Shown here: in pieces, positions 1 to 41,449 of the stretch | How positions within the stretch are numbered: the stretch's first letter is position 1 | How the letters are laid out: every line of letters starts with the position of its first letter | Assembly: GCA_017448345.1 (NCBI GenBank) | Contig: JAFSLP010000011.1 | Coordinates: 1 to 41,449 of the forward strand | Direction of reading: 5' to 3' | Length of the DNA stretch: 41,449 bases | Source: Paludibacteraceae bacterium | Lineage (GTDB): Bacteria > Bacteroidota > Bacteroidia > Bacteroidales > Paludibacteraceae | The notes under the pieces: model-generated | What the model was told of the DNA's origin: nothing | Database searches by the model: none | What the model saw: the letters and a program-made list of their open reading frames with translations, nothing else | Program-made: the position numbers and the translations under genes

Positions 1-110
1 ATGCTTCTGCCGAATCATTCAATTCAAAGATCAAAGCGTTTCGAGCGCAATTAAGAGGAGTGGTTGATATTCCGTTCTTCTTATATCGTCTCGTTACTAT
101 TTTTGCATAA
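1..110 (+). CDS. IS transposase, C-terminal end only (ISAon1-like)
   Basis: The third reading frame is open from the window edge to a TAA at 108-110 and encodes 35 residues. The readable part contains AESFNSKIKAFRAQLRG followed by a short hydrophobic FFLYRLVTIFA end. The pattern 'ASAESFN-KIKAFR-Q-RGV-D--FFL-RL--I-A' is what I know from the extreme C terminus of DDE transposases of the ISAon1 group, common in Bacteroidota. The rest of the gene lies left of the window, so it cannot be judged whether the copy is intact. No terminal inverted repeat could be identified in the following bases. The family call rests on one short stretch and is moderately sure; coding status is supported by the fit to the family end. 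Confidence 0.6.
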   Translation, partial: ASAESFNSKIKAFRAQLRGVVDIPFFLYRLVTIFA

Positions 111-252
111 CTTATCCACAGGTTTTCCCCAGTGAGCCAAAAATTATCCAAAAATTATTTTTACAGATTAATCAAATTAAACAGATTTTCGTGGTCAACA
201 ATTAAAGACAATTATCAACAATTATTGATTAAAAAGAGGGGGTGCCAATCGT

Positions 253-290
253 TTTGATACACCCTCACAAATTTGATACACCCTCACAAA
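253..290. repeat. Perfect 19-bp tandem duplication
   Basis: TTTGATACACCCTCACAAA occurs twice head to tail, at 253-271 and 272-290, with no mismatch. It lies upstream of a good promoter. Two adjacent identical 19-mers could be a recent slippage product or a paired binding site. Confidence 0.9.
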
Positions 291-367
291 AACACACAAA
301 AGAACAAGAGATGACAAAAAAAGAAAATGAAGAAAATAAGGGGTTTTCAAAAATAATTGCATAAAAA

Positions 368-399
368 TTTGCATATGTCAAAAATAATTCGTACTTTTG
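368..399 (+). promoter_or_regulatory. Bacteroides-type promoter, target unclear
   Basis: TTTG at 368-371, a 20-base spacer and TACTTTTG at 392-399 fit the Bacteroides consensus TTTG-N19/21-TAnnTTTG. The next gene on this strand, recQ, starts 523 bases downstream, so the promoter either gives recQ a long structured leader, drives a small RNA, or belonged to a gene now lost. Confidence 0.65.
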
Positions 400-598
400 T
401 AGCGATTTTGGGAAGAAGGCAGAAAAAGACACCCCACACCGGCTCTCAAGCGGTACAAAGAACGAAAGAAAGCCCCCCTCAATCCCCCTAATGGGGAAAG
501 GAAAAAAGGAATATTGCAAATATAAAAACAGATAATAAATATAAAAAAATAGATTAGTAGTGTTGCGATAATTTTAAGAAAATAAACCAAGATAAACC

Positions 599-720
599 CT
601 TTTGAAGGCTTTTGAGCTTTGCTCTATGCGTATTTTGCTGCTAAAAACTCCTCGCAAGCAAGCTTCCGGATAGTTTTTACCATCAAACTCCGCAACTCTT
701 CGAGTAAAAGCCTTCAAAAG
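599..720. repeat. Long inverted repeat with nested inner hairpin
   Basis: CTTTTGAAGGCTTTT (599-613) is the exact reverse complement of AAAAGCCTTCAAAAG (706-720). Inside, TAAAAACT (642-649) pairs with AGTTTTTA (672-679). The arms could form a cruciform or an RNA structure in the recQ leader. It contains no convincing open frame. Its identity as a mobile repeat (MITE-like) or regulatory RNA cannot be decided from one copy. Confidence 0.75.
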
Positions 721-922
721 AAATAAACCTAAAAAATTTTTATTAGTCAAAAATTACCAACAATTATTCAAAAATTTGCATTGCTGATCAAATCAAAAAA
801 TTGGAATGGACTTATAAGTGACTATATAATAGCACTTTATACTACATAAAACTCAAAATATCGCAACAGTACTAAAAATAGATATAAAACCAGAAACCAA
901 ATAAGAAGTCAAGGAACTATCT

Positions 923-3106
923 ATGAATGTGACACATGAGGAATTAACAGGGGCGCTACAGACCTATTTCGGGTTTGACACCTTCAAGGGGAACCAAGAA
1001 GCCATCATCCGCAACGTAATGGAAGGCAACGACACGTTCGTGCTGATGCCGACGGGCGGCGGAAAGAGTCTTTGTTTCCAGTTGCCGTCGTTAGTGATGG
1101 AAGGTGTAGCGATAGTCATCTCGCCCCTTATTGCGTTGATGAAGAACCAAGTGGATGCGATGCGCAACTACTCGGAAGAAGAAGGTGTAGCCCATTTCAT
1201 CAATTCAAGTCTGAGCCGGAGTGAGATCAACGCGGTGAAAGAGGACGTGGTGAGCGGCAAGACGAAACTGCTATACCTTGCACCGGAGAGTCTTCAGAAG
1301 AACGAGAACGTGGACTTTCTGAAAGGCGTGAAAATCAGTTTCTACGCCGTTGACGAGGCGCATTGTATCTCGGAATGGGGTCATGACTTCCGTCCGGAAT
1401 ACAGCCAGATCCGTTCGATGGTTCAGCGTATCGGCAAGGCACCGATTATCGCTCTGACCGCGACGGCGACGCCGAAAGTGCAGAAAGACATCCAGAAGAA
1501 CCTCGGGATGGAAGACGCGACGGTCTTCAAGAGCAGTTTCAACCGCCCGAACCTGTACTATGAAGTGCGTCCGAAGACCGAGAACGTGGACAAAGACCTT
1601 GTCCGTTTCATCCGAAGTATGGAGGGCAAGAGCGGTATAGTATATTGTCTCGCGCGCAAGGAAGTGGAGGATTTGGCACAAGTGCTGCAAGTGAACGGCA
1701 TCAGCGCCCGCGCCTATCACGCCGGTATGGATGCCCCGACGCGCAGCGCCAACCAAGACGCGTTCCTGATGGAGGAATGCCAAGTGATAGTAGCGACGAT
1801 AGCGTTCGGCATGGGTATCGACAAGCCGGATGTGCGTTTCGTGGTACATTATGACATCCCGAAATCGCTGGAAGGCTATTATCAGGAGACAGGGCGTGCC
1901 GGTCGTGACGGCGGCGAGGGCTACTGTCTGTGTTTCTATTCTCCGGACGACATAGAGCGTCTGCGCCGGTTCCAGAAAGACAAGACTCCGAAAGAGATAG
2001 GCATCGGGAACCAGCTTCTGTTCGAGACGCAGAGTTATGCCGAGAGCACTATATGCCGGCGCAAACTGCTGCTGCACTATTTCGGCGAGGAATACAACGA
2101 GGACAACTGCGGCAACTGCGACAACTGCCGCAAGGTATATAAACAAGTGGATGCGAGCGAGTTGCTGCAACTGGCACTTGAGACCATCCAGCAAGTAAAC
2201 GAGAAACACAAAGCGGAACATATCGTAGATATCCTTCACGGGAACCAGACCGCCGAAGTGATGAGTTATCATCATGACGACCTTGAGAACTTCGGCGCCG
2301 CAAGCGATGAGGACGAGAGCACCCTGCACGCTATCCTCCGCCAAGCCCTGATAGCGGGTTACATCCAGAAAGATGTGGACTCTTACGGTGACCTGAAACT
2401 GACGAAAGACGGGAAGAAATTCATCCGCAGACCGGGCAAGTTCGAGGTGCCGATAGAGGTACACGACGAGGAGGACGACATCATGGAAGGCGCCGGCGCG
2501 ACCTGCTCAGCAGCCGATGAAGTGCTGTTCTCCATCCTAAAGGACATCCGGCGGAAGACCGCCAAACGCAATGACGTGCCTCCGTTCGTGATATTCCAAG
2601 ACCCGAGTCTGGAGGCGATGGCGACGACCTACCCCATCACGATGGAAGAGCTGCTGACGATTCCCGGTGTGGGCGTAGCGAAAGCCAACCGTTACGGCGA
2701 CGAGTTCCTGCGCGTGATAAAAGAATATGTGGAGGAAAACGAGATTATCCGTCCTGAAGACCTGCGCATCCGCACCGTAGCCAAGAAAAGTACACGCAAG
2801 AAACAGATTATCCAAGCGATAGACCGCCGCGTGGATTTGGACGACTTGGCGGAGAGCTGCGGCATGTCGATGGAAGAGATGATGGACGAGTTGGAAGCCA
2901 TCGTATTCAGCGGGACGAAAATCAACATCAACTATTTCATCCAAGAGGTGGTTGACCCGGATGAGGAAGAGGAGATATACGAATACTTCAAGACCGCCGA
3001 CAACGACAGTATCGAACTCGCCATGGAAGAGTTAGGCGAAGACTACTACGACGTGATGCACGTAAGGCTCGTACGGCTGAAATTCCACTGCGATTTGGGA
3101 AACTAA
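923..3106 (+). CDS. recQ: ATP-dependent DNA helicase RecQ
   Basis: This 727-residue protein is a 3'-to-5' DNA helicase of the RecQ family, which unwinds branched DNA in recombination and restart of stalled forks. Walker A (MPTGGGKSLCFQLP) lies near residue 41 and the DEAH box with the aromatic loop (DEAHCISEWGHDFRPEY) near residue 143. The conserved QETGRAGRDG motif ends the helicase core. A zinc-binding module with C-x(16)-C-GNCDNC spacing follows at about 377-403, then the winged-helix RQC region, an HRDC domain at about 535-600 and a C-terminal helical extension of about 120 residues as in many Bacteroidota RecQ proteins. The ATG at 923 has AAGGA eight bases upstream. The gene is followed, one base after its stop, by a GTTGATA/GTTGAAA repeat run that reaches the rimO start. 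Confidence 0.97.
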   Translation: MNVTHEELTGALQTYFGFDTFKGNQEAIIRNVMEGNDTFVLMPTGGGKSLCFQLPSLVMEGVAIVISPLIALMKNQVDAMRNYSEEEGVAHFINSSLSRSEINAVKEDVVSGKTKLLYLAPESLQKNENVDFLKGVKISFYAVDEAHCISEWGHDFRPEYSQIRSMVQRIGKAPIIALTATATPKVQKDIQKNLGMEDATVFKSSFNRPNLYYEVRPKTENVDKDLVRFIRSMEGKSGIVYCLARKEVEDLAQVLQVNGISARAYHAGMDAPTRSANQDAFLMEECQVIVATIAFGMGIDKPDVRFVVHYDIPKSLEGYYQETGRAGRDGGEGYCLCFYSPDDIERLRRFQKDKTPKEIGIGNQLLFETQSYAESTICRRKLLLHYFGEEYNEDNCGNCDNCRKVYKQVDASELLQLALETIQQVNEKHKAEHIVDILHGNQTAEVMSYHHDDLENFGAASDEDESTLHAILRQALIAGYIQKDVDSYGDLKLTKDGKKFIRRPGKFEVPIEVHDEEDDIMEGAGATCSAADEVLFSILKDIRRKTAKRNDVPPFVIFQDPSLEAMATTYPITMEELLTIPGVGVAKANRYGDEFLRVIKEYVEENEIIRPEDLRIRTVAKKSTRKKQIIQAIDRRVDLDDLAESCGMSMEEMMDELEAIVFSGTKININYFIQEVVDPDEEEEIYEYFKTADNDSIELAMEELGEDYYDVMHVRLVRLKFHCDLGN

Positions 3107-3173
3107 CAGTTGATAGTTGATAGTTGATAGTTGATAGTTGAAAGAAGTCGTATAGTTGAAAGTTGAAAGGTTG
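3107..3173 (+). repeat. Heptamer repeat run between recQ and rimO
   Basis: Directly after the recQ stop, AGTTGAT units repeat about four times with period 7, then change to GTTGAAA units at 3154-3170. The last AAAGG of the run (3166-3170) sits just upstream of the rimO ATG at 3174 and may serve as its ribosome binding site. The same heptamers recur inside rimO, after glyA and at the end of mfd. Confidence 0.9.
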
Positions 3174-4595
3174 ATGCATAAAGGAGAGATAGATTTTATA
3201 ACGCTGGGGTGCTCGAAGAACCTTGTGGATGCAGAGCGTGTGATGCGGCAGCTGGAAGCAGCAGGCTGGCATTGCGTACATGACGCAGAAGAGCCCAAAG
3301 GCGAGATATGCGTCATCAACACCTGCGGATTCATCGGGGACGCCAAAGAAGAGAGTATCAATATGATACTCCGCATGGCAGAACGGAAGAAACAAGGGAA
3401 ACTGCGGAAACTGATTGTGATGGGCTGCCTGAGCGAGCGTTACCGGGCAGAGTTAGAAAAAGAGTTGCCGGAAGTGGATGAGATGTACGGCAAATTCGAT
3501 TTCCTCAAATTAGCCGATGAGTTGAAAGTTGAAAGTTTAACGTTGAAAGAAGCCGGAAAGTCAAAAGCAGACAGTTGTTCCAGTTTTGAGCGGAAGCTGA
3601 CGACACCGAGGCATTATGCGTATCTGAAGATAAGCGAGGGATGCGACCGATTCTGCTCGTATTGCGCAATCCCTTTAATAACAGGACGTCATACGAGCCG
3701 CCCCCAAGCGGAGATACTGGACGAGGTACGGTGGCTGGTGAGCCAAGGCGTGAAAGAGCTGAACGTGATAGCGCAAGATTTGAGCAGCTACGGGTTAGAC
3801 CTCTCCCCCACCCTCCCCTCAAGGGAGGGAGAAAAGTCGAAAGTCGAAAGAAAGCATTTGCTGCCGGAGCTGATAGACGAGATAGCACAAGTGCCGGGCG
3901 TGGAATGGATACGGCTGCATTACGCCTACCCGACGGATTTTCCGGAAGAGCTGTTAGACGTAATGGCAAGACACCAAAACGTGTGCAAATACCTTGACAT
4001 AGCCTTGCAACACTGCACGGACCATATGTTAGGACTGATGCGACGGCACATAACACGCGCCGAACAGGATGCCCTGATACAAAAAATCCGCGAGAAAGTG
4101 CCGGGCATATGTATCCGCACAACGCTGTTAGTGGGTCATCCGGGCGAGACAGAAGAGGACTTCGAGGCGTTGAAAGCATGGGTGAAAGAGATGCGTTTCG
4201 AGCGTATGGGCTGTTTCGCCTACTCGGACGAAGAAGGCACCTACGCCCACCGACAGTATACCGACGACATACCGACAGAAGTGAAAGAAGCACGCGCAGC
4301 CGAACTGATGGCAATCCAACAGGATATAAGCCGCGAACTGATGCAAGGTTTTGTCGGGAAGACCGAGAAAGTGATTATCGACCGCGAGGAAGGCGAATAC
4401 TTCATCGGACGGACACAATACGACAGTCCTGAAGTGGATTGCGAAGTGCTGATTGAGAAGCCGAAAGTCGAAAGTCAAAAGTCAAAAGTCGAAAGTCAAA
4501 AGCCGAAAGACAAAAGCCTAAAAGAGGGCGAGTTCTATGACGTGCTGATAACACGTGCGGAGGAGTTCGACCTATACGGAGAGATTGAGAATTAA
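3174..4595 (+). CDS. rimO: Ribosomal protein uS12 methylthiotransferase RimO
   Basis: RimO is a radical-SAM enzyme that adds a methylthio group to an aspartate of ribosomal protein uS12. The N-terminal UPF0004 domain supplies three cysteines (LGCSKNLVDAE, NTCGFIGDAKEES, MGCLSER) for the auxiliary cluster. The radical-SAM cluster is C157, C161 and C164 (EGCDRFCSYC). A TRAM domain ends the protein. I chose the ATG at 3174 (MHKGEIDFITLGC), which fits the family N terminus; an in-frame TTG at 3156 would lie wholly in repeat DNA. Oddity: three stretches absent from typical RimO are encoded by dispersed repeats: about residues 116-136, 210-227 and 428-450 (KVESQKSKVESQKPK), the last inside the TRAM domain. 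The frame stays open throughout, so the enzyme is probably functional. Size 473 residues, against about 430-440 usual. Confidence 0.95.
   Translation: MHKGEIDFITLGCSKNLVDAERVMRQLEAAGWHCVHDAEEPKGEICVINTCGFIGDAKEESINMILRMAERKKQGKLRKLIVMGCLSERYRAELEKELPEVDEMYGKFDFLKLADELKVESLTLKEAGKSKADSCSSFERKLTTPRHYAYLKISEGCDRFCSYCAIPLITGRHTSRPQAEILDEVRWLVSQGVKELNVIAQDLSSYGLDLSPTLPSREGEKSKVERKHLLPELIDEIAQVPGVEWIRLHYAYPTDFPEELLDVMARHQNVCKYLDIALQHCTDHMLGLMRRHITRAEQDALIQKIREKVPGICIRTTLLVGHPGETEEDFEALKAWVKEMRFERMGCFAYSDEEGTYAHRQYTDDIPTEVKEARAAELMAIQQDISRELMQGFVGKTEKVIIDREEGEYFIGRTQYDSPEVDCEVLIEKPKVESQKSKVESQKPKDKSLKEGEFYDVLITRAEEFDLYGEIEN
3521..3575 (+). repeat. Repeat-derived insert 1 inside rimO
   Basis: GTTGAAAGTTGAAAGTTTAA followed by CGTTGAAAGAAG and GGAAAGTCAAAAG encodes LKVESLTLKEAGKSKADS between the UPF0004 domain and the radical-SAM core. 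It is the same heptamer as in the recQ-rimO gap and lies in a linker where length variation is tolerable. Confidence 0.8.
3801..3854 (+). repeat. Repeat-derived insert 2 inside rimO, with hairpin
   Basis: A C-rich stretch with a perfect stem CCCTCCC (3811-3817) and GGGAGGG (3823-3829) is followed by GTCGAAA heptamers (3835-3849). It encodes SPTLPSREGEKSKVERK in a loop of the radical-SAM barrel after AQDLSSYGLD. The bases at 476-500 left of recQ resemble the C-rich part (CCCCCTC...GGGG). Confidence 0.8.
4457..4521 (+). repeat. Repeat-derived insert 3 inside rimO TRAM domain
   Basis: About eight degenerate 7-base units (GTCGAAA, GTCAAAA, GCCGAAA, GACAAAA) encode PKVESQKSKVESQKPKDKS between the conserved EVDCEVLIEK and EGEFYDVLITRA strands of the TRAM domain. 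Confidence 0.85.
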
Positions 4596-4606
4596 AACGA
4601 TATACT

Positions 4607-4885
4607 ATGCTTACTAAAGATCTAATCGGCCTGATAGCCAATGCGTCAGGCATGAGCAAAAAAGACACAGAGCAGTTGCTATCCACGACCAACGCCATCG
4701 TACGCGAGAACCTGATGGACGGCAAGTCCATCCAGCTACAAGGCATAGGTACGCTGGAAATCAAAGAACGCAAAGAGCGCGTCATTGTTCATCCCCGCAC
4801 AGGCGAGCGGACATATGTGCCGAGCAAAAACCAACTGGTATTCAGACCGGTTGCCAACCTGAAAGAAGAACTCAAAAAGATTTAA
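4607..4885 (+). CDS. HU/IHF family DNA-binding protein
   Basis: The 92-residue protein has the full length of the HU/IHF family of small dimeric, nucleoid-associated DNA-bending proteins. An N-terminal helical dimerisation part (MLTKDLIGLIANASGMSKKD) is followed by the beta-sheet core GIGTLEIKERKERVIVHPRTG and the arm ending YVPSKNQLVFRP with the usual C-terminal helix LKEELKKI. It starts 11 bases after rimO and ends 3 bases before the next gene, which has a second HU domain, so the two are likely cotranscribed and might form mixed dimers (inference). The start at 4607 has no clear Shine-Dalgarno site, which is normal for this phylum. Confidence 0.95.
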   Translation: MLTKDLIGLIANASGMSKKDTEQLLSTTNAIVRENLMDGKSIQLQGIGTLEIKERKERVIVHPRTGERTYVPSKNQLVFRPVANLKEELKKI

Positions 4886-4888
4886 GCC

Positions 4889-6013
4889 ATGGCAGAGGAC
4901 AAACTTATATGGAGCGAGTTACGCCGTGCCCTGATGACCCGCGCCGGCGTGAGCGAGAAAGATGCAACCAGTTTTCTGAACGCGTTCCAGACCCAGTTGA
5001 TTGAAGCGCTGAAAGAAGACAAGCAAGTGAAAATAAACGGTCTTGGCACCTTCCGCCTGCAGCCCGTAGCCCCACGCAAAAGCGTAGATATCAGCACGGG
5101 CGAGGAAATCACCATCGAAGGCTACAACAAGATTATCTTTGCGCCGGAAGCCGGTCTGCGCGAACTGGTGGAGAAAGTGAGCGTAGCCAGCAGTCCTGCA
5201 GAGCCCGACCCGATACAGAAATTAGGGGTGCAAGCCGAAGAAATAGTAGATATACTGGGTGAACTGGGGCAAAGCCCGGAGAAACAGGAAGAACCAGAGA
5301 GTCCGGAAGAACCGGAAATACCAGAGACTCCGGAAGAACCGGAAGAGCAGAAGGCTGAGGAGCCGGAAGAGCAGAAGGCTGAGGAGCCGGAAGCAACGGT
5401 TATTATTCATGAGAAGGAGACCGTCTATGTTCCCGAACCGGTATATATCCCCGAACCGACGAAAGATCCGGAGCCGGAACCCGAACCGGAGCCTGTTATC
5501 ATCAAAAAGAAAGAGAGTCACTGGTTCCGCAACCTGCTGATTATCCTGCTGATACTCTTATTGCTGCTTGCATGCGCCTATTATTTCCTGCCGCGTCCGA
5601 TGCTTGAGAGCTGGAGAGACAAAGCGTTTGAATGGTCGCCGTGGCATGCTCAGACGGAGCAAGTAGCACCTGTTGAAGCGGAGAATACAGAGGCTATCGA
5701 AAACCAAGCCGCATTCGCAGAAGAAGAATACCCGGAGTTTGATGAGATAGTCTATGACCAACTCATCGTGACCGAGCGTATGCATTACGCCAGCCGACTG
5801 GCATGGATGTCATACCGTTTCTACGGCGACAAACGCTACTGGCCATATCTGTATGACGCCAACAAAGACCATTTGGACAACCCGAACGATATAGACGTGG
5901 GCACCCCCATCCGCGTACCAAAACTGACAGCAGAACAACGAGATTTAAACAACGAACGTACACGCAAACATCTGGAGTTCCTGCGCAAACGCGCAGAGAA
6001 AGCCATGCGTTAA
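4889..6013 (+). CDS. Membrane-anchored HU-domain protein with C-terminal LysM-like domain
   Basis: Residues 1-95 form a complete HU/IHF domain (GLGTFRLQPVAPRK in the core). Residues about 115-205 are a Pro/Glu-rich linker with tandem units (EEQKAEEP twice, then PEPEPEPEP). A single membrane helix follows at about 216-236 (LLIILLILLLLLACAYYF). The outer part ends in a LysM-like fold at about 291-350 (SRLAWMSYRFYGDKRYWPY, then DIDVGTPIRVPKL). With the HU domain inside, the LysM part faces the periplasm. LysM domains bind peptidoglycan, so the protein could tether DNA to the cell wall or sense the wall; this is inference. Similar HU-LysM proteins occur in Bacteroidota. It begins 3 bases after the HU gene and ends 13 bases before uvrA. 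Confidence 0.85.
   Translation: MAEDKLIWSELRRALMTRAGVSEKDATSFLNAFQTQLIEALKEDKQVKINGLGTFRLQPVAPRKSVDISTGEEITIEGYNKIIFAPEAGLRELVEKVSVASSPAEPDPIQKLGVQAEEIVDILGELGQSPEKQEEPESPEEPEIPETPEEPEEQKAEEPEEQKAEEPEATVIIHEKETVYVPEPVYIPEPTKDPEPEPEPEPVIIKKKESHWFRNLLIILLILLLLLACAYYFLPRPMLESWRDKAFEWSPWHAQTEQVAPVEAENTEAIENQAAFAEEEYPEFDEIVYDQLIVTERMHYASRLAWMSYRFYGDKRYWPYLYDANKDHLDNPNDIDVGTPIRVPKLTAEQRDLNNERTRKHLEFLRKRAEKAMR
5342..5389 (+). repeat. 24-bp tandem coding repeat (EEQKAEEP twice)
   Basis: Two identical 24-base units at 5342-5365 and 5366-5389 encode the linker octapeptide EEQKAEEP. Because 24 is a multiple of three, copy number can change without frameshift, altering the reach between membrane and HU domain. 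Confidence 0.85.
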
Positions 6014-6026
6014 CAGAAAGAGCGGT

Positions 6027-8792
6027 TTGAAGGAAGATTACATCCGAATAGAGGGGGCGGACACGCACAACCTGAAACACGTGTCTGTAGATATACCACG
6101 CAACAAACTGGTAGTTGTGACAGGCGTGAGCGGCAGCGGCAAGAGTTCGCTGGCTTTTGATACGCTTTATGCGGAAGGTCAGAGGCGGTACGTGGAAAGC
6201 CTGAGTGCCTATGCGCGCCAGTTCATGGGCAGGATGCAGAAACCGGAAGTGGAGAAGATAGAAGGCATCCCGCCCGCCATCGCCATACAGCAGAAAGTGA
6301 GCAGCCGTAATCCCCGTTCGACGGTAGGCACCGTGACGGAGATATACGACTATCTGAAACTACTGTACGCGCGCGTAGGCAAGACCTATTCGCCTGTGAG
6401 CGGCGAGGAGGTGCGTAAGAACACCATCCGGGACGTGGTACAGTATATGGAGAGCCAGCCCGCCGGCACAAGGCTGTATCTGCTCAGCCCCATCATCCTG
6501 CCGGAAGGACGCACTCTGCAAGAACAGCTGGCGCTATGGCAGAGCCAAGGTTTCAGCCGCCTGCTAATAGACGGCGACACAATACGTCTGGACGCCAACA
6601 CATGGCAACAGGCAGAAGGGCATGAGGCATATCTATTAGTGGACCGCATCATGGTGGACCATGAACCGGCTACGAGCAACCGTTTTGCAGACTCAGTCCA
6701 GACCGCCTTCTTTGAAGGGCAAGGCGAATGTCATGTGGAAGTACTAAGGGACAAAGTACCCTATACGAAGGTGTTCTCGGAACGGTTTGAAGCCGACGGC
6801 ATCCAGTTTATCGAACCCAGCGAACACCTCTTTGATTTCAACAACCCAGTCGGCGCCTGCCCTGAATGCAAAGGCGTAGGAACCGTGATGGGCATAGATA
6901 CCGACTTGGTCGTTCCCGACAAGTCGAAGTCCATCTATGAGGAGGCGATAGCCTGCTGGCAAGGCGAGAAGATGAAGGGCTGGCTGGAGCCGCTGATATA
7001 CAACGCCGCGAAATTCGATTTCCCTATTCATACACCTTTTTACGCGCTGAGCGCCGAGCAGAAACAACTGATCTGGAGCGGAAACGAGTATTTCAAGGGG
7101 CTGCATGAGTTCTTCCACGAACTGGAGGAGAAGCAGTATTCAAAGATTCAATACCGCGTGATGCTGGCGCGATACAAAGGCAAGACCACCTGCCCAGTCT
7201 GCAAGGGTTTCCATCTGCGCAAAGAAGCAGGATACGTGCTGATAAACGGCAAGAGTATCCAGCAGTTATGCGCCATGCCGATTACGGAGCTGGACGAGTG
7301 GTTCAACCACCTCCAGCTGACGGAAACCGAGCAGAAGACAGCAGAGATGCTTCTCATCGAGATCCGCAACCGTCTTCAGTTCATGAAAGATGTCGGTCTG
7401 AGTTACCTCACCCTCAACCGGATGAGCAACACCCTTTCGGGCGGCGAGAGCCAGCGTATCAACCTTGCCAAATCGCTTGGAAGCAGTCTGGTAGGTTCCC
7501 TATATGTGCTGGACGAACCGTCTATCGGTCTGCATCCCCGCGACACAGAACGGCTGATACACGTGCTGCATGAGTTACGCGACTTGGGCAACACCATCGT
7601 CGTCGTAGAACATGACGAGGATATCATCGCCGCAGCCGACCATATCATCGAGATAGGTCCCGCCGCCGGAAGACACGGAGGCGAGGTGGTATATGAGGGC
7701 AAACCGCGACCTGAGCTTTTCCAATACCACATACCGGCACAACGACGGCATTGGAACAACTATATCGAGATTGAAGGCGCCTGCGAGAACAACCTGAAGA
7801 ACCTGACCGTCCGTTTCCCTCTGCATGTGATGACCGTAGTGACGGGCGTGAGCGGCAGCGGCAAGAGTTCGCTGGTAAGCAAAGTGCTCTACCCTGCTCT
7901 CACGAAACATTACGGCGGCGTATTTGCCGAGCACACTGGCGATTTCGGTCATTTGCACGGCAGCACCCATCTGATGCATGACATCGAGTTTGTGGACCAG
8001 AACCCGTTGAGCCGTTCCACCCGTTCCAACCCCGTAACGTATCTGAAGGCGTATGATGAGATACGGCGACTGTTCGCCGAGCAACCCTTGGCAAAACAAC
8101 TGGGACTGACACCAGCCCATTTCTCGTTCAACACACCGGGCGGACGATGCGAGACCTGTCAGGGCGAAGGCACCATCACCATCGAGATGCAGTTCATGGC
8201 TGACCTTGTGTTAGAGTGCGAACAATGCCACGGACAGCGGTTCAAACAAGATATTCTGGATGTCCGTTACCGCGACAAATCCATCTATGACGTGCTTTGC
8301 ATGACCGTCAACCAAGCGGTGGAGTTCTTCAGCGAGGACCCGCAATGCCAGCGCATCGTGAAACGACTCAAACCGCTACAGGACGTGGGTATCGGTTATA
8401 TCCAGTTAGGACAAAGCAGCAGTACACTATCCGGCGGAGAGAGCCAGCGCGTCAAGCTGGCATCATTCATCGCACAGGAGGAATGTGACCCGACGATTTT
8501 CGTCTTCGACGAGCCGACAACGGGTCTGCATCACCGCGATATTGAAGTGCTGCTGAACGCATTAAACCGACTCATCAGCAAAGGGCACACGGTAATCATC
8601 ATAGAGCACAACCCCGCCGTCATCCTTGCCGCCGACCATGTGATAGATTTGGGACCCGAGGGCGGCAAACAGGGAGGACAGATAGTGTGCACCGGCACGC
8701 CGGAAGAGATAGCTGCCTGCAAAGAGAGTTACACCGGCAAATATCTCGCCAAAATCATACAGACAAACACGGAATACAAACATAAAGCATGA
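6027..8792 (+). CDS. uvrA: Excinuclease ABC subunit A (UvrA family)
   Basis: UvrA is the damage-recognition ATPase of nucleotide excision repair. The 921-residue protein has two ABC modules: Walker A GVSGSGKSS near residues 32 and 606, signature LSGGESQR in both halves, and an intact C-terminal zinc module (CETC and CEQC). Oddity: the cysteine pairs expected at the edges of the UvrB-binding/insertion region are partly lost. GKTYSPVSGEEV stands where CPxCG is usual, and FEADGIQFIEP replaces the first CxxC of the N-terminal zinc module, leaving only CPEC. Several Bacteroidota UvrA paralogues share this, so it may be a paralogue rather than the only UvrA of the cell. The start is a TTG at 6027; no ATG fits upstream in frame. 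It overlaps the next gene by ATGA. Confidence 0.92.
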   Translation: MKEDYIRIEGADTHNLKHVSVDIPRNKLVVVTGVSGSGKSSLAFDTLYAEGQRRYVESLSAYARQFMGRMQKPEVEKIEGIPPAIAIQQKVSSRNPRSTVGTVTEIYDYLKLLYARVGKTYSPVSGEEVRKNTIRDVVQYMESQPAGTRLYLLSPIILPEGRTLQEQLALWQSQGFSRLLIDGDTIRLDANTWQQAEGHEAYLLVDRIMVDHEPATSNRFADSVQTAFFEGQGECHVEVLRDKVPYTKVFSERFEADGIQFIEPSEHLFDFNNPVGACPECKGVGTVMGIDTDLVVPDKSKSIYEEAIACWQGEKMKGWLEPLIYNAAKFDFPIHTPFYALSAEQKQLIWSGNEYFKGLHEFFHELEEKQYSKIQYRVMLARYKGKTTCPVCKGFHLRKEAGYVLINGKSIQQLCAMPITELDEWFNHLQLTETEQKTAEMLLIEIRNRLQFMKDVGLSYLTLNRMSNTLSGGESQRINLAKSLGSSLVGSLYVLDEPSIGLHPRDTERLIHVLHELRDLGNTIVVVEHDEDIIAAADHIIEIGPAAGRHGGEVVYEGKPRPELFQYHIPAQRRHWNNYIEIEGACENNLKNLTVRFPLHVMTVVTGVSGSGKSSLVSKVLYPALTKHYGGVFAEHTGDFGHLHGSTHLMHDIEFVDQNPLSRSTRSNPVTYLKAYDEIRRLFAEQPLAKQLGLTPAHFSFNTPGGRCETCQGEGTITIEMQFMADLVLECEQCHGQRFKQDILDVRYRDKSIYDVLCMTVNQAVEFFSEDPQCQRIVKRLKPLQDVGIGYIQLGQSSSTLSGGESQRVKLASFIAQEECDPTIFVFDEPTTGLHHRDIEVLLNALNRLISKGHTVIIIEHNPAVILAADHVIDLGPEGGKQGGQIVCTGTPEEIAACKESYTGKYLAKIIQTNTEYKHKA

Positions 8793-10747
8793 GAAATAGC
8801 AATACATTTAAAGAGATTCAGCGGTCGGATATCTTCTCACATATCCCGCAGATGAGCTATCTGCCCCGATGGGGAGTGCTGCTGATGGATATGATGCTGT
8901 GTACGATAGCGTTCTGGCTAAGCGTATGGGTAGGCAGCGGGTTCTTCCATTATCCTACATACGGAACACCCATGATTTCACTCGGCTTACAATATGTCAT
9001 AGTGATGGCGGTACAGCTGGTGGCGTTCTGGGCATTCCACACCTATTCCGGTATCCTGCGGTACTCCACATTCATTGACACCGTCAAAGTGCTGCTTGCC
9101 AACATCTCCACAAGCCTTGTGCTGATTGCTTTCAATATCGTGATGGATTACGCGATAGGCAGACATCCTCTGCTGAACACCGTGCTTGTCATCTATATGC
9201 CGACGGCTTTCGTGTTCCTATTCACATTACGCGTAGGCGTGAAGACCCTCAGCGAGACGATGGAACGCAGCCAGTTCACTCCACGGGCGATGATTTACGG
9301 CACCCAGACAGCCGGTCTGGCTATCGCCAAAATGCTCCGTTCGGCAGGTAACACACCCTATCGTCCGATGGGGTTCATCGCCGACTCCAACGAGCGTTCC
9401 GGCTATGAACTGGCAGGTCTGACCGTACGCGCGCTGAATGAGAAACTATTCGACTGGATGAAGAAACGCAACATACGGCATGTCATCGTCTCGCCGCTCA
9501 AGATGAGTTCTCTCAACCCAGCCAAAGACCTCCAGATATTCATAGACCATAACATCCGTATTCTTACCACGCCTTATTTCAAACAATGGGACAACATTGA
9601 CGAGATAGACATGCAGCGTATCGGCAGGATTGATTCCATACATATTGAAGACCTGCTTGAACGCCCGAAGATAGAGATTGACACCGCTAACGTGCGCCAG
9701 ATACTGAACAAACGCGTGGTCTTGGTCAGCGGAGCAGCAGGCAGCATCGGCAGCGAACTGGTGCGACAGATACAACGCTACAAACCACAAGTGACCATAT
9801 TGCTTGAGATGGCGGAATCGCCGCTACACGACCTGATGCTGGATTTGCAAAGCCAGTTCCCCTCATCACGATTCATACCTATCATCGCAGACATCCGCAA
9901 CCGCGAACGTATCGAGCAGATATTCAGCGAGATGCGTCCGGATATTGTGTATCATGCCGCAGCATACAAACATGTCCCGCTCATGGAGAGTTTCCCCAAC
10001 GAAGCCATTCAGACAAACGTATCAGGAACGAAAAACATGGCGGACATGTCTGTCAAATACGGCGTCAGCAGGTTTGTGATGATTTCCACGGACAAAGCCG
10101 TCAATCCCACCAATATCATGGGCGCGAGCAAACGTATCGCCGAGATTTATGTGCAGTCGCTCTTCCGCAAACTGAATGCGCAGAATGCCGATTGCACCAA
10201 ATTCATCACCACGCGTTTCGGCAATGTGTTAGGCAGCAACGGCTCCGTCATTCCGTATTTCCGCAAGCAGATAGCCGCAGGAGGACCGGTGACTGTGACC
10301 CATCCGGACATCATCCGTTATTTCATGACCATTCCGGAGGCATGCTGCTTGGTGATGGAAGCAGGTACGCTGGGCAACGGCGGAGAGATTTTCGTCTTCG
10401 ATATGGGCGAGCCTGTAAAGATACTCGACCTCGCACGCAATATGATCCGCCTCGCCGGTTTCACACCGGACAAGGACATCCCTATCATCTTTACCGGTTT
10501 GCGTCCCGGCGAGAAACTATATGAAGAGTTACTGAACCAGAAAGAGACGACGCTGCCCACCAGCAACGAGAAAATCATGGTGGCGCGTGTGCGGGAGTCT
10601 GACTACGACGAGGTGAGCAAACGCATTGACAAACTGATAGAAACCAGCAGGCTCTCCAAGCCGTTCACCACGGTCTCGCTGATGAAACAGATAGTGCCGG
10701 AGTTTATCAGCAACAATTCTATTTATGAGCAATTAGATCCGCAATGA
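8789..10747 (+). CDS. CapD/FlaA1-like nucleotide-sugar 4,6-dehydratase, membrane-bound
   Basis: The 652-residue protein has about four N-terminal membrane helices (residues 25-145), a CoA-binding/Rossmann-like middle domain and an extended short-chain dehydrogenase domain. The NAD site GAAGSIGSE lies near residue 313, AAAYKHVPLMES follows, and the catalytic segment STDKAVNPTNIMGASK is near residue 433, with Met in place of the classical Tyr of YxxxK, as in FlaA1/CapD/PglF enzymes. These convert UDP-GlcNAc to a 4-keto-6-deoxy sugar, the first step towards sugars such as bacillosamine, QuiNAc or FucNAc in surface glycans. The ATG overlaps the uvrA stop and its stop overlaps the next start (ATGA), pointing to translational coupling with the WecA-like enzyme. 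The exact product sugar cannot be read from sequence. Confidence 0.9.
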   Translation: MRNSNTFKEIQRSDIFSHIPQMSYLPRWGVLLMDMMLCTIAFWLSVWVGSGFFHYPTYGTPMISLGLQYVIVMAVQLVAFWAFHTYSGILRYSTFIDTVKVLLANISTSLVLIAFNIVMDYAIGRHPLLNTVLVIYMPTAFVFLFTLRVGVKTLSETMERSQFTPRAMIYGTQTAGLAIAKMLRSAGNTPYRPMGFIADSNERSGYELAGLTVRALNEKLFDWMKKRNIRHVIVSPLKMSSLNPAKDLQIFIDHNIRILTTPYFKQWDNIDEIDMQRIGRIDSIHIEDLLERPKIEIDTANVRQILNKRVVLVSGAAGSIGSELVRQIQRYKPQVTILLEMAESPLHDLMLDLQSQFPSSRFIPIIADIRNRERIEQIFSEMRPDIVYHAAAYKHVPLMESFPNEAIQTNVSGTKNMADMSVKYGVSRFVMISTDKAVNPTNIMGASKRIAEIYVQSLFRKLNAQNADCTKFITTRFGNVLGSNGSVIPYFRKQIAAGGPVTVTHPDIIRYFMTIPEACCLVMEAGTLGNGGEIFVFDMGEPVKILDLARNMIRLAGFTPDKDIPIIFTGLRPGEKLYEELLNQKETTLPTSNEKIMVARVRESDYDEVSKRIDKLIETSRLSKPFTTVSLMKQIVPEFISNNSIYEQLDPQ

Positions 10748-11826
10748 TACAGACATTTTTTATCCAACACAGTTATTTAATCGGCTTAATCAGTTTTACA
10801 TTGGGTTTCATCGGCATGCCGGTTGTTATCCGCATTGCCAAGAAGAAAGGTTTCGTCGTTCGTCCCAACAAACGTATGAGCCACACCGGAGAAGTGCCCA
10901 ATGTAGGAGGTCTGAACATCTGTTTCAGTTTTATGCTGACCTATCTTCTTTTTGAATACGACCAGATGACCCAGAACCAGTTCTTCCTCATCGGTCTGTT
11001 TGCCATCATGGCAGTCGGATTTATTGACGACGTGCTGGTGCTGACACCAACCGCCAAACTGCTGGGTGAGACTTTTGCAGGCATTGCCCTTATCGGATTT
11101 GCAGACTTGCGGATTACACATCTGCACGGGCTCTTCGGTATCACGGAGATAGGGGTCATTCCCAGTTATCTCATCTCGCTTTTCGTGCTCATCGCCATCA
11201 TCAATGCGGTGAATCTGATTGACGGTATCGATGGTCTGGCAAGCGGTTTGGGAATTCTGTATTGCATTTTCTTCGCAGTCTATTTCCATCTGGCAGGCGA
11301 GACGAGCTGGTCCATCCTCGGCATCTGTATGATCGGGTCGCTGGCGGTGTTCTTCATCTATAACGTCTTCGGGCATAAGGGAAAGATTTTCATGGGCGAC
11401 TCCGGCAGTCTGCTTTTGGGCTACCTGCTGACGGCATTTGTTTTCCGTTTCTGTGAGATTAACGCCTACGGACAGGTGCCGGAGGCAGTGCATATGAGTG
11501 CGGCGCCGGCAGTGGCAATATGCGTGCTGACGGTTCCTATCTTCGACACGATACGCGTGAGCCTCACGCGTCTCAAGCAACACCGTTCGCCTTTCCTGCC
11601 CGACAAGAACCATATACACCACCTGCTGCTGCGAACAGGGCTCAATCATATACAGACCACCTGTGTCCTGCTCTCCGTCAGCGTGCTTTTCATCGCACTC
11701 GCTATCGTGGGACGCAACTGGAACATGTGGGTTTTGGTGACTACTGATTTTGCGATAGCTACAGCTCTTACGCTGCTGCTATGGCGTGTGATTAACCGCA
11801 AACTGTACGGCAATGCTGACAATTGA
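10744..11826 (+). CDS. WecA/TagO-like undecaprenyl-phosphate sugar-1-phosphate transferase
   Basis: This 360-residue polytopic membrane protein has about ten or eleven hydrophobic segments. It belongs to the MraY/WecA family, which transfers a sugar phosphate (often GlcNAc-1-P) from UDP to undecaprenyl phosphate on the cytoplasmic face to start a lipid-linked glycan. The Mg-binding DD (FIDDVLVLTP) is near residue 94, NLIDGIDGLASG near 154, MGDSGSLLLGY near 216 and the HIHH loop near 289. The early KKGFVVRPNKRMSHTGEVP is also typical. It sits directly after the sugar dehydratase, so the two probably feed one glycan pathway. It overlaps the ABC-F gene by 14 bases. Confidence 0.92.
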   Translation: MIQTFFIQHSYLIGLISFTLGFIGMPVVIRIAKKKGFVVRPNKRMSHTGEVPNVGGLNICFSFMLTYLLFEYDQMTQNQFFLIGLFAIMAVGFIDDVLVLTPTAKLLGETFAGIALIGFADLRITHLHGLFGITEIGVIPSYLISLFVLIAIINAVNLIDGIDGLASGLGILYCIFFAVYFHLAGETSWSILGICMIGSLAVFFIYNVFGHKGKIFMGDSGSLLLGYLLTAFVFRFCEINAYGQVPEAVHMSAAPAVAICVLTVPIFDTIRVSLTRLKQHRSPFLPDKNHIHHLLLRTGLNHIQTTCVLLSVSVLFIALAIVGRNWNMWVLVTTDFAIATALTLLLWRVINRKLYGNADN

Positions 11827-13663
11827 CCATCTGTCGATGGAGTTCTCGTCCCGCCCGGTGCTGAACGATATCACGTTTCTTGTCAACCGCAAGGACCGCA
11901 TCGCATTGGTGGGTAAGAACGGAGCAGGCAAGACCACTCTGCTCCGGCTTATTGCGGGCGAGTACCAGCCTACAGGAGGGCGCATAGCACGCGATACGGA
12001 TATGACCGTCGGCTATCTGCCGCAGGTGATGCTTTTCCATGACAACCGTTCATTGCGTGAAGAGGTGATGTCGGTCTTCCGTCAGGCTCCCGAGGAACAG
12101 GATGAAGCACGGTTCATTGCCGAGATGGACAGAACCATCATCGGACTGGGTTTTGAGCGGCGTGACTTTGACCGCCCGTGCAGCGAGTTCTCCGGTGGAT
12201 GGAGAATGCGTATCGAGCTGGCGAAGATTCTGCTCAGGCATCCAGACCTGCTGCTGCTCGACGAGCCGACCAACCATCTGGACATCGAGTCTATACAATG
12301 GCTCGAAGACTTCCTCAAGAGCTCTCAGGCAGCAGTGCTGATGGTCAGCCACGACCGGGCTTTCATTGACGCGGTTTGTCCGCGAACGATAGAGATAACG
12401 CTCGGACGCATATACGATTATAATGTCAACTACAGCCGTTTTGTCGAACTGCGCAAGGAACGCCATGAGCAGCAGGTGCGGGCTTACCTCAACCAGCAGA
12501 AGATGATTCAGGATACAGAGGAGTTCATCGAGCGTTTCCGCTATAAAGCCACCAAAGCCGTGCAGGTACAGAGCCGCATCAAGCAACTGGAGAAACTGGA
12601 GCGGCTGGAGGTGGACATGGAGGACACCAGCAGGCTGAACCTGAAGTTTCCGCCTGCTCCCAGAAGCGGAGACTACCCGATTATCATTGATGAGTTACGC
12701 AAGGATTTCGGAGAACACAATGTCTTTCATGATGTCACCTTCACCATCCGCAGAGGCGAGAAAGTGGCATTCGTGGGCAAGAACGGAGAAGGCAAGTCCA
12801 CGCTCGTCAAATGTATCATGGGACAGCTGGATTACCTCGGTACGCTCAAAATCGGACATAATGTCAAAATCGGTTACTTTGCACAGAATCAGGCGGCTTT
12901 GTTAGACGAGAACCTCACCGTTTTCGAGACTATCGATTATGTCGCTACGGGTGACATACGAACGAAGATACGCGATATCCTCGGCGCGTTTATGTTCGGC
13001 GGAGAGGCAAGCGACAAGAAGGTCAAAGTGCTCTCCGGAGGCGAGAGAAGCAGGCTGGCGATGATACGTCTGCTGCTGGAGCCGTGCAACCTGCTCATTC
13101 TCGATGAGCCGACCAACCATCTGGACATGCAGTCCAAGGACGTACTCAAAGCAGCACTCAAGGATTTCGACGGTACACTCATTTGCGTCAGTCACGACCG
13201 CGATTTCCTTGACGGCCTGGTAAGCAAAGTGTATGAGTTCGGCGGAGGGAGAGTGAAAGAGCACCTCGGCGGCATCTACGACTTCCTGCGCGCCAAACGC
13301 ATGGACAACCTGCAGCAACTCAATAGTAACAGCAGGGACAGCAGGAACAAACCCGACAGCCAGCCGACGGTCACCCGACGGCTGAACGACGGTCAAAGCC
13401 CCGGAAAAGCTGATCCTGAAGGTACTTCCGGCGCCTTGGACTACGCGGCACAGAAAGCCGCAGCGGCGGAGAAACGCAAGAAAGAGAAGATGATAGCGCA
13501 GACAGAAGAGGAGATTACTGCGCTGGAGGCGGAACAGAAACAGATAGAACAAACACTGGCATCACCGGAAAACCAGACACCGGAGATGTTCCGGAAATAC
13601 GAAACTGTGAAGCATCACATCGAACAAAAACTATACGAATGGCAACTGTTAAACGAAAGCTGA
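11813..13663 (+). CDS. ABC-F family ATPase (Uup/EttA type)
   Basis: Two ABC domains without membrane segments, in 616 residues, mark an ABC-F protein, a family that acts on ribosomes or in DNA-associated processes. Walker A motifs are GKNGAGKTT (about residue 34) and GKNGEGKST (about 322); signatures are FSGGWRMR and LSGGERSR; both Walker B motifs end LLLLDEPTNHLD or LLILDEPTNHLD. The inter-domain linker is charged. After the second domain a low-complexity, Gln/Ser/Asp-rich stretch (about residues 505-545) leads to a C-terminal coiled coil as in Uup. It is embedded in a glycan gene run with overlaps of 14 bases upstream and 25 downstream. The precise member of the family is uncertain. Confidence 0.92.
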   Translation: MLTIDHLSMEFSSRPVLNDITFLVNRKDRIALVGKNGAGKTTLLRLIAGEYQPTGGRIARDTDMTVGYLPQVMLFHDNRSLREEVMSVFRQAPEEQDEARFIAEMDRTIIGLGFERRDFDRPCSEFSGGWRMRIELAKILLRHPDLLLLDEPTNHLDIESIQWLEDFLKSSQAAVLMVSHDRAFIDAVCPRTIEITLGRIYDYNVNYSRFVELRKERHEQQVRAYLNQQKMIQDTEEFIERFRYKATKAVQVQSRIKQLEKLERLEVDMEDTSRLNLKFPPAPRSGDYPIIIDELRKDFGEHNVFHDVTFTIRRGEKVAFVGKNGEGKSTLVKCIMGQLDYLGTLKIGHNVKIGYFAQNQAALLDENLTVFETIDYVATGDIRTKIRDILGAFMFGGEASDKKVKVLSGGERSRLAMIRLLLEPCNLLILDEPTNHLDMQSKDVLKAALKDFDGTLICVSHDRDFLDGLVSKVYEFGGGRVKEHLGGIYDFLRAKRMDNLQQLNSNSRDSRNKPDSQPTVTRRLNDGQSPGKADPEGTSGALDYAAQKAAAAEKRKKEKMIAQTEEEITALEAEQKQIEQTLASPENQTPEMFRKYETVKHHIEQKLYEWQLLNES

Positions 13664-14817
13664 ATGACGTTATTCAGTACTTGCTCACATGGCTCTGTTA
13701 CGGCAACAAAGAAGCCGCTGCAAGAGTAACTTACACCGACGATGAAAAGGCGTTGGACCAATACGATGTCATCATCGTCCCGAACGGCAGTCTGGGCAAC
13801 CGTATTGTGCTGCCGGACATGAAAGAGGTAGTGGTGGAACACCCTGCGAAAGACAAAAGCATCATCCGCACGGACATCCTGTACAACGCGTTCTTTTTTA
13901 TCTCCCGCGCGGAAGAGACGTACAACACCGAGCGCGACGAACACGGACGTTTTGCCGCCAAGTACTCCCTCCTTGGCGAGAGCAACCGGATGCAGATTCC
14001 ATTGCTGGACGAGCATGCACGGCTGCTGCTCAAATGTCTGGATGCGCCCCTGCCGGAACCCGGCTTCAACAGCATTTATCTGACACATGATGTGGATGCT
14101 ATTACACAATACCGCCATTTTCGCGGATTTATCGGAGGGCTTGTACGTGGCGAGATAGAGCAGGTAAAACGGGCTTTCGGAGACATACACAAGGATCCGC
14201 TGTTCACTTTCCCATGGATGATCCGTCAAGATGCCAAAGCGGCACATGCAAAAAAAATCTATTTTATCAAGAACACCAAGGGCAAAGGGCTTGACTACCC
14301 GCAATATAACCTGAAAGGCAACGACTACAAATATCTGGAACACATGCTGCTTGATTCCGGCGCAAAGCTTGGACTGCACTCCAGTTATTATGGCGATTTG
14401 GCACCGCTGACATTCAACCAGTCGCCCTTCCACCGCTCGCATTACCTTCGCTGCTCCATCAACCAGCTGCAGCGCGTGAGCAAAGCGGGACTCACCGACG
14501 ATTTCACAATGGGTTTTGCAGACTGCGCAGGTTTCCGATTACAGACCACACGCGCCGTGCAATGGATCAATCCGGTATCAATGACCATCATGCCCATCAC
14601 CTTGCACCCGCTCATCATTATGGACACGACACTCAGCAATGCCAATTATATGAACCTCAGTGAAGACGAGGCGTATTTCCTCTGCGAACGGCTGATAGAG
14701 AAAGTGAGGATGCATCATGGCGATTTGTGTCTGCTGTGGCATAACTCGTCCTTTGTACACAATAAGTACCATAAGACACTATACCCGAAAATCATCGAGC
14801 TTATCAATGGCAGATAA
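13639..14817 (+). CDS. DUF7033-type polysaccharide deacetylase-like protein
   Basis: The 392-residue protein carries a NodB-like core: THDVD near residue 150 (YLTHDVDAI) is the metal-binding first motif of carbohydrate esterase family 4, GLHSSYY near 252 the second, and LLWHNSSF near the end may supply the last histidine. The N-terminal 140 residues (DVIIVPNGSLGNRI, RTDILYNAFFFISRAEE) fit the DUF7033 domain, found in front of deacetylase domains in Bacteroidota surface-glycan loci. No signal peptide is visible, so it would act in the cytoplasm. The likely role is removal of an acetyl group from a sugar precursor, by inference. It overlaps the ABC-F gene by 25 bases and the glycosyltransferase by 11. 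Confidence 0.8.
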   Translation: MATVKRKLNDVIQYLLTWLCYGNKEAAARVTYTDDEKALDQYDVIIVPNGSLGNRIVLPDMKEVVVEHPAKDKSIIRTDILYNAFFFISRAEETYNTERDEHGRFAAKYSLLGESNRMQIPLLDEHARLLLKCLDAPLPEPGFNSIYLTHDVDAITQYRHFRGFIGGLVRGEIEQVKRAFGDIHKDPLFTFPWMIRQDAKAAHAKKIYFIKNTKGKGLDYPQYNLKGNDYKYLEHMLLDSGAKLGLHSSYYGDLAPLTFNQSPFHRSHYLRCSINQLQRVSKAGLTDDFTMGFADCAGFRLQTTRAVQWINPVSMTIMPITLHPLIIMDTTLSNANYMNLSEDEAYFLCERLIEKVRMHHGDLCLLWHNSSFVHNKYHKTLYPKIIELINGR

Positions 14818-15952
14818 ACATCCGCATATCCTCGTCGTCTCCGACCCACCAGCTGCTCCCGGCTACCTGCCGAGAGTGCGGTATATATGCAATTATCTTG
14901 TACGCCAAGGCTATGCAGTAACTCTGCTGACAGAGGAAAGCGGACCGATGCCGTTTCTCCGCACCTATCCCGTCAAGACCATCCGCATGTATAGCGGCGG
15001 CATGTGTGACTGGGCACTCAAGACGGCATGGACACTGATGACCAACTGGCATAACAGAGTCTTTGCCCGGCGGGCGTTAGCAGATATGGACAGCGGATAT
15101 GACTTGGTGTTATGCACCGCCTTCAGTGATTTCCCGCTCGGAGCGGCTCAACGCATAGCACGGACCTTGCATCTGCCGCTGGTATGTGACATCCGCGATT
15201 TGGACGAACAGGTGCGTAACTCCCGCTACCAATACCGCCATCAATACTGGTGGACGATGCCGTTCCGGCTTTTATACCGCGCCATACATATCCGCCGGAG
15301 GAACCGTGTGATACGTTCGGCAGATGCCGTCACCACCGTCTCCCCGTGGCATGCAGGTTTCATCCGAAGCACACTCAACGAACGCGTACACATCATCTAC
15401 AACGGCTTTGACGGACAGCAGTTCTATCCGCAGGACATACCGGCTGAACGGTTCACGGTTAGCTATATCGGTTCGCTCTTCGACTGGCAGAGACCGGCAT
15501 TGGAGAAAGTAAAGAGAGCCGTAGAGCAGCTGAACGAACAGTTGGGAGATAACAGCATCATCATTGACCTTCACACGCCGGACAGCCACCCGGTACCGCA
15601 TGACCGGTTGGGAGACGCCATACGCAGCAGCAGCGTCATGCTGGTACTCACCTCCACGGACACACACGGAATGCTGACCACCAAATTCTACGAGGCGCTC
15701 GGTTGCGCCAAACCGGTGCTCTGCGTACCCTCTGACAAAGGAGACCTTGCCGAACTGATAGCCGAAACCAATGCAGGCATTGCCACAGATGACGAGCAGG
15801 TCATCCAGTCCTTTCTCATGGAGAGATACGATGAATGGCGGAAGAAAGGATTCACGCACCAACCTGTCACCGGATGCGATGCCTATTCGCGGGAGACACA
15901 ATGCGAGAGATTGAAAACCATTCTAACAAACTATATTTATCATGAATCGTGA
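14807..15952 (+). CDS. Glycosyltransferase, GT-B fold (GT4-like)
   Basis: A 381-residue cytosolic glycosyltransferase. The N-terminal half has a Rossmann-like start ([20 protein letters not shown]) and a substrate pocket segment ([13 protein letters not shown]). The C-terminal half has the hinge [15 protein letters not shown], then [11 protein letters not shown], and the donor-binding stretch [17 protein letters not shown], as in family 4 enzymes. I used the ATG at 14807 ([11 protein letters not shown]), 11 bases inside the preceding gene; an upstream in-frame ATG at 14717 would add 30 residues that read like the other frame of the neighbour. The donor sugar is unknown. It overlaps glyA by 11 bases, and likely acts after the WecA-like enzyme in glycan assembly. 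Confidence 0.88.
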
Positions 15953-17231
15953 CACAGAGATTTTTGACATCATCCGCCGTGAGCGGGAACGTCAGACCAA
16001 AGGAATCGAACTGATTGCAAGCGAGAACTTCGTGAGCGACCAAGTGATGGAAGCAATGGGCAGCGTGCTGACCAACAAATATGCGGAGGGGTACCCCGGG
16101 CACCGCTATTACGGCGGCTGCGAGGTAGTGGATATAGCCGAGGATATCGCACGCGAGCGGCTGAAGAAACTGTATGACGCCGAGTATGTGAATGTACAAC
16201 CCCACTCCGGAGCGCAAGCGAATATGGCAGTGTTTATGGCGTGCCTCAAACCCGGAGACACGTTCATGGGACTCAACTTGAGCCATGGAGGTCACCTCAG
16301 CCACGGCTCTGCCGTCAATTTCAGCGGACTGATATTCAATGCTGTCTCATACAGCCTTGACGAACAGACAGGACGGGTTGATTACGACCATCTCGAACAG
16401 ACGGCTCGCACCCACAAGCCCAAACTGATTATTGCCGGCGCAAGTGCGTACAGCCGTGAATGGGACTACGCACGTATCCGCCGCGTGGCAGACGAGACAG
16501 GAGCTATCTTCATGGTAGATATGGCTCATCCTGCCGGACTCATCGCAGCCGGACTGCTTGAGAATCCGCTCAAACATGCACATATCGTCACCAGCACGAC
16601 CCATAAGACACTTCGTGGTCCGCGCGGAGGTATCATTCTGATGGGCAAAGACTTCGAGAACCCATGGGGCAAGACGACCCCGAAAGGCGAGGTCAAAAAG
16701 ATGAGTGCCCTGCTCGACTCCGCCGTTTTCCCGGGTACGCAAGGCGGACCATTAGAACATGTGATTGCGGCAAAAGCGGTTGCTTTCGGAGAGGCTCTGA
16801 CGGAGGATTTCAAGGTCTATCAACGCCAAGTGAAGACCAACGCAGCCGTCATGGCACAGGCGTTTATCGACAGAGGCTACAAAGTCATCTCCGGGGGAAC
16901 AGACAACCACTCCATGCTCATTGACCTGCGTACCAAATATCCGGATCTGACCGGCAAAGTGGCAGAACAGATGCTTGTCAGCGCAGATATCACCACCAAC
17001 AAGAACATGGTACCATTCGACACCCGCAGTGCATTCCAAACCTCAGGCTTGCGCTTCGGCACGCCTGCTATCACCACACGCGGTCTGAAAGAAGACAAGA
17101 TGGGATGGATAGTTGAACTCATTGACCGTGTATTGGCGGACGCACAGAACCCGAATGCAGAACGCACCATTGCAGCCGTACGCGAAGAGGTGAACCGCGA
17201 GATGAACCAACATCCGCTGTTTGCTTGGTAA
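15942..17231 (+). CDS. glyA: Serine hydroxymethyltransferase GlyA
   Basis: GlyA interconverts serine and glycine while charging tetrahydrofolate with a one-carbon unit; it is a pyridoxal-phosphate enzyme. The 429-residue length is close to the family norm. Clear signatures are [10 protein letters not shown] near the N terminus, [34 protein letters not shown] (cofactor aspartate and histidine) and [14 protein letters not shown], whose Lys222 binds the cofactor. Its start lies inside the end of the glycosyltransferase gene, so it is translated as the last member of the tightly packed run. A heptamer repeat tract and a strong terminator follow. Placing a housekeeping gene at the end of a glycan operon suggests shared transcription rather than shared function. 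Confidence 0.97.
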
Positions 17232-17250
17232 GTAGAAAGACAATGGACAA

Positions 17251-17290
17251 AAGTCGAAAGTCGAAAGTTGAAGGCTGAAGGCTAAGGCTA
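17251..17290 (+). repeat. Heptamer repeat tract after glyA
   Basis: GTCGAAA twice, then GTTGAAG and GCTGAAG, GCTAAGG: degenerating 7-base units between the glyA stop and the terminator. It belongs to the same family as the copies in and around rimO. Confidence 0.85.
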
Positions 17291-17292
17291 AC

Positions 17293-17325
17293 AAAAAAAT
17301 GTCCTCACGATGAGGACATTTTTTT
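17293..17325. terminator. Bidirectional terminator between glyA and araC-like gene
   Basis: A 15-bp perfect stem (17293-17307 with 17311-17325), loop CGA, has A7 on one side and T7 on the other, so it can end transcription of glyA on the plus strand and of the AraC-type gene on the minus strand. It overlaps the last base pairs of the minus-strand stop codon. Confidence 0.93.
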
Positions 17326-18190
17326 AGTTTCTCTTCTGCTTGCGGTAATGATTCGGAGTGAGACCCGTATGTTTCTTCGTGTATTGGCAGAAGAAACTGG
17401 CATTGGGGAACTCCATGAGCCGTGCTATCTCGCGGATAGGTGTGGTCGTATTACGCAGGTAATGCTTGATTTCCGAAACCGTGATATCTGCTATCCATTC
17501 GCTGGCAGACTTGCCACTGCGCTCCTTGCATATCTCCGACAGATATTTGGGCGTGATATTCAGCTGTTTGGCATACCACTGCACCTCACGCTCATGCGGA
17601 TGACGCTGCAGCAGACGGGTGAACTCGCGGAAGGTGTAATCGCTCTGGTTGACAGCTGTGCGCAAATTAGATTGATTGTCCACGATAGCCAGTTTGTCCA
17701 TGTAATTGAGCATCTCCATGGTAGCTCCACGGGCAATGAGCATCAGAATCTGCCTGCGGTAATCAGACATTTTATCCTGCAACTGAAGTTCCAAGAGATG
17801 GAAATAGGTCTCAAAGAAATCCGTGCTCACCTCATTAATGGTAAAAATCGGATTGGCCTTGACATATTCCTGCTTGGAATACCAGTTCGGCTCAACACGG
17901 ATATGGTCGAACATAATCTGCTCGAAGACCGCGGCATCGACCGTAATCTGCATGAACTCAAAGTCCGGCGACATAGCATACGGACCAAGAGGCTGCGTGA
18001 AATCAGGAATACGGACAAACAAATCGCCTTTCTTGATACGAACCATCTCACCATGATAATAGACGTCAATAAAACCTCCTTTGCAAAGAAGGACTGTCAT
18101 TGTCGCAGAAGATGTTGTACGCGTCTCGCGGCACAAGCGGAAACCTTCCTTATCAGTAGTAAGAAATAAAGAATCTGTAAAAAGTGTCAT
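17324..18190 (-). CDS. AraC family transcriptional regulator
   Basis: The 288-residue protein has an N-terminal sensing part and a C-terminal AraC/XylS double helix-turn-helix at about residues 185-285. Recognisable in the latter are VQWYAKQLNITPKYLSE, then SASEWIADITVSEIKHYL, then IREIARLMEFPNASFFCQY and the closing FxxxTGLTPxxYR pattern. The N-terminal half (GGFIDVYYHGEMVRIKKGDLF) looks like a cupin-type ligand domain. The gene is read away from the DUF4837 lipoprotein gene and has its own promoter at 18274-18305. Its target and ligand cannot be told; the divergent neighbour is one candidate target. Confidence 0.92.
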   Translation of the reverse strand: MTLFTDSLFLTTDKEGFRLCRETRTTSSATMTVLLCKGGFIDVYYHGEMVRIKKGDLFVRIPDFTQPLGPYAMSPDFEFMQITVDAAVFEQIMFDHIRVEPNWYSKQEYVKANPIFTINEVSTDFFETYFHLLELQLQDKMSDYRRQILMLIARGATMEMLNYMDKLAIVDNQSNLRTAVNQSDYTFREFTRLLQRHPHEREVQWYAKQLNITPKYLSEICKERSGKSASEWIADITVSEIKHYLRNTTTPIREIARLMEFPNASFFCQYTKKHTGLTPNHYRKQKRN

Positions 18191-18273
18191 AAGAGTAAGA
18201 ATTTAATATGTGAATATAGAGGTTTTTTGTTACGAAAAAATGTTTATATTGTCATTTTGTCTCATTTTCGGCA

Positions 18274-18305
18274 CAAAAGTACGATTTTTTTTCCGAATAT
18301 GCAAA
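18274..18305 (-). promoter_or_regulatory. Promoter of the araC-like gene
   Basis: Read on the minus strand: TTTG at 18305-18302, a 20-base spacer and TACTTTTG at 18281-18274. It matches the Bacteroides consensus and lies about 84 bases before the start codon, back to back with the promoter at 18322-18352. Confidence 0.8.
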
Positions 18306-18321
18306 TTTTTGAGCCAAAATT

Positions 18322-18352
18322 TTTGTTTTTTCATTATTTTTTTGTAATTTTG
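18322..18352 (+). promoter_or_regulatory. Promoter of the DUF4837 lipoprotein gene
   Basis: TTTG at 18322-18325, 19 bases, TAATTTTG at 18345-18352. The start codon at 18374 leaves a leader of only about 15 bases, so translation would begin almost at the 5' end. Confidence 0.8.
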
Positions 18353-18373
18353 CATCCTCAAACCGAAATATGT

Positions 18374-19402
18374 ATGAAAAAACATCTTATTTTTACACTC
18401 TTTGCCCTTGCACTGATGAGTTGCAATAATCCGAACGAACGGCTGCTGACATCCGCGACCGGCAGTATCTATGAATGTCTGGCAGTAACACCCAATCTGC
18501 CGTCCGTGGAGCACGCCGTACGCGAGACCATGGGGGCAGACATGTACGGTCTTCCGCAGATGGAACCCTATTTCACCCTGACACAAATCACGACGGGGCA
18601 GTTTGATGACATGTTCAAATCGACACGTAATATCCTCATCGTGGATATCAACGCTCAAAAATACACCCAGCTGAAGGTGCTCAAGTCACGTGACGTATGG
18701 GCAAAGCCACAAGCCATGATCCGAATCCAAGCGCCGGGCGAAGAGGCATTTCTCAGCTATTGGCAGCAGAACGGCGGGAACATACGGGAGTGGTTTGTGC
18801 GCGAGGAACTGGCACGGCAGATACGTTTCTATCGCGCGAATACCAATAAGAACGTGCGCGCGAAGCTAAACAAGCAGGGATATGACCTGCTTATTCCCGA
18901 GGATTACATTATGATTAAAAATGAAAAATTAAAAATTGAAAATGTCGAAGACTCGGTAGAGGTACTGTGGTGCTGCAACAACATAGGTCCGATGCGCAAA
19001 GATGTGGTGGTCTATAGTTATCCCTATACTTCGCAGGAGCAGTTTGGCATCGAGTCCCTCATCCTGATGCGTGACACAGTGTTAGGACGTATTGTGTCCG
19101 CACAGGTGGAAGGCAGCCATATGGGCACCGAGTTCAAGCATTTCCCTCCCGTGACACGCTCCGTGGCAGCGCTGCGTGACAGCACAGGCGGTTTCTATGG
19201 TATGGAGACACGCGGACTATGGAAGATCCTTGACGGAGAAGCGATGGGCGGACCGTTTGTGAGCCTGACAAGGCTGGACCAAGTGAACGGGCGCGTAGTG
19301 ACAGCAGAAGCGTTCCTCTTTGCAGCCGGACAGAAGAAACGCAATGCCATGCGTCAGCAGGAGGCTATTCTCTACACGCTGCAAATGCCGCAGGACAAAT
19401 AA
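18374..19402 (+). CDS. DUF4837 family lipoprotein
   Basis: The ATG at 18374 gives 342 residues starting with a lipoprotein signal (MKKHLIFTLFALALMSCNN, lipobox LMSC), so the mature protein is anchored in the envelope. The body fits the DUF4837 family of Bacteroidota as I recall it: SATGSIYECLAV at the mature start, RNILIVDI, KYTQLKVLKSRDVWAKPQAMI, YSYPYTSQEQF and ETRGLWKILDGEAMGGPFVS. The function of this family is not known. Oddity: residues about 180-191 (MIKNEKLKIENV) are encoded by an A-rich repeat tract (18911-18946) of the kind found between genes. The promoter lies directly upstream, and the gene converges with pnuC with only 7 bases between the stops. Confidence 0.88.
   Translation: MKKHLIFTLFALALMSCNNPNERLLTSATGSIYECLAVTPNLPSVEHAVRETMGADMYGLPQMEPYFTLTQITTGQFDDMFKSTRNILIVDINAQKYTQLKVLKSRDVWAKPQAMIRIQAPGEEAFLSYWQQNGGNIREWFVREELARQIRFYRANTNKNVRAKLNKQGYDLLIPEDYIMIKNEKLKIENVEDSVEVLWCCNNIGPMRKDVVVYSYPYTSQEQFGIESLILMRDTVLGRIVSAQVEGSHMGTEFKHFPPVTRSVAALRDSTGGFYGMETRGLWKILDGEAMGGPFVSLTRLDQVNGRVVTAEAFLFAAGQKKRNAMRQQEAILYTLQMPQDK
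18911..18946 (+). repeat. AT-rich repeat tract inside the DUF4837 gene
   Basis: ATGATTAAAAATGAAAAATT continues as AAAAATTGAAAATG. It is a run of AAAATT/AAAATG-like units in an otherwise balanced coding sequence and encodes MIKNEKLKIENV. It resembles the ATTACGAATTAAAA tract upstream of menG. Confidence 0.6.
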
Positions 19403-19409
19403 GAAAGCC

Positions 19410-20072
19410 TCAGCCGCCCACATTCAGTTTCCTCCACCGATGCAAGCCATAGAGGCAGTTGGCGCACCAGAACATATATTGCGCCGCCATGCACCAGTCG
19501 CCTGCACGCACCCAGAGAATGACACTCAGCACGTCCACAGCGAGCCATATGAACCAGTGTTCGCGATAGACAAGAATCATCAGTACCTGCGCCACCAGCG
19601 CGGGTACTGTTGTAAAGGCGTCAAGATAAGGCTGCGTATCATCCGTCCATTGCGCCAGCCCCCATCCGGTGAGACAGGAGCCTGCCAGCACAGCAAGGAC
19701 GATGACCGCCATCAGCCCCGGACGCAACTGACGCGTAGAGACGACAGAAGAGGTCCGGAGCCTCCTGCGCCATACATAGACGCCGTATATCATCGTCAGG
19801 AAATAATAGGCATTGATGGCTATCTCGCCGTAAAAACGCTGCGAGATACAGAGCCATGTGTATGTACCCACTTGCGCAAAGCCGAACAGGAACGTGAGGA
19901 TGTTTCCCTGCGCCGTCAGACAGACCGAGCAGATGCCCAGACAACCGCTTATCAGACTGATAACCGAAGGTTGGGAATCAACCGTTGACAGATGACGGCT
20001 CAGCACAAACGTGACCACCTGAATAAGCAGTCCGAGAGCCAGAAAACTATAGTCGAAAATCTTGTTTCTCAC
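19410..20072 (-). CDS. pnuC: Nicotinamide riboside transporter PnuC
   Basis: A 220-residue inner-membrane protein with about seven helices, belonging to the PnuC family, which takes up nicotinamide riboside or a related vitamin for NAD synthesis by facilitated diffusion. Signatures seen are FGFAQVGTYTWLCISQRFYGE, NAYYFLTMIYGVYVW, the TDDTQPYLDAF segment with a conserved WTDD-like start, and the EHWFIWLAVDVLSVILW end. The start is a GTG at 20072 whose GTGA overlaps the stop of the upstream Ig-like lipoprotein gene, indicating translational coupling. Longer frames starting further upstream would lie inside that gene and add a non-membrane tail. No TPP or NAD riboswitch is seen because the gene has no leader of its own. 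Confidence 0.92.
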   Translation of the reverse strand: MRNKIFDYSFLALGLLIQVVTFVLSRHLSTVDSQPSVISLISGCLGICSVCLTAQGNILTFLFGFAQVGTYTWLCISQRFYGEIAINAYYFLTMIYGVYVWRRRLRTSSVVSTRQLRPGLMAVIVLAVLAGSCLTGWGLAQWTDDTQPYLDAFTTVPALVAQVLMILVYREHWFIWLAVDVLSVILWVRAGDWCMAAQYMFWCANCLYGLHRWRKLNVGG

Positions 20073-21904
20073 TTCTTTTTCGGTGCTGCCTGTATCAGTT
20101 CCGCCGGTTTGGCTTTGGTCTGTTCTACGGCGTGGTAATCCCATTCCTGCTCAAAATCCCAGTTGGACTTGGTCTGTATCTTCTCCGGGAAATAGTACAC
20201 TTTCTCCGGTTGCCTTTTCTCCTCCCACGAACCGGTGGTCCATCTGCCGTTACCATCGGTGTCCAGATACAGACGCATGTAATAGGTGTCGGGTTTGAGA
20301 TGCTCGAAGAAAGTGCCGTCTTCCGCAGCCGGCAGTTCGCGCAGCACTTCGTCCTTGTTGCTGAGCAGCTGGATACGCGCCTGCGGTTCGAAGGGCACCA
20401 GTCGCACACGGAGCGTGGAATAGTCCTCCGTCTTCTTCAGTTGTAGCGGATAGATGGCGGAGATGTGCGTCACACCATACACATCATGCATGGCACCGCT
20501 GTCCAGATGCAGCTCATATTCACCACCGGGCTTGAGGTCCGCCAGCAACGACAACTGCATCGGCAGCGTGTCATAGGGCGCAAAGCTGAACGGCATAGGT
20601 TTGAGCACCGTATCGATGCGCTCATAGAGACGGATGGAGTCGGCAGCTATGGCGGCAAGCGGTGTGGAGACGGTCAGCCGAAGCGTGTCATAGACCTCAA
20701 AATCCTTGCGTGCATTGGTGCGTATGTCAAGCCGTCTGTTGCGGTTCTGCCGCTCTTGGTTCTCACGCGCCTTGGCTGTCATCTTCGGTTCGCGCCATAA
20801 TGCCTGTATCGTATCCGTACACCACTCCAGCCTGTTGAGCGAATCAGTGCGGCGGTAACGCGTCTCGAAATAGAGCGAGTCCACCGAGATAGCACAGCTG
20901 TCCGTCAGCCATAGCTGCACGGTGTCGTAATGCGCGGAGTAATGCGCGATCCAAGCAAGGCTGTCCCGCAAGGGACGGAAGAGCGGCATACTGTCCGGCG
21001 GCGCGGAGAAAGAGACCGTCACCAGATGCTGTTTGTCGCGCACCGAACGCTGCAGATACAGTTTCTGCTGCTGCTCTTTGAACAGGAAAAGCGAAACCGT
21101 CTCCGAGTGGTGATGGCTATGGAGCGGCTGATGAATGCTGTCCGCAGGGATGCTGTCTGCATGCTGATGAAGGCTGTCCGCAGGTACAGTGTCTGCGGGG
21201 ATGCTGTCATCGTGCGGATGGGTGACATCCGGATGCAGGATACTCACCGGCTCATCCATGAAAGCAAGCGCTTCTCCGTATGTCAGGCGGTAGTCGCGGC
21301 TCATGTCATCCACGGCGTAGAGGCGGTATCTGCCCGGATGGATATTCGCGATACGGTACCATCCGTCGGCATCGGTCTTGGCTATGCGGAGAAAGGGCTC
21401 GGAGGTGAAAACGCTGTCCGCCATATTGGAATGTATTCCCACGGTGATACCGCTCAACGGATTCAGGTTCTGGGCGTCATAGACCCGTCCGAGGGACTCC
21501 AGCGTGTCAATCTCAGGACCCGTAGAGAAACAGAAATAATAGCCTTTGAGCGGCACTTTCTCGCGGAAGTCACACACTGCGGAACCGAAATCAAGGGTAT
21601 AGGTCGTGCTGTCGCGGAGGGAGTCCTGAAACTGCACGATCAGCCTTTTGCCCCGTGCTTTGACATCGGGCGGGTTCTGCTGCGGAGGCGACATCATCAG
21701 GTTGGTGCCGATATTGTCCAGCTGGATATATTCATCGAAAGTGACTTCGAGTTTCCTGTCATGAAAATTCACCGCTCCGTTCTCCGGATAGGAATGCAGT
21801 GGCACCGGCGGAATGGAATCTTTGGGACCGCCTTGTGGTCCTATGCCCCGGTTGGCGCAGGAAATCAGGACAGCCATGGACAATATGAACAGCCATTTAC
21901 GCAT
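20069..21904 (-). CDS. Large Ig-like domain lipoprotein
   Basis: The 611-residue protein starts with a lipoprotein signal (MRKWLFILSMAVLISCANRG, lipobox LISC). The next part, GPQGGPKDSIPPVPLHSYPENGAVNF, with TFDEYIQLDN and FGSAVCDFRE, is a Big_5-type Ig-like domain, followed by a segment resembling a carboxypeptidase regulatory-like fold (KTDADGWYRIANIHPGRYRLYAVDD). The middle has His/Asp/Ser-rich tandem units (about residues 225-260: ADSIPADS, ADSLHQHADS). It probably sits in the outer membrane or periplasm; function unknown. I chose the ATG at 21904 over one at 21913 because the promoter TACCTTTG (21931-21924) would leave only about 4 bases of leader for the upstream ATG. pnuC follows with a 4-base overlap. 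Confidence 0.85.
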   Translation of the reverse strand: MRKWLFILSMAVLISCANRGIGPQGGPKDSIPPVPLHSYPENGAVNFHDRKLEVTFDEYIQLDNIGTNLMMSPPQQNPPDVKARGKRLIVQFQDSLRDSTTYTLDFGSAVCDFREKVPLKGYYFCFSTGPEIDTLESLGRVYDAQNLNPLSGITVGIHSNMADSVFTSEPFLRIAKTDADGWYRIANIHPGRYRLYAVDDMSRDYRLTYGEALAFMDEPVSILHPDVTHPHDDSIPADTVPADSLHQHADSIPADSIHQPLHSHHHSETVSLFLFKEQQQKLYLQRSVRDKQHLVTVSFSAPPDSMPLFRPLRDSLAWIAHYSAHYDTVQLWLTDSCAISVDSLYFETRYRRTDSLNRLEWCTDTIQALWREPKMTAKARENQERQNRNRRLDIRTNARKDFEVYDTLRLTVSTPLAAIAADSIRLYERIDTVLKPMPFSFAPYDTLPMQLSLLADLKPGGEYELHLDSGAMHDVYGVTHISAIYPLQLKKTEDYSTLRVRLVPFEPQARIQLLSNKDEVLRELPAAEDGTFFEHLKPDTYYMRLYLDTDGNGRWTTGSWEEKRQPEKVYYFPEKIQTKSNWDFEQEWDYHAVEQTKAKPAELIQAAPKKK

Positions 21905-21923
21905 AATTCTCATTTTTCGGGTA

Positions 21924-21954
21924 CAAAGGTACTGCTTTTTTTTGACATATGCAA
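21924..21954 (-). promoter_or_regulatory. Promoter of the Ig-like lipoprotein-pnuC operon
   Basis: On the minus strand TTG at 21954-21952, a 20-base spacer and TACCTTTG at 21931-21924. It lies right in front of the start codons. Confidence 0.8.
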
Positions 21955-22300
21955 GACCAAGAAACAGAAAAATGGCTCAAAACGGTTCAAAAACGGCAAT
22001 TGAAAAGCGAAAAAACGTGTTTTCTGGCTGTTTTTGCATATGCTGTATCTGACTGATTTTGTGTACATTGGAGCATAATATTTCGAACAAAGTCTAGGAT
22101 TACCACGAGACGCCTTTAATGCATATCTTTAATGCCTTGGTAATACAGACAGGTGTTCCTGCGGAATGAGTCCTCCAATCTCCATTATCGGGCTGGATGT
22201 ATCATCTCACCTCATTGCAGTTACCGACCGACGAGCAAGAGATGGGAGAACAATAAAACACCTAAAAATCGCCCATATGAAAACGAATTTTGCAAATAAA
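21955..22300. other. Gene-free stretch with a small inverted repeat
   Basis: No supported gene is seen. ATTACCA (22099-22105) and TGGTAAT (22138-22144) form a perfect 7-bp inverted repeat that encloses a direct repeat of CTTTAATGC (22114-22122 and 22127-22135). The rest has no clear signal. Confidence 0.6.
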
Positions 22301-22332
22301 TTTGCACATATCAGAAAAAAGCAGTACCTTTG
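22301..22332 (+). promoter_or_regulatory. Promoter of the small ORF-GNAT pair
   Basis: TTTG at 22301-22304, 20 bases, TACCTTTG at 22325-22332. It matches the Bacteroides consensus and lies 37 bases before the start at 22370. Confidence 0.85.
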
Positions 22333-22336
22333 CAGC

Positions 22337-22356
22337 GTCAAACAATAATGTTTGAC
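22337..22356. promoter_or_regulatory. Palindrome at the transcription start, possible operator
   Basis: GTCAAACA (22337-22344), ATAA, TGTTTGAC (22349-22356) is a perfect 8-bp inverted repeat that begins 4 bases after the -7 box, i.e. over the expected transcription start. This placement fits an operator bound by a repressor such as an antitoxin, or a 5'-end hairpin. Confidence 0.6.
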
Positions 22357-22369
22357 AGAAAGGAGTATT

Positions 22370-22534
22370 ATGTTAGGAGTATTATCTCCCAGAGAACCGC
22401 TGAATGGACGGTTTACGGATGAACTTCGTGGCATATTGTTTCGTCGGCAGTCCGGAAATCTTAGCGATGAGGACAAAGAACGCATAGCTTTTCAAAAGAG
22501 AGCAAGAAGAATCCAAATCGTGAAAGGTTTTTAA
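22370..22534 (+). CDS. 54-residue protein, possible antitoxin of the GNAT toxin-like partner
   Basis: The ATG at 22370 has an unusually good Shine-Dalgarno site, AAAGGAG at 22359-22365. The protein (MLGVLSPREPLNGRFTDELR at the N terminus) has a charged C-terminal half (SDEDKERIAFQKRARR). It ends two bases before the GNAT gene. I do not recognise its family; it is not a DUF1778-type ribbon-helix-helix protein by eye. The order of small gene then GNAT gene, tight spacing, own promoter and a palindrome at the start of transcription suggest the antitoxin of a type II toxin-antitoxin pair, but this is inference. Confidence 0.65.
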   Translation: MLGVLSPREPLNGRFTDELRGILFRRQSGNLSDEDKERIAFQKRARRIQIVKGF

Positions 22535-22536
22535 CC

Positions 22537-23088
22537 ATGCCGTATCAATACAAGCCACTAACTGACTTGAATGAGTTGGTTGATTTCCGTTGCGGCATCA
22601 AGAAAATGGATGATTTTATACGCAACGGGTTAGCGGATAGTGTGAATAATAACTATTGCCGCCCTTATGGTGTGTATGATGATTATGGTTCTCTGGTCGC
22701 TTTCTTTGCGGTAAGTTTTGATTGCCTTGAATTGAGTATTGACTTTAAGGAAGATTTGCGTGACGGTTATGCAGAAACAGAACTGCCCAAAATCTTTGGT
22801 AGTCCATATGGCGAAACATTCTTGAGCAAATTACATTACCCTGCTCTTGAAATAACTTATCTTGCAGTGAGAGAGGATAAGCAGCACATGGGAATAGGTG
22901 AAGCTTGCGTGGGTGTTATCATCGAAATGGCTAAAGAGCAGACCATAGCAGGCTGTATCTTCTTAACTGTTGACGCGTTGATTATTCCCGAATATTCTGC
23001 TGTCGGTTTCTATCGAAAGTGTCATTTCACTCAAGCTGAGGATAGAAAACCATATAAGGAAACGCTCAGGTTGTATTATGCTTTATAA
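22537..23088 (+). CDS. GNAT family N-acetyltransferase (toxin-like)
   Basis: The 183-residue protein has the GNAT fold: the acetyl-CoA loop EITYLAVREDKQHMGIGEAC around residues 108-127 shows the family pattern V-x-x-x-x-Q-x-x-G-I-G, and AVGFYRKCHF near residue 163 is the usual motif B end. Starts like 'PLTDLNELVDFRCGIKKMDDFIRN' with a C-G-x-x-x-M/L-D-x-F-I-R pattern recall GNAT toxins of the TacT/AtaT type, which acetylate aminoacyl-tRNA. GAAAGG at 22522-22527 supplies a Shine-Dalgarno site. Base composition is lower in G+C than that of the upstream operon, so lateral transfer is likely. An ordinary acetyltransferase with another substrate cannot be excluded. Confidence 0.85.
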   Translation: MPYQYKPLTDLNELVDFRCGIKKMDDFIRNGLADSVNNNYCRPYGVYDDYGSLVAFFAVSFDCLELSIDFKEDLRDGYAETELPKIFGSPYGETFLSKLHYPALEITYLAVREDKQHMGIGEACVGVIIEMAKEQTIAGCIFLTVDALIIPEYSAVGFYRKCHFTQAEDRKPYKETLRLYYAL

Positions 23089-23497
23089 TTGTGCCACCAT
23101 CAGCAGTGTACAACGCCGACTGTTGATAGAATAAAAAAGGAATTCTCTTCGCTTGCTCAACGGTGCTTACGAGCACGCTAACTAGAGCAAGAAAAAGACA
23201 TAGAAAACAGCGCAAAGCGTTGCGCTAATTAATAATAACAAAGCATTACTATTATTTCGCGAGAACCGAAAGCGTCAGAAACTTAACGGAAATATCAAAC
23301 CCGAAATAATATAAAGGCAGCATACTATAAGTATGCCTACCGAACTAGTAATAGGTGCTTACACGAATAGTGTGAGTTTCTTATAGTTCGGTATAGGCTT
23401 TTTTCTGACGCTGCCTTGGTCTCGCGATAAGAAACTCGCACTTTTTCTTATCGCAACGATTGATAGTTATGCGCAAACAAGTAATTAACTATCAATC
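23089..23497 (+). other. Run of nested hairpins between GNAT and MBOAT genes
   Basis: No protein-coding gene is seen, but inverted repeats fill most of the stretch: 23099-23107/23119-23127 (9 bp, one wobble); CTTGCTC/GAGCAAG (23152-23158/23185-23191) enclosing GTGCT/AGCAC; AGCGCAA/TTGCGCT (23209-23215/23220-23226); an outer stem CGCGAGA/TCTCGCG (23258-23264/23420-23426) continued by AGCGTCAGAAA/TTTCTGACGCT (23271-23281/23402-23412); GCATACT/AGTATGC (23320-23326/23330-23336); GCGATAAGAAA/TTTCTTATCGC (23424-23434/23444-23454); and GATTGATAGTTA/TAACTATCAATC (23458-23469/23486-23497). Several pairings exclude one another. This could be a structured leader RNA of the MBOAT gene or a recombination site; no known family is recognised. 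Confidence 0.75.
23335..23404 (+). terminator. Terminator-like hairpin within the structured region
   Basis: GCCTA (23335-23339) with TAGGC (23394-23398) and ACCGAACTA (23339-23347) with TAGTTCGGT (23384-23392) form a long stem followed at once by T6 (23399-23404). As an RNA this is an intrinsic terminator shape. The following TTTCTGACGCT can instead pair upstream at 23271-23281, so the element could act as an attenuator. Confidence 0.5.
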
Positions 23498-25039
23498 ATG
23501 CTATTTAATAGTTTAGAATTTGCATTCTTTTTGCCGATAGTGTTTCTGCTCTATTGGTTTCTGACGCCCTCCGGTGCAAACGGTCCGCGTTATTCGCTCT
23601 TTCATTATTGGCATGTGAGCGAACAAACGGCACTGCGTATCCAAAACGCCTTTGTCCTTATCGCCAGTTATGTTTTCTATGGCTGGTGGGACTGGAGGTT
23701 TCTGCTGCTGATTGCTTTCACGAGCTTCTGCTCATGGGGGAGCGGTATGCTAATCGGCAAATCCGTTTCATCCGCTCAATCTGTGGACGGTCATAAAAAA
23801 GCCAAAGCATGGATGATAGCCAACATCGTTTTGAACCTCGGTATTCTGGCGGTCTTCAAGTACTATGACTTCTTTGTCTCGGAGTTCGGGCAGTTATTTG
23901 GGATAAGCACGGATAGCCTGTTGCTGAAAATCATTCTGCCTGTCGGCATCTCGTTCTATACCTTCCAAGCCCTGAGTTATTCGATAGACGTGTATCGCCA
24001 AAAGATAGAACCAACCAAAGATATTATTGCCTTCTTTGCGTTCATTGCGTTCTTTCCGCAGTTAGTCGCCGGACCTATTGAACGAGCCACCAACCTTTTG
24101 CCCCAGTTCCTCAACAAACGCACGTTCTCTTACGACCAAGCGACAGACGGAATGCGACAGATATTATGGGGTTTGTTTAAGAAGATCGTGGTAGCCGATA
24201 ACTGCGCGACCTACGTTGACCAAGTCTGGGCAACATACGACACCCAGACCGGCTCTACACTCCTGTTAGCAGCCATTCTCTTTACCTTCCAGATTTACGG
24301 TGATTTCTCAGGCTATAGTGATATAGCTATTGGGACTGCCAAACTCTTTGGCATCAAACTGATGCGCAACTTCAACAACCCTTATTTCTCGCGTGACATA
24401 GCGGAGTTCTGGCGCAGATGGCATATCTCCCTTACTACTTGGTTCCGTGACTACGTCTATATCCCTCTCGGTGGGTCCCGTCCTGAAGTACCAGCGCACA
24501 TAAAGAACCCCGACCGTTACAAGAAATGGATCATAGCCCGTAACACCTTTGTCATCTTCCTTCTCTCCGGTTTCTGGCATGGCGCGAACTGGACCTTCAT
24601 AGCTTGGGGTGCATACCACGCTTTGTTGTTCCTCCCTCTTATCCTCCTTGGCAAGAACCGCAAATACACCAACCAAGTTGCCGAAGGTCGTCTTTTACCC
24701 ACATGGAAAGAGACATTCCAAATATTCTGTACATTTATGCTTGCTGTGTTGGGCTGGATTATTTTCAGAGCTCCAAGTATCAGTCAGGCATGGGAATATA
24801 TATGCGGATTAGGTGCGACATCGCTATTCACTATGCCAATGATTATTGGCGGACTCAAACGAACGCTTTTCTTCATTGTAATAATGCTTATTGTAGAATG
24901 GTTTGACAGAGACAAAGAACATCCTTTCTGCCTTTCTCATATTCCACAATGGGCACGAATCGGCGTTATTTATATACTCGTCCTCTGTATGCTTGAATTT
25001 GCTGGTAATAGTCAATCATTTATCTATTTTCAATTCTAA
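23498..25039 (+). CDS. MBOAT family membrane O-acyltransferase (AlgI/DltB-like)
   Basis: The 513-residue protein has about ten to twelve membrane helices and starts MLFNSLEFAFFLPIVFLLYW, the usual opening of bacterial MBOAT proteins that pass acyl groups across the inner membrane to extracytoplasmic sugars. QLVAGPIERATNLLPQF, FWRRWHISLTTWFRDYVYIP and the catalytic histidine His361 in LSGFWHGANWTF are clear. The ATG lies directly on the 3' arm of a perfect 12-bp inverted repeat, so the translation start may be masked by structure. The following gene, 5 bases downstream, encodes an SGNH-like partner. Together they probably O-acetylate a surface polysaccharide; which one cannot be said. No Bacteroides-type promoter is seen close upstream. 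Confidence 0.93.
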   Translation: MLFNSLEFAFFLPIVFLLYWFLTPSGANGPRYSLFHYWHVSEQTALRIQNAFVLIASYVFYGWWDWRFLLLIAFTSFCSWGSGMLIGKSVSSAQSVDGHKKAKAWMIANIVLNLGILAVFKYYDFFVSEFGQLFGISTDSLLLKIILPVGISFYTFQALSYSIDVYRQKIEPTKDIIAFFAFIAFFPQLVAGPIERATNLLPQFLNKRTFSYDQATDGMRQILWGLFKKIVVADNCATYVDQVWATYDTQTGSTLLLAAILFTFQIYGDFSGYSDIAIGTAKLFGIKLMRNFNNPYFSRDIAEFWRRWHISLTTWFRDYVYIPLGGSRPEVPAHIKNPDRYKKWIIARNTFVIFLLSGFWHGANWTFIAWGAYHALLFLPLILLGKNRKYTNQVAEGRLLPTWKETFQIFCTFMLAVLGWIIFRAPSISQAWEYICGLGATSLFTMPMIIGGLKRTLFFIVIMLIVEWFDRDKEHPFCLSHIPQWARIGVIYILVLCMLEFAGNSQSFIYFQF

Positions 25040-25044
25040 TCAAC

Positions 25045-26043
25045 ATGAAAAGATTTCTTATAACAATAACTATCAGTATAACGATTCCATTAGTAATTTT
25101 GGTATCCATATATTTATGGACTGACCCGTTCCGTTGCCTCCATACTTTTGATATAAATGATGTGGATGTAACAAATCGTGAGTATCTTTCCACGGAATTA
25201 TTTCTTCGCAACAATCCCGTTTATCACTACAATTCTTTCATTTTTAGTAGTTCACGTGGTGGCGGCATGAATACTTATCAATGGGAAACTTATTTGCCCG
25301 AAGGTGCTCAGCCTTTTTTATTCCAAGCGTGGAGCGAAAGTTTAACGGGTATTGAACTAAAGATGAATTATCTTAACGAGCATGATATTCCTATTAACAA
25401 CGCTTTAATAATGTTCGACATTCCGGGAACATTTAGTAGCAACCAATTACCGAAAGAAGCTTTGTCCATGAAGCATTACATATTCACAGGGCACACAAAA
25501 TTCACATATAATGCTTATCAATTCTTTAACTTTGTACAAAAACCGTCATTATGGCGTAAGAGTATTAAATATAGATTACACCATGTGAAAGAAACATGTT
25601 GTTCTGATACCATAACAAACGATTGGGATAATACTTGCGCTTTGAATTACAAGGAGTTACCGGCACAAGATAGTTTGAAACACTGTACGGAAATGACGCG
25701 CACTACTTTCTTCTCAACGATAGAACATTCTGGGTACAAAGTATCTGTCTCAAAGCCTGTTATTACTCAACAATTTGAGAAACAACTACTACATATGCGA
25801 GCAATATTGAACGAGAAGGAGACAGATTATCATATCATTCTTTCACCCGGCTACTGCTACACAAATCCGGAGGTTAATCCACATGATCTGAAACTGTTGC
25901 AGGAAATCTTCGGTTCGTCTCGTGTGCATAATTATACAGGAAAGAACGAATTGACAGAGGACTACAACAATTATTCCGATCCCGGGCATTTCGGCTTGCG
26001 GGTAGGATTTCTAATAATTGAAGATATATACAAGAAGAAGTAG
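25045..26043 (+). CDS. SGNH-hydrolase-like (AlgJ/DltD-type) membrane-anchored protein
   Basis: The 332-residue protein has one N-terminal membrane helix (about residues 5-27) and then an extracytoplasmic domain. FIFSSSRGGG at about residues 65-74 fits the serine block of SGNH enzymes (GxSR type), and DPGHFG (Asp312, His315) near the C terminus fits the D-x-x-H catalytic pair. Such proteins are the usual partners of MBOAT acyltransferases and finish acyl transfer to the glycan. The gene starts 5 bases after the MBOAT stop. It is clearly richer in A+T than the neighbouring operons (many AAT, TTT and ATA codons), consistent with horizontal origin. Annotated databases may list it only as hypothetical. 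Confidence 0.78.
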   Translation: MKRFLITITISITIPLVILVSIYLWTDPFRCLHTFDINDVDVTNREYLSTELFLRNNPVYHYNSFIFSSSRGGGMNTYQWETYLPEGAQPFLFQAWSESLTGIELKMNYLNEHDIPINNALIMFDIPGTFSSNQLPKEALSMKHYIFTGHTKFTYNAYQFFNFVQKPSLWRKSIKYRLHHVKETCCSDTITNDWDNTCALNYKELPAQDSLKHCTEMTRTTFFSTIEHSGYKVSVSKPVITQQFEKQLLHMRAILNEKETDYHIILSPGYCYTNPEVNPHDLKLLQEIFGSSRVHNYTGKNELTEDYNNYSDPGHFGLRVGFLIIEDIYKKK

Positions 26044-26389
26044 CCATATTTCGTATTTCTCTTTCTTCCTTTCGCTCGTCATACATTCGAAGCCCACCGC
26101 GCAAACGCAAAAACTGTATATGCATAGTTTACGGGGTTTGCTACTTCTTATTCTTTGCATGGCTTTTTCATTGTTGAACATACATTTTTGCGTGAGAATT
26201 GCTCCGCAATAATCGACAGAACGAAGTGGTGGAGAATCTGTGAACCTAAGAATCTTAACAATTGACTTTTTTGTGCTATGTATGGTAGTGGCACGAGAGT
26301 GGCTTGAGAGTGGAATAGCGAGTACGGATTAGACGGAAGGTGAAGGCGGATTAGAGGGAGGTAGACGGCTTTCAGTCGGCACAGAGATG
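26044..26389. other. Gene-poor region between the acylation pair and pheS
   Basis: No confident gene. A 30-codon open frame at 26120-26212 (+), reading MHSLRGLLLLILCMAFSLLN and a short hydrophilic end, would make a single-helix peptide, but it lacks a clear ribosome binding site. Further right are G-rich imperfect direct repeats (GAGAGTGG twice near 26295-26310; CGGATTAGA twice near 26326-26355). Confidence 0.5.
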
Positions 26390-26417
26390 AAAAAAGCGGC
26401 TCACCGACGTGAGCCGC
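26390..26417 (-). terminator. Terminator of pheS
   Basis: GCGGCTCAC (26396-26404) and GTGAGCCGC (26409-26417) form a perfect 9-bp stem with a 4-base loop; on the minus strand it is followed by T6 (26395-26390). It lies 48 bases beyond the pheS stop. Confidence 0.9.
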
Positions 26418-26465
26418 CTATAGACGAAAGCAGAAAAGACCGCTTTATTCAAAACAGAAAGCGGA

Positions 26466-27509
26466 TTAACAGCTCACGAACTGGCGGAGGAAACGGACAT
26501 CGTTCTCGGAGAAGAGACGGAGGTCCTTGACGCGGTATTTGAGATTGGTGATACGCTCGACTCCCATGCCAAAAGCATAACCGGAATAGACCTTGCTGTC
26601 AATGCCGCACGCCTCCAGCACGTTCGGGTCCACCATTCCGCATCCGAGAATCTCCACCCATCCGGTGCCTTTGCAGAACGAACAGCCTTTTCCGCCGCAG
26701 ATATTGCAACTGATATCCATCTCGGCACTCGGCTCCGTGAAGGGGAAATAGGAGGGGCGGAGACGTATCTTGGTGTCAGCGCCGAACATCTCCTTGGAGA
26801 AATACAGGAGCGCTTCGCGGAGGTCCGCATAGCTGACATTCTTGTCGATATAGAGTCCCTCCACCTGATGGAAGAAACAGTGTGCCCGCGCAGAGACGGC
26901 TTCGTTACGATAGACACGTCCGGGACAGAGGACGCGGATAGGCGGTTTCTGGGTGGTCATGACGCGCGTCTGTACGGATGAGGTATGCGAACGAAGCAGC
27001 ACATCGGTAGGCTTCTGCACGCCTATCTCTTTCTCCACGAAGAACGTATCCTGCATGTCGCGTGCCGGGTGTTCGGGAGGAAAATTGAGCATGCCATAGA
27101 CATGTCTGTCATCCTCCACCTCCGGTCCTTCAGCCACAGTGAACCCGATGCGCGAGAAGATATCCACTATCTCTTCACGCACGAGGGAGAGCGGATGTCG
27201 CGTCCCCAGAGCAATAGGATCGGGCGTACGCGTGAGGTCATTTACCATTTGGTCATTTACCATTTGGTCATTTATTTTCTCACGCATGCTGTTGATGCGG
27301 TTCTCCGTCTCCTGACGAAGCTGGTTGAGCATCTGCCCCAGTTCGCGTTTCTGGTCGGAAGGAACGGTGCGGAACTCATTGAAAAGCGAAGTAATCTCGC
27401 CTTTCTTACTGAGATATTTGATACGCAACGCTTCCAGCTCCTCCATATTGGAAGCCGACATCTTGTCCACCTGATCCAGCAAGGATTGTATAGTTTCTTT
27501 CAATGCCAT
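26466..27509 (-). CDS. pheS: Phenylalanyl-tRNA synthetase alpha subunit PheS
   Basis: PheS carries the catalytic class II core that charges tRNA-Phe. The 347-residue protein has the N-terminal coiled coil (LRIKYLSKKGEITSLFNEF), the TPDPIALGTRHPLSLVREEI boundary, motif 2 (RVLCPGRVYRNEAVSARAH) and the GYAFGMGVERI motif 3. A zinc-knuckle-like insert CNICGGKGCSFC lies near residue 267, as in other Bacteroidota PheS. Oddity: residues about 80-90 (INDQMVNDQMVND) come from two perfect copies of a 15-bp repeat at the junction of coiled coil and core. pheT is not adjacent, which is usual in this phylum. The leader of about 70 bases contains a TACGATTTA-type repeat. Promoter at 27583-27614. Confidence 0.97.
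   Translation of the reverse strand: MALKETIQSLLDQVDKMSASNMEELEALRIKYLSKKGEITSLFNEFRTVPSDQKRELGQMLNQLRQETENRINSMREKINDQMVNDQMVNDLTRTPDPIALGTRHPLSLVREEIVDIFSRIGFTVAEGPEVEDDRHVYGMLNFPPEHPARDMQDTFFVEKEIGVQKPTDVLLRSHTSSVQTRVMTTQKPPIRVLCPGRVYRNEAVSARAHCFFHQVEGLYIDKNVSYADLREALLYFSKEMFGADTKIRLRPSYFPFTEPSAEMDISCNICGGKGCSFCKGTGWVEILGCGMVDPNVLEACGIDSKVYSGYAFGMGVERITNLKYRVKDLRLFSENDVRFLRQFVSC
27239..27268 (-). repeat. 15-bp tandem repeat inside pheS
   Basis: CATTTACCATTTGGT occurs at 27239-27253 and 27254-27268, and a third partial copy (CATTTA) follows. On the coding strand it reads ACCAAATGGTAAATG, giving NDQMV twice. The same vocabulary (ATGGTAAATGGTACATGGACC) appears inside mfd. Confidence 0.93.
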
Positions 27510-27511
27510 AA

Positions 27512-27570
27512 TATGATGTACGATTTACGGATTTACGATGTACGATTTATTTATTCGATATACGATTCTT
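27512..27570. repeat. TACGATTTA-type repeats in the pheS leader
   Basis: ATGTACGATTTACGGATTTA is followed by CGATGTACGATTTATTTATTC and GATATACGATTC: at least four degenerate copies of an 8-9 base unit in the untranslated leader of pheS. It belongs to the group of short dispersed repeats seen across the window. Confidence 0.75.
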
Positions 27571-27582
27571 CAAAAAATCGTG

Positions 27583-27614
27583 CAAAATTACAAAAATATT
27601 TTGACATGTGCAAA
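27583..27614 (-). promoter_or_regulatory. Promoter of pheS
   Basis: On the minus strand TTTG at 27614-27611, 20 bases, TAATTTTG at 27590-27583. It physically interlocks with the plus-strand promoter at 27600-27630, so the two polymerases would compete. Confidence 0.85.
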
Positions 27615-27630
27615 AAAAATAGTAATTTTG
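27600..27630 (+). promoter_or_regulatory. Promoter of the glycosyltransferase-pectate lyase-LRR cassette
   Basis: TTTG at 27600-27603, 19 bases, TAATTTTG at 27623-27630. The -33 element lies inside the spacer of the opposing pheS promoter. The leader to the ATG at 27657 would be about 20 bases. Confidence 0.85.
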
Positions 27631-27656
27631 TGCGCAATTTTGTGTGCATGCATAGG

Positions 27657-28418
27657 ATGGTCAGTATCATTATCCCGATATACAACGCCTCGTTTTATCT
27701 GCCGGCGTGTCTCCTCTCGCTGCAGAGCCAGCGTAGTCCGGAGCCGCTGGAGTTCATCCTTGTGGATGACGGTTCGACGGACGGGAGTCTCTCCATCGCC
27801 CGTTCGGCAGCGGCATCCGACCCGCGCATCACAGTGATAGCACAGCCTCACGCAGGGCAGTCGGCAGCACGGAACAGAGGAATGGAGGCGGCGAAAGGCG
27901 GATATATCGCTTTTGTCGATGCCGACGACCGTCTGGAGCCGGAATGGACAGCCCGGCATCTGTCCGCCATCGAAGGAGCGGACTATGTGCAGAGCGGATA
28001 CAAGAGAATTGACAGTCAAAAGTCGAAAGACCGCTGCGCTCAAAGTAGCAAGACCGCTGCGTTCAAAGCAGAAATACCTGCAAAACGTCCCAAGAACCGG
28101 TACCAGTTCACCTCGCCGTGCATGCGGCTGTACCGGCGGGAAGCGATAGAAGGGATGCGGTTTGAGGAAGGGATGATTTATGAGGATGTCATCTGGTCAG
28201 TGGACCTGTGGCTGCGGAAGCTGCGGTGCCGCCTGACAGACAACACCGGCTATCTATACACCTTCAACCCCACAAGCACGACCTCCCGCCCCCACCCTGA
28301 CGCACGACGGGTGGTGTTTCAGAAACTGCGGGAGAGAGCCGCCCACGCGTCCCTGCGGGGAAGATGCATCATCTTATACACCATACTCCGTTTGAAAATC
28401 CATTTTTTGAGACAATGA
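27657..28418 (+). CDS. Glycosyltransferase family 2
   Basis: The 253-residue protein opens with MVSIIIPIYNASFYLPACLL, the standard start of the GT-A fold family 2, followed by ILVDDGSTDGS (nucleotide binding) and the metal-binding AFVDADDRLEPEW; IYEDVIWSVDLW supplies the ED acceptor motif. An ATG three codons upstream (27648) is an alternative start. It transfers a sugar from a nucleotide donor in the cytoplasm; substrate unknown. Oddity: residues about 118-140 are encoded by GTCAAAAGTCGAAAG followed by a 23-bp imperfect tandem duplication (28027-28071). Its stop overlaps the start of the pectate lyase gene (ATGA), an unusual pairing with a secreted enzyme. Confidence 0.9.
   Translation: MVSIIIPIYNASFYLPACLLSLQSQRSPEPLEFILVDDGSTDGSLSIARSAAASDPRITVIAQPHAGQSAARNRGMEAAKGGYIAFVDADDRLEPEWTARHLSAIEGADYVQSGYKRIDSQKSKDRCAQSSKTAAFKAEIPAKRPKNRYQFTSPCMRLYRREAIEGMRFEEGMIYEDVIWSVDLWLRKLRCRLTDNTGYLYTFNPTSTTSRPHPDARRVVFQKLRERAAHASLRGRCIILYTILRLKIHFLRQ
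28027..28071 (+). repeat. Imperfect 23-bp tandem duplication in the GT2 gene
   Basis: AAGACCGCTGCGCTCAAAG with TAGC (28027-28049) is followed by AAGACCGCTGCGTTCAAAG with CAG (28050-28071). It directly follows a GTCAAAAGTCGAAAG heptamer stretch. As 23 is not a multiple of three, the copies are read in different frames. Confidence 0.8.
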
Positions 28419-30535
28419 AAAAAATACTTCTCTTGCTTGTACTCGGTACACTATCCCTGCACGGTTTTGCAGGAACATATTTTGCCTCCCCGAAGGGCGG
28501 AGGCGACGGTCTGTCGTATGGTTCGCCTGCCACGTTTGCGGAGGGCGTGAAGCTGCTTGCAGCAGGAGGCGACACCCTGTATCTGCTGGGCGGCACCTAT
28601 GAGTTCACGGACAAGTTCAGCCTCAACAAACAGGGTTCGGCGTCCAAGCGCATCGTCATCTCCGGCTACGGGCAGGAGAAAGTGCTGCTGGATTTCCACC
28701 GCGTGCCGTACGGCACCCGCGGACTGACCATCCATGCCAACTCGGTCTATATCCATGTCAGGGACCTTGCTATCGCATGGTCGGGCAAGAACAACCTGTA
28801 CTGCGAGGGCAGCTACTGTCTCTTCGAGCGGCTGGACATCTACGGCTCCGCCGACACGGGCTGCCAGATGAAGAAAGGCGGCAACAACGTCATCCTGAAC
28901 GTGGACAGCCATGACAATTTCGACTACCAGACGATGAGCGGCAACACCGCCAACTTCGGCGGTAACGCGGACGGCTTCGCGGACAAGCAGTTCACCGGTG
29001 CAGGCAATCATTATATCGGCTGCCGTGCATGGAACAACAGCGACGACGGCTGGGATTTCTTCCAGCGCGTGAGCACATCGCAGACGGTGATAGAGAACTG
29101 CGTGTGCTACCGCAACGGTGCGCCGTCCTATGACATGCGCCGTAACCCGCGTGTGGAGACCGACAAGGCGTGGTTCGACGCACGCGTGGGCACACAGGTC
29201 ATTGACCGGTACGGCAACACGGTGACCATCTCGCTGGAGCAGTATCCCTGTCAGGGCAACGGCAACGGATTCAAGATGGGCGGCAACTTCACCAACCATA
29301 ACCTCCTTATCCACCACTGCCTTGCCGTGGGCAACTACGCGCGCGGGTTCGACCAGAACAACAACGACGGACCCATGTTAGTGTATAACTGCACGGCGTA
29401 CGACAACTATGTCAACTACGGTTTCACCACCAAATACGGCGTGGTGACTTTCCATAACTGCATCAGTTTCAAGCCGCAGAACGCCGACAGCTACAAGGCG
29501 CAGAACGTGGCGGCGGACGACCATAACAGCTGGTCGGACGGGTTCGGCGTGTCCAAGGCGGATTTCCGTTCGCTGGACACGACGCAGATACTCGGTCCGC
29601 GTGCCGGAGACGGTTCGCTGGCAGAGGGTTCGTGTCTGCGGTTAGTGAGCGGCTCGGCGCTCATCGATACAGGCGTAGAGGTCGGGCTGGGCTATAACGG
29701 CACAGCGCCGGACTTGGGCTGCTATGAGACGGACGGCGAGCACCATGACCCGGACCCGGAGCCGGAACCCGAACCGCAGCCGGAGGGGACGCATGCCGTG
29801 GCGTATGTGACGCTCCTCGGCGCCGCCGAGGACAAGCCGCTGCTGGCACACCTGCGGGGCAACGACTCCCTCTGGATAGAGCAGACCGACGCCACCGACC
29901 CGTCCGTGGACTACAGCCGCTACGAGGTCGTCGTGATTGCCTCCAAGCCCTCGTCGTCCGCAGCCGGTTTCGCGGCTCTCAAGGGCATAGGCAAACCGGT
30001 CCTGCTGCTCAAGCCGTGGCTGCTGAAAGCGAGTGTCTGGAACTGGGGCACCGCCGTCAACACGCAGGACTTGGGCATCGCCGTGAGTGTTCCCGGGCAC
30101 CCGGTCTTCCGGGGACTGAGCCTGACGGACGGCACGCTGCCGCTCTTCACCGCCTGCTCCACCAACGCCGTGACAGCCATCAGCGAATGGACCGCCACGG
30201 AGGGGGTGGACATCCTTGCCTCGCCGCTCTCGCTGCCCGGTGCCGCCTGCGTGGCGGAACTGCCTGCCGGAACCGACTGCAACGGCACCGTGCTGACGCA
30301 TAAGATGCTGATGACAGGCGTGTCGGAGTATTCGATGAAAGACCTCAGCACAGACGGCAAACAGCTTATTGAGAACGCCATCCTCTATCTCTTGGGCATC
30401 GACATCCCGACGGGGACGGAAGAGGCAGGCACACAACCATCCGCAAACAGAACAAAAAAATTCATACAAAATGGAAACATCTATCTTCAAGTCGGCGCGC
30501 AGGTCTTTGACTGCACTGGCCGCCGTATTCGTTAG
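28415..30535 (+). CDS. Secreted family 9 pectate lyase-like parallel beta-helix protein
   Basis: The ATG at 28415 gives 706 residues with a signal peptide (MKKILLLLVLGTLSLHGFAG). The catalytic-type part is a right-handed parallel beta helix; NADGFADKQ and GCRAWNNSDDGWDFF at about residues 184-216 are close to motifs of polysaccharide lyase family 9, which cleaves pectin by beta-elimination with calcium. A Pro/Glu linker (PDPEPEPEPQPEG, about residue 447) leads to a second domain of about 220 residues that I do not recognise (YEVVVIASKPSSS, ATEGVDILASP). The last 25 residues (FIQNGNIYLQVGAQVFD, then TGRRIR) resemble the short sorting tails of Bacteroidota secreted proteins. These tail codons overlap the next gene by 65 bases in another frame. 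High G+C compared with flanking DNA. Confidence 0.85.
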   Translation: MKKILLLLVLGTLSLHGFAGTYFASPKGGGDGLSYGSPATFAEGVKLLAAGGDTLYLLGGTYEFTDKFSLNKQGSASKRIVISGYGQEKVLLDFHRVPYGTRGLTIHANSVYIHVRDLAIAWSGKNNLYCEGSYCLFERLDIYGSADTGCQMKKGGNNVILNVDSHDNFDYQTMSGNTANFGGNADGFADKQFTGAGNHYIGCRAWNNSDDGWDFFQRVSTSQTVIENCVCYRNGAPSYDMRRNPRVETDKAWFDARVGTQVIDRYGNTVTISLEQYPCQGNGNGFKMGGNFTNHNLLIHHCLAVGNYARGFDQNNNDGPMLVYNCTAYDNYVNYGFTTKYGVVTFHNCISFKPQNADSYKAQNVAADDHNSWSDGFGVSKADFRSLDTTQILGPRAGDGSLAEGSCLRLVSGSALIDTGVEVGLGYNGTAPDLGCYETDGEHHDPDPEPEPEPQPEGTHAVAYVTLLGAAEDKPLLAHLRGNDSLWIEQTDATDPSVDYSRYEVVVIASKPSSSAAGFAALKGIGKPVLLLKPWLLKASVWNWGTAVNTQDLGIAVSVPGHPVFRGLSLTDGTLPLFTACSTNAVTAISEWTATEGVDILASPLSLPGAACVAELPAGTDCNGTVLTHKMLMTGVSEYSMKDLSTDGKQLIENAILYLLGIDIPTGTEEAGTQPSANRTKKFIQNGNIYLQVGAQVFDCTGRRIR

Positions 30536-32195
30536 CAGCCTCGTCTTCGGCGGCGAGGCGCAGTATCAGGACATCCGCTATATGCTGGACGAGACCCATC
30601 TGACCGCCGAAGTGATTCAGAACCCGAAGATGAGCGGCGAGCTTGTGCTGCCTGCGGAAATCAAAGTGGGTCAGAACACCTACCGCGTGACCTCCATCGG
30701 CGACAAGGCGTTCAAGGGCAGCAAAGGGCTGACCTCCATCGTCCTGCCCAAGACCATCGAGCGCGTCTGGCGTTCGGCGTTCGAGGGGACAGGCATCATG
30801 ACCAACAAAGCCAACTGGAAGAACGGCTATCTGATGATTGACAGCGTGCTTATCGCTACCGACAAGAGTATCAAACCGCGTTTCGTGGTGCCAGCCGGCA
30901 CACGCGTCATCGCTGCCGGTGCCTTCATGGGCAACAAGACCGTGGAGCGCGTGGACCTGCCCAAAAGCGTCACGCGTATCGACCATGAGACCTTCAAGGA
31001 CTGCAAGAACCTGCAGAAAGTGGATATCGAGGATAACATCACCTCCATCGGCGAGGAAGCCTTCGCCGGATGCGGAATAGCGAACAACAAAAACAAATGG
31101 CGCAAAGGGGCGCTTATCATCGACAACTGTCTGGTGGCTACCAACGACGAGCTGCCTGCCAAATATGTCTATAAGGGCAAGAAACCGCTGCGTATGATAG
31201 CCGAGCGCGCCTTCGCCAACCGCAAGAACCTCAAGTCCGTCACCATCCCTGACGGGCACACGCTCATCCCCGTGGCGGCGTTCTACCAGTGCGAGAACCT
31301 GACGACGGTCATCATCCCGGAGAGCGTCCGCGAGGTGGGTAACTTCGCTTTCTACGGCTGCGGGATGCTCAAGAACGCCATGCTGCCCAAGGACCTCAAA
31401 GCCCTTGGCGCCGGTGCTTTCTACGGCTGCGGCAACCTGCGCGAGCAGGTGCTGAGCGACAGTATCGAAGTCATCGAACGGGCTACGTTCTTCAACTGCC
31501 ATAACATCAAACACCTCACCCTGCCCGCCCGTCTGAGACGTATCGACGACGGCGCTTTTGCCGGTTGCTCGAAGCTGGAGGAGCTGGAGCTGCCGCGTAC
31601 ACTAGTCCATCTGGGCGACCAAGCGTTTGCCGGCTGCGCCACGCTGCGTACGATGGCTGTCCCGTCAGGCATCGCTTCGCTGCCCAAAGAGGTCTTCACC
31701 GGCTGCACGCGGCTCTACCGTGTGGACCTGCCGGACGGACTCTATGCCATCGGCGACGGAGCCTTTGACGGATGCTTGGCGCTGGAGCGGATTGCTATCC
31801 CGATGAACACTTTCCGTATCGGCGTGCGTGCGTTCCATAACTGCCAGCACCTGCGCGGCATCGTCCTCGTGGACCATATCCATATGATTGAGGAGGGCGC
31901 TTTCATGGAATGCAAAATGCTGGAAGAGGTGGTGCTGCCGGCTTCGCTCAAAGAGTTAGGCAAGAGCGCTTTCGCCCAATGCGTCAACCTGAAGAAAGTG
32001 CAGCTCAACGAGCCGCTCAAATCTATCGGCGATGCTGCGTTCAGCAACTGTCTGGCGCTGCGCGAGGTGCAATGGACGGACTCGCTGCGGTACGTGGGTG
32101 CGGAAGCGTTCATCAACTGCAAGAACCTGTTCGAGCCTGTCCTCTCGCCGCTGGTGGATGTCGGCAAGAACGCCTTCAAAGGCTGCAAGCAGTAA
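30471..32195 (+). CDS. BspA-type leucine-rich repeat surface protein
   Basis: The 574-residue protein has a signal peptide (METSIFKSARRSLTALAAVF, then VSSLVFGG) and then about twenty LRR_5/BspA repeats of roughly 23 residues with the pattern I-G-x-x-A-F-x-G-C-x-x-L-x-x-V-x-L-P (for example AFYGCGNLREQVL, AFAGCSKLEELELP). Such proteins are exported and often mediate binding to host or other cells. The start ATG at 30471 lies 65 bases inside the pectate lyase gene in a different frame; the next in-frame ATG (about 30583) would remove the signal peptide. It is the last gene of the cassette and is followed by a terminator. No sorting tail is evident at the C terminus. Confidence 0.88.
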   Translation: METSIFKSARRSLTALAAVFVSSLVFGGEAQYQDIRYMLDETHLTAEVIQNPKMSGELVLPAEIKVGQNTYRVTSIGDKAFKGSKGLTSIVLPKTIERVWRSAFEGTGIMTNKANWKNGYLMIDSVLIATDKSIKPRFVVPAGTRVIAAGAFMGNKTVERVDLPKSVTRIDHETFKDCKNLQKVDIEDNITSIGEEAFAGCGIANNKNKWRKGALIIDNCLVATNDELPAKYVYKGKKPLRMIAERAFANRKNLKSVTIPDGHTLIPVAAFYQCENLTTVIIPESVREVGNFAFYGCGMLKNAMLPKDLKALGAGAFYGCGNLREQVLSDSIEVIERATFFNCHNIKHLTLPARLRRIDDGAFAGCSKLEELELPRTLVHLGDQAFAGCATLRTMAVPSGIASLPKEVFTGCTRLYRVDLPDGLYAIGDGAFDGCLALERIAIPMNTFRIGVRAFHNCQHLRGIVLVDHIHMIEEGAFMECKMLEEVVLPASLKELGKSAFAQCVNLKKVQLNEPLKSIGDAAFSNCLALREVQWTDSLRYVGAEAFINCKNLFEPVLSPLVDVGKNAFKGCKQ

Positions 32196-32223
32196 AAAAA
32201 ACGCTCCAAGTGAGCGTTTTTTT
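32195..32223 (+). terminator. Terminator after the LRR protein gene
   Basis: AAAAAAACGCTC (32195-32206) pairs with GAGCGTTTTTTT (32212-32223) across a CAAGT loop, ending in T7. It starts at the last base of the stop codon. Confidence 0.93.
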
Positions 32224-32660
32224 ATTGTCTCCATTGTTGTTAATTCTTATCTCCTTTGGAGAACAATCTATGGTTGGCGGACCCATTCGCCAAGCACCCT
32301 GTAGAGTGGTAACGCAATGGTACCGGAATAGTATTTCAGGAGGAGGGTATCAGGAAGTCATTACATGGTCATTGGGAGAACTGATAAAAAATCTGTGGAC
32401 TGGTAAAATAATTTTTCTTTAATTTTTGGTAATTTTTGACCGATTTATAACACGCTTGTTTATAGCGTTTTATAGGACCTTCTCGTATGCGTTACATAGG
32501 AGTCCCGAAGGAATGTCCTATGCAAGTGCTATACAATACGGGTATTGTCAGGAGTGGAGTATGAGTTTTAGCGGTTACTCTTTTCGGTCTTTTCAAAAAT
32601 GAGTACTCATCTTGTTTGTTGGTTTAAACTGATGAAACCAATTACGAGCAAAGAAAGAAG
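32224..32660. other. AT-rich gene-free region with structured element
   Basis: No recognised gene; an open frame at 32220-32420 (+) contains GGPIRQAPCRVVTQW but has no start or relative that I know. TATAGC/GCTATA (32461-32466/32528-32533) enclose ATAGGAC/GTCCTAT (32472-32478/32515-32521), and ACAATA/TATTGT (32533-32538/32543-32548) forms a further hairpin. ATGAGTACTCAT (32599-32610) is a perfect 12-bp palindrome, and TGGTTT/AAACCA (32620-32640) a small stem 3' of the minus-strand gene. Confidence 0.6.
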
Positions 32661-33461
32661 CTATTCGTAATACTCAATGATACGCTCAGTGACAGAGCCA
32701 ATCCAGCCCCATAATGAATGGGAATTCATTGACCCTTCCCGTTTGAGCCAATTGCCGTATTTGTCGTATTCCAAATATCGTGTCTTAGATTCTTTGGCAA
32801 TAACTTCTTCTACTAATTGTCCGGCTTCATTAACGGTTCCTTTTGCCGTAACTTTCCTTCCGTTCGATTTAGTAATCTGTTTTGTGTAATTTCCATCAGG
32901 CATGTATGAGATAGTATATCGTTCGCCTGTTTTGACATTGCTTTCCTCTACAATACGTCCTATAGAGTCATATGCGTATGTCTTTTCCAACAATGGTGTT
33001 CTTTCCCCATAATTACTTGCATACTTTGCGATGAGGTATCCTTGCGTGTCATAAACTAATGAGTCTACGTTTGTCAGGGTGGTTTTCCAATAGAAGAATT
33101 TCATTATTTCCCGACCTTCGGAATCAAAGAAAATCTTTTCAAAATGATCATCGGCTTTTCCGTCATTACTATAATAATGGTAGTGTACGCATGAGTTATC
33201 GCGGTATCGGTATATTCCGTCTATCACCTCTTTCTCTCCCCTGAGGACTCCTGTTTTAGTAATTCTACCCAATGTGTCGAAATATGCCGTTGTTGTCACT
33301 ACGTCTGACGGATCATGCGTCTGAGTAATAGTGATAGTTACTTTTTTTACAGGTCCTGTAACTGTGCCCCCGCTAATCGAGAGGTTTCCGTCTGTAAATT
33401 GTGCCGAGAGAGTTTCCGAAAGGAAGAAACTCACTAACAATAATGTGATTTGCTTTTTCAT
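32661..33461 (-). CDS. Secreted protein with YD/RHS-like repeats, function unknown
   Basis: The 266-residue protein has a signal peptide (MKKQITLLLVSFFLSETLSA) and then a chain of weak tyrosine-aspartate units: YFDTLGRITKTG, FFDSEGREIMKFF, VYDTQGYLIAKYA, AYDSIGRIVEES, EYDKYGNWLKREG. The x-Y/F-D-x-x-G-R/N pattern is that of YD (RHS-type) repeats, which form beta-sheet wraps; short free-standing proteins of this kind are common in Bacteroidota and lack a known role. It ends with GSVTERIIEYYE. The gene follows the 101-residue membrane protein gene by 12 bases and shares its promoter. The region is AT-rich relative to its neighbours. Confidence 0.8.
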   Translation of the reverse strand: MKKQITLLLVSFFLSETLSAQFTDGNLSISGGTVTGPVKKVTITITQTHDPSDVVTTTAYFDTLGRITKTGVLRGEKEVIDGIYRYRDNSCVHYHYYSNDGKADDHFEKIFFDSEGREIMKFFYWKTTLTNVDSLVYDTQGYLIAKYASNYGERTPLLEKTYAYDSIGRIVEESNVKTGERYTISYMPDGNYTKQITKSNGRKVTAKGTVNEAGQLVEEVIAKESKTRYLEYDKYGNWLKREGSMNSHSLWGWIGSVTERIIEYYE

Positions 33462-33473
33462 AATTCTTATCTT

Positions 33474-33779
33474 TTAAATTAAATCAAATCCAAACACAAA
33501 ATGGCTGATGAGACATATTATGCCGAACACTATCGCCCATATAGTGGAGATAATAAGAAGGGTAATATAGCCGTGCGTCAGATATTCATATTTGTCTTCA
33601 AATGACCAGACCAAAAAGTAAGCGGGTATCAGATGTAAAACAGATACTATCCAGAACCTTGTTGTTAGCACTTGGTCCCATGATACTTCTTTTCTAACCT
33701 TGTATTCGTATGCCAATACTGCTGCCCCTATTGCAGTAAAAATAACCGTTTTAATGATTCTTTTTAGATATAGATTCAT
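33474..33779 (-). CDS. Small membrane protein of unknown function
   Basis: A 101-residue protein with three predicted membrane helices: VIFTAIGAAVLAYEY, FWIVSVLHLIPAYFLVW and LLIISTIWAIVFGIICLIS. I do not recognise a family. It is preceded by a good promoter (33852-33882) and followed after 12 bases by the YD-repeat protein gene, so both are probably made together and may act at the envelope. It has no catalytic-looking motif. Confidence 0.7.
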   Translation of the reverse strand: MNLYLKRIIKTVIFTAIGAAVLAYEYKVRKEVSWDQVLTTRFWIVSVLHLIPAYFLVWSFEDKYEYLTHGYITLLIISTIWAIVFGIICLISHFVFGFDLI

Positions 33780-33851
33780 AATCTATACATCATTTTCTAT
33801 AGTAGAGAAGCCGATAGCCAGTATGGTACCAACATTTTACAAATTTGCCTG

Positions 33852-33882
33852 CAAAGGTACAACTTTTTTCTGAAATACACAA
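33852..33882 (-). promoter_or_regulatory. Promoter of the small membrane protein/YD-repeat pair
   Basis: On the minus strand TTG at 33882-33880, 20 bases, TACCTTTG at 33859-33852. It leaves a leader of about 65 bases. Confidence 0.8.
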
Positions 33883-33891
33883 GAGTCCGAA

Positions 33892-34245
33892 TCACTTATA
33901 TATATTTTTATCTCGCATAAAAGGTACATAATGTGGTTCATAGTACTCGTAGTCCAGACAGGTGCGCAGTTCGGTATTCGGGCGGACGATGCCGTTGGCT
34001 ACCGCCACATGTGCCGGATGAACGGCATAGCCTGCCAGCGACTCCGGCGAGTCCAGCGTGCAGTCCAGCATGATGTCCGCATTGCTGCTCTCCAGACGAC
34101 CGTCTGTCTGCACATGGATATCCAGCAGACCGGGTACCTGACCCTGCAAGCCCTCCAGACCTTGTTTGATGGCGAGTGCCGCCGCTTGTTTTTCCGACGC
34201 GCCCAGCTCCGAGCGCAGTTTCCAAAGAATGATATGCTTTACCAT
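33892..34245 (-). CDS. Dabb (stress-responsive alpha/beta barrel) family protein
   Basis: The 117-residue protein begins MVKHIILWKLRSELG and ends with a YYEPHYVPFM stretch; GLEGLQGQVPGLLDIHVQTD and the later AVHPAHVAVANGIVRP are typical of the Dabb (dimeric alpha/beta barrel) fold, where VHVWKF-type starts, a central helix and a HPxH-type motif recur. Members act as small dimers; some are enzymes on polyketides, most are uncharacterised. It is the last gene of the nrdD operon and is separated from menG by 53 bases of mostly repeat DNA. No terminator is visible after it. Confidence 0.88.
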   Translation of the reverse strand: MVKHIILWKLRSELGASEKQAAALAIKQGLEGLQGQVPGLLDIHVQTDGRLESSNADIMLDCTLDSPESLAGYAVHPAHVAVANGIVRPNTELRTCLDYEYYEPHYVPFMRDKNIYK

Positions 34246-34248
34246 AGA

Positions 34249-34287
34249 ATTACGAATTAAAAATTACGAATTAAAAATTACGAATTA
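34249..34287. repeat. 14-bp tandem repeat between menG and the Dabb gene
   Basis: ATTACGAATTAAAA starts at 34249, 34263 and 34277 (third copy partial). The related phrases CACGAATTAAGATTACGG (35517-35534) lie between nrdD and nrdG. The repeat sits just upstream of the Dabb start codon. Confidence 0.93.
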
Positions 34288-34298
34288 GTGAATATCTG

Positions 34299-34982
34299 TT
34301 ATTTTCTTGCCGTATAGATTGTGGCGATGCCGAAAGTGAGGGGTTCAAAATGCCCGTCCTGAAAACCGGCGTCATGCAGATGCTGCACGAACTCTCCGCC
34401 CCAGCAGAAGGACTTGACGCTGCGGTTGAGGTAGGTATATGCCGTCTTGTCGCGGCTCACCACCCTGCCTATCCACGGCAGCAGATGCGAGAAATAGAAG
34501 TCATACAGCCCGCGCACCAAACGGTTGGAGGGATAGGAGAACTCCAAGACCGTCACTTGTCCGCCGGGTCTGAGCACACGGTGCATCTCCCTCAGCCCCT
34601 CGTCCAGCCGGCTGAAGTTACGGCAGCCGAAAGCGCAGGTGACGCCGTCGAAGGTGTTGTCCTCAAACGGCATCTGCTGGGCGTTGGCGTGCATGAAACG
34701 CACCTTCAGCCCTTGCTCCGCACATTTGCGCGCACCTATCTGCATCATCCCGTCGGAGAGGTCGATGCCTGTCACCTCCTGCACCTTGCCGCTGCGCAGC
34801 ATGGCGATAGCCAAGTCGGCTGTACCGACCGCCACATCCAGCACATGCGCTGCCGGAGCCATCCGACGGACGGTCGTGCGCCGCCATATACGGTCGATAT
34901 TCAGCGACAGCATATGGTTCAGACCGTCGTAGGTTGCCGATATACGGTCGAACAGTGCGCCTATTTGTTGTTTTTCTTCCAT
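34299..34982 (-). CDS. menG: Demethylmenaquinone methyltransferase MenG/UbiE
   Basis: The 227-residue protein is a class I SAM-dependent methyltransferase. FDRISATYDGLNHMLS at the N terminus, VLDVAVGTADLAIAM (SAM-binding loop, with A in place of the usual C/G), GIDLSDGMM, ANAQQMPFEDNTFDGV and FGCRNFSRLDEGLREM are UbiE/MenG hallmarks. It makes menaquinone, the respiratory quinone of this phylum, from its demethyl form. I use the ATG at 34982; a TTG two codons upstream is an alternative. It lies 6 bases after nrdG in the same direction and is presumably cotranscribed. Placing a quinone gene with the anaerobic reductase fits anaerobic respiration, by inference. Confidence 0.95.
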   Translation of the reverse strand: MEEKQQIGALFDRISATYDGLNHMLSLNIDRIWRRTTVRRMAPAAHVLDVAVGTADLAIAMLRSGKVQEVTGIDLSDGMMQIGARKCAEQGLKVRFMHANAQQMPFEDNTFDGVTCAFGCRNFSRLDEGLREMHRVLRPGGQVTVLEFSYPSNRLVRGLYDFYFSHLLPWIGRVVSRDKTAYTYLNRSVKSFCWGGEFVQHLHDAGFQDGHFEPLTFGIATIYTARK

Positions 34983-34988
34983 ATGCAA

Positions 34989-35513
34989 TCAGTTTTTCTC
35001 AAAAGCCGAGCGCCGGAAAACAGCCGTCATGTCCTGCCACTCGTCCCCTGACCGTTTATAAAAACGCTGGTTGGTCGTCGGTGATTTCAGTCCGCCGAGA
35101 GCCTCCACATACGGCCCGAACTTGACGTAGTCGAACGTCGAGAGTGGAAAGTCAAAAGAAGTTTGGGTGTTGAACGTCTCCGGTGTCAAAGGTCTTCCTG
35201 AGTACCAAGCCACCTTCAGGGACGATGGACGATGGCCAATGGACGATGGACAGTTCTTGACATACTCCGCCCAATGCGCCACTTCTCCGGGTGCTTGGTC
35301 GCCGCCCATGAACGCCACGCAGGTAATCATAGTGCCGTACCGCTCGACCAGTCCGTCCAGCAGCGCCTCGTCCAGCTCCTCGCCGGTGTCTTCCCACAGA
35401 TGCGGACTGTGACACCCCTTGCAATGACAAGGACACCCGGAGAGGTTGAGCGCAAGTGTCACCTCCCCGGGAATCTCTTGGAATACGATGTCAAACGATG
35501 CTACACGCATCAT
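34989..35513 (-). CDS. nrdG: Anaerobic ribonucleotide reductase activating protein NrdG
   Basis: NrdG is the radical-SAM enzyme that creates the glycyl radical on NrdD. In this 174-residue protein the CxxxCxxC cluster is LSGCPCHCKGCHSP, preceded by FQEIPGEVTLALNLSGC; FMGGDQAP and the KVAWYSGR strand also fit. The start could be ATG at 35513 or 35510, or a GTG at 35519. Oddity: two stretches not expected in the family are encoded by repeat-like DNA: residues about 86-97 (PSSIGHRPSSL, from ATGGACGATGG units at 35217-35255) and about 116-126 (SFDFPLSTF, from GTCGAGAGTGGAAAGTC at 35137-35160). Both flank core strands. It follows nrdD by 22 bases. Confidence 0.93.
   Translation of the reverse strand: MMRVASFDIVFQEIPGEVTLALNLSGCPCHCKGCHSPHLWEDTGEELDEALLDGLVERYGTMITCVAFMGGDQAPGEVAHWAEYVKNCPSSIGHRPSSLKVAWYSGRPLTPETFNTQTSFDFPLSTFDYVKFGPYVEALGGLKSPTTNQRFYKRSGDEWQDMTAVFRRSAFEKN
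35217..35255 (-). repeat. ATGGACGATGG repeats inside nrdG
   Basis: GGGACGATGGACGATGG, CCAATGGACGATGGACAG: four copies of a GATGGAC/AATGGAC unit in about 38 bases. They encode NCPSSIGHRPSSL in NrdG, between two helices where other members are shorter. Confidence 0.75.
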
Positions 35514-35535
35514 AATCACGAATTAAGATTACGGA

Positions 35536-37635
35536 TTAACATTTCGGAGCTTTGGTTTTCTCGGCGTAATAACGCTGAGCCGCCTCTTTCTGGCGTGCCT
35601 CCGAGAAGTTCGACACACGTTTCATGTAACCGATGACGCGCGTCAGGTAGTCCACGTTCTTCGAATGGCAATGCGGGCACTCCTTCAGGTAGCGTTTGTC
35701 GATATGGCCGCAGTCGTTGCAGATCGTATTCGGGATGTTGAAGGTGAAGTAGTTGCAACCCTCGATGGCAGCCACGCGCAGCAGCTGGCGGTACTGCTCT
35801 TGGCTCAGGTGCTCCTCCAAGTTGCAGTGCAGCGCCGAACCGCCCGTCAGGTGCTCGATATACTTGCGGCCGTGCAGACGGAAGCGGTCGAGCACGTTCA
35901 GGCTCTTGTCTTCCACCACATAGAAATAGCTGTTGTAGCAGTCACGCGGTACTACATAACCGTCCTCACGGTCCCATTTGGCGTGCTTGACACCCACATT
36001 CTCTGCAGGAATCATCTCGCAGTTGAACATCACGTCTTTCGAGCGGTACTCTTTGTTCTTCTTCTCGATGATACCTAACAGCTCCTGCACGAAATGCGCA
36101 TATTCCGGTGTGTCTTTGATCTCCAGTCCGAGGAACTCTGCCGCCTCCACCAGACCGTTCACACCGATGGTCAGGTACTGGCGTCCGATGTTGATATATC
36201 CGGCGTCGAAGAGCGGCAGCATGCCTTTCTCCTGCAGGGCTTTGAGGTTCTCGTTGTATGCCAGTTGCACCTTGTGCATCAGGTCCACCACATCCTCCAC
36301 ATAAGACTGGTACGGGATGTTGTTACGCACGGCGTACTGGATGGCGCGGTTGAGGTTGATGGTCAGCACGGATTTCGAGCCCGTGGAGATTCCGCCCGCA
36401 CCCAAGGTGTAGCTGAAGCTGTTGTCCGTGATGGCGTTGCGCAGACGGCAGCAGCTGGACAGAGAGTCGGCGTTGTCGCTCACATACGTGAAGAACGAGT
36501 GACCCTTCGCGTACATCTCCGCTGTGAAATCGCCGTACTCCTTGTCTTTGATGTCGCCGTTCTCCGCCAACAGAGCCATCGTCTCTACCGGGAAGGTGAG
36601 GACGGTGCGGGTGCGCTCCTCGTTGAACCAGTTCATGAAACGGCGCTGCAGCCAGTCAAGGCTCTCCCAGTGAGGTGCCTCGCCGTTCGGGAAACGGAAG
36701 TTCTCGAACAGGCTCTGGAAATAGTAGCGGTCATAGTAACTGATGTTCCAGAACACGGACTGGAAGTTACGTGCGCCGGACGGCTGGTTGAGGCTATAGA
36801 CCACCTGCTGGAAGCAGTCGCAGATGACGCGGTCTATCGTACGGTGCTTGAGACTCAGGTCCACCACCTCGTCGGCGCGTTTGTAGTAGTCCTCGCCGTA
36901 TTCCTGCTCGATGAAATAGTTCATGTACATAAGGAACTCGGGCGTGGCGCACGCGCCTGAGAGCATCGACGACACCATGAACACCATGTTGATGAACCCG
37001 CCGCAGAACGACTTCAGGTTCTTCGGAGGAGTGGCATTGCCGCCGATACTCTTCGTGCCGCCAATCAGCCACGGATACATCGTGATGGAGGCGCAGTAGT
37101 TGGCAAGGTTCGTCTCGTCGTTCTTGTAGATGAAATGCTGGTTGAGCAGACTCATGTACCTGTCGCTCAGCTCTTTGCCGTACATCTGTTTGATACGCTC
37201 GGTCAGCAGACGGCGGTTCAGACGGATGAAGCCCTGCTTCGGCAGCTCGCCGATGAGCGTGGCGATGTTCTTGTGCTCCACGTTAGCGTTGGCGTCGAAC
37301 TTGCTGCCCTCAGCCGCGTTGCTCGCCTGCACGTAGTTCATCATGAAATCCAGACGCTGCTGCGTCTCGCGGTCCTCCGTATGACCCTGACGGTAGAGGA
37401 TGAACGCTTTGGCTACTTGGTAATAGCCCTCTGTCATCAGCGCTACCTCCACTTGGTTCTGGATCTCCTCGACCGTCAGTCCGTTATGCACACGCAGATG
37501 CGAGAGGATGGCACCCAAGGTCTCCTCCGTCGCAAATGCACCTACTGCCAAGAACGCCTTCGAGATGGCACTCTTGATTTTGTCAATGGTAAAAAGCTCT
37601 TTCTTACCGTCACGTTTGATAATGTATGTTTCCAT
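35536..37635 (-). CDS. nrdD: Anaerobic ribonucleoside-triphosphate reductase NrdD
   Basis: NrdD is the class III, oxygen-sensitive reductase that makes deoxynucleotides. The 699-residue protein (start METYIIKRDGKKELF) has an N-terminal ATP-cone regulatory domain (residues about 3-90), the ten-stranded barrel with NPSGARNFQSVFWN-type and ADSLSSCCRLRN active-site segments, and a C-terminal zinc site CNDCGHIDKRYLKECPHC. The glycyl radical site is Gly669 in RVIGYMKRV. The in-frame upstream extension to 37737 crosses the promoter and is not used. Promoter at 37684-37715. It heads the operon nrdD-nrdG-menG-Dabb. Confidence 0.97.
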   Translation of the reverse strand: METYIIKRDGKKELFTIDKIKSAISKAFLAVGAFATEETLGAILSHLRVHNGLTVEEIQNQVEVALMTEGYYQVAKAFILYRQGHTEDRETQQRLDFMMNYVQASNAAEGSKFDANANVEHKNIATLIGELPKQGFIRLNRRLLTERIKQMYGKELSDRYMSLLNQHFIYKNDETNLANYCASITMYPWLIGGTKSIGGNATPPKNLKSFCGGFINMVFMVSSMLSGACATPEFLMYMNYFIEQEYGEDYYKRADEVVDLSLKHRTIDRVICDCFQQVVYSLNQPSGARNFQSVFWNISYYDRYYFQSLFENFRFPNGEAPHWESLDWLQRRFMNWFNEERTRTVLTFPVETMALLAENGDIKDKEYGDFTAEMYAKGHSFFTYVSDNADSLSSCCRLRNAITDNSFSYTLGAGGISTGSKSVLTINLNRAIQYAVRNNIPYQSYVEDVVDLMHKVQLAYNENLKALQEKGMLPLFDAGYINIGRQYLTIGVNGLVEAAEFLGLEIKDTPEYAHFVQELLGIIEKKNKEYRSKDVMFNCEMIPAENVGVKHAKWDREDGYVVPRDCYNSYFYVVEDKSLNVLDRFRLHGRKYIEHLTGGSALHCNLEEHLSQEQYRQLLRVAAIEGCNYFTFNIPNTICNDCGHIDKRYLKECPHCHSKNVDYLTRVIGYMKRVSNFSEARQKEAAQRYYAEKTKAPKC

Positions 37636-37683
37636 AATATAGTAATAAAATAATCGTTCTTTCTTCTCAAGCGAAATCGGCTG

Positions 37684-37715
37684 CAAAGGTACAATATATT
37701 TTTGAATTGTGCAAA
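37684..37715 (-). promoter_or_regulatory. Promoter of the nrdD operon
   Basis: On the minus strand TTTG at 37715-37712, 20 bases, TACCTTTG at 37691-37684. The leader to the nrdD ATG is about 45 bases. Confidence 0.85.
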
Positions 37716-38052
37716 TTTTTCGACAAGAAAATTTCATAAAAATTCACAAAGTTATCCAAAACAAAAACGCTTTTATCTATATATCAGCGTTTTATGATTT
37801 TTGTAAACACAAAAAGTTTTCCAAAACATAAAATTGTTAACAACCCATCGTTCCTCAAAACAGAAAACTTATTCCACCCGTCTGTTTCTCGCACAAGAGA
37901 CCTCGCATCACCTTGAAACGCAAACCCGAACCATGTTTTTCATTCACCTTTCCGACCCTTCTCTGGCGGAAAAAAAGCGCGTTATTAGCGCGTTATTTCT
38001 GATACGCTAAAGGTCTTCCGCTTAACTTTTGCACACATTTTTGCGCTTTTTC
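37716..38052. other. Intergenic region between nrdD and mfd
   Basis: AT-rich, no gene. It holds TTATCCAAA (37752-37760, one mismatch to a DnaA box), the palindrome TTGTTAACAA near 37835, a direct repeat GCGCGTTATT (37978-37987 and 37989-37998), and a nested inverted repeat just before the mfd promoter: GCGGAA/TTCCGC (37966-37971/38016-38021) enclosing TAGCG/CGCTA (37986-37990/38005-38009). An NrdR box was looked for and not found. Confidence 0.6.
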
Positions 38053-38083
38053 TTGCATATGTCAGTTTTTTTTCGTACCTTTG
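38053..38083 (+). promoter_or_regulatory. Promoter of mfd
   Basis: TTG at 38053-38055, 20 bases, TACCTTTG at 38076-38083. The in-frame TTG at 38081 is part of the -7 box and so cannot be the start codon; GTG at 38114 is. Confidence 0.85.
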
Positions 38084-38113
38084 CGCCCGATTTTAATATG
38101 GCATAGTGCGCAC

Positions 38114-41100
38114 GTGTATATAAACGACCTGCAAATACTCTTTGCCCGACACCCTGAAAACGGTTTGATACAACGGGAGTTGGAGAAACGGAAGGAGAAC
38201 CATCTCCTTTTGTCAGGCTTGCGCGCGTCCGCACGTGCCTTCGCGCTGAGCACGCTTGACAAGTTCCCGCTCTTCGTCATCATGGACAATCCGGAGGCGG
38301 CGCAGTATCTCTTCGGCGACCTGAAGACGCTCGGTTCCAACGTGCTGTTCTTCCCCTCCGCGCAGAAGAGGCGCACCACGGACGAGGCGATGATGATTCA
38401 GCGCACAGAGACACTGATGGCTATCAGCCAACAGCAGGAGACATCAGGCAGGTGCCCTGTGATTGTCACCTACCCGGAAGCCATCGCTGAACCGGTGATG
38501 CAGAAAGAGGACCTCACCTCCGTCAGTTTCCGCCTCAAACAGGGCGAAGAGATACAGCAATCCGCCCTCAGCCGTCAGTTATCGGAATTAGGCTTCGAGC
38601 ATGTGGATTTCGTCTTCCAGCCCGGGCAATATGCCATCCGTGGAAGCATCGTGGACATTTACAGTTACAGCCACGACAACCCCTTCCGTATCGATTTCTT
38701 CGGCGACGAGATAGACAGTATCCGCGAGTTCGACATAGAGGACCAGCTGAGCAAGAACCGCATCGAGGAAGCGACTATCACCTGCACGAAAGGACAGGAC
38801 ACCGGCTCCGAAGGAAATATCGTCGATTATCTGGGCGATGATGTCGTCTGGGTGAGCAACGACTGGACCGTTGTCCGCTTCCGGCTGGAGGGTTTGGGAG
38901 CCGAGGGCGCCCTGACGCCGATTGAACACCGGCGCACCATAGAGATCGCGGACAAGAGCACCTTCCCCGCGCACGGCAGGATATGCTTCGACACGATGCC
39001 GCAACCCCTCTTCCACAAGCAGTTCGACCTGCTGGCGGAAGACCTGCGCAGGCATGCCGAAGAGGGATATAAGATATACATCCTCGCCGAGCAGCAGAAA
39101 CAGCTCGACCGCCTGCAGGCGATTATGGAAAACCTCTCCCCGAGCGAGGCGGAAGGGGAAACAAGGGCGGCTTTCATCCCCGTCAACGCCACCATCCACG
39201 AGGGTTTCGAGGACCGCGAACTGAAGATTTGCTGTTACACCGACCATCAGATTTTCGAGCGTTACCACCGTGTGACCTTCTCCAGCGAGAATGCGCGGAG
39301 AGGCAAGGCAATCATCACCCTTCGCGAGATAAACCAGTTGCAGATAGGCGATTATGTCGTACACTCCGACCACGGAATAGCCAAGTTCGGCGGACTCGTC
39401 ACCACCCCTGTCAACGGACGTCCTCAGGAGATGATCAAACTCAACTACCGCGACGGCGCCAACGTCTTTGTCAGCATCCATAACCTCCACCGCATCAGCA
39501 AATACAAAGGCAGAGAGGGCAGCGAACCCACGATAGCACGTCTCGGCAGCGGCGCATGGGAGCGCCTCAAAGAACGGACCAAGGACAAGGTCAAGGAGAT
39601 AGCCCGCGACCTCATCCGTCTCTACGCCACACGCAAACAACAGAAAGGCTTCGCTTTCTCTCCTGACGGATACATGCAGCATGAGCTGGAGGCGTCCTTC
39701 TTCTACGAGGACACGCCCGACCAAGCCAAAGCCACGGCGGATGTCAAACGCGATATGGAGAGCCCGATGCCGATGGACAGGCTCGTCTGCGGCGATGTGG
39801 GCTTCGGCAAGACGGAAGTAGCCATGCGCGCTGCCTTCAAAGCCGCCACGGACGGCAAACAGGTAGCGGTCTTGGTGCCGACAACGGTACTCGCACTCCA
39901 GCATTACAACACCTTCCGCGAGCGCATGAAAGAGCTGCCCGTGCGTATCGAATACCTCAGCCGGCTCAAGACAGCCAAAGAGACCAAGGAACTGCTTGCG
40001 GACTTGGAGACGGGCAAGATAGACATTCTCATCGGCACGCACAAACTCATCGGCAAGACGGTCAAATGGCACGACCTTGGTCTGCTCATCATTGACGAGG
40101 AACAGAAATTCGGCGTGGTGGCAAAAGAGAAACTCAAGAGCCTGCGCACGAATATCGACGTGCTGACCCTGACCGCCACACCTATCCCGCGAACACTGCA
40201 GTTCTCGCTGCTCGGAGCACGCGACCTGAGCGTCATGACGACACCGCCACCGAACCGTTATCCCGTGCAGACGGAACTGATAACCATTGACGACGAGGAC
40301 CTGATAAAAGAGGCGATAGACCTTGAGATGGAGCGCAACGGACAAGTCTTCATCGTCAACAACCGCATAGAGATGCTGCCTCGTATCGAACGGCGCATCC
40401 ACAAGCTGTGCCCCGAAGCGCGTATCGTCACAGCACACGGGCAACTGCCCGCCAACGAGATGGAGGAGAGGCTGGAAGCTTTCATCAACTATGATTACGA
40501 CATCCTTCTCTCCACCACCATCATCGAGTCCGGCGTGGATATACCGAACGTCAACACCATCCTCATCTTCTCCGCCCACCAGTACGGTCTGGCGGACCTG
40601 CACCAGTTGCGCGGACGCGTGGGCAGAAGCAACAGGAAAGCCTATTGTTACCTCATCGCGCCGGACCGCGAGCTGCTGACAGAGGATGCACGCAGGCGCT
40701 TGGAAGCCCTGAGCACCTTTGCCGAATTAGGAGCCGGTTTCAACCTCGCCATGCAGGATCTTGACATACGCGGAGCGGGTAACATGCTCGGCTCCGAGCA
40801 GTCCGGCTTCATCGCCGACTTGGGCTACGAGACCTACCAGCGCATCCTCGCCGAAGCCATGGAGGAGTTGAAAGACGAGATGGGTCTGGACGCCGGCACT
40901 GCCTCCGATATGGTAAATGGTACATGGACCAATGAGAAAATGAACTGGTGTTCCGACAGCCAGCTGGAGACGGACCTGCCGGCTTGTTTCCCGACCGACT
41001 ATATCGAGAATATCAGCGAGCGTATCACCCTCTACCGCGAACTGGACAGCCTGCACAGCGAACAACAGATGACCGATTTCAAGAAACGGCTCATCGACCG

Positions 41101-41440
41101 TTTCGGAGCACTGCCCGAACCGGCAGAAGAACTGCTCTCTGTGGTCAGACTAAGATGGATATGCTGCCGCTTGGGCGTTGAGAAGATTCTGCTCAAAGGC
41201 GAACATATGACGATGTTCCTTGTCCAGAACAGAGACGCATACTGGCAGTCCGAAGCGTTCGGGAATATCATCCAATACGCCGTCACTCGTCCGGAGCGAT
41301 GCTCCCTGCATGAGGAGACCGACAAGAAGGGAATCAAAACCGGCAGACGTTATGTGACTATCACGAATGTCAAAACCATTGCCGGTGCCATCAACCTGCT
41401 GTCGAAGATAGACAGAGGGGAATTGAAAGTTGAAAGTTGA
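38114..41440 (+). CDS. mfd: Transcription-repair coupling factor Mfd
   Basis: Mfd removes stalled RNA polymerase from damaged DNA and recruits UvrA. The 1108-residue protein has an N-terminal UvrB-like region (GSIVDIYSYSHDNPFRIDFFGD), the CarD-like polymerase-binding domain (GDYVVHSDHGIAKFGG), the RecG-like translocase (Walker A GDVGFGKTEVA near residue 561, IIDEEQKFGV, TLTATPIPRTLQFS, QLRGRVGRSNRKAYCYL) and the C-terminal TRCF domain. The start is the GTG at 38114, about 24 bases after the expected transcription start. Oddities: residues about 933-944 (MVNGTWTNEKMN) are encoded by ATGGTAAATGG-type repeat DNA, and the last residues ELKVES plus the TGA stop are made of GTTGAAA heptamers that run on past the gene. 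Confidence 0.96.
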   Translation: MYINDLQILFARHPENGLIQRELEKRKENHLLLSGLRASARAFALSTLDKFPLFVIMDNPEAAQYLFGDLKTLGSNVLFFPSAQKRRTTDEAMMIQRTETLMAISQQQETSGRCPVIVTYPEAIAEPVMQKEDLTSVSFRLKQGEEIQQSALSRQLSELGFEHVDFVFQPGQYAIRGSIVDIYSYSHDNPFRIDFFGDEIDSIREFDIEDQLSKNRIEEATITCTKGQDTGSEGNIVDYLGDDVVWVSNDWTVVRFRLEGLGAEGALTPIEHRRTIEIADKSTFPAHGRICFDTMPQPLFHKQFDLLAEDLRRHAEEGYKIYILAEQQKQLDRLQAIMENLSPSEAEGETRAAFIPVNATIHEGFEDRELKICCYTDHQIFERYHRVTFSSENARRGKAIITLREINQLQIGDYVVHSDHGIAKFGGLVTTPVNGRPQEMIKLNYRDGANVFVSIHNLHRISKYKGREGSEPTIARLGSGAWERLKERTKDKVKEIARDLIRLYATRKQQKGFAFSPDGYMQHELEASFFYEDTPDQAKATADVKRDMESPMPMDRLVCGDVGFGKTEVAMRAAFKAATDGKQVAVLVPTTVLALQHYNTFRERMKELPVRIEYLSRLKTAKETKELLADLETGKIDILIGTHKLIGKTVKWHDLGLLIIDEEQKFGVVAKEKLKSLRTNIDVLTLTATPIPRTLQFSLLGARDLSVMTTPPPNRYPVQTELITIDDEDLIKEAIDLEMERNGQVFIVNNRIEMLPRIERRIHKLCPEARIVTAHGQLPANEMEERLEAFINYDYDILLSTTIIESGVDIPNVNTILIFSAHQYGLADLHQLRGRVGRSNRKAYCYLIAPDRELLTEDARRRLEALSTFAELGAGFNLAMQDLDIRGAGNMLGSEQSGFIADLGYETYQRILAEAMEELKDEMGLDAGTASDMVNGTWTNEKMNWCSDSQLETDLPACFPTDYIENISERITLYRELDSLHSEQQMTDFKKRLIDRFGALPEPAEELLSVVRLRWICCRLGVEKILLKGEHMTMFLVQNRDAYWQSEAFGNIIQYAVTRPERCSLHEETDKKGIKTGRRYVTITNVKTIAGAINLLSKIDRGELKVES
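40913..40945 (+). repeat. ATGGTAAATGG-type repeat inside mfd
   Basis: ATGGTAAATGGTACATGGACC is followed by AATGAGAAAATGAAC, with ATGG recurring. It encodes MVNGTWTNEKMN in the link between the translocase and TRCF domain, and shares words with the pheS 15-mer on the opposite strand (ACCAAATGGTAAATG). Confidence 0.75.
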
Positions 41441-41449
41441 AAGTTGAAA
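41424..41449 (+). repeat. GTTGAAA heptamer run at the end of mfd
   Basis: TTGAAAGTTGAAAGTTGAAA continues to the window edge. It supplies the final mfd codons (AAA GTT GAA AGT) and the TGA stop at 41438-41440. Its full length is not visible. Confidence 0.9.

Follow-up and report, generated by a model that had tools for sequence, protein, structure and literature searches.

Heptanucleotide repeats, probably swapped as cassettes, in loops of RimO and other enzymes across a genus of Bacteroidales

How can a seven-base repeat, whose period runs against the triplet code, come to lie several times inside a conserved enzyme that remains intact? The question is raised by the rimO gene of a Paludibacteraceae bacterium (GCA_017448345.1) on contig JAFSLP010000011.1, whose 41,449 nucleotides were analysed at full length and are called the window below. 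This contig (C119) is one of 120 in a 2.5 Mb genome that is 80.6% complete, and the nearest RimO relatives in named genomes are metagenome-assembled genomes (MAGs) of Paludibacteraceae, Bacteroidales and Bacteroidia, mostly ruminant where a source is stated. The earlier note, made from the letters alone, had described heptamers that fill the recQ-rimO gap and then recur in three tracts within rimO. The features concerned are the following.

3107..3170, plus strand: recQ-rimO intergenic heptamer array, GTTGATA x4, then GTTGAAA units around AAGTCGTATA (TRF 3108-3141)
3174..4595, plus strand: rimO, 473 amino acids, with UPF0004, Radical_SAM and TRAM_2 matches (ATG 3174, stop 4593-4595; TIGR01125, 437.9 bits, above cut-off)
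3510..3593, plus strand: rimO site 1, variable stretch with a heptamer tract from 3520 (TRF, lag-7 identity, RimO alignment)
3801..3854, plus strand: rimO site 2, 54-nt stretch in the Radical_SAM match, an inverted repeat (3811-3829) followed by GTCGAAA units
4455..4526, plus strand: rimO site 3, 72-nt tract of GTCGAAA/GTCAAAA units in the TRAM_2 match (TRF, lag-7 identity, alignment)

TRF confirmed the heptamers in the gap and in the three tracts, as did lag-7 identity for the gap and tracts 1 and 3, with tract starts within 2 bases of those first noted. The TRF period-7 arrays in rimO cover 3520-3549, 3833-3850 and 4458-4509, the third reaching 4522 and 4524 at periods 14 and 21, and the tract peptides read LKVESLTLKEAGKSK, EKSKVERK and EKPKVESQKSKVESQKPKDKSLKEG. 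For tract 1, originally placed at 3521-3575, the start held and the end did not, as TRF stops at 3549 and the lag-7 signal, spanning 3510-3561, at 3561. Within rimO, lag-7 identity over 28 nt peaks at 0.93, compared with a maximum of 0.68 over 2000 codon-order shuffles, and the two disjoint stretches with an identity of at least 0.6 (tracts 1 and 3) were equalled by 1 of 2000 shuffles. By itself, tract 2 is not long enough for the 0.6 threshold; it forms the end of the 54-nt insert at 3801-3854, whose inverted repeat CCCTCCC-CTCAA-GGGAGGG is unrelated to the heptamers.

Each site is placed either between domain matches or at a stretch that measures 4-9 residues in the outgroups. Site 1 is located between the UPF0004 match, ending at residue 106, and the Radical_SAM match, starting at residue 152; site 2 comprises 18 residues in the window RimO and 4 in all nine aligned outgroup sequences, and site 3 comprises 24 residues compared with 7-9 in the outgroups. 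As had been proposed, the third tract lies inside the TRAM domain, enclosed by the Pfam TRAM_2 match at residues 394-471. The frame is indeed kept open, but not, as the earlier note supposed, by tract length and phase. A pure GTTGAAA tract of at least three units always contains an in-frame TGA, because a period of 7 hits all three phases in every 21 nt; the tract at site 1 reads GTTTAAC at the unit where TGA would fall in frame, so that a single-base change avoids the stop. The units GTCGAAA and GTCAAAA, read from the sequence, are stop-free in every sense frame.

RimO loci were gathered from the window, its genus, named kin and 13 other families of the order (129 in total), with one genome per species as in all our comparisons. 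A RimO frame was present in 125 of the 129 loci, and collapsing identical proteins gave 109 distinct sequences, 100 from the ingroup and 9 from the outgroup; four of the 13 outgroup loci (L011, L013, L014, L021) failed a motif filter and are excluded from the nine, genome G032 has no RimO above cut-off, and a first alignment took 38 of 49 loci. Counted as runs of at least two gap-rich columns, internal length among the 100 ingroup sequences varies only at the three tract sites, barring the ends and two small indels found in 3 and 1 sequences. Sites 1, 2 and 3 measure 15-71, 0-41 and 6-32 residues in the ingroup and 17, 4 and 7-9 residues in the nine outgroup proteins, none of which carries such inserts at these positions. 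Lag-7 identity of the DNA amounts to 0.33, 0.46 and 0.55 at sites 1, 2 and 3 compared with 0.23 in the rest of rimO, and sites 2 and 3 peak again at lag 14.

The units vary by species (GTCGAAA, GTACAAA, AAAGGTG, GGTTACG, CAGCCGT, AATTAAA, ATTGGAA, AATGCAC and more), and some filled sites are non-heptameric and hold other modules. Among these modules, GACCGCT[N]CGCT[CG] has 5 matches in our sample of the source genome, the GGGAGGG hairpin 1, and the GATCGAGCA[AG]AGCTCTTC and GAGGACACGCGC pieces 0 each, so the latter three are not claimed as dispersed there. Site 2 is filled in 35 of the 100 ingroup proteins, and on a RimO tree made without the sites its occupancy requires at least 13 state changes, 7 of them forced by starred branches.

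Heptamers are not confined to rimO. Our sample of the source genome comprised 320,222 bases, namely the 41-kb window and 20 stretches picked without regard to arrays, and includes two all-N contigs (5,580 N), so its array densities are slightly underestimated; the genus and outgroup comparisons each consist of ten 20-kb stretches, all surrounding rimO. Period-7 arrays make up 60 of 185 tandem arrays in the source genome (18.7 per 100 kb), 13 of 64 in the genus stretches (6.5 per 100 kb) and 1 of 33 in the 200 kb of outgroup stretches (0.5 per 100 kb). Other periods are raised as well, with 32 period-11 and 17 period-15 arrays in the 320 kb compared with 3 and 4 in the outgroups. The pattern GTYRAAA x3 has 138 overlapping matches in the source genome compared with 10 for the reversed pattern, and was matched in 129 of 178 genus genomes, ranging from none to 207 matches. 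The window itself holds the following further arrays.

17250..17272, no strand assigned: AAAGTCG heptamer array between called genes (TRF)
18914..18943, plus strand: in-frame heptamer array (IKNEKLKIENV) in the DUF4837 match of ORF 18227-19402 (TRF, Pfam)
27515..27549, no strand assigned: GATTTAC-type heptamer array between called genes (TRF)
34247..34287, no strand assigned: GAATTAC/GAATTAA heptamer array between called genes (TRF)
35220..35251, no strand assigned: GGACGAT heptamer array between called genes (TRF)
41423..41449, plus strand: GTTGAAA array over the 3' end of ORF 38081-41440, to the contig end

The stop codon of ORF 38081-41440 is the TGA of a heptamer. In the unbiased sample 41 of 57 heptamer clusters are intergenic and 16 coding, while genes called with a simple custom caller cover 76% of the sequence. 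A second batch from the same genome, partly chosen for arrays and kept separate for coding share and orientation, has 29 of 65 clusters between genes; unit counts and family tables pool both batches. The genome scan thus returned dispersed arrays throughout, intergenic and coding, in line with the earlier note's picture of a spreading repeat.

Several other enzymes, named here from their Pfam domains, carry arrays too. In the source genome, arrays lie within a Pfam match in SecA and GltX, both from the partly chosen batch, in an MFS protein and, for one of two arrays, in PheT; in genomes G029 and G072 the same holds for YegS, a DegT aminotransferase, a DHH phosphoesterase and a MurF-like Mur ligase with a fused alanine racemase. 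Arrays outside or between matches were seen in a PFK-family protein, in the PheT of G029 and in PheT of the source genome, whose second array occupies the position at which the G029 protein has a different heptamer. Orthologue alignments such as that of YegS took 30 loci out of 37 matching genomes each. The YegS loop is filled in 12 of the 30 genomes, always from the same codon and with differing, mostly heptameric contents (those of G022 and G031 are not clearly heptameric), and two loops of the DHH enzyme behave likewise.

Coding copies bear probable marks of selection. In RimO, sense GTTxA units carry a base other than G in all 15 cases in which the TGA would be read in frame and keep the G in 49 of 53 cases elsewhere; intergenic units keep it in 167 of 268. 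Absence of stops is necessary in an open frame, and the informative part is that mostly only this one base changed. In the unbiased sample, 14 of 16 coding clusters have the purine strand as sense, the two antisense exceptions encoding N termini that are hydrophobic and resemble signal peptides; in the chosen batch 27 of 36 clusters do, leaving 11 of 52 antisense over both. Since the purine-rich strand is mostly sense, coding copies give hydrophilic peptides of the KVESQKSK type. For intergenic arrays, 17 had the same and 5 the opposite orientation to the genes in the first sample, and a link to transcription was considered; it was dropped after the second sample gave 10 and 12 and the split by family proved weak, with GTTGANN arrays at 9 to 1 (p=0.02, uncorrected for the several families).

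Comparison of close species shows turnover at the sites. Loci L020 and L140 are 96.4% identical outside the sites, yet all three sites differ, by a block swap at site 1, an empty site compared with 84 additional nt at site 2, and 63 additional nt (9 heptamers) of the same heptamers at site 3, where the flanks show 0 mismatches in 60 positions. One heptamer family has been replaced by another at a single site in L125/L137 and L097/L131 (92-93% identical), and tracts have been replaced by other modules in L105/L124 and L020/L140 (95-96% identical). Over 14 non-overlapping close pairs, 10-codon flanks beside differing sites contain 260 mismatches, many synonymous, compared with 114.5 expected (2.27x; 27 site-pairs), and those beside unchanged sites 50 compared with 54.4 expected (0.92x; 15 site-pairs). 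The excess at differing sites suggests short patches of recombination. A clean step from an empty site to a heptamer insertion was not encountered between very close species, and the site-2 pairs of empty and filled loci examined (L020/L140, L035/L126, L097/L131) all have extra flank mismatches.

Less close species, in turn, share content. In 31 site-pairs the contents are at least 88% alike between species that are 72-86% identical over the rest of rimO, and the identity ends within 3 nt of the tract on at least one side in 23 of them and on both sides in 10. One 33-nt site-3 tract is identical in L032, L126, L147 and L156, with the rest of rimO at 77-86%, which may partly reflect plain descent, as L126, L147 and L156 form one supported clade with L032 outside. 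The species nearest by content is also nearest by gene in 19 of 94, 5 of 35 and 10 of 75 rows. In species that share content in conflict with the gene tree, the pooled flanks stand at 0.79-0.81, compared with a gene average of 0.78-0.80; the pair L135/L035 at site 3 has closer flanks (0.93 compared with 0.81). Such near-average flanks do not favour simple homologous exchange, whereas the mismatch excess beside differing sites speaks for exchange, and the two flank results cannot be reduced to one mechanism.

The internal order of the units carries information as well. Among 47 GTC[GA]AAA arrays of at least two units in the pooled, partly chosen material of the source genome (G000), 17, 5, 21 and 4 have two, three, four and five units, respectively. 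In four-unit arrays the order ABAA, expected at about 0.08-0.10 per array under random order, occurs in 6 of 9 cases in G029 (p=4.5e-5), 2 of 4 in G072 (p=0.032) and 6 of 21 in G000 (p=0.013), the loci of G029 and G072 having been picked by pattern. After merging same-order copies with similar flanks, the counts are 5 of 8 (p=2.9e-4), 2 of 4 (0.032) and 5 of 19 (0.03). Of the array pairs, 64 of 66 in G029, all 28 in G072 and 417 of 435 in G000 have unlike flanks; the remaining 18 of the 435 share flanks, so some copies in G000 probably spread together with neighbouring sequence. In stop-prone families the frame may dictate the B units; GTCGAAA is a stop-free family, and its ABAA excess in G000 is modest. 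We take the recurrence of ABAA as a likely trace of cassette copying. Of the "repeat-spreading or template-independent process" suggested earlier, the spreading is supported by genome-wide dispersal and by a unit order that recurs above random; template independence is unsupported, because shared unit order and near-identical tracts across species point to copying from a template.

Two kinds of candidate machinery were considered. Y1 transposase (PF01797) matches occur in 68 of 178 genus genomes, 48 of them above cut-off, and include the array-bearing G072, G112 and G166; none was found in G000 or in the array-bearing G029, G071 and G076, all of them incomplete genomes. As the matches do not follow array content, we rejected this transposase as required copying machinery. 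A reverse transcriptase (retron, DGR or group II intron) was rejected as a requirement for a like reason, since RVT_1 does not track arrays: among 40 genomes, 7 have matches, with 2 in G000 and 3 in G081, which has no GTYRAAA match, and none in G029, G071, G072, G075, G076, G112 or G166.

Short DNA elements that resemble these tracts in one respect or another have been described in other bacteria. Rickettsia palindromic elements (RPEs) are short dispersed repeats located in frame inside protein-coding genes; they are palindromes and longer than the ~30 bp heptamer tracts. The in-frame presence in conserved protein genes is found here too, but GTCGAAA-type tracts are non-palindromic, consist of ~30 bp of tandem units, belong to several unrelated families and are swapped at fixed sites. 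REP/BIME elements, which are associated with RAYT transposases, are likewise short dispersed DNA, and the site-2 insert has an inverted repeat; the heptamer units, however, are non-palindromic, and the source genome yielded no Y1 transposase match. Phase-variable simple sequence repeats are tandem repeats in coding DNA, whereas a 7-nt step would frameshift an essential enzyme here and the tracts are kept open.

The closest likeness is to bacterial heptanucleotide repeats. TAACTGA repeats are reported from Beggiatoaceae, from some Cyanobacteria and from five Bacteroidetes, among them Paludibacter propionicigenes (PMC4679880), GGGAATC and GGGGA(C/T)T heptamers from Xanthomonas and Nostoc (PMC4692102), and further such repeats from Calothrix (PMC4679880; PMC4692102); they are largely intergenic, and heptamers are reported as over-represented in many bacteria (PMC4692102). 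For TAACTGA no transfer mechanism was evident, intragenic copies were mostly peripheral, and the forward unit has stops in all frames (PMC4679880). With these repeats ours share the 7-base unit, a dispersed and mostly intergenic placement, several types per genome, occasional copies in ORFs and, with those of Xanthomonas and Nostoc, a preference for four units (counted here for the GTC[GA]AAA family in a partly chosen sample); a strong excess of period 7 over other periods and dispersed, mainly non-coding placement were both found. Ours differ by their in-frame position in the core domains of essential enzymes and by loops that are refilled with other families from species to species; in addition, GTTGAAA, GTCGAAA and GTCAAAA have no G-run of the G-quadruplex type known from Xanthomonas and Nostoc. 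By the features compared, the case belongs with the bacterial heptamer repeats and lacks the palindrome of RPEs; by analogy, it would work like an RPE with the material of heptamer repeats. Searches of the open-licence PMC literature, mostly made without the family name, yielded no description of heptamer tracts inside enzymes of this group.

The feature is real, unusual and genus-wide, with cassettes of heptamers that probably enter the loops of enzymes and are exchanged there. The account towards which we lean is that of dispersed heptamer cassettes of ~30 bp combined with an exchange of loop alleles between species, filtered by selection. A clade of gut Bacteroidales holds several heptanucleotide repeat families as short dispersed cassettes, often of four units or ~30 bp, which would be copied to new places and exchanged between the alleles of species, sometimes with short flanks by recombination and sometimes with nearly none. 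Tracts would also grow in place by frame-keeping steps, as in the one case of 9 heptamers (63 nt). Purifying selection would clear copies that bring stops, break the frame or disturb the fold, so the surviving copies would sit at permissive loops; RimO would be one recipient among many, its activity not being the target. A bolder version, which we regard as tentative and not the probable one, holds that a dedicated activity pastes four-unit cassettes of ~30 bp, almost free of flanks, into new loci and replaces cassettes at fixed loops, creating hypervariable silent sites in essential enzymes throughout the genus. The fixed insertion boundaries could reflect structure alone.

Could the tracts simply be old parts of the protein? 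That RimO ancestrally had loops with KVES-type peptides might be read from outgroup sites 1 and 3, which are short stretches of 17 and 7-9 residues too, but peptides and lengths differ between ingroup species, outgroup lengths are constant or nearly so, and the periodicity is in the DNA at lag 7, not in codons. A search within the order for the same peptides on unrelated codons failed to refute insertion, the DNA itself being heptameric and lineage-specific; the tracts are therefore repeat insertions, as the earlier note held, and ancestral loops, to which we give practically no credence, were rejected. An artefact of metagenome assembly or alignment is very improbable: the titled relatives are nearly all MAGs or uncultured bacteria and many assemblies are fragmented, yet the tracts stay in frame and lack only the stop-making base, many separate assemblies agree, outgroups handled identically give 1 period-7 array in 200 kb, and the RimO scores lie above the family cut-off.

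Ordinary microsatellite birth is a more serious competitor, in which heptamers arise and grow separately in each loop by replication slippage and selection keeps the tolerant loops, with no copying between loci. The in-place growth by 63 nt with unchanged flanks fits it, as do the raised periods 11 and 15, the natural permissiveness of loops and the heptamer over-representation reported for many bacteria (PMC4692102). We nevertheless consider slippage unlikely as the main process, as loci with unlike flanks have the ABAA order in common, species that are 72-86% identical in rimO carry near-identical tracts, families are swapped at 92-93% identity and tracts replaced by other modules at 95-96%, and coding tracts can step only by 21 nt, because slippage of a single 7-nt unit breaks the frame. 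Distinctly doubtful in our view is an old diversity that is only shuffled, with homologous recombination carrying loops from species to species as allelic rimO patches. The mismatches that rise beside differing sites (260 compared with 114.5) and not beside unchanged ones (50 compared with 54.4), the low agreement of content and gene trees (19/94, 5/35, 10/75 rows) and content-sharing pairs with closer flanks such as L135/L035 at site 3 all suit such patches; they do not explain why the same heptamer families occupy many unlinked loci of one genome, in 10 of the 31 content-sharing site-pairs the identity breaks off within 3 nt of the tract at both ends, and the pooled 10-codon flanks are no closer than average.

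Bacterial heptamer repeats have been described, but there is hardly any explanation for them. Their density here, their presence in many species of a single genus and their in-frame entry into essential enzymes make the spread of a seven-base repeat testable by comparing orthologous loops. A dedicated copying activity, if true, would be an unknown way to move ~30 bp of DNA. For the organisms, the tracts represent a fast route by which essential proteins gain new loops, and they show, as a natural map, where RimO, PheT, SecA, GltX and MurF tolerate insertions.

Tandem arrays with periods other than seven were also abundant in this genome: those of period 11 numbered 32 in the 320 kb own-genome sample, whose stretches were not picked for arrays, against 3 in 200 kb of other Bacteroidales families (outgroups), and those of period 15 numbered 17 against 4. 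L058 and L065, two short own-genome contigs, consist of N over their whole length. Arrays in the window whose period is not seven include:
27236-27274, period 15, unit GGTCATTTACCATTT, readable as 7+8 bases
28019-28078, period 23, AAAGTAGAAAGACCGCTGCGCTC, heptamer-like units mixed with a GACCGCTGCGCTC module that is also found in RimO site 3 of genome G004

Non-heptamer modules are likewise housed in the RimO site 2 loops (window 3801-3832; site 2 of loci L042, L109, L120 and L140). One is a CCCTCCC...GGGAGGG inverted repeat, another a piece of about 50 nt with GATCGAGCA[AG]AGCTCTTCACCC, which is present in L120 and absent from its near twin L109. At RimO site 1, L044 and L047, from two related species, have the same arrangement in common: a core that resembles a palindrome, CCCCACGACACAAGTGTCGTCGGGG, with heptamer-like GTTAAAGGC pieces on its flanks.

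In several proteins, a heptamer array directly precedes a C-terminal segment like KILRDGVLYIMYNGTMYNVQGQRVK, which looks like a type IX secretion sorting tail:
L064, 17941-19752, ORF
L067, 12845-17752, ORF
L271, 10524-11552, ORF
L274, 2-2893, ORF
L274, 3135-6851, ORF

Both coding arrays of the unbiased sample whose purine-rich strand is not sense (n=2) encode hydrophobic N-terminal stretches, which look like signal peptides:
L062, 4903-5616, holds a reverse-orientation coding array
L073, 14824-16446, holds a reverse-orientation coding array

Flank comparison showed that the array copies of the two L274 ORFs have both flanks in common. Three GTCGAAA arrays of genome G029 (L178, L181, L182) share an upstream piece near GGCTGTGCA, whereby some cassettes may travel together with adjacent repeats.
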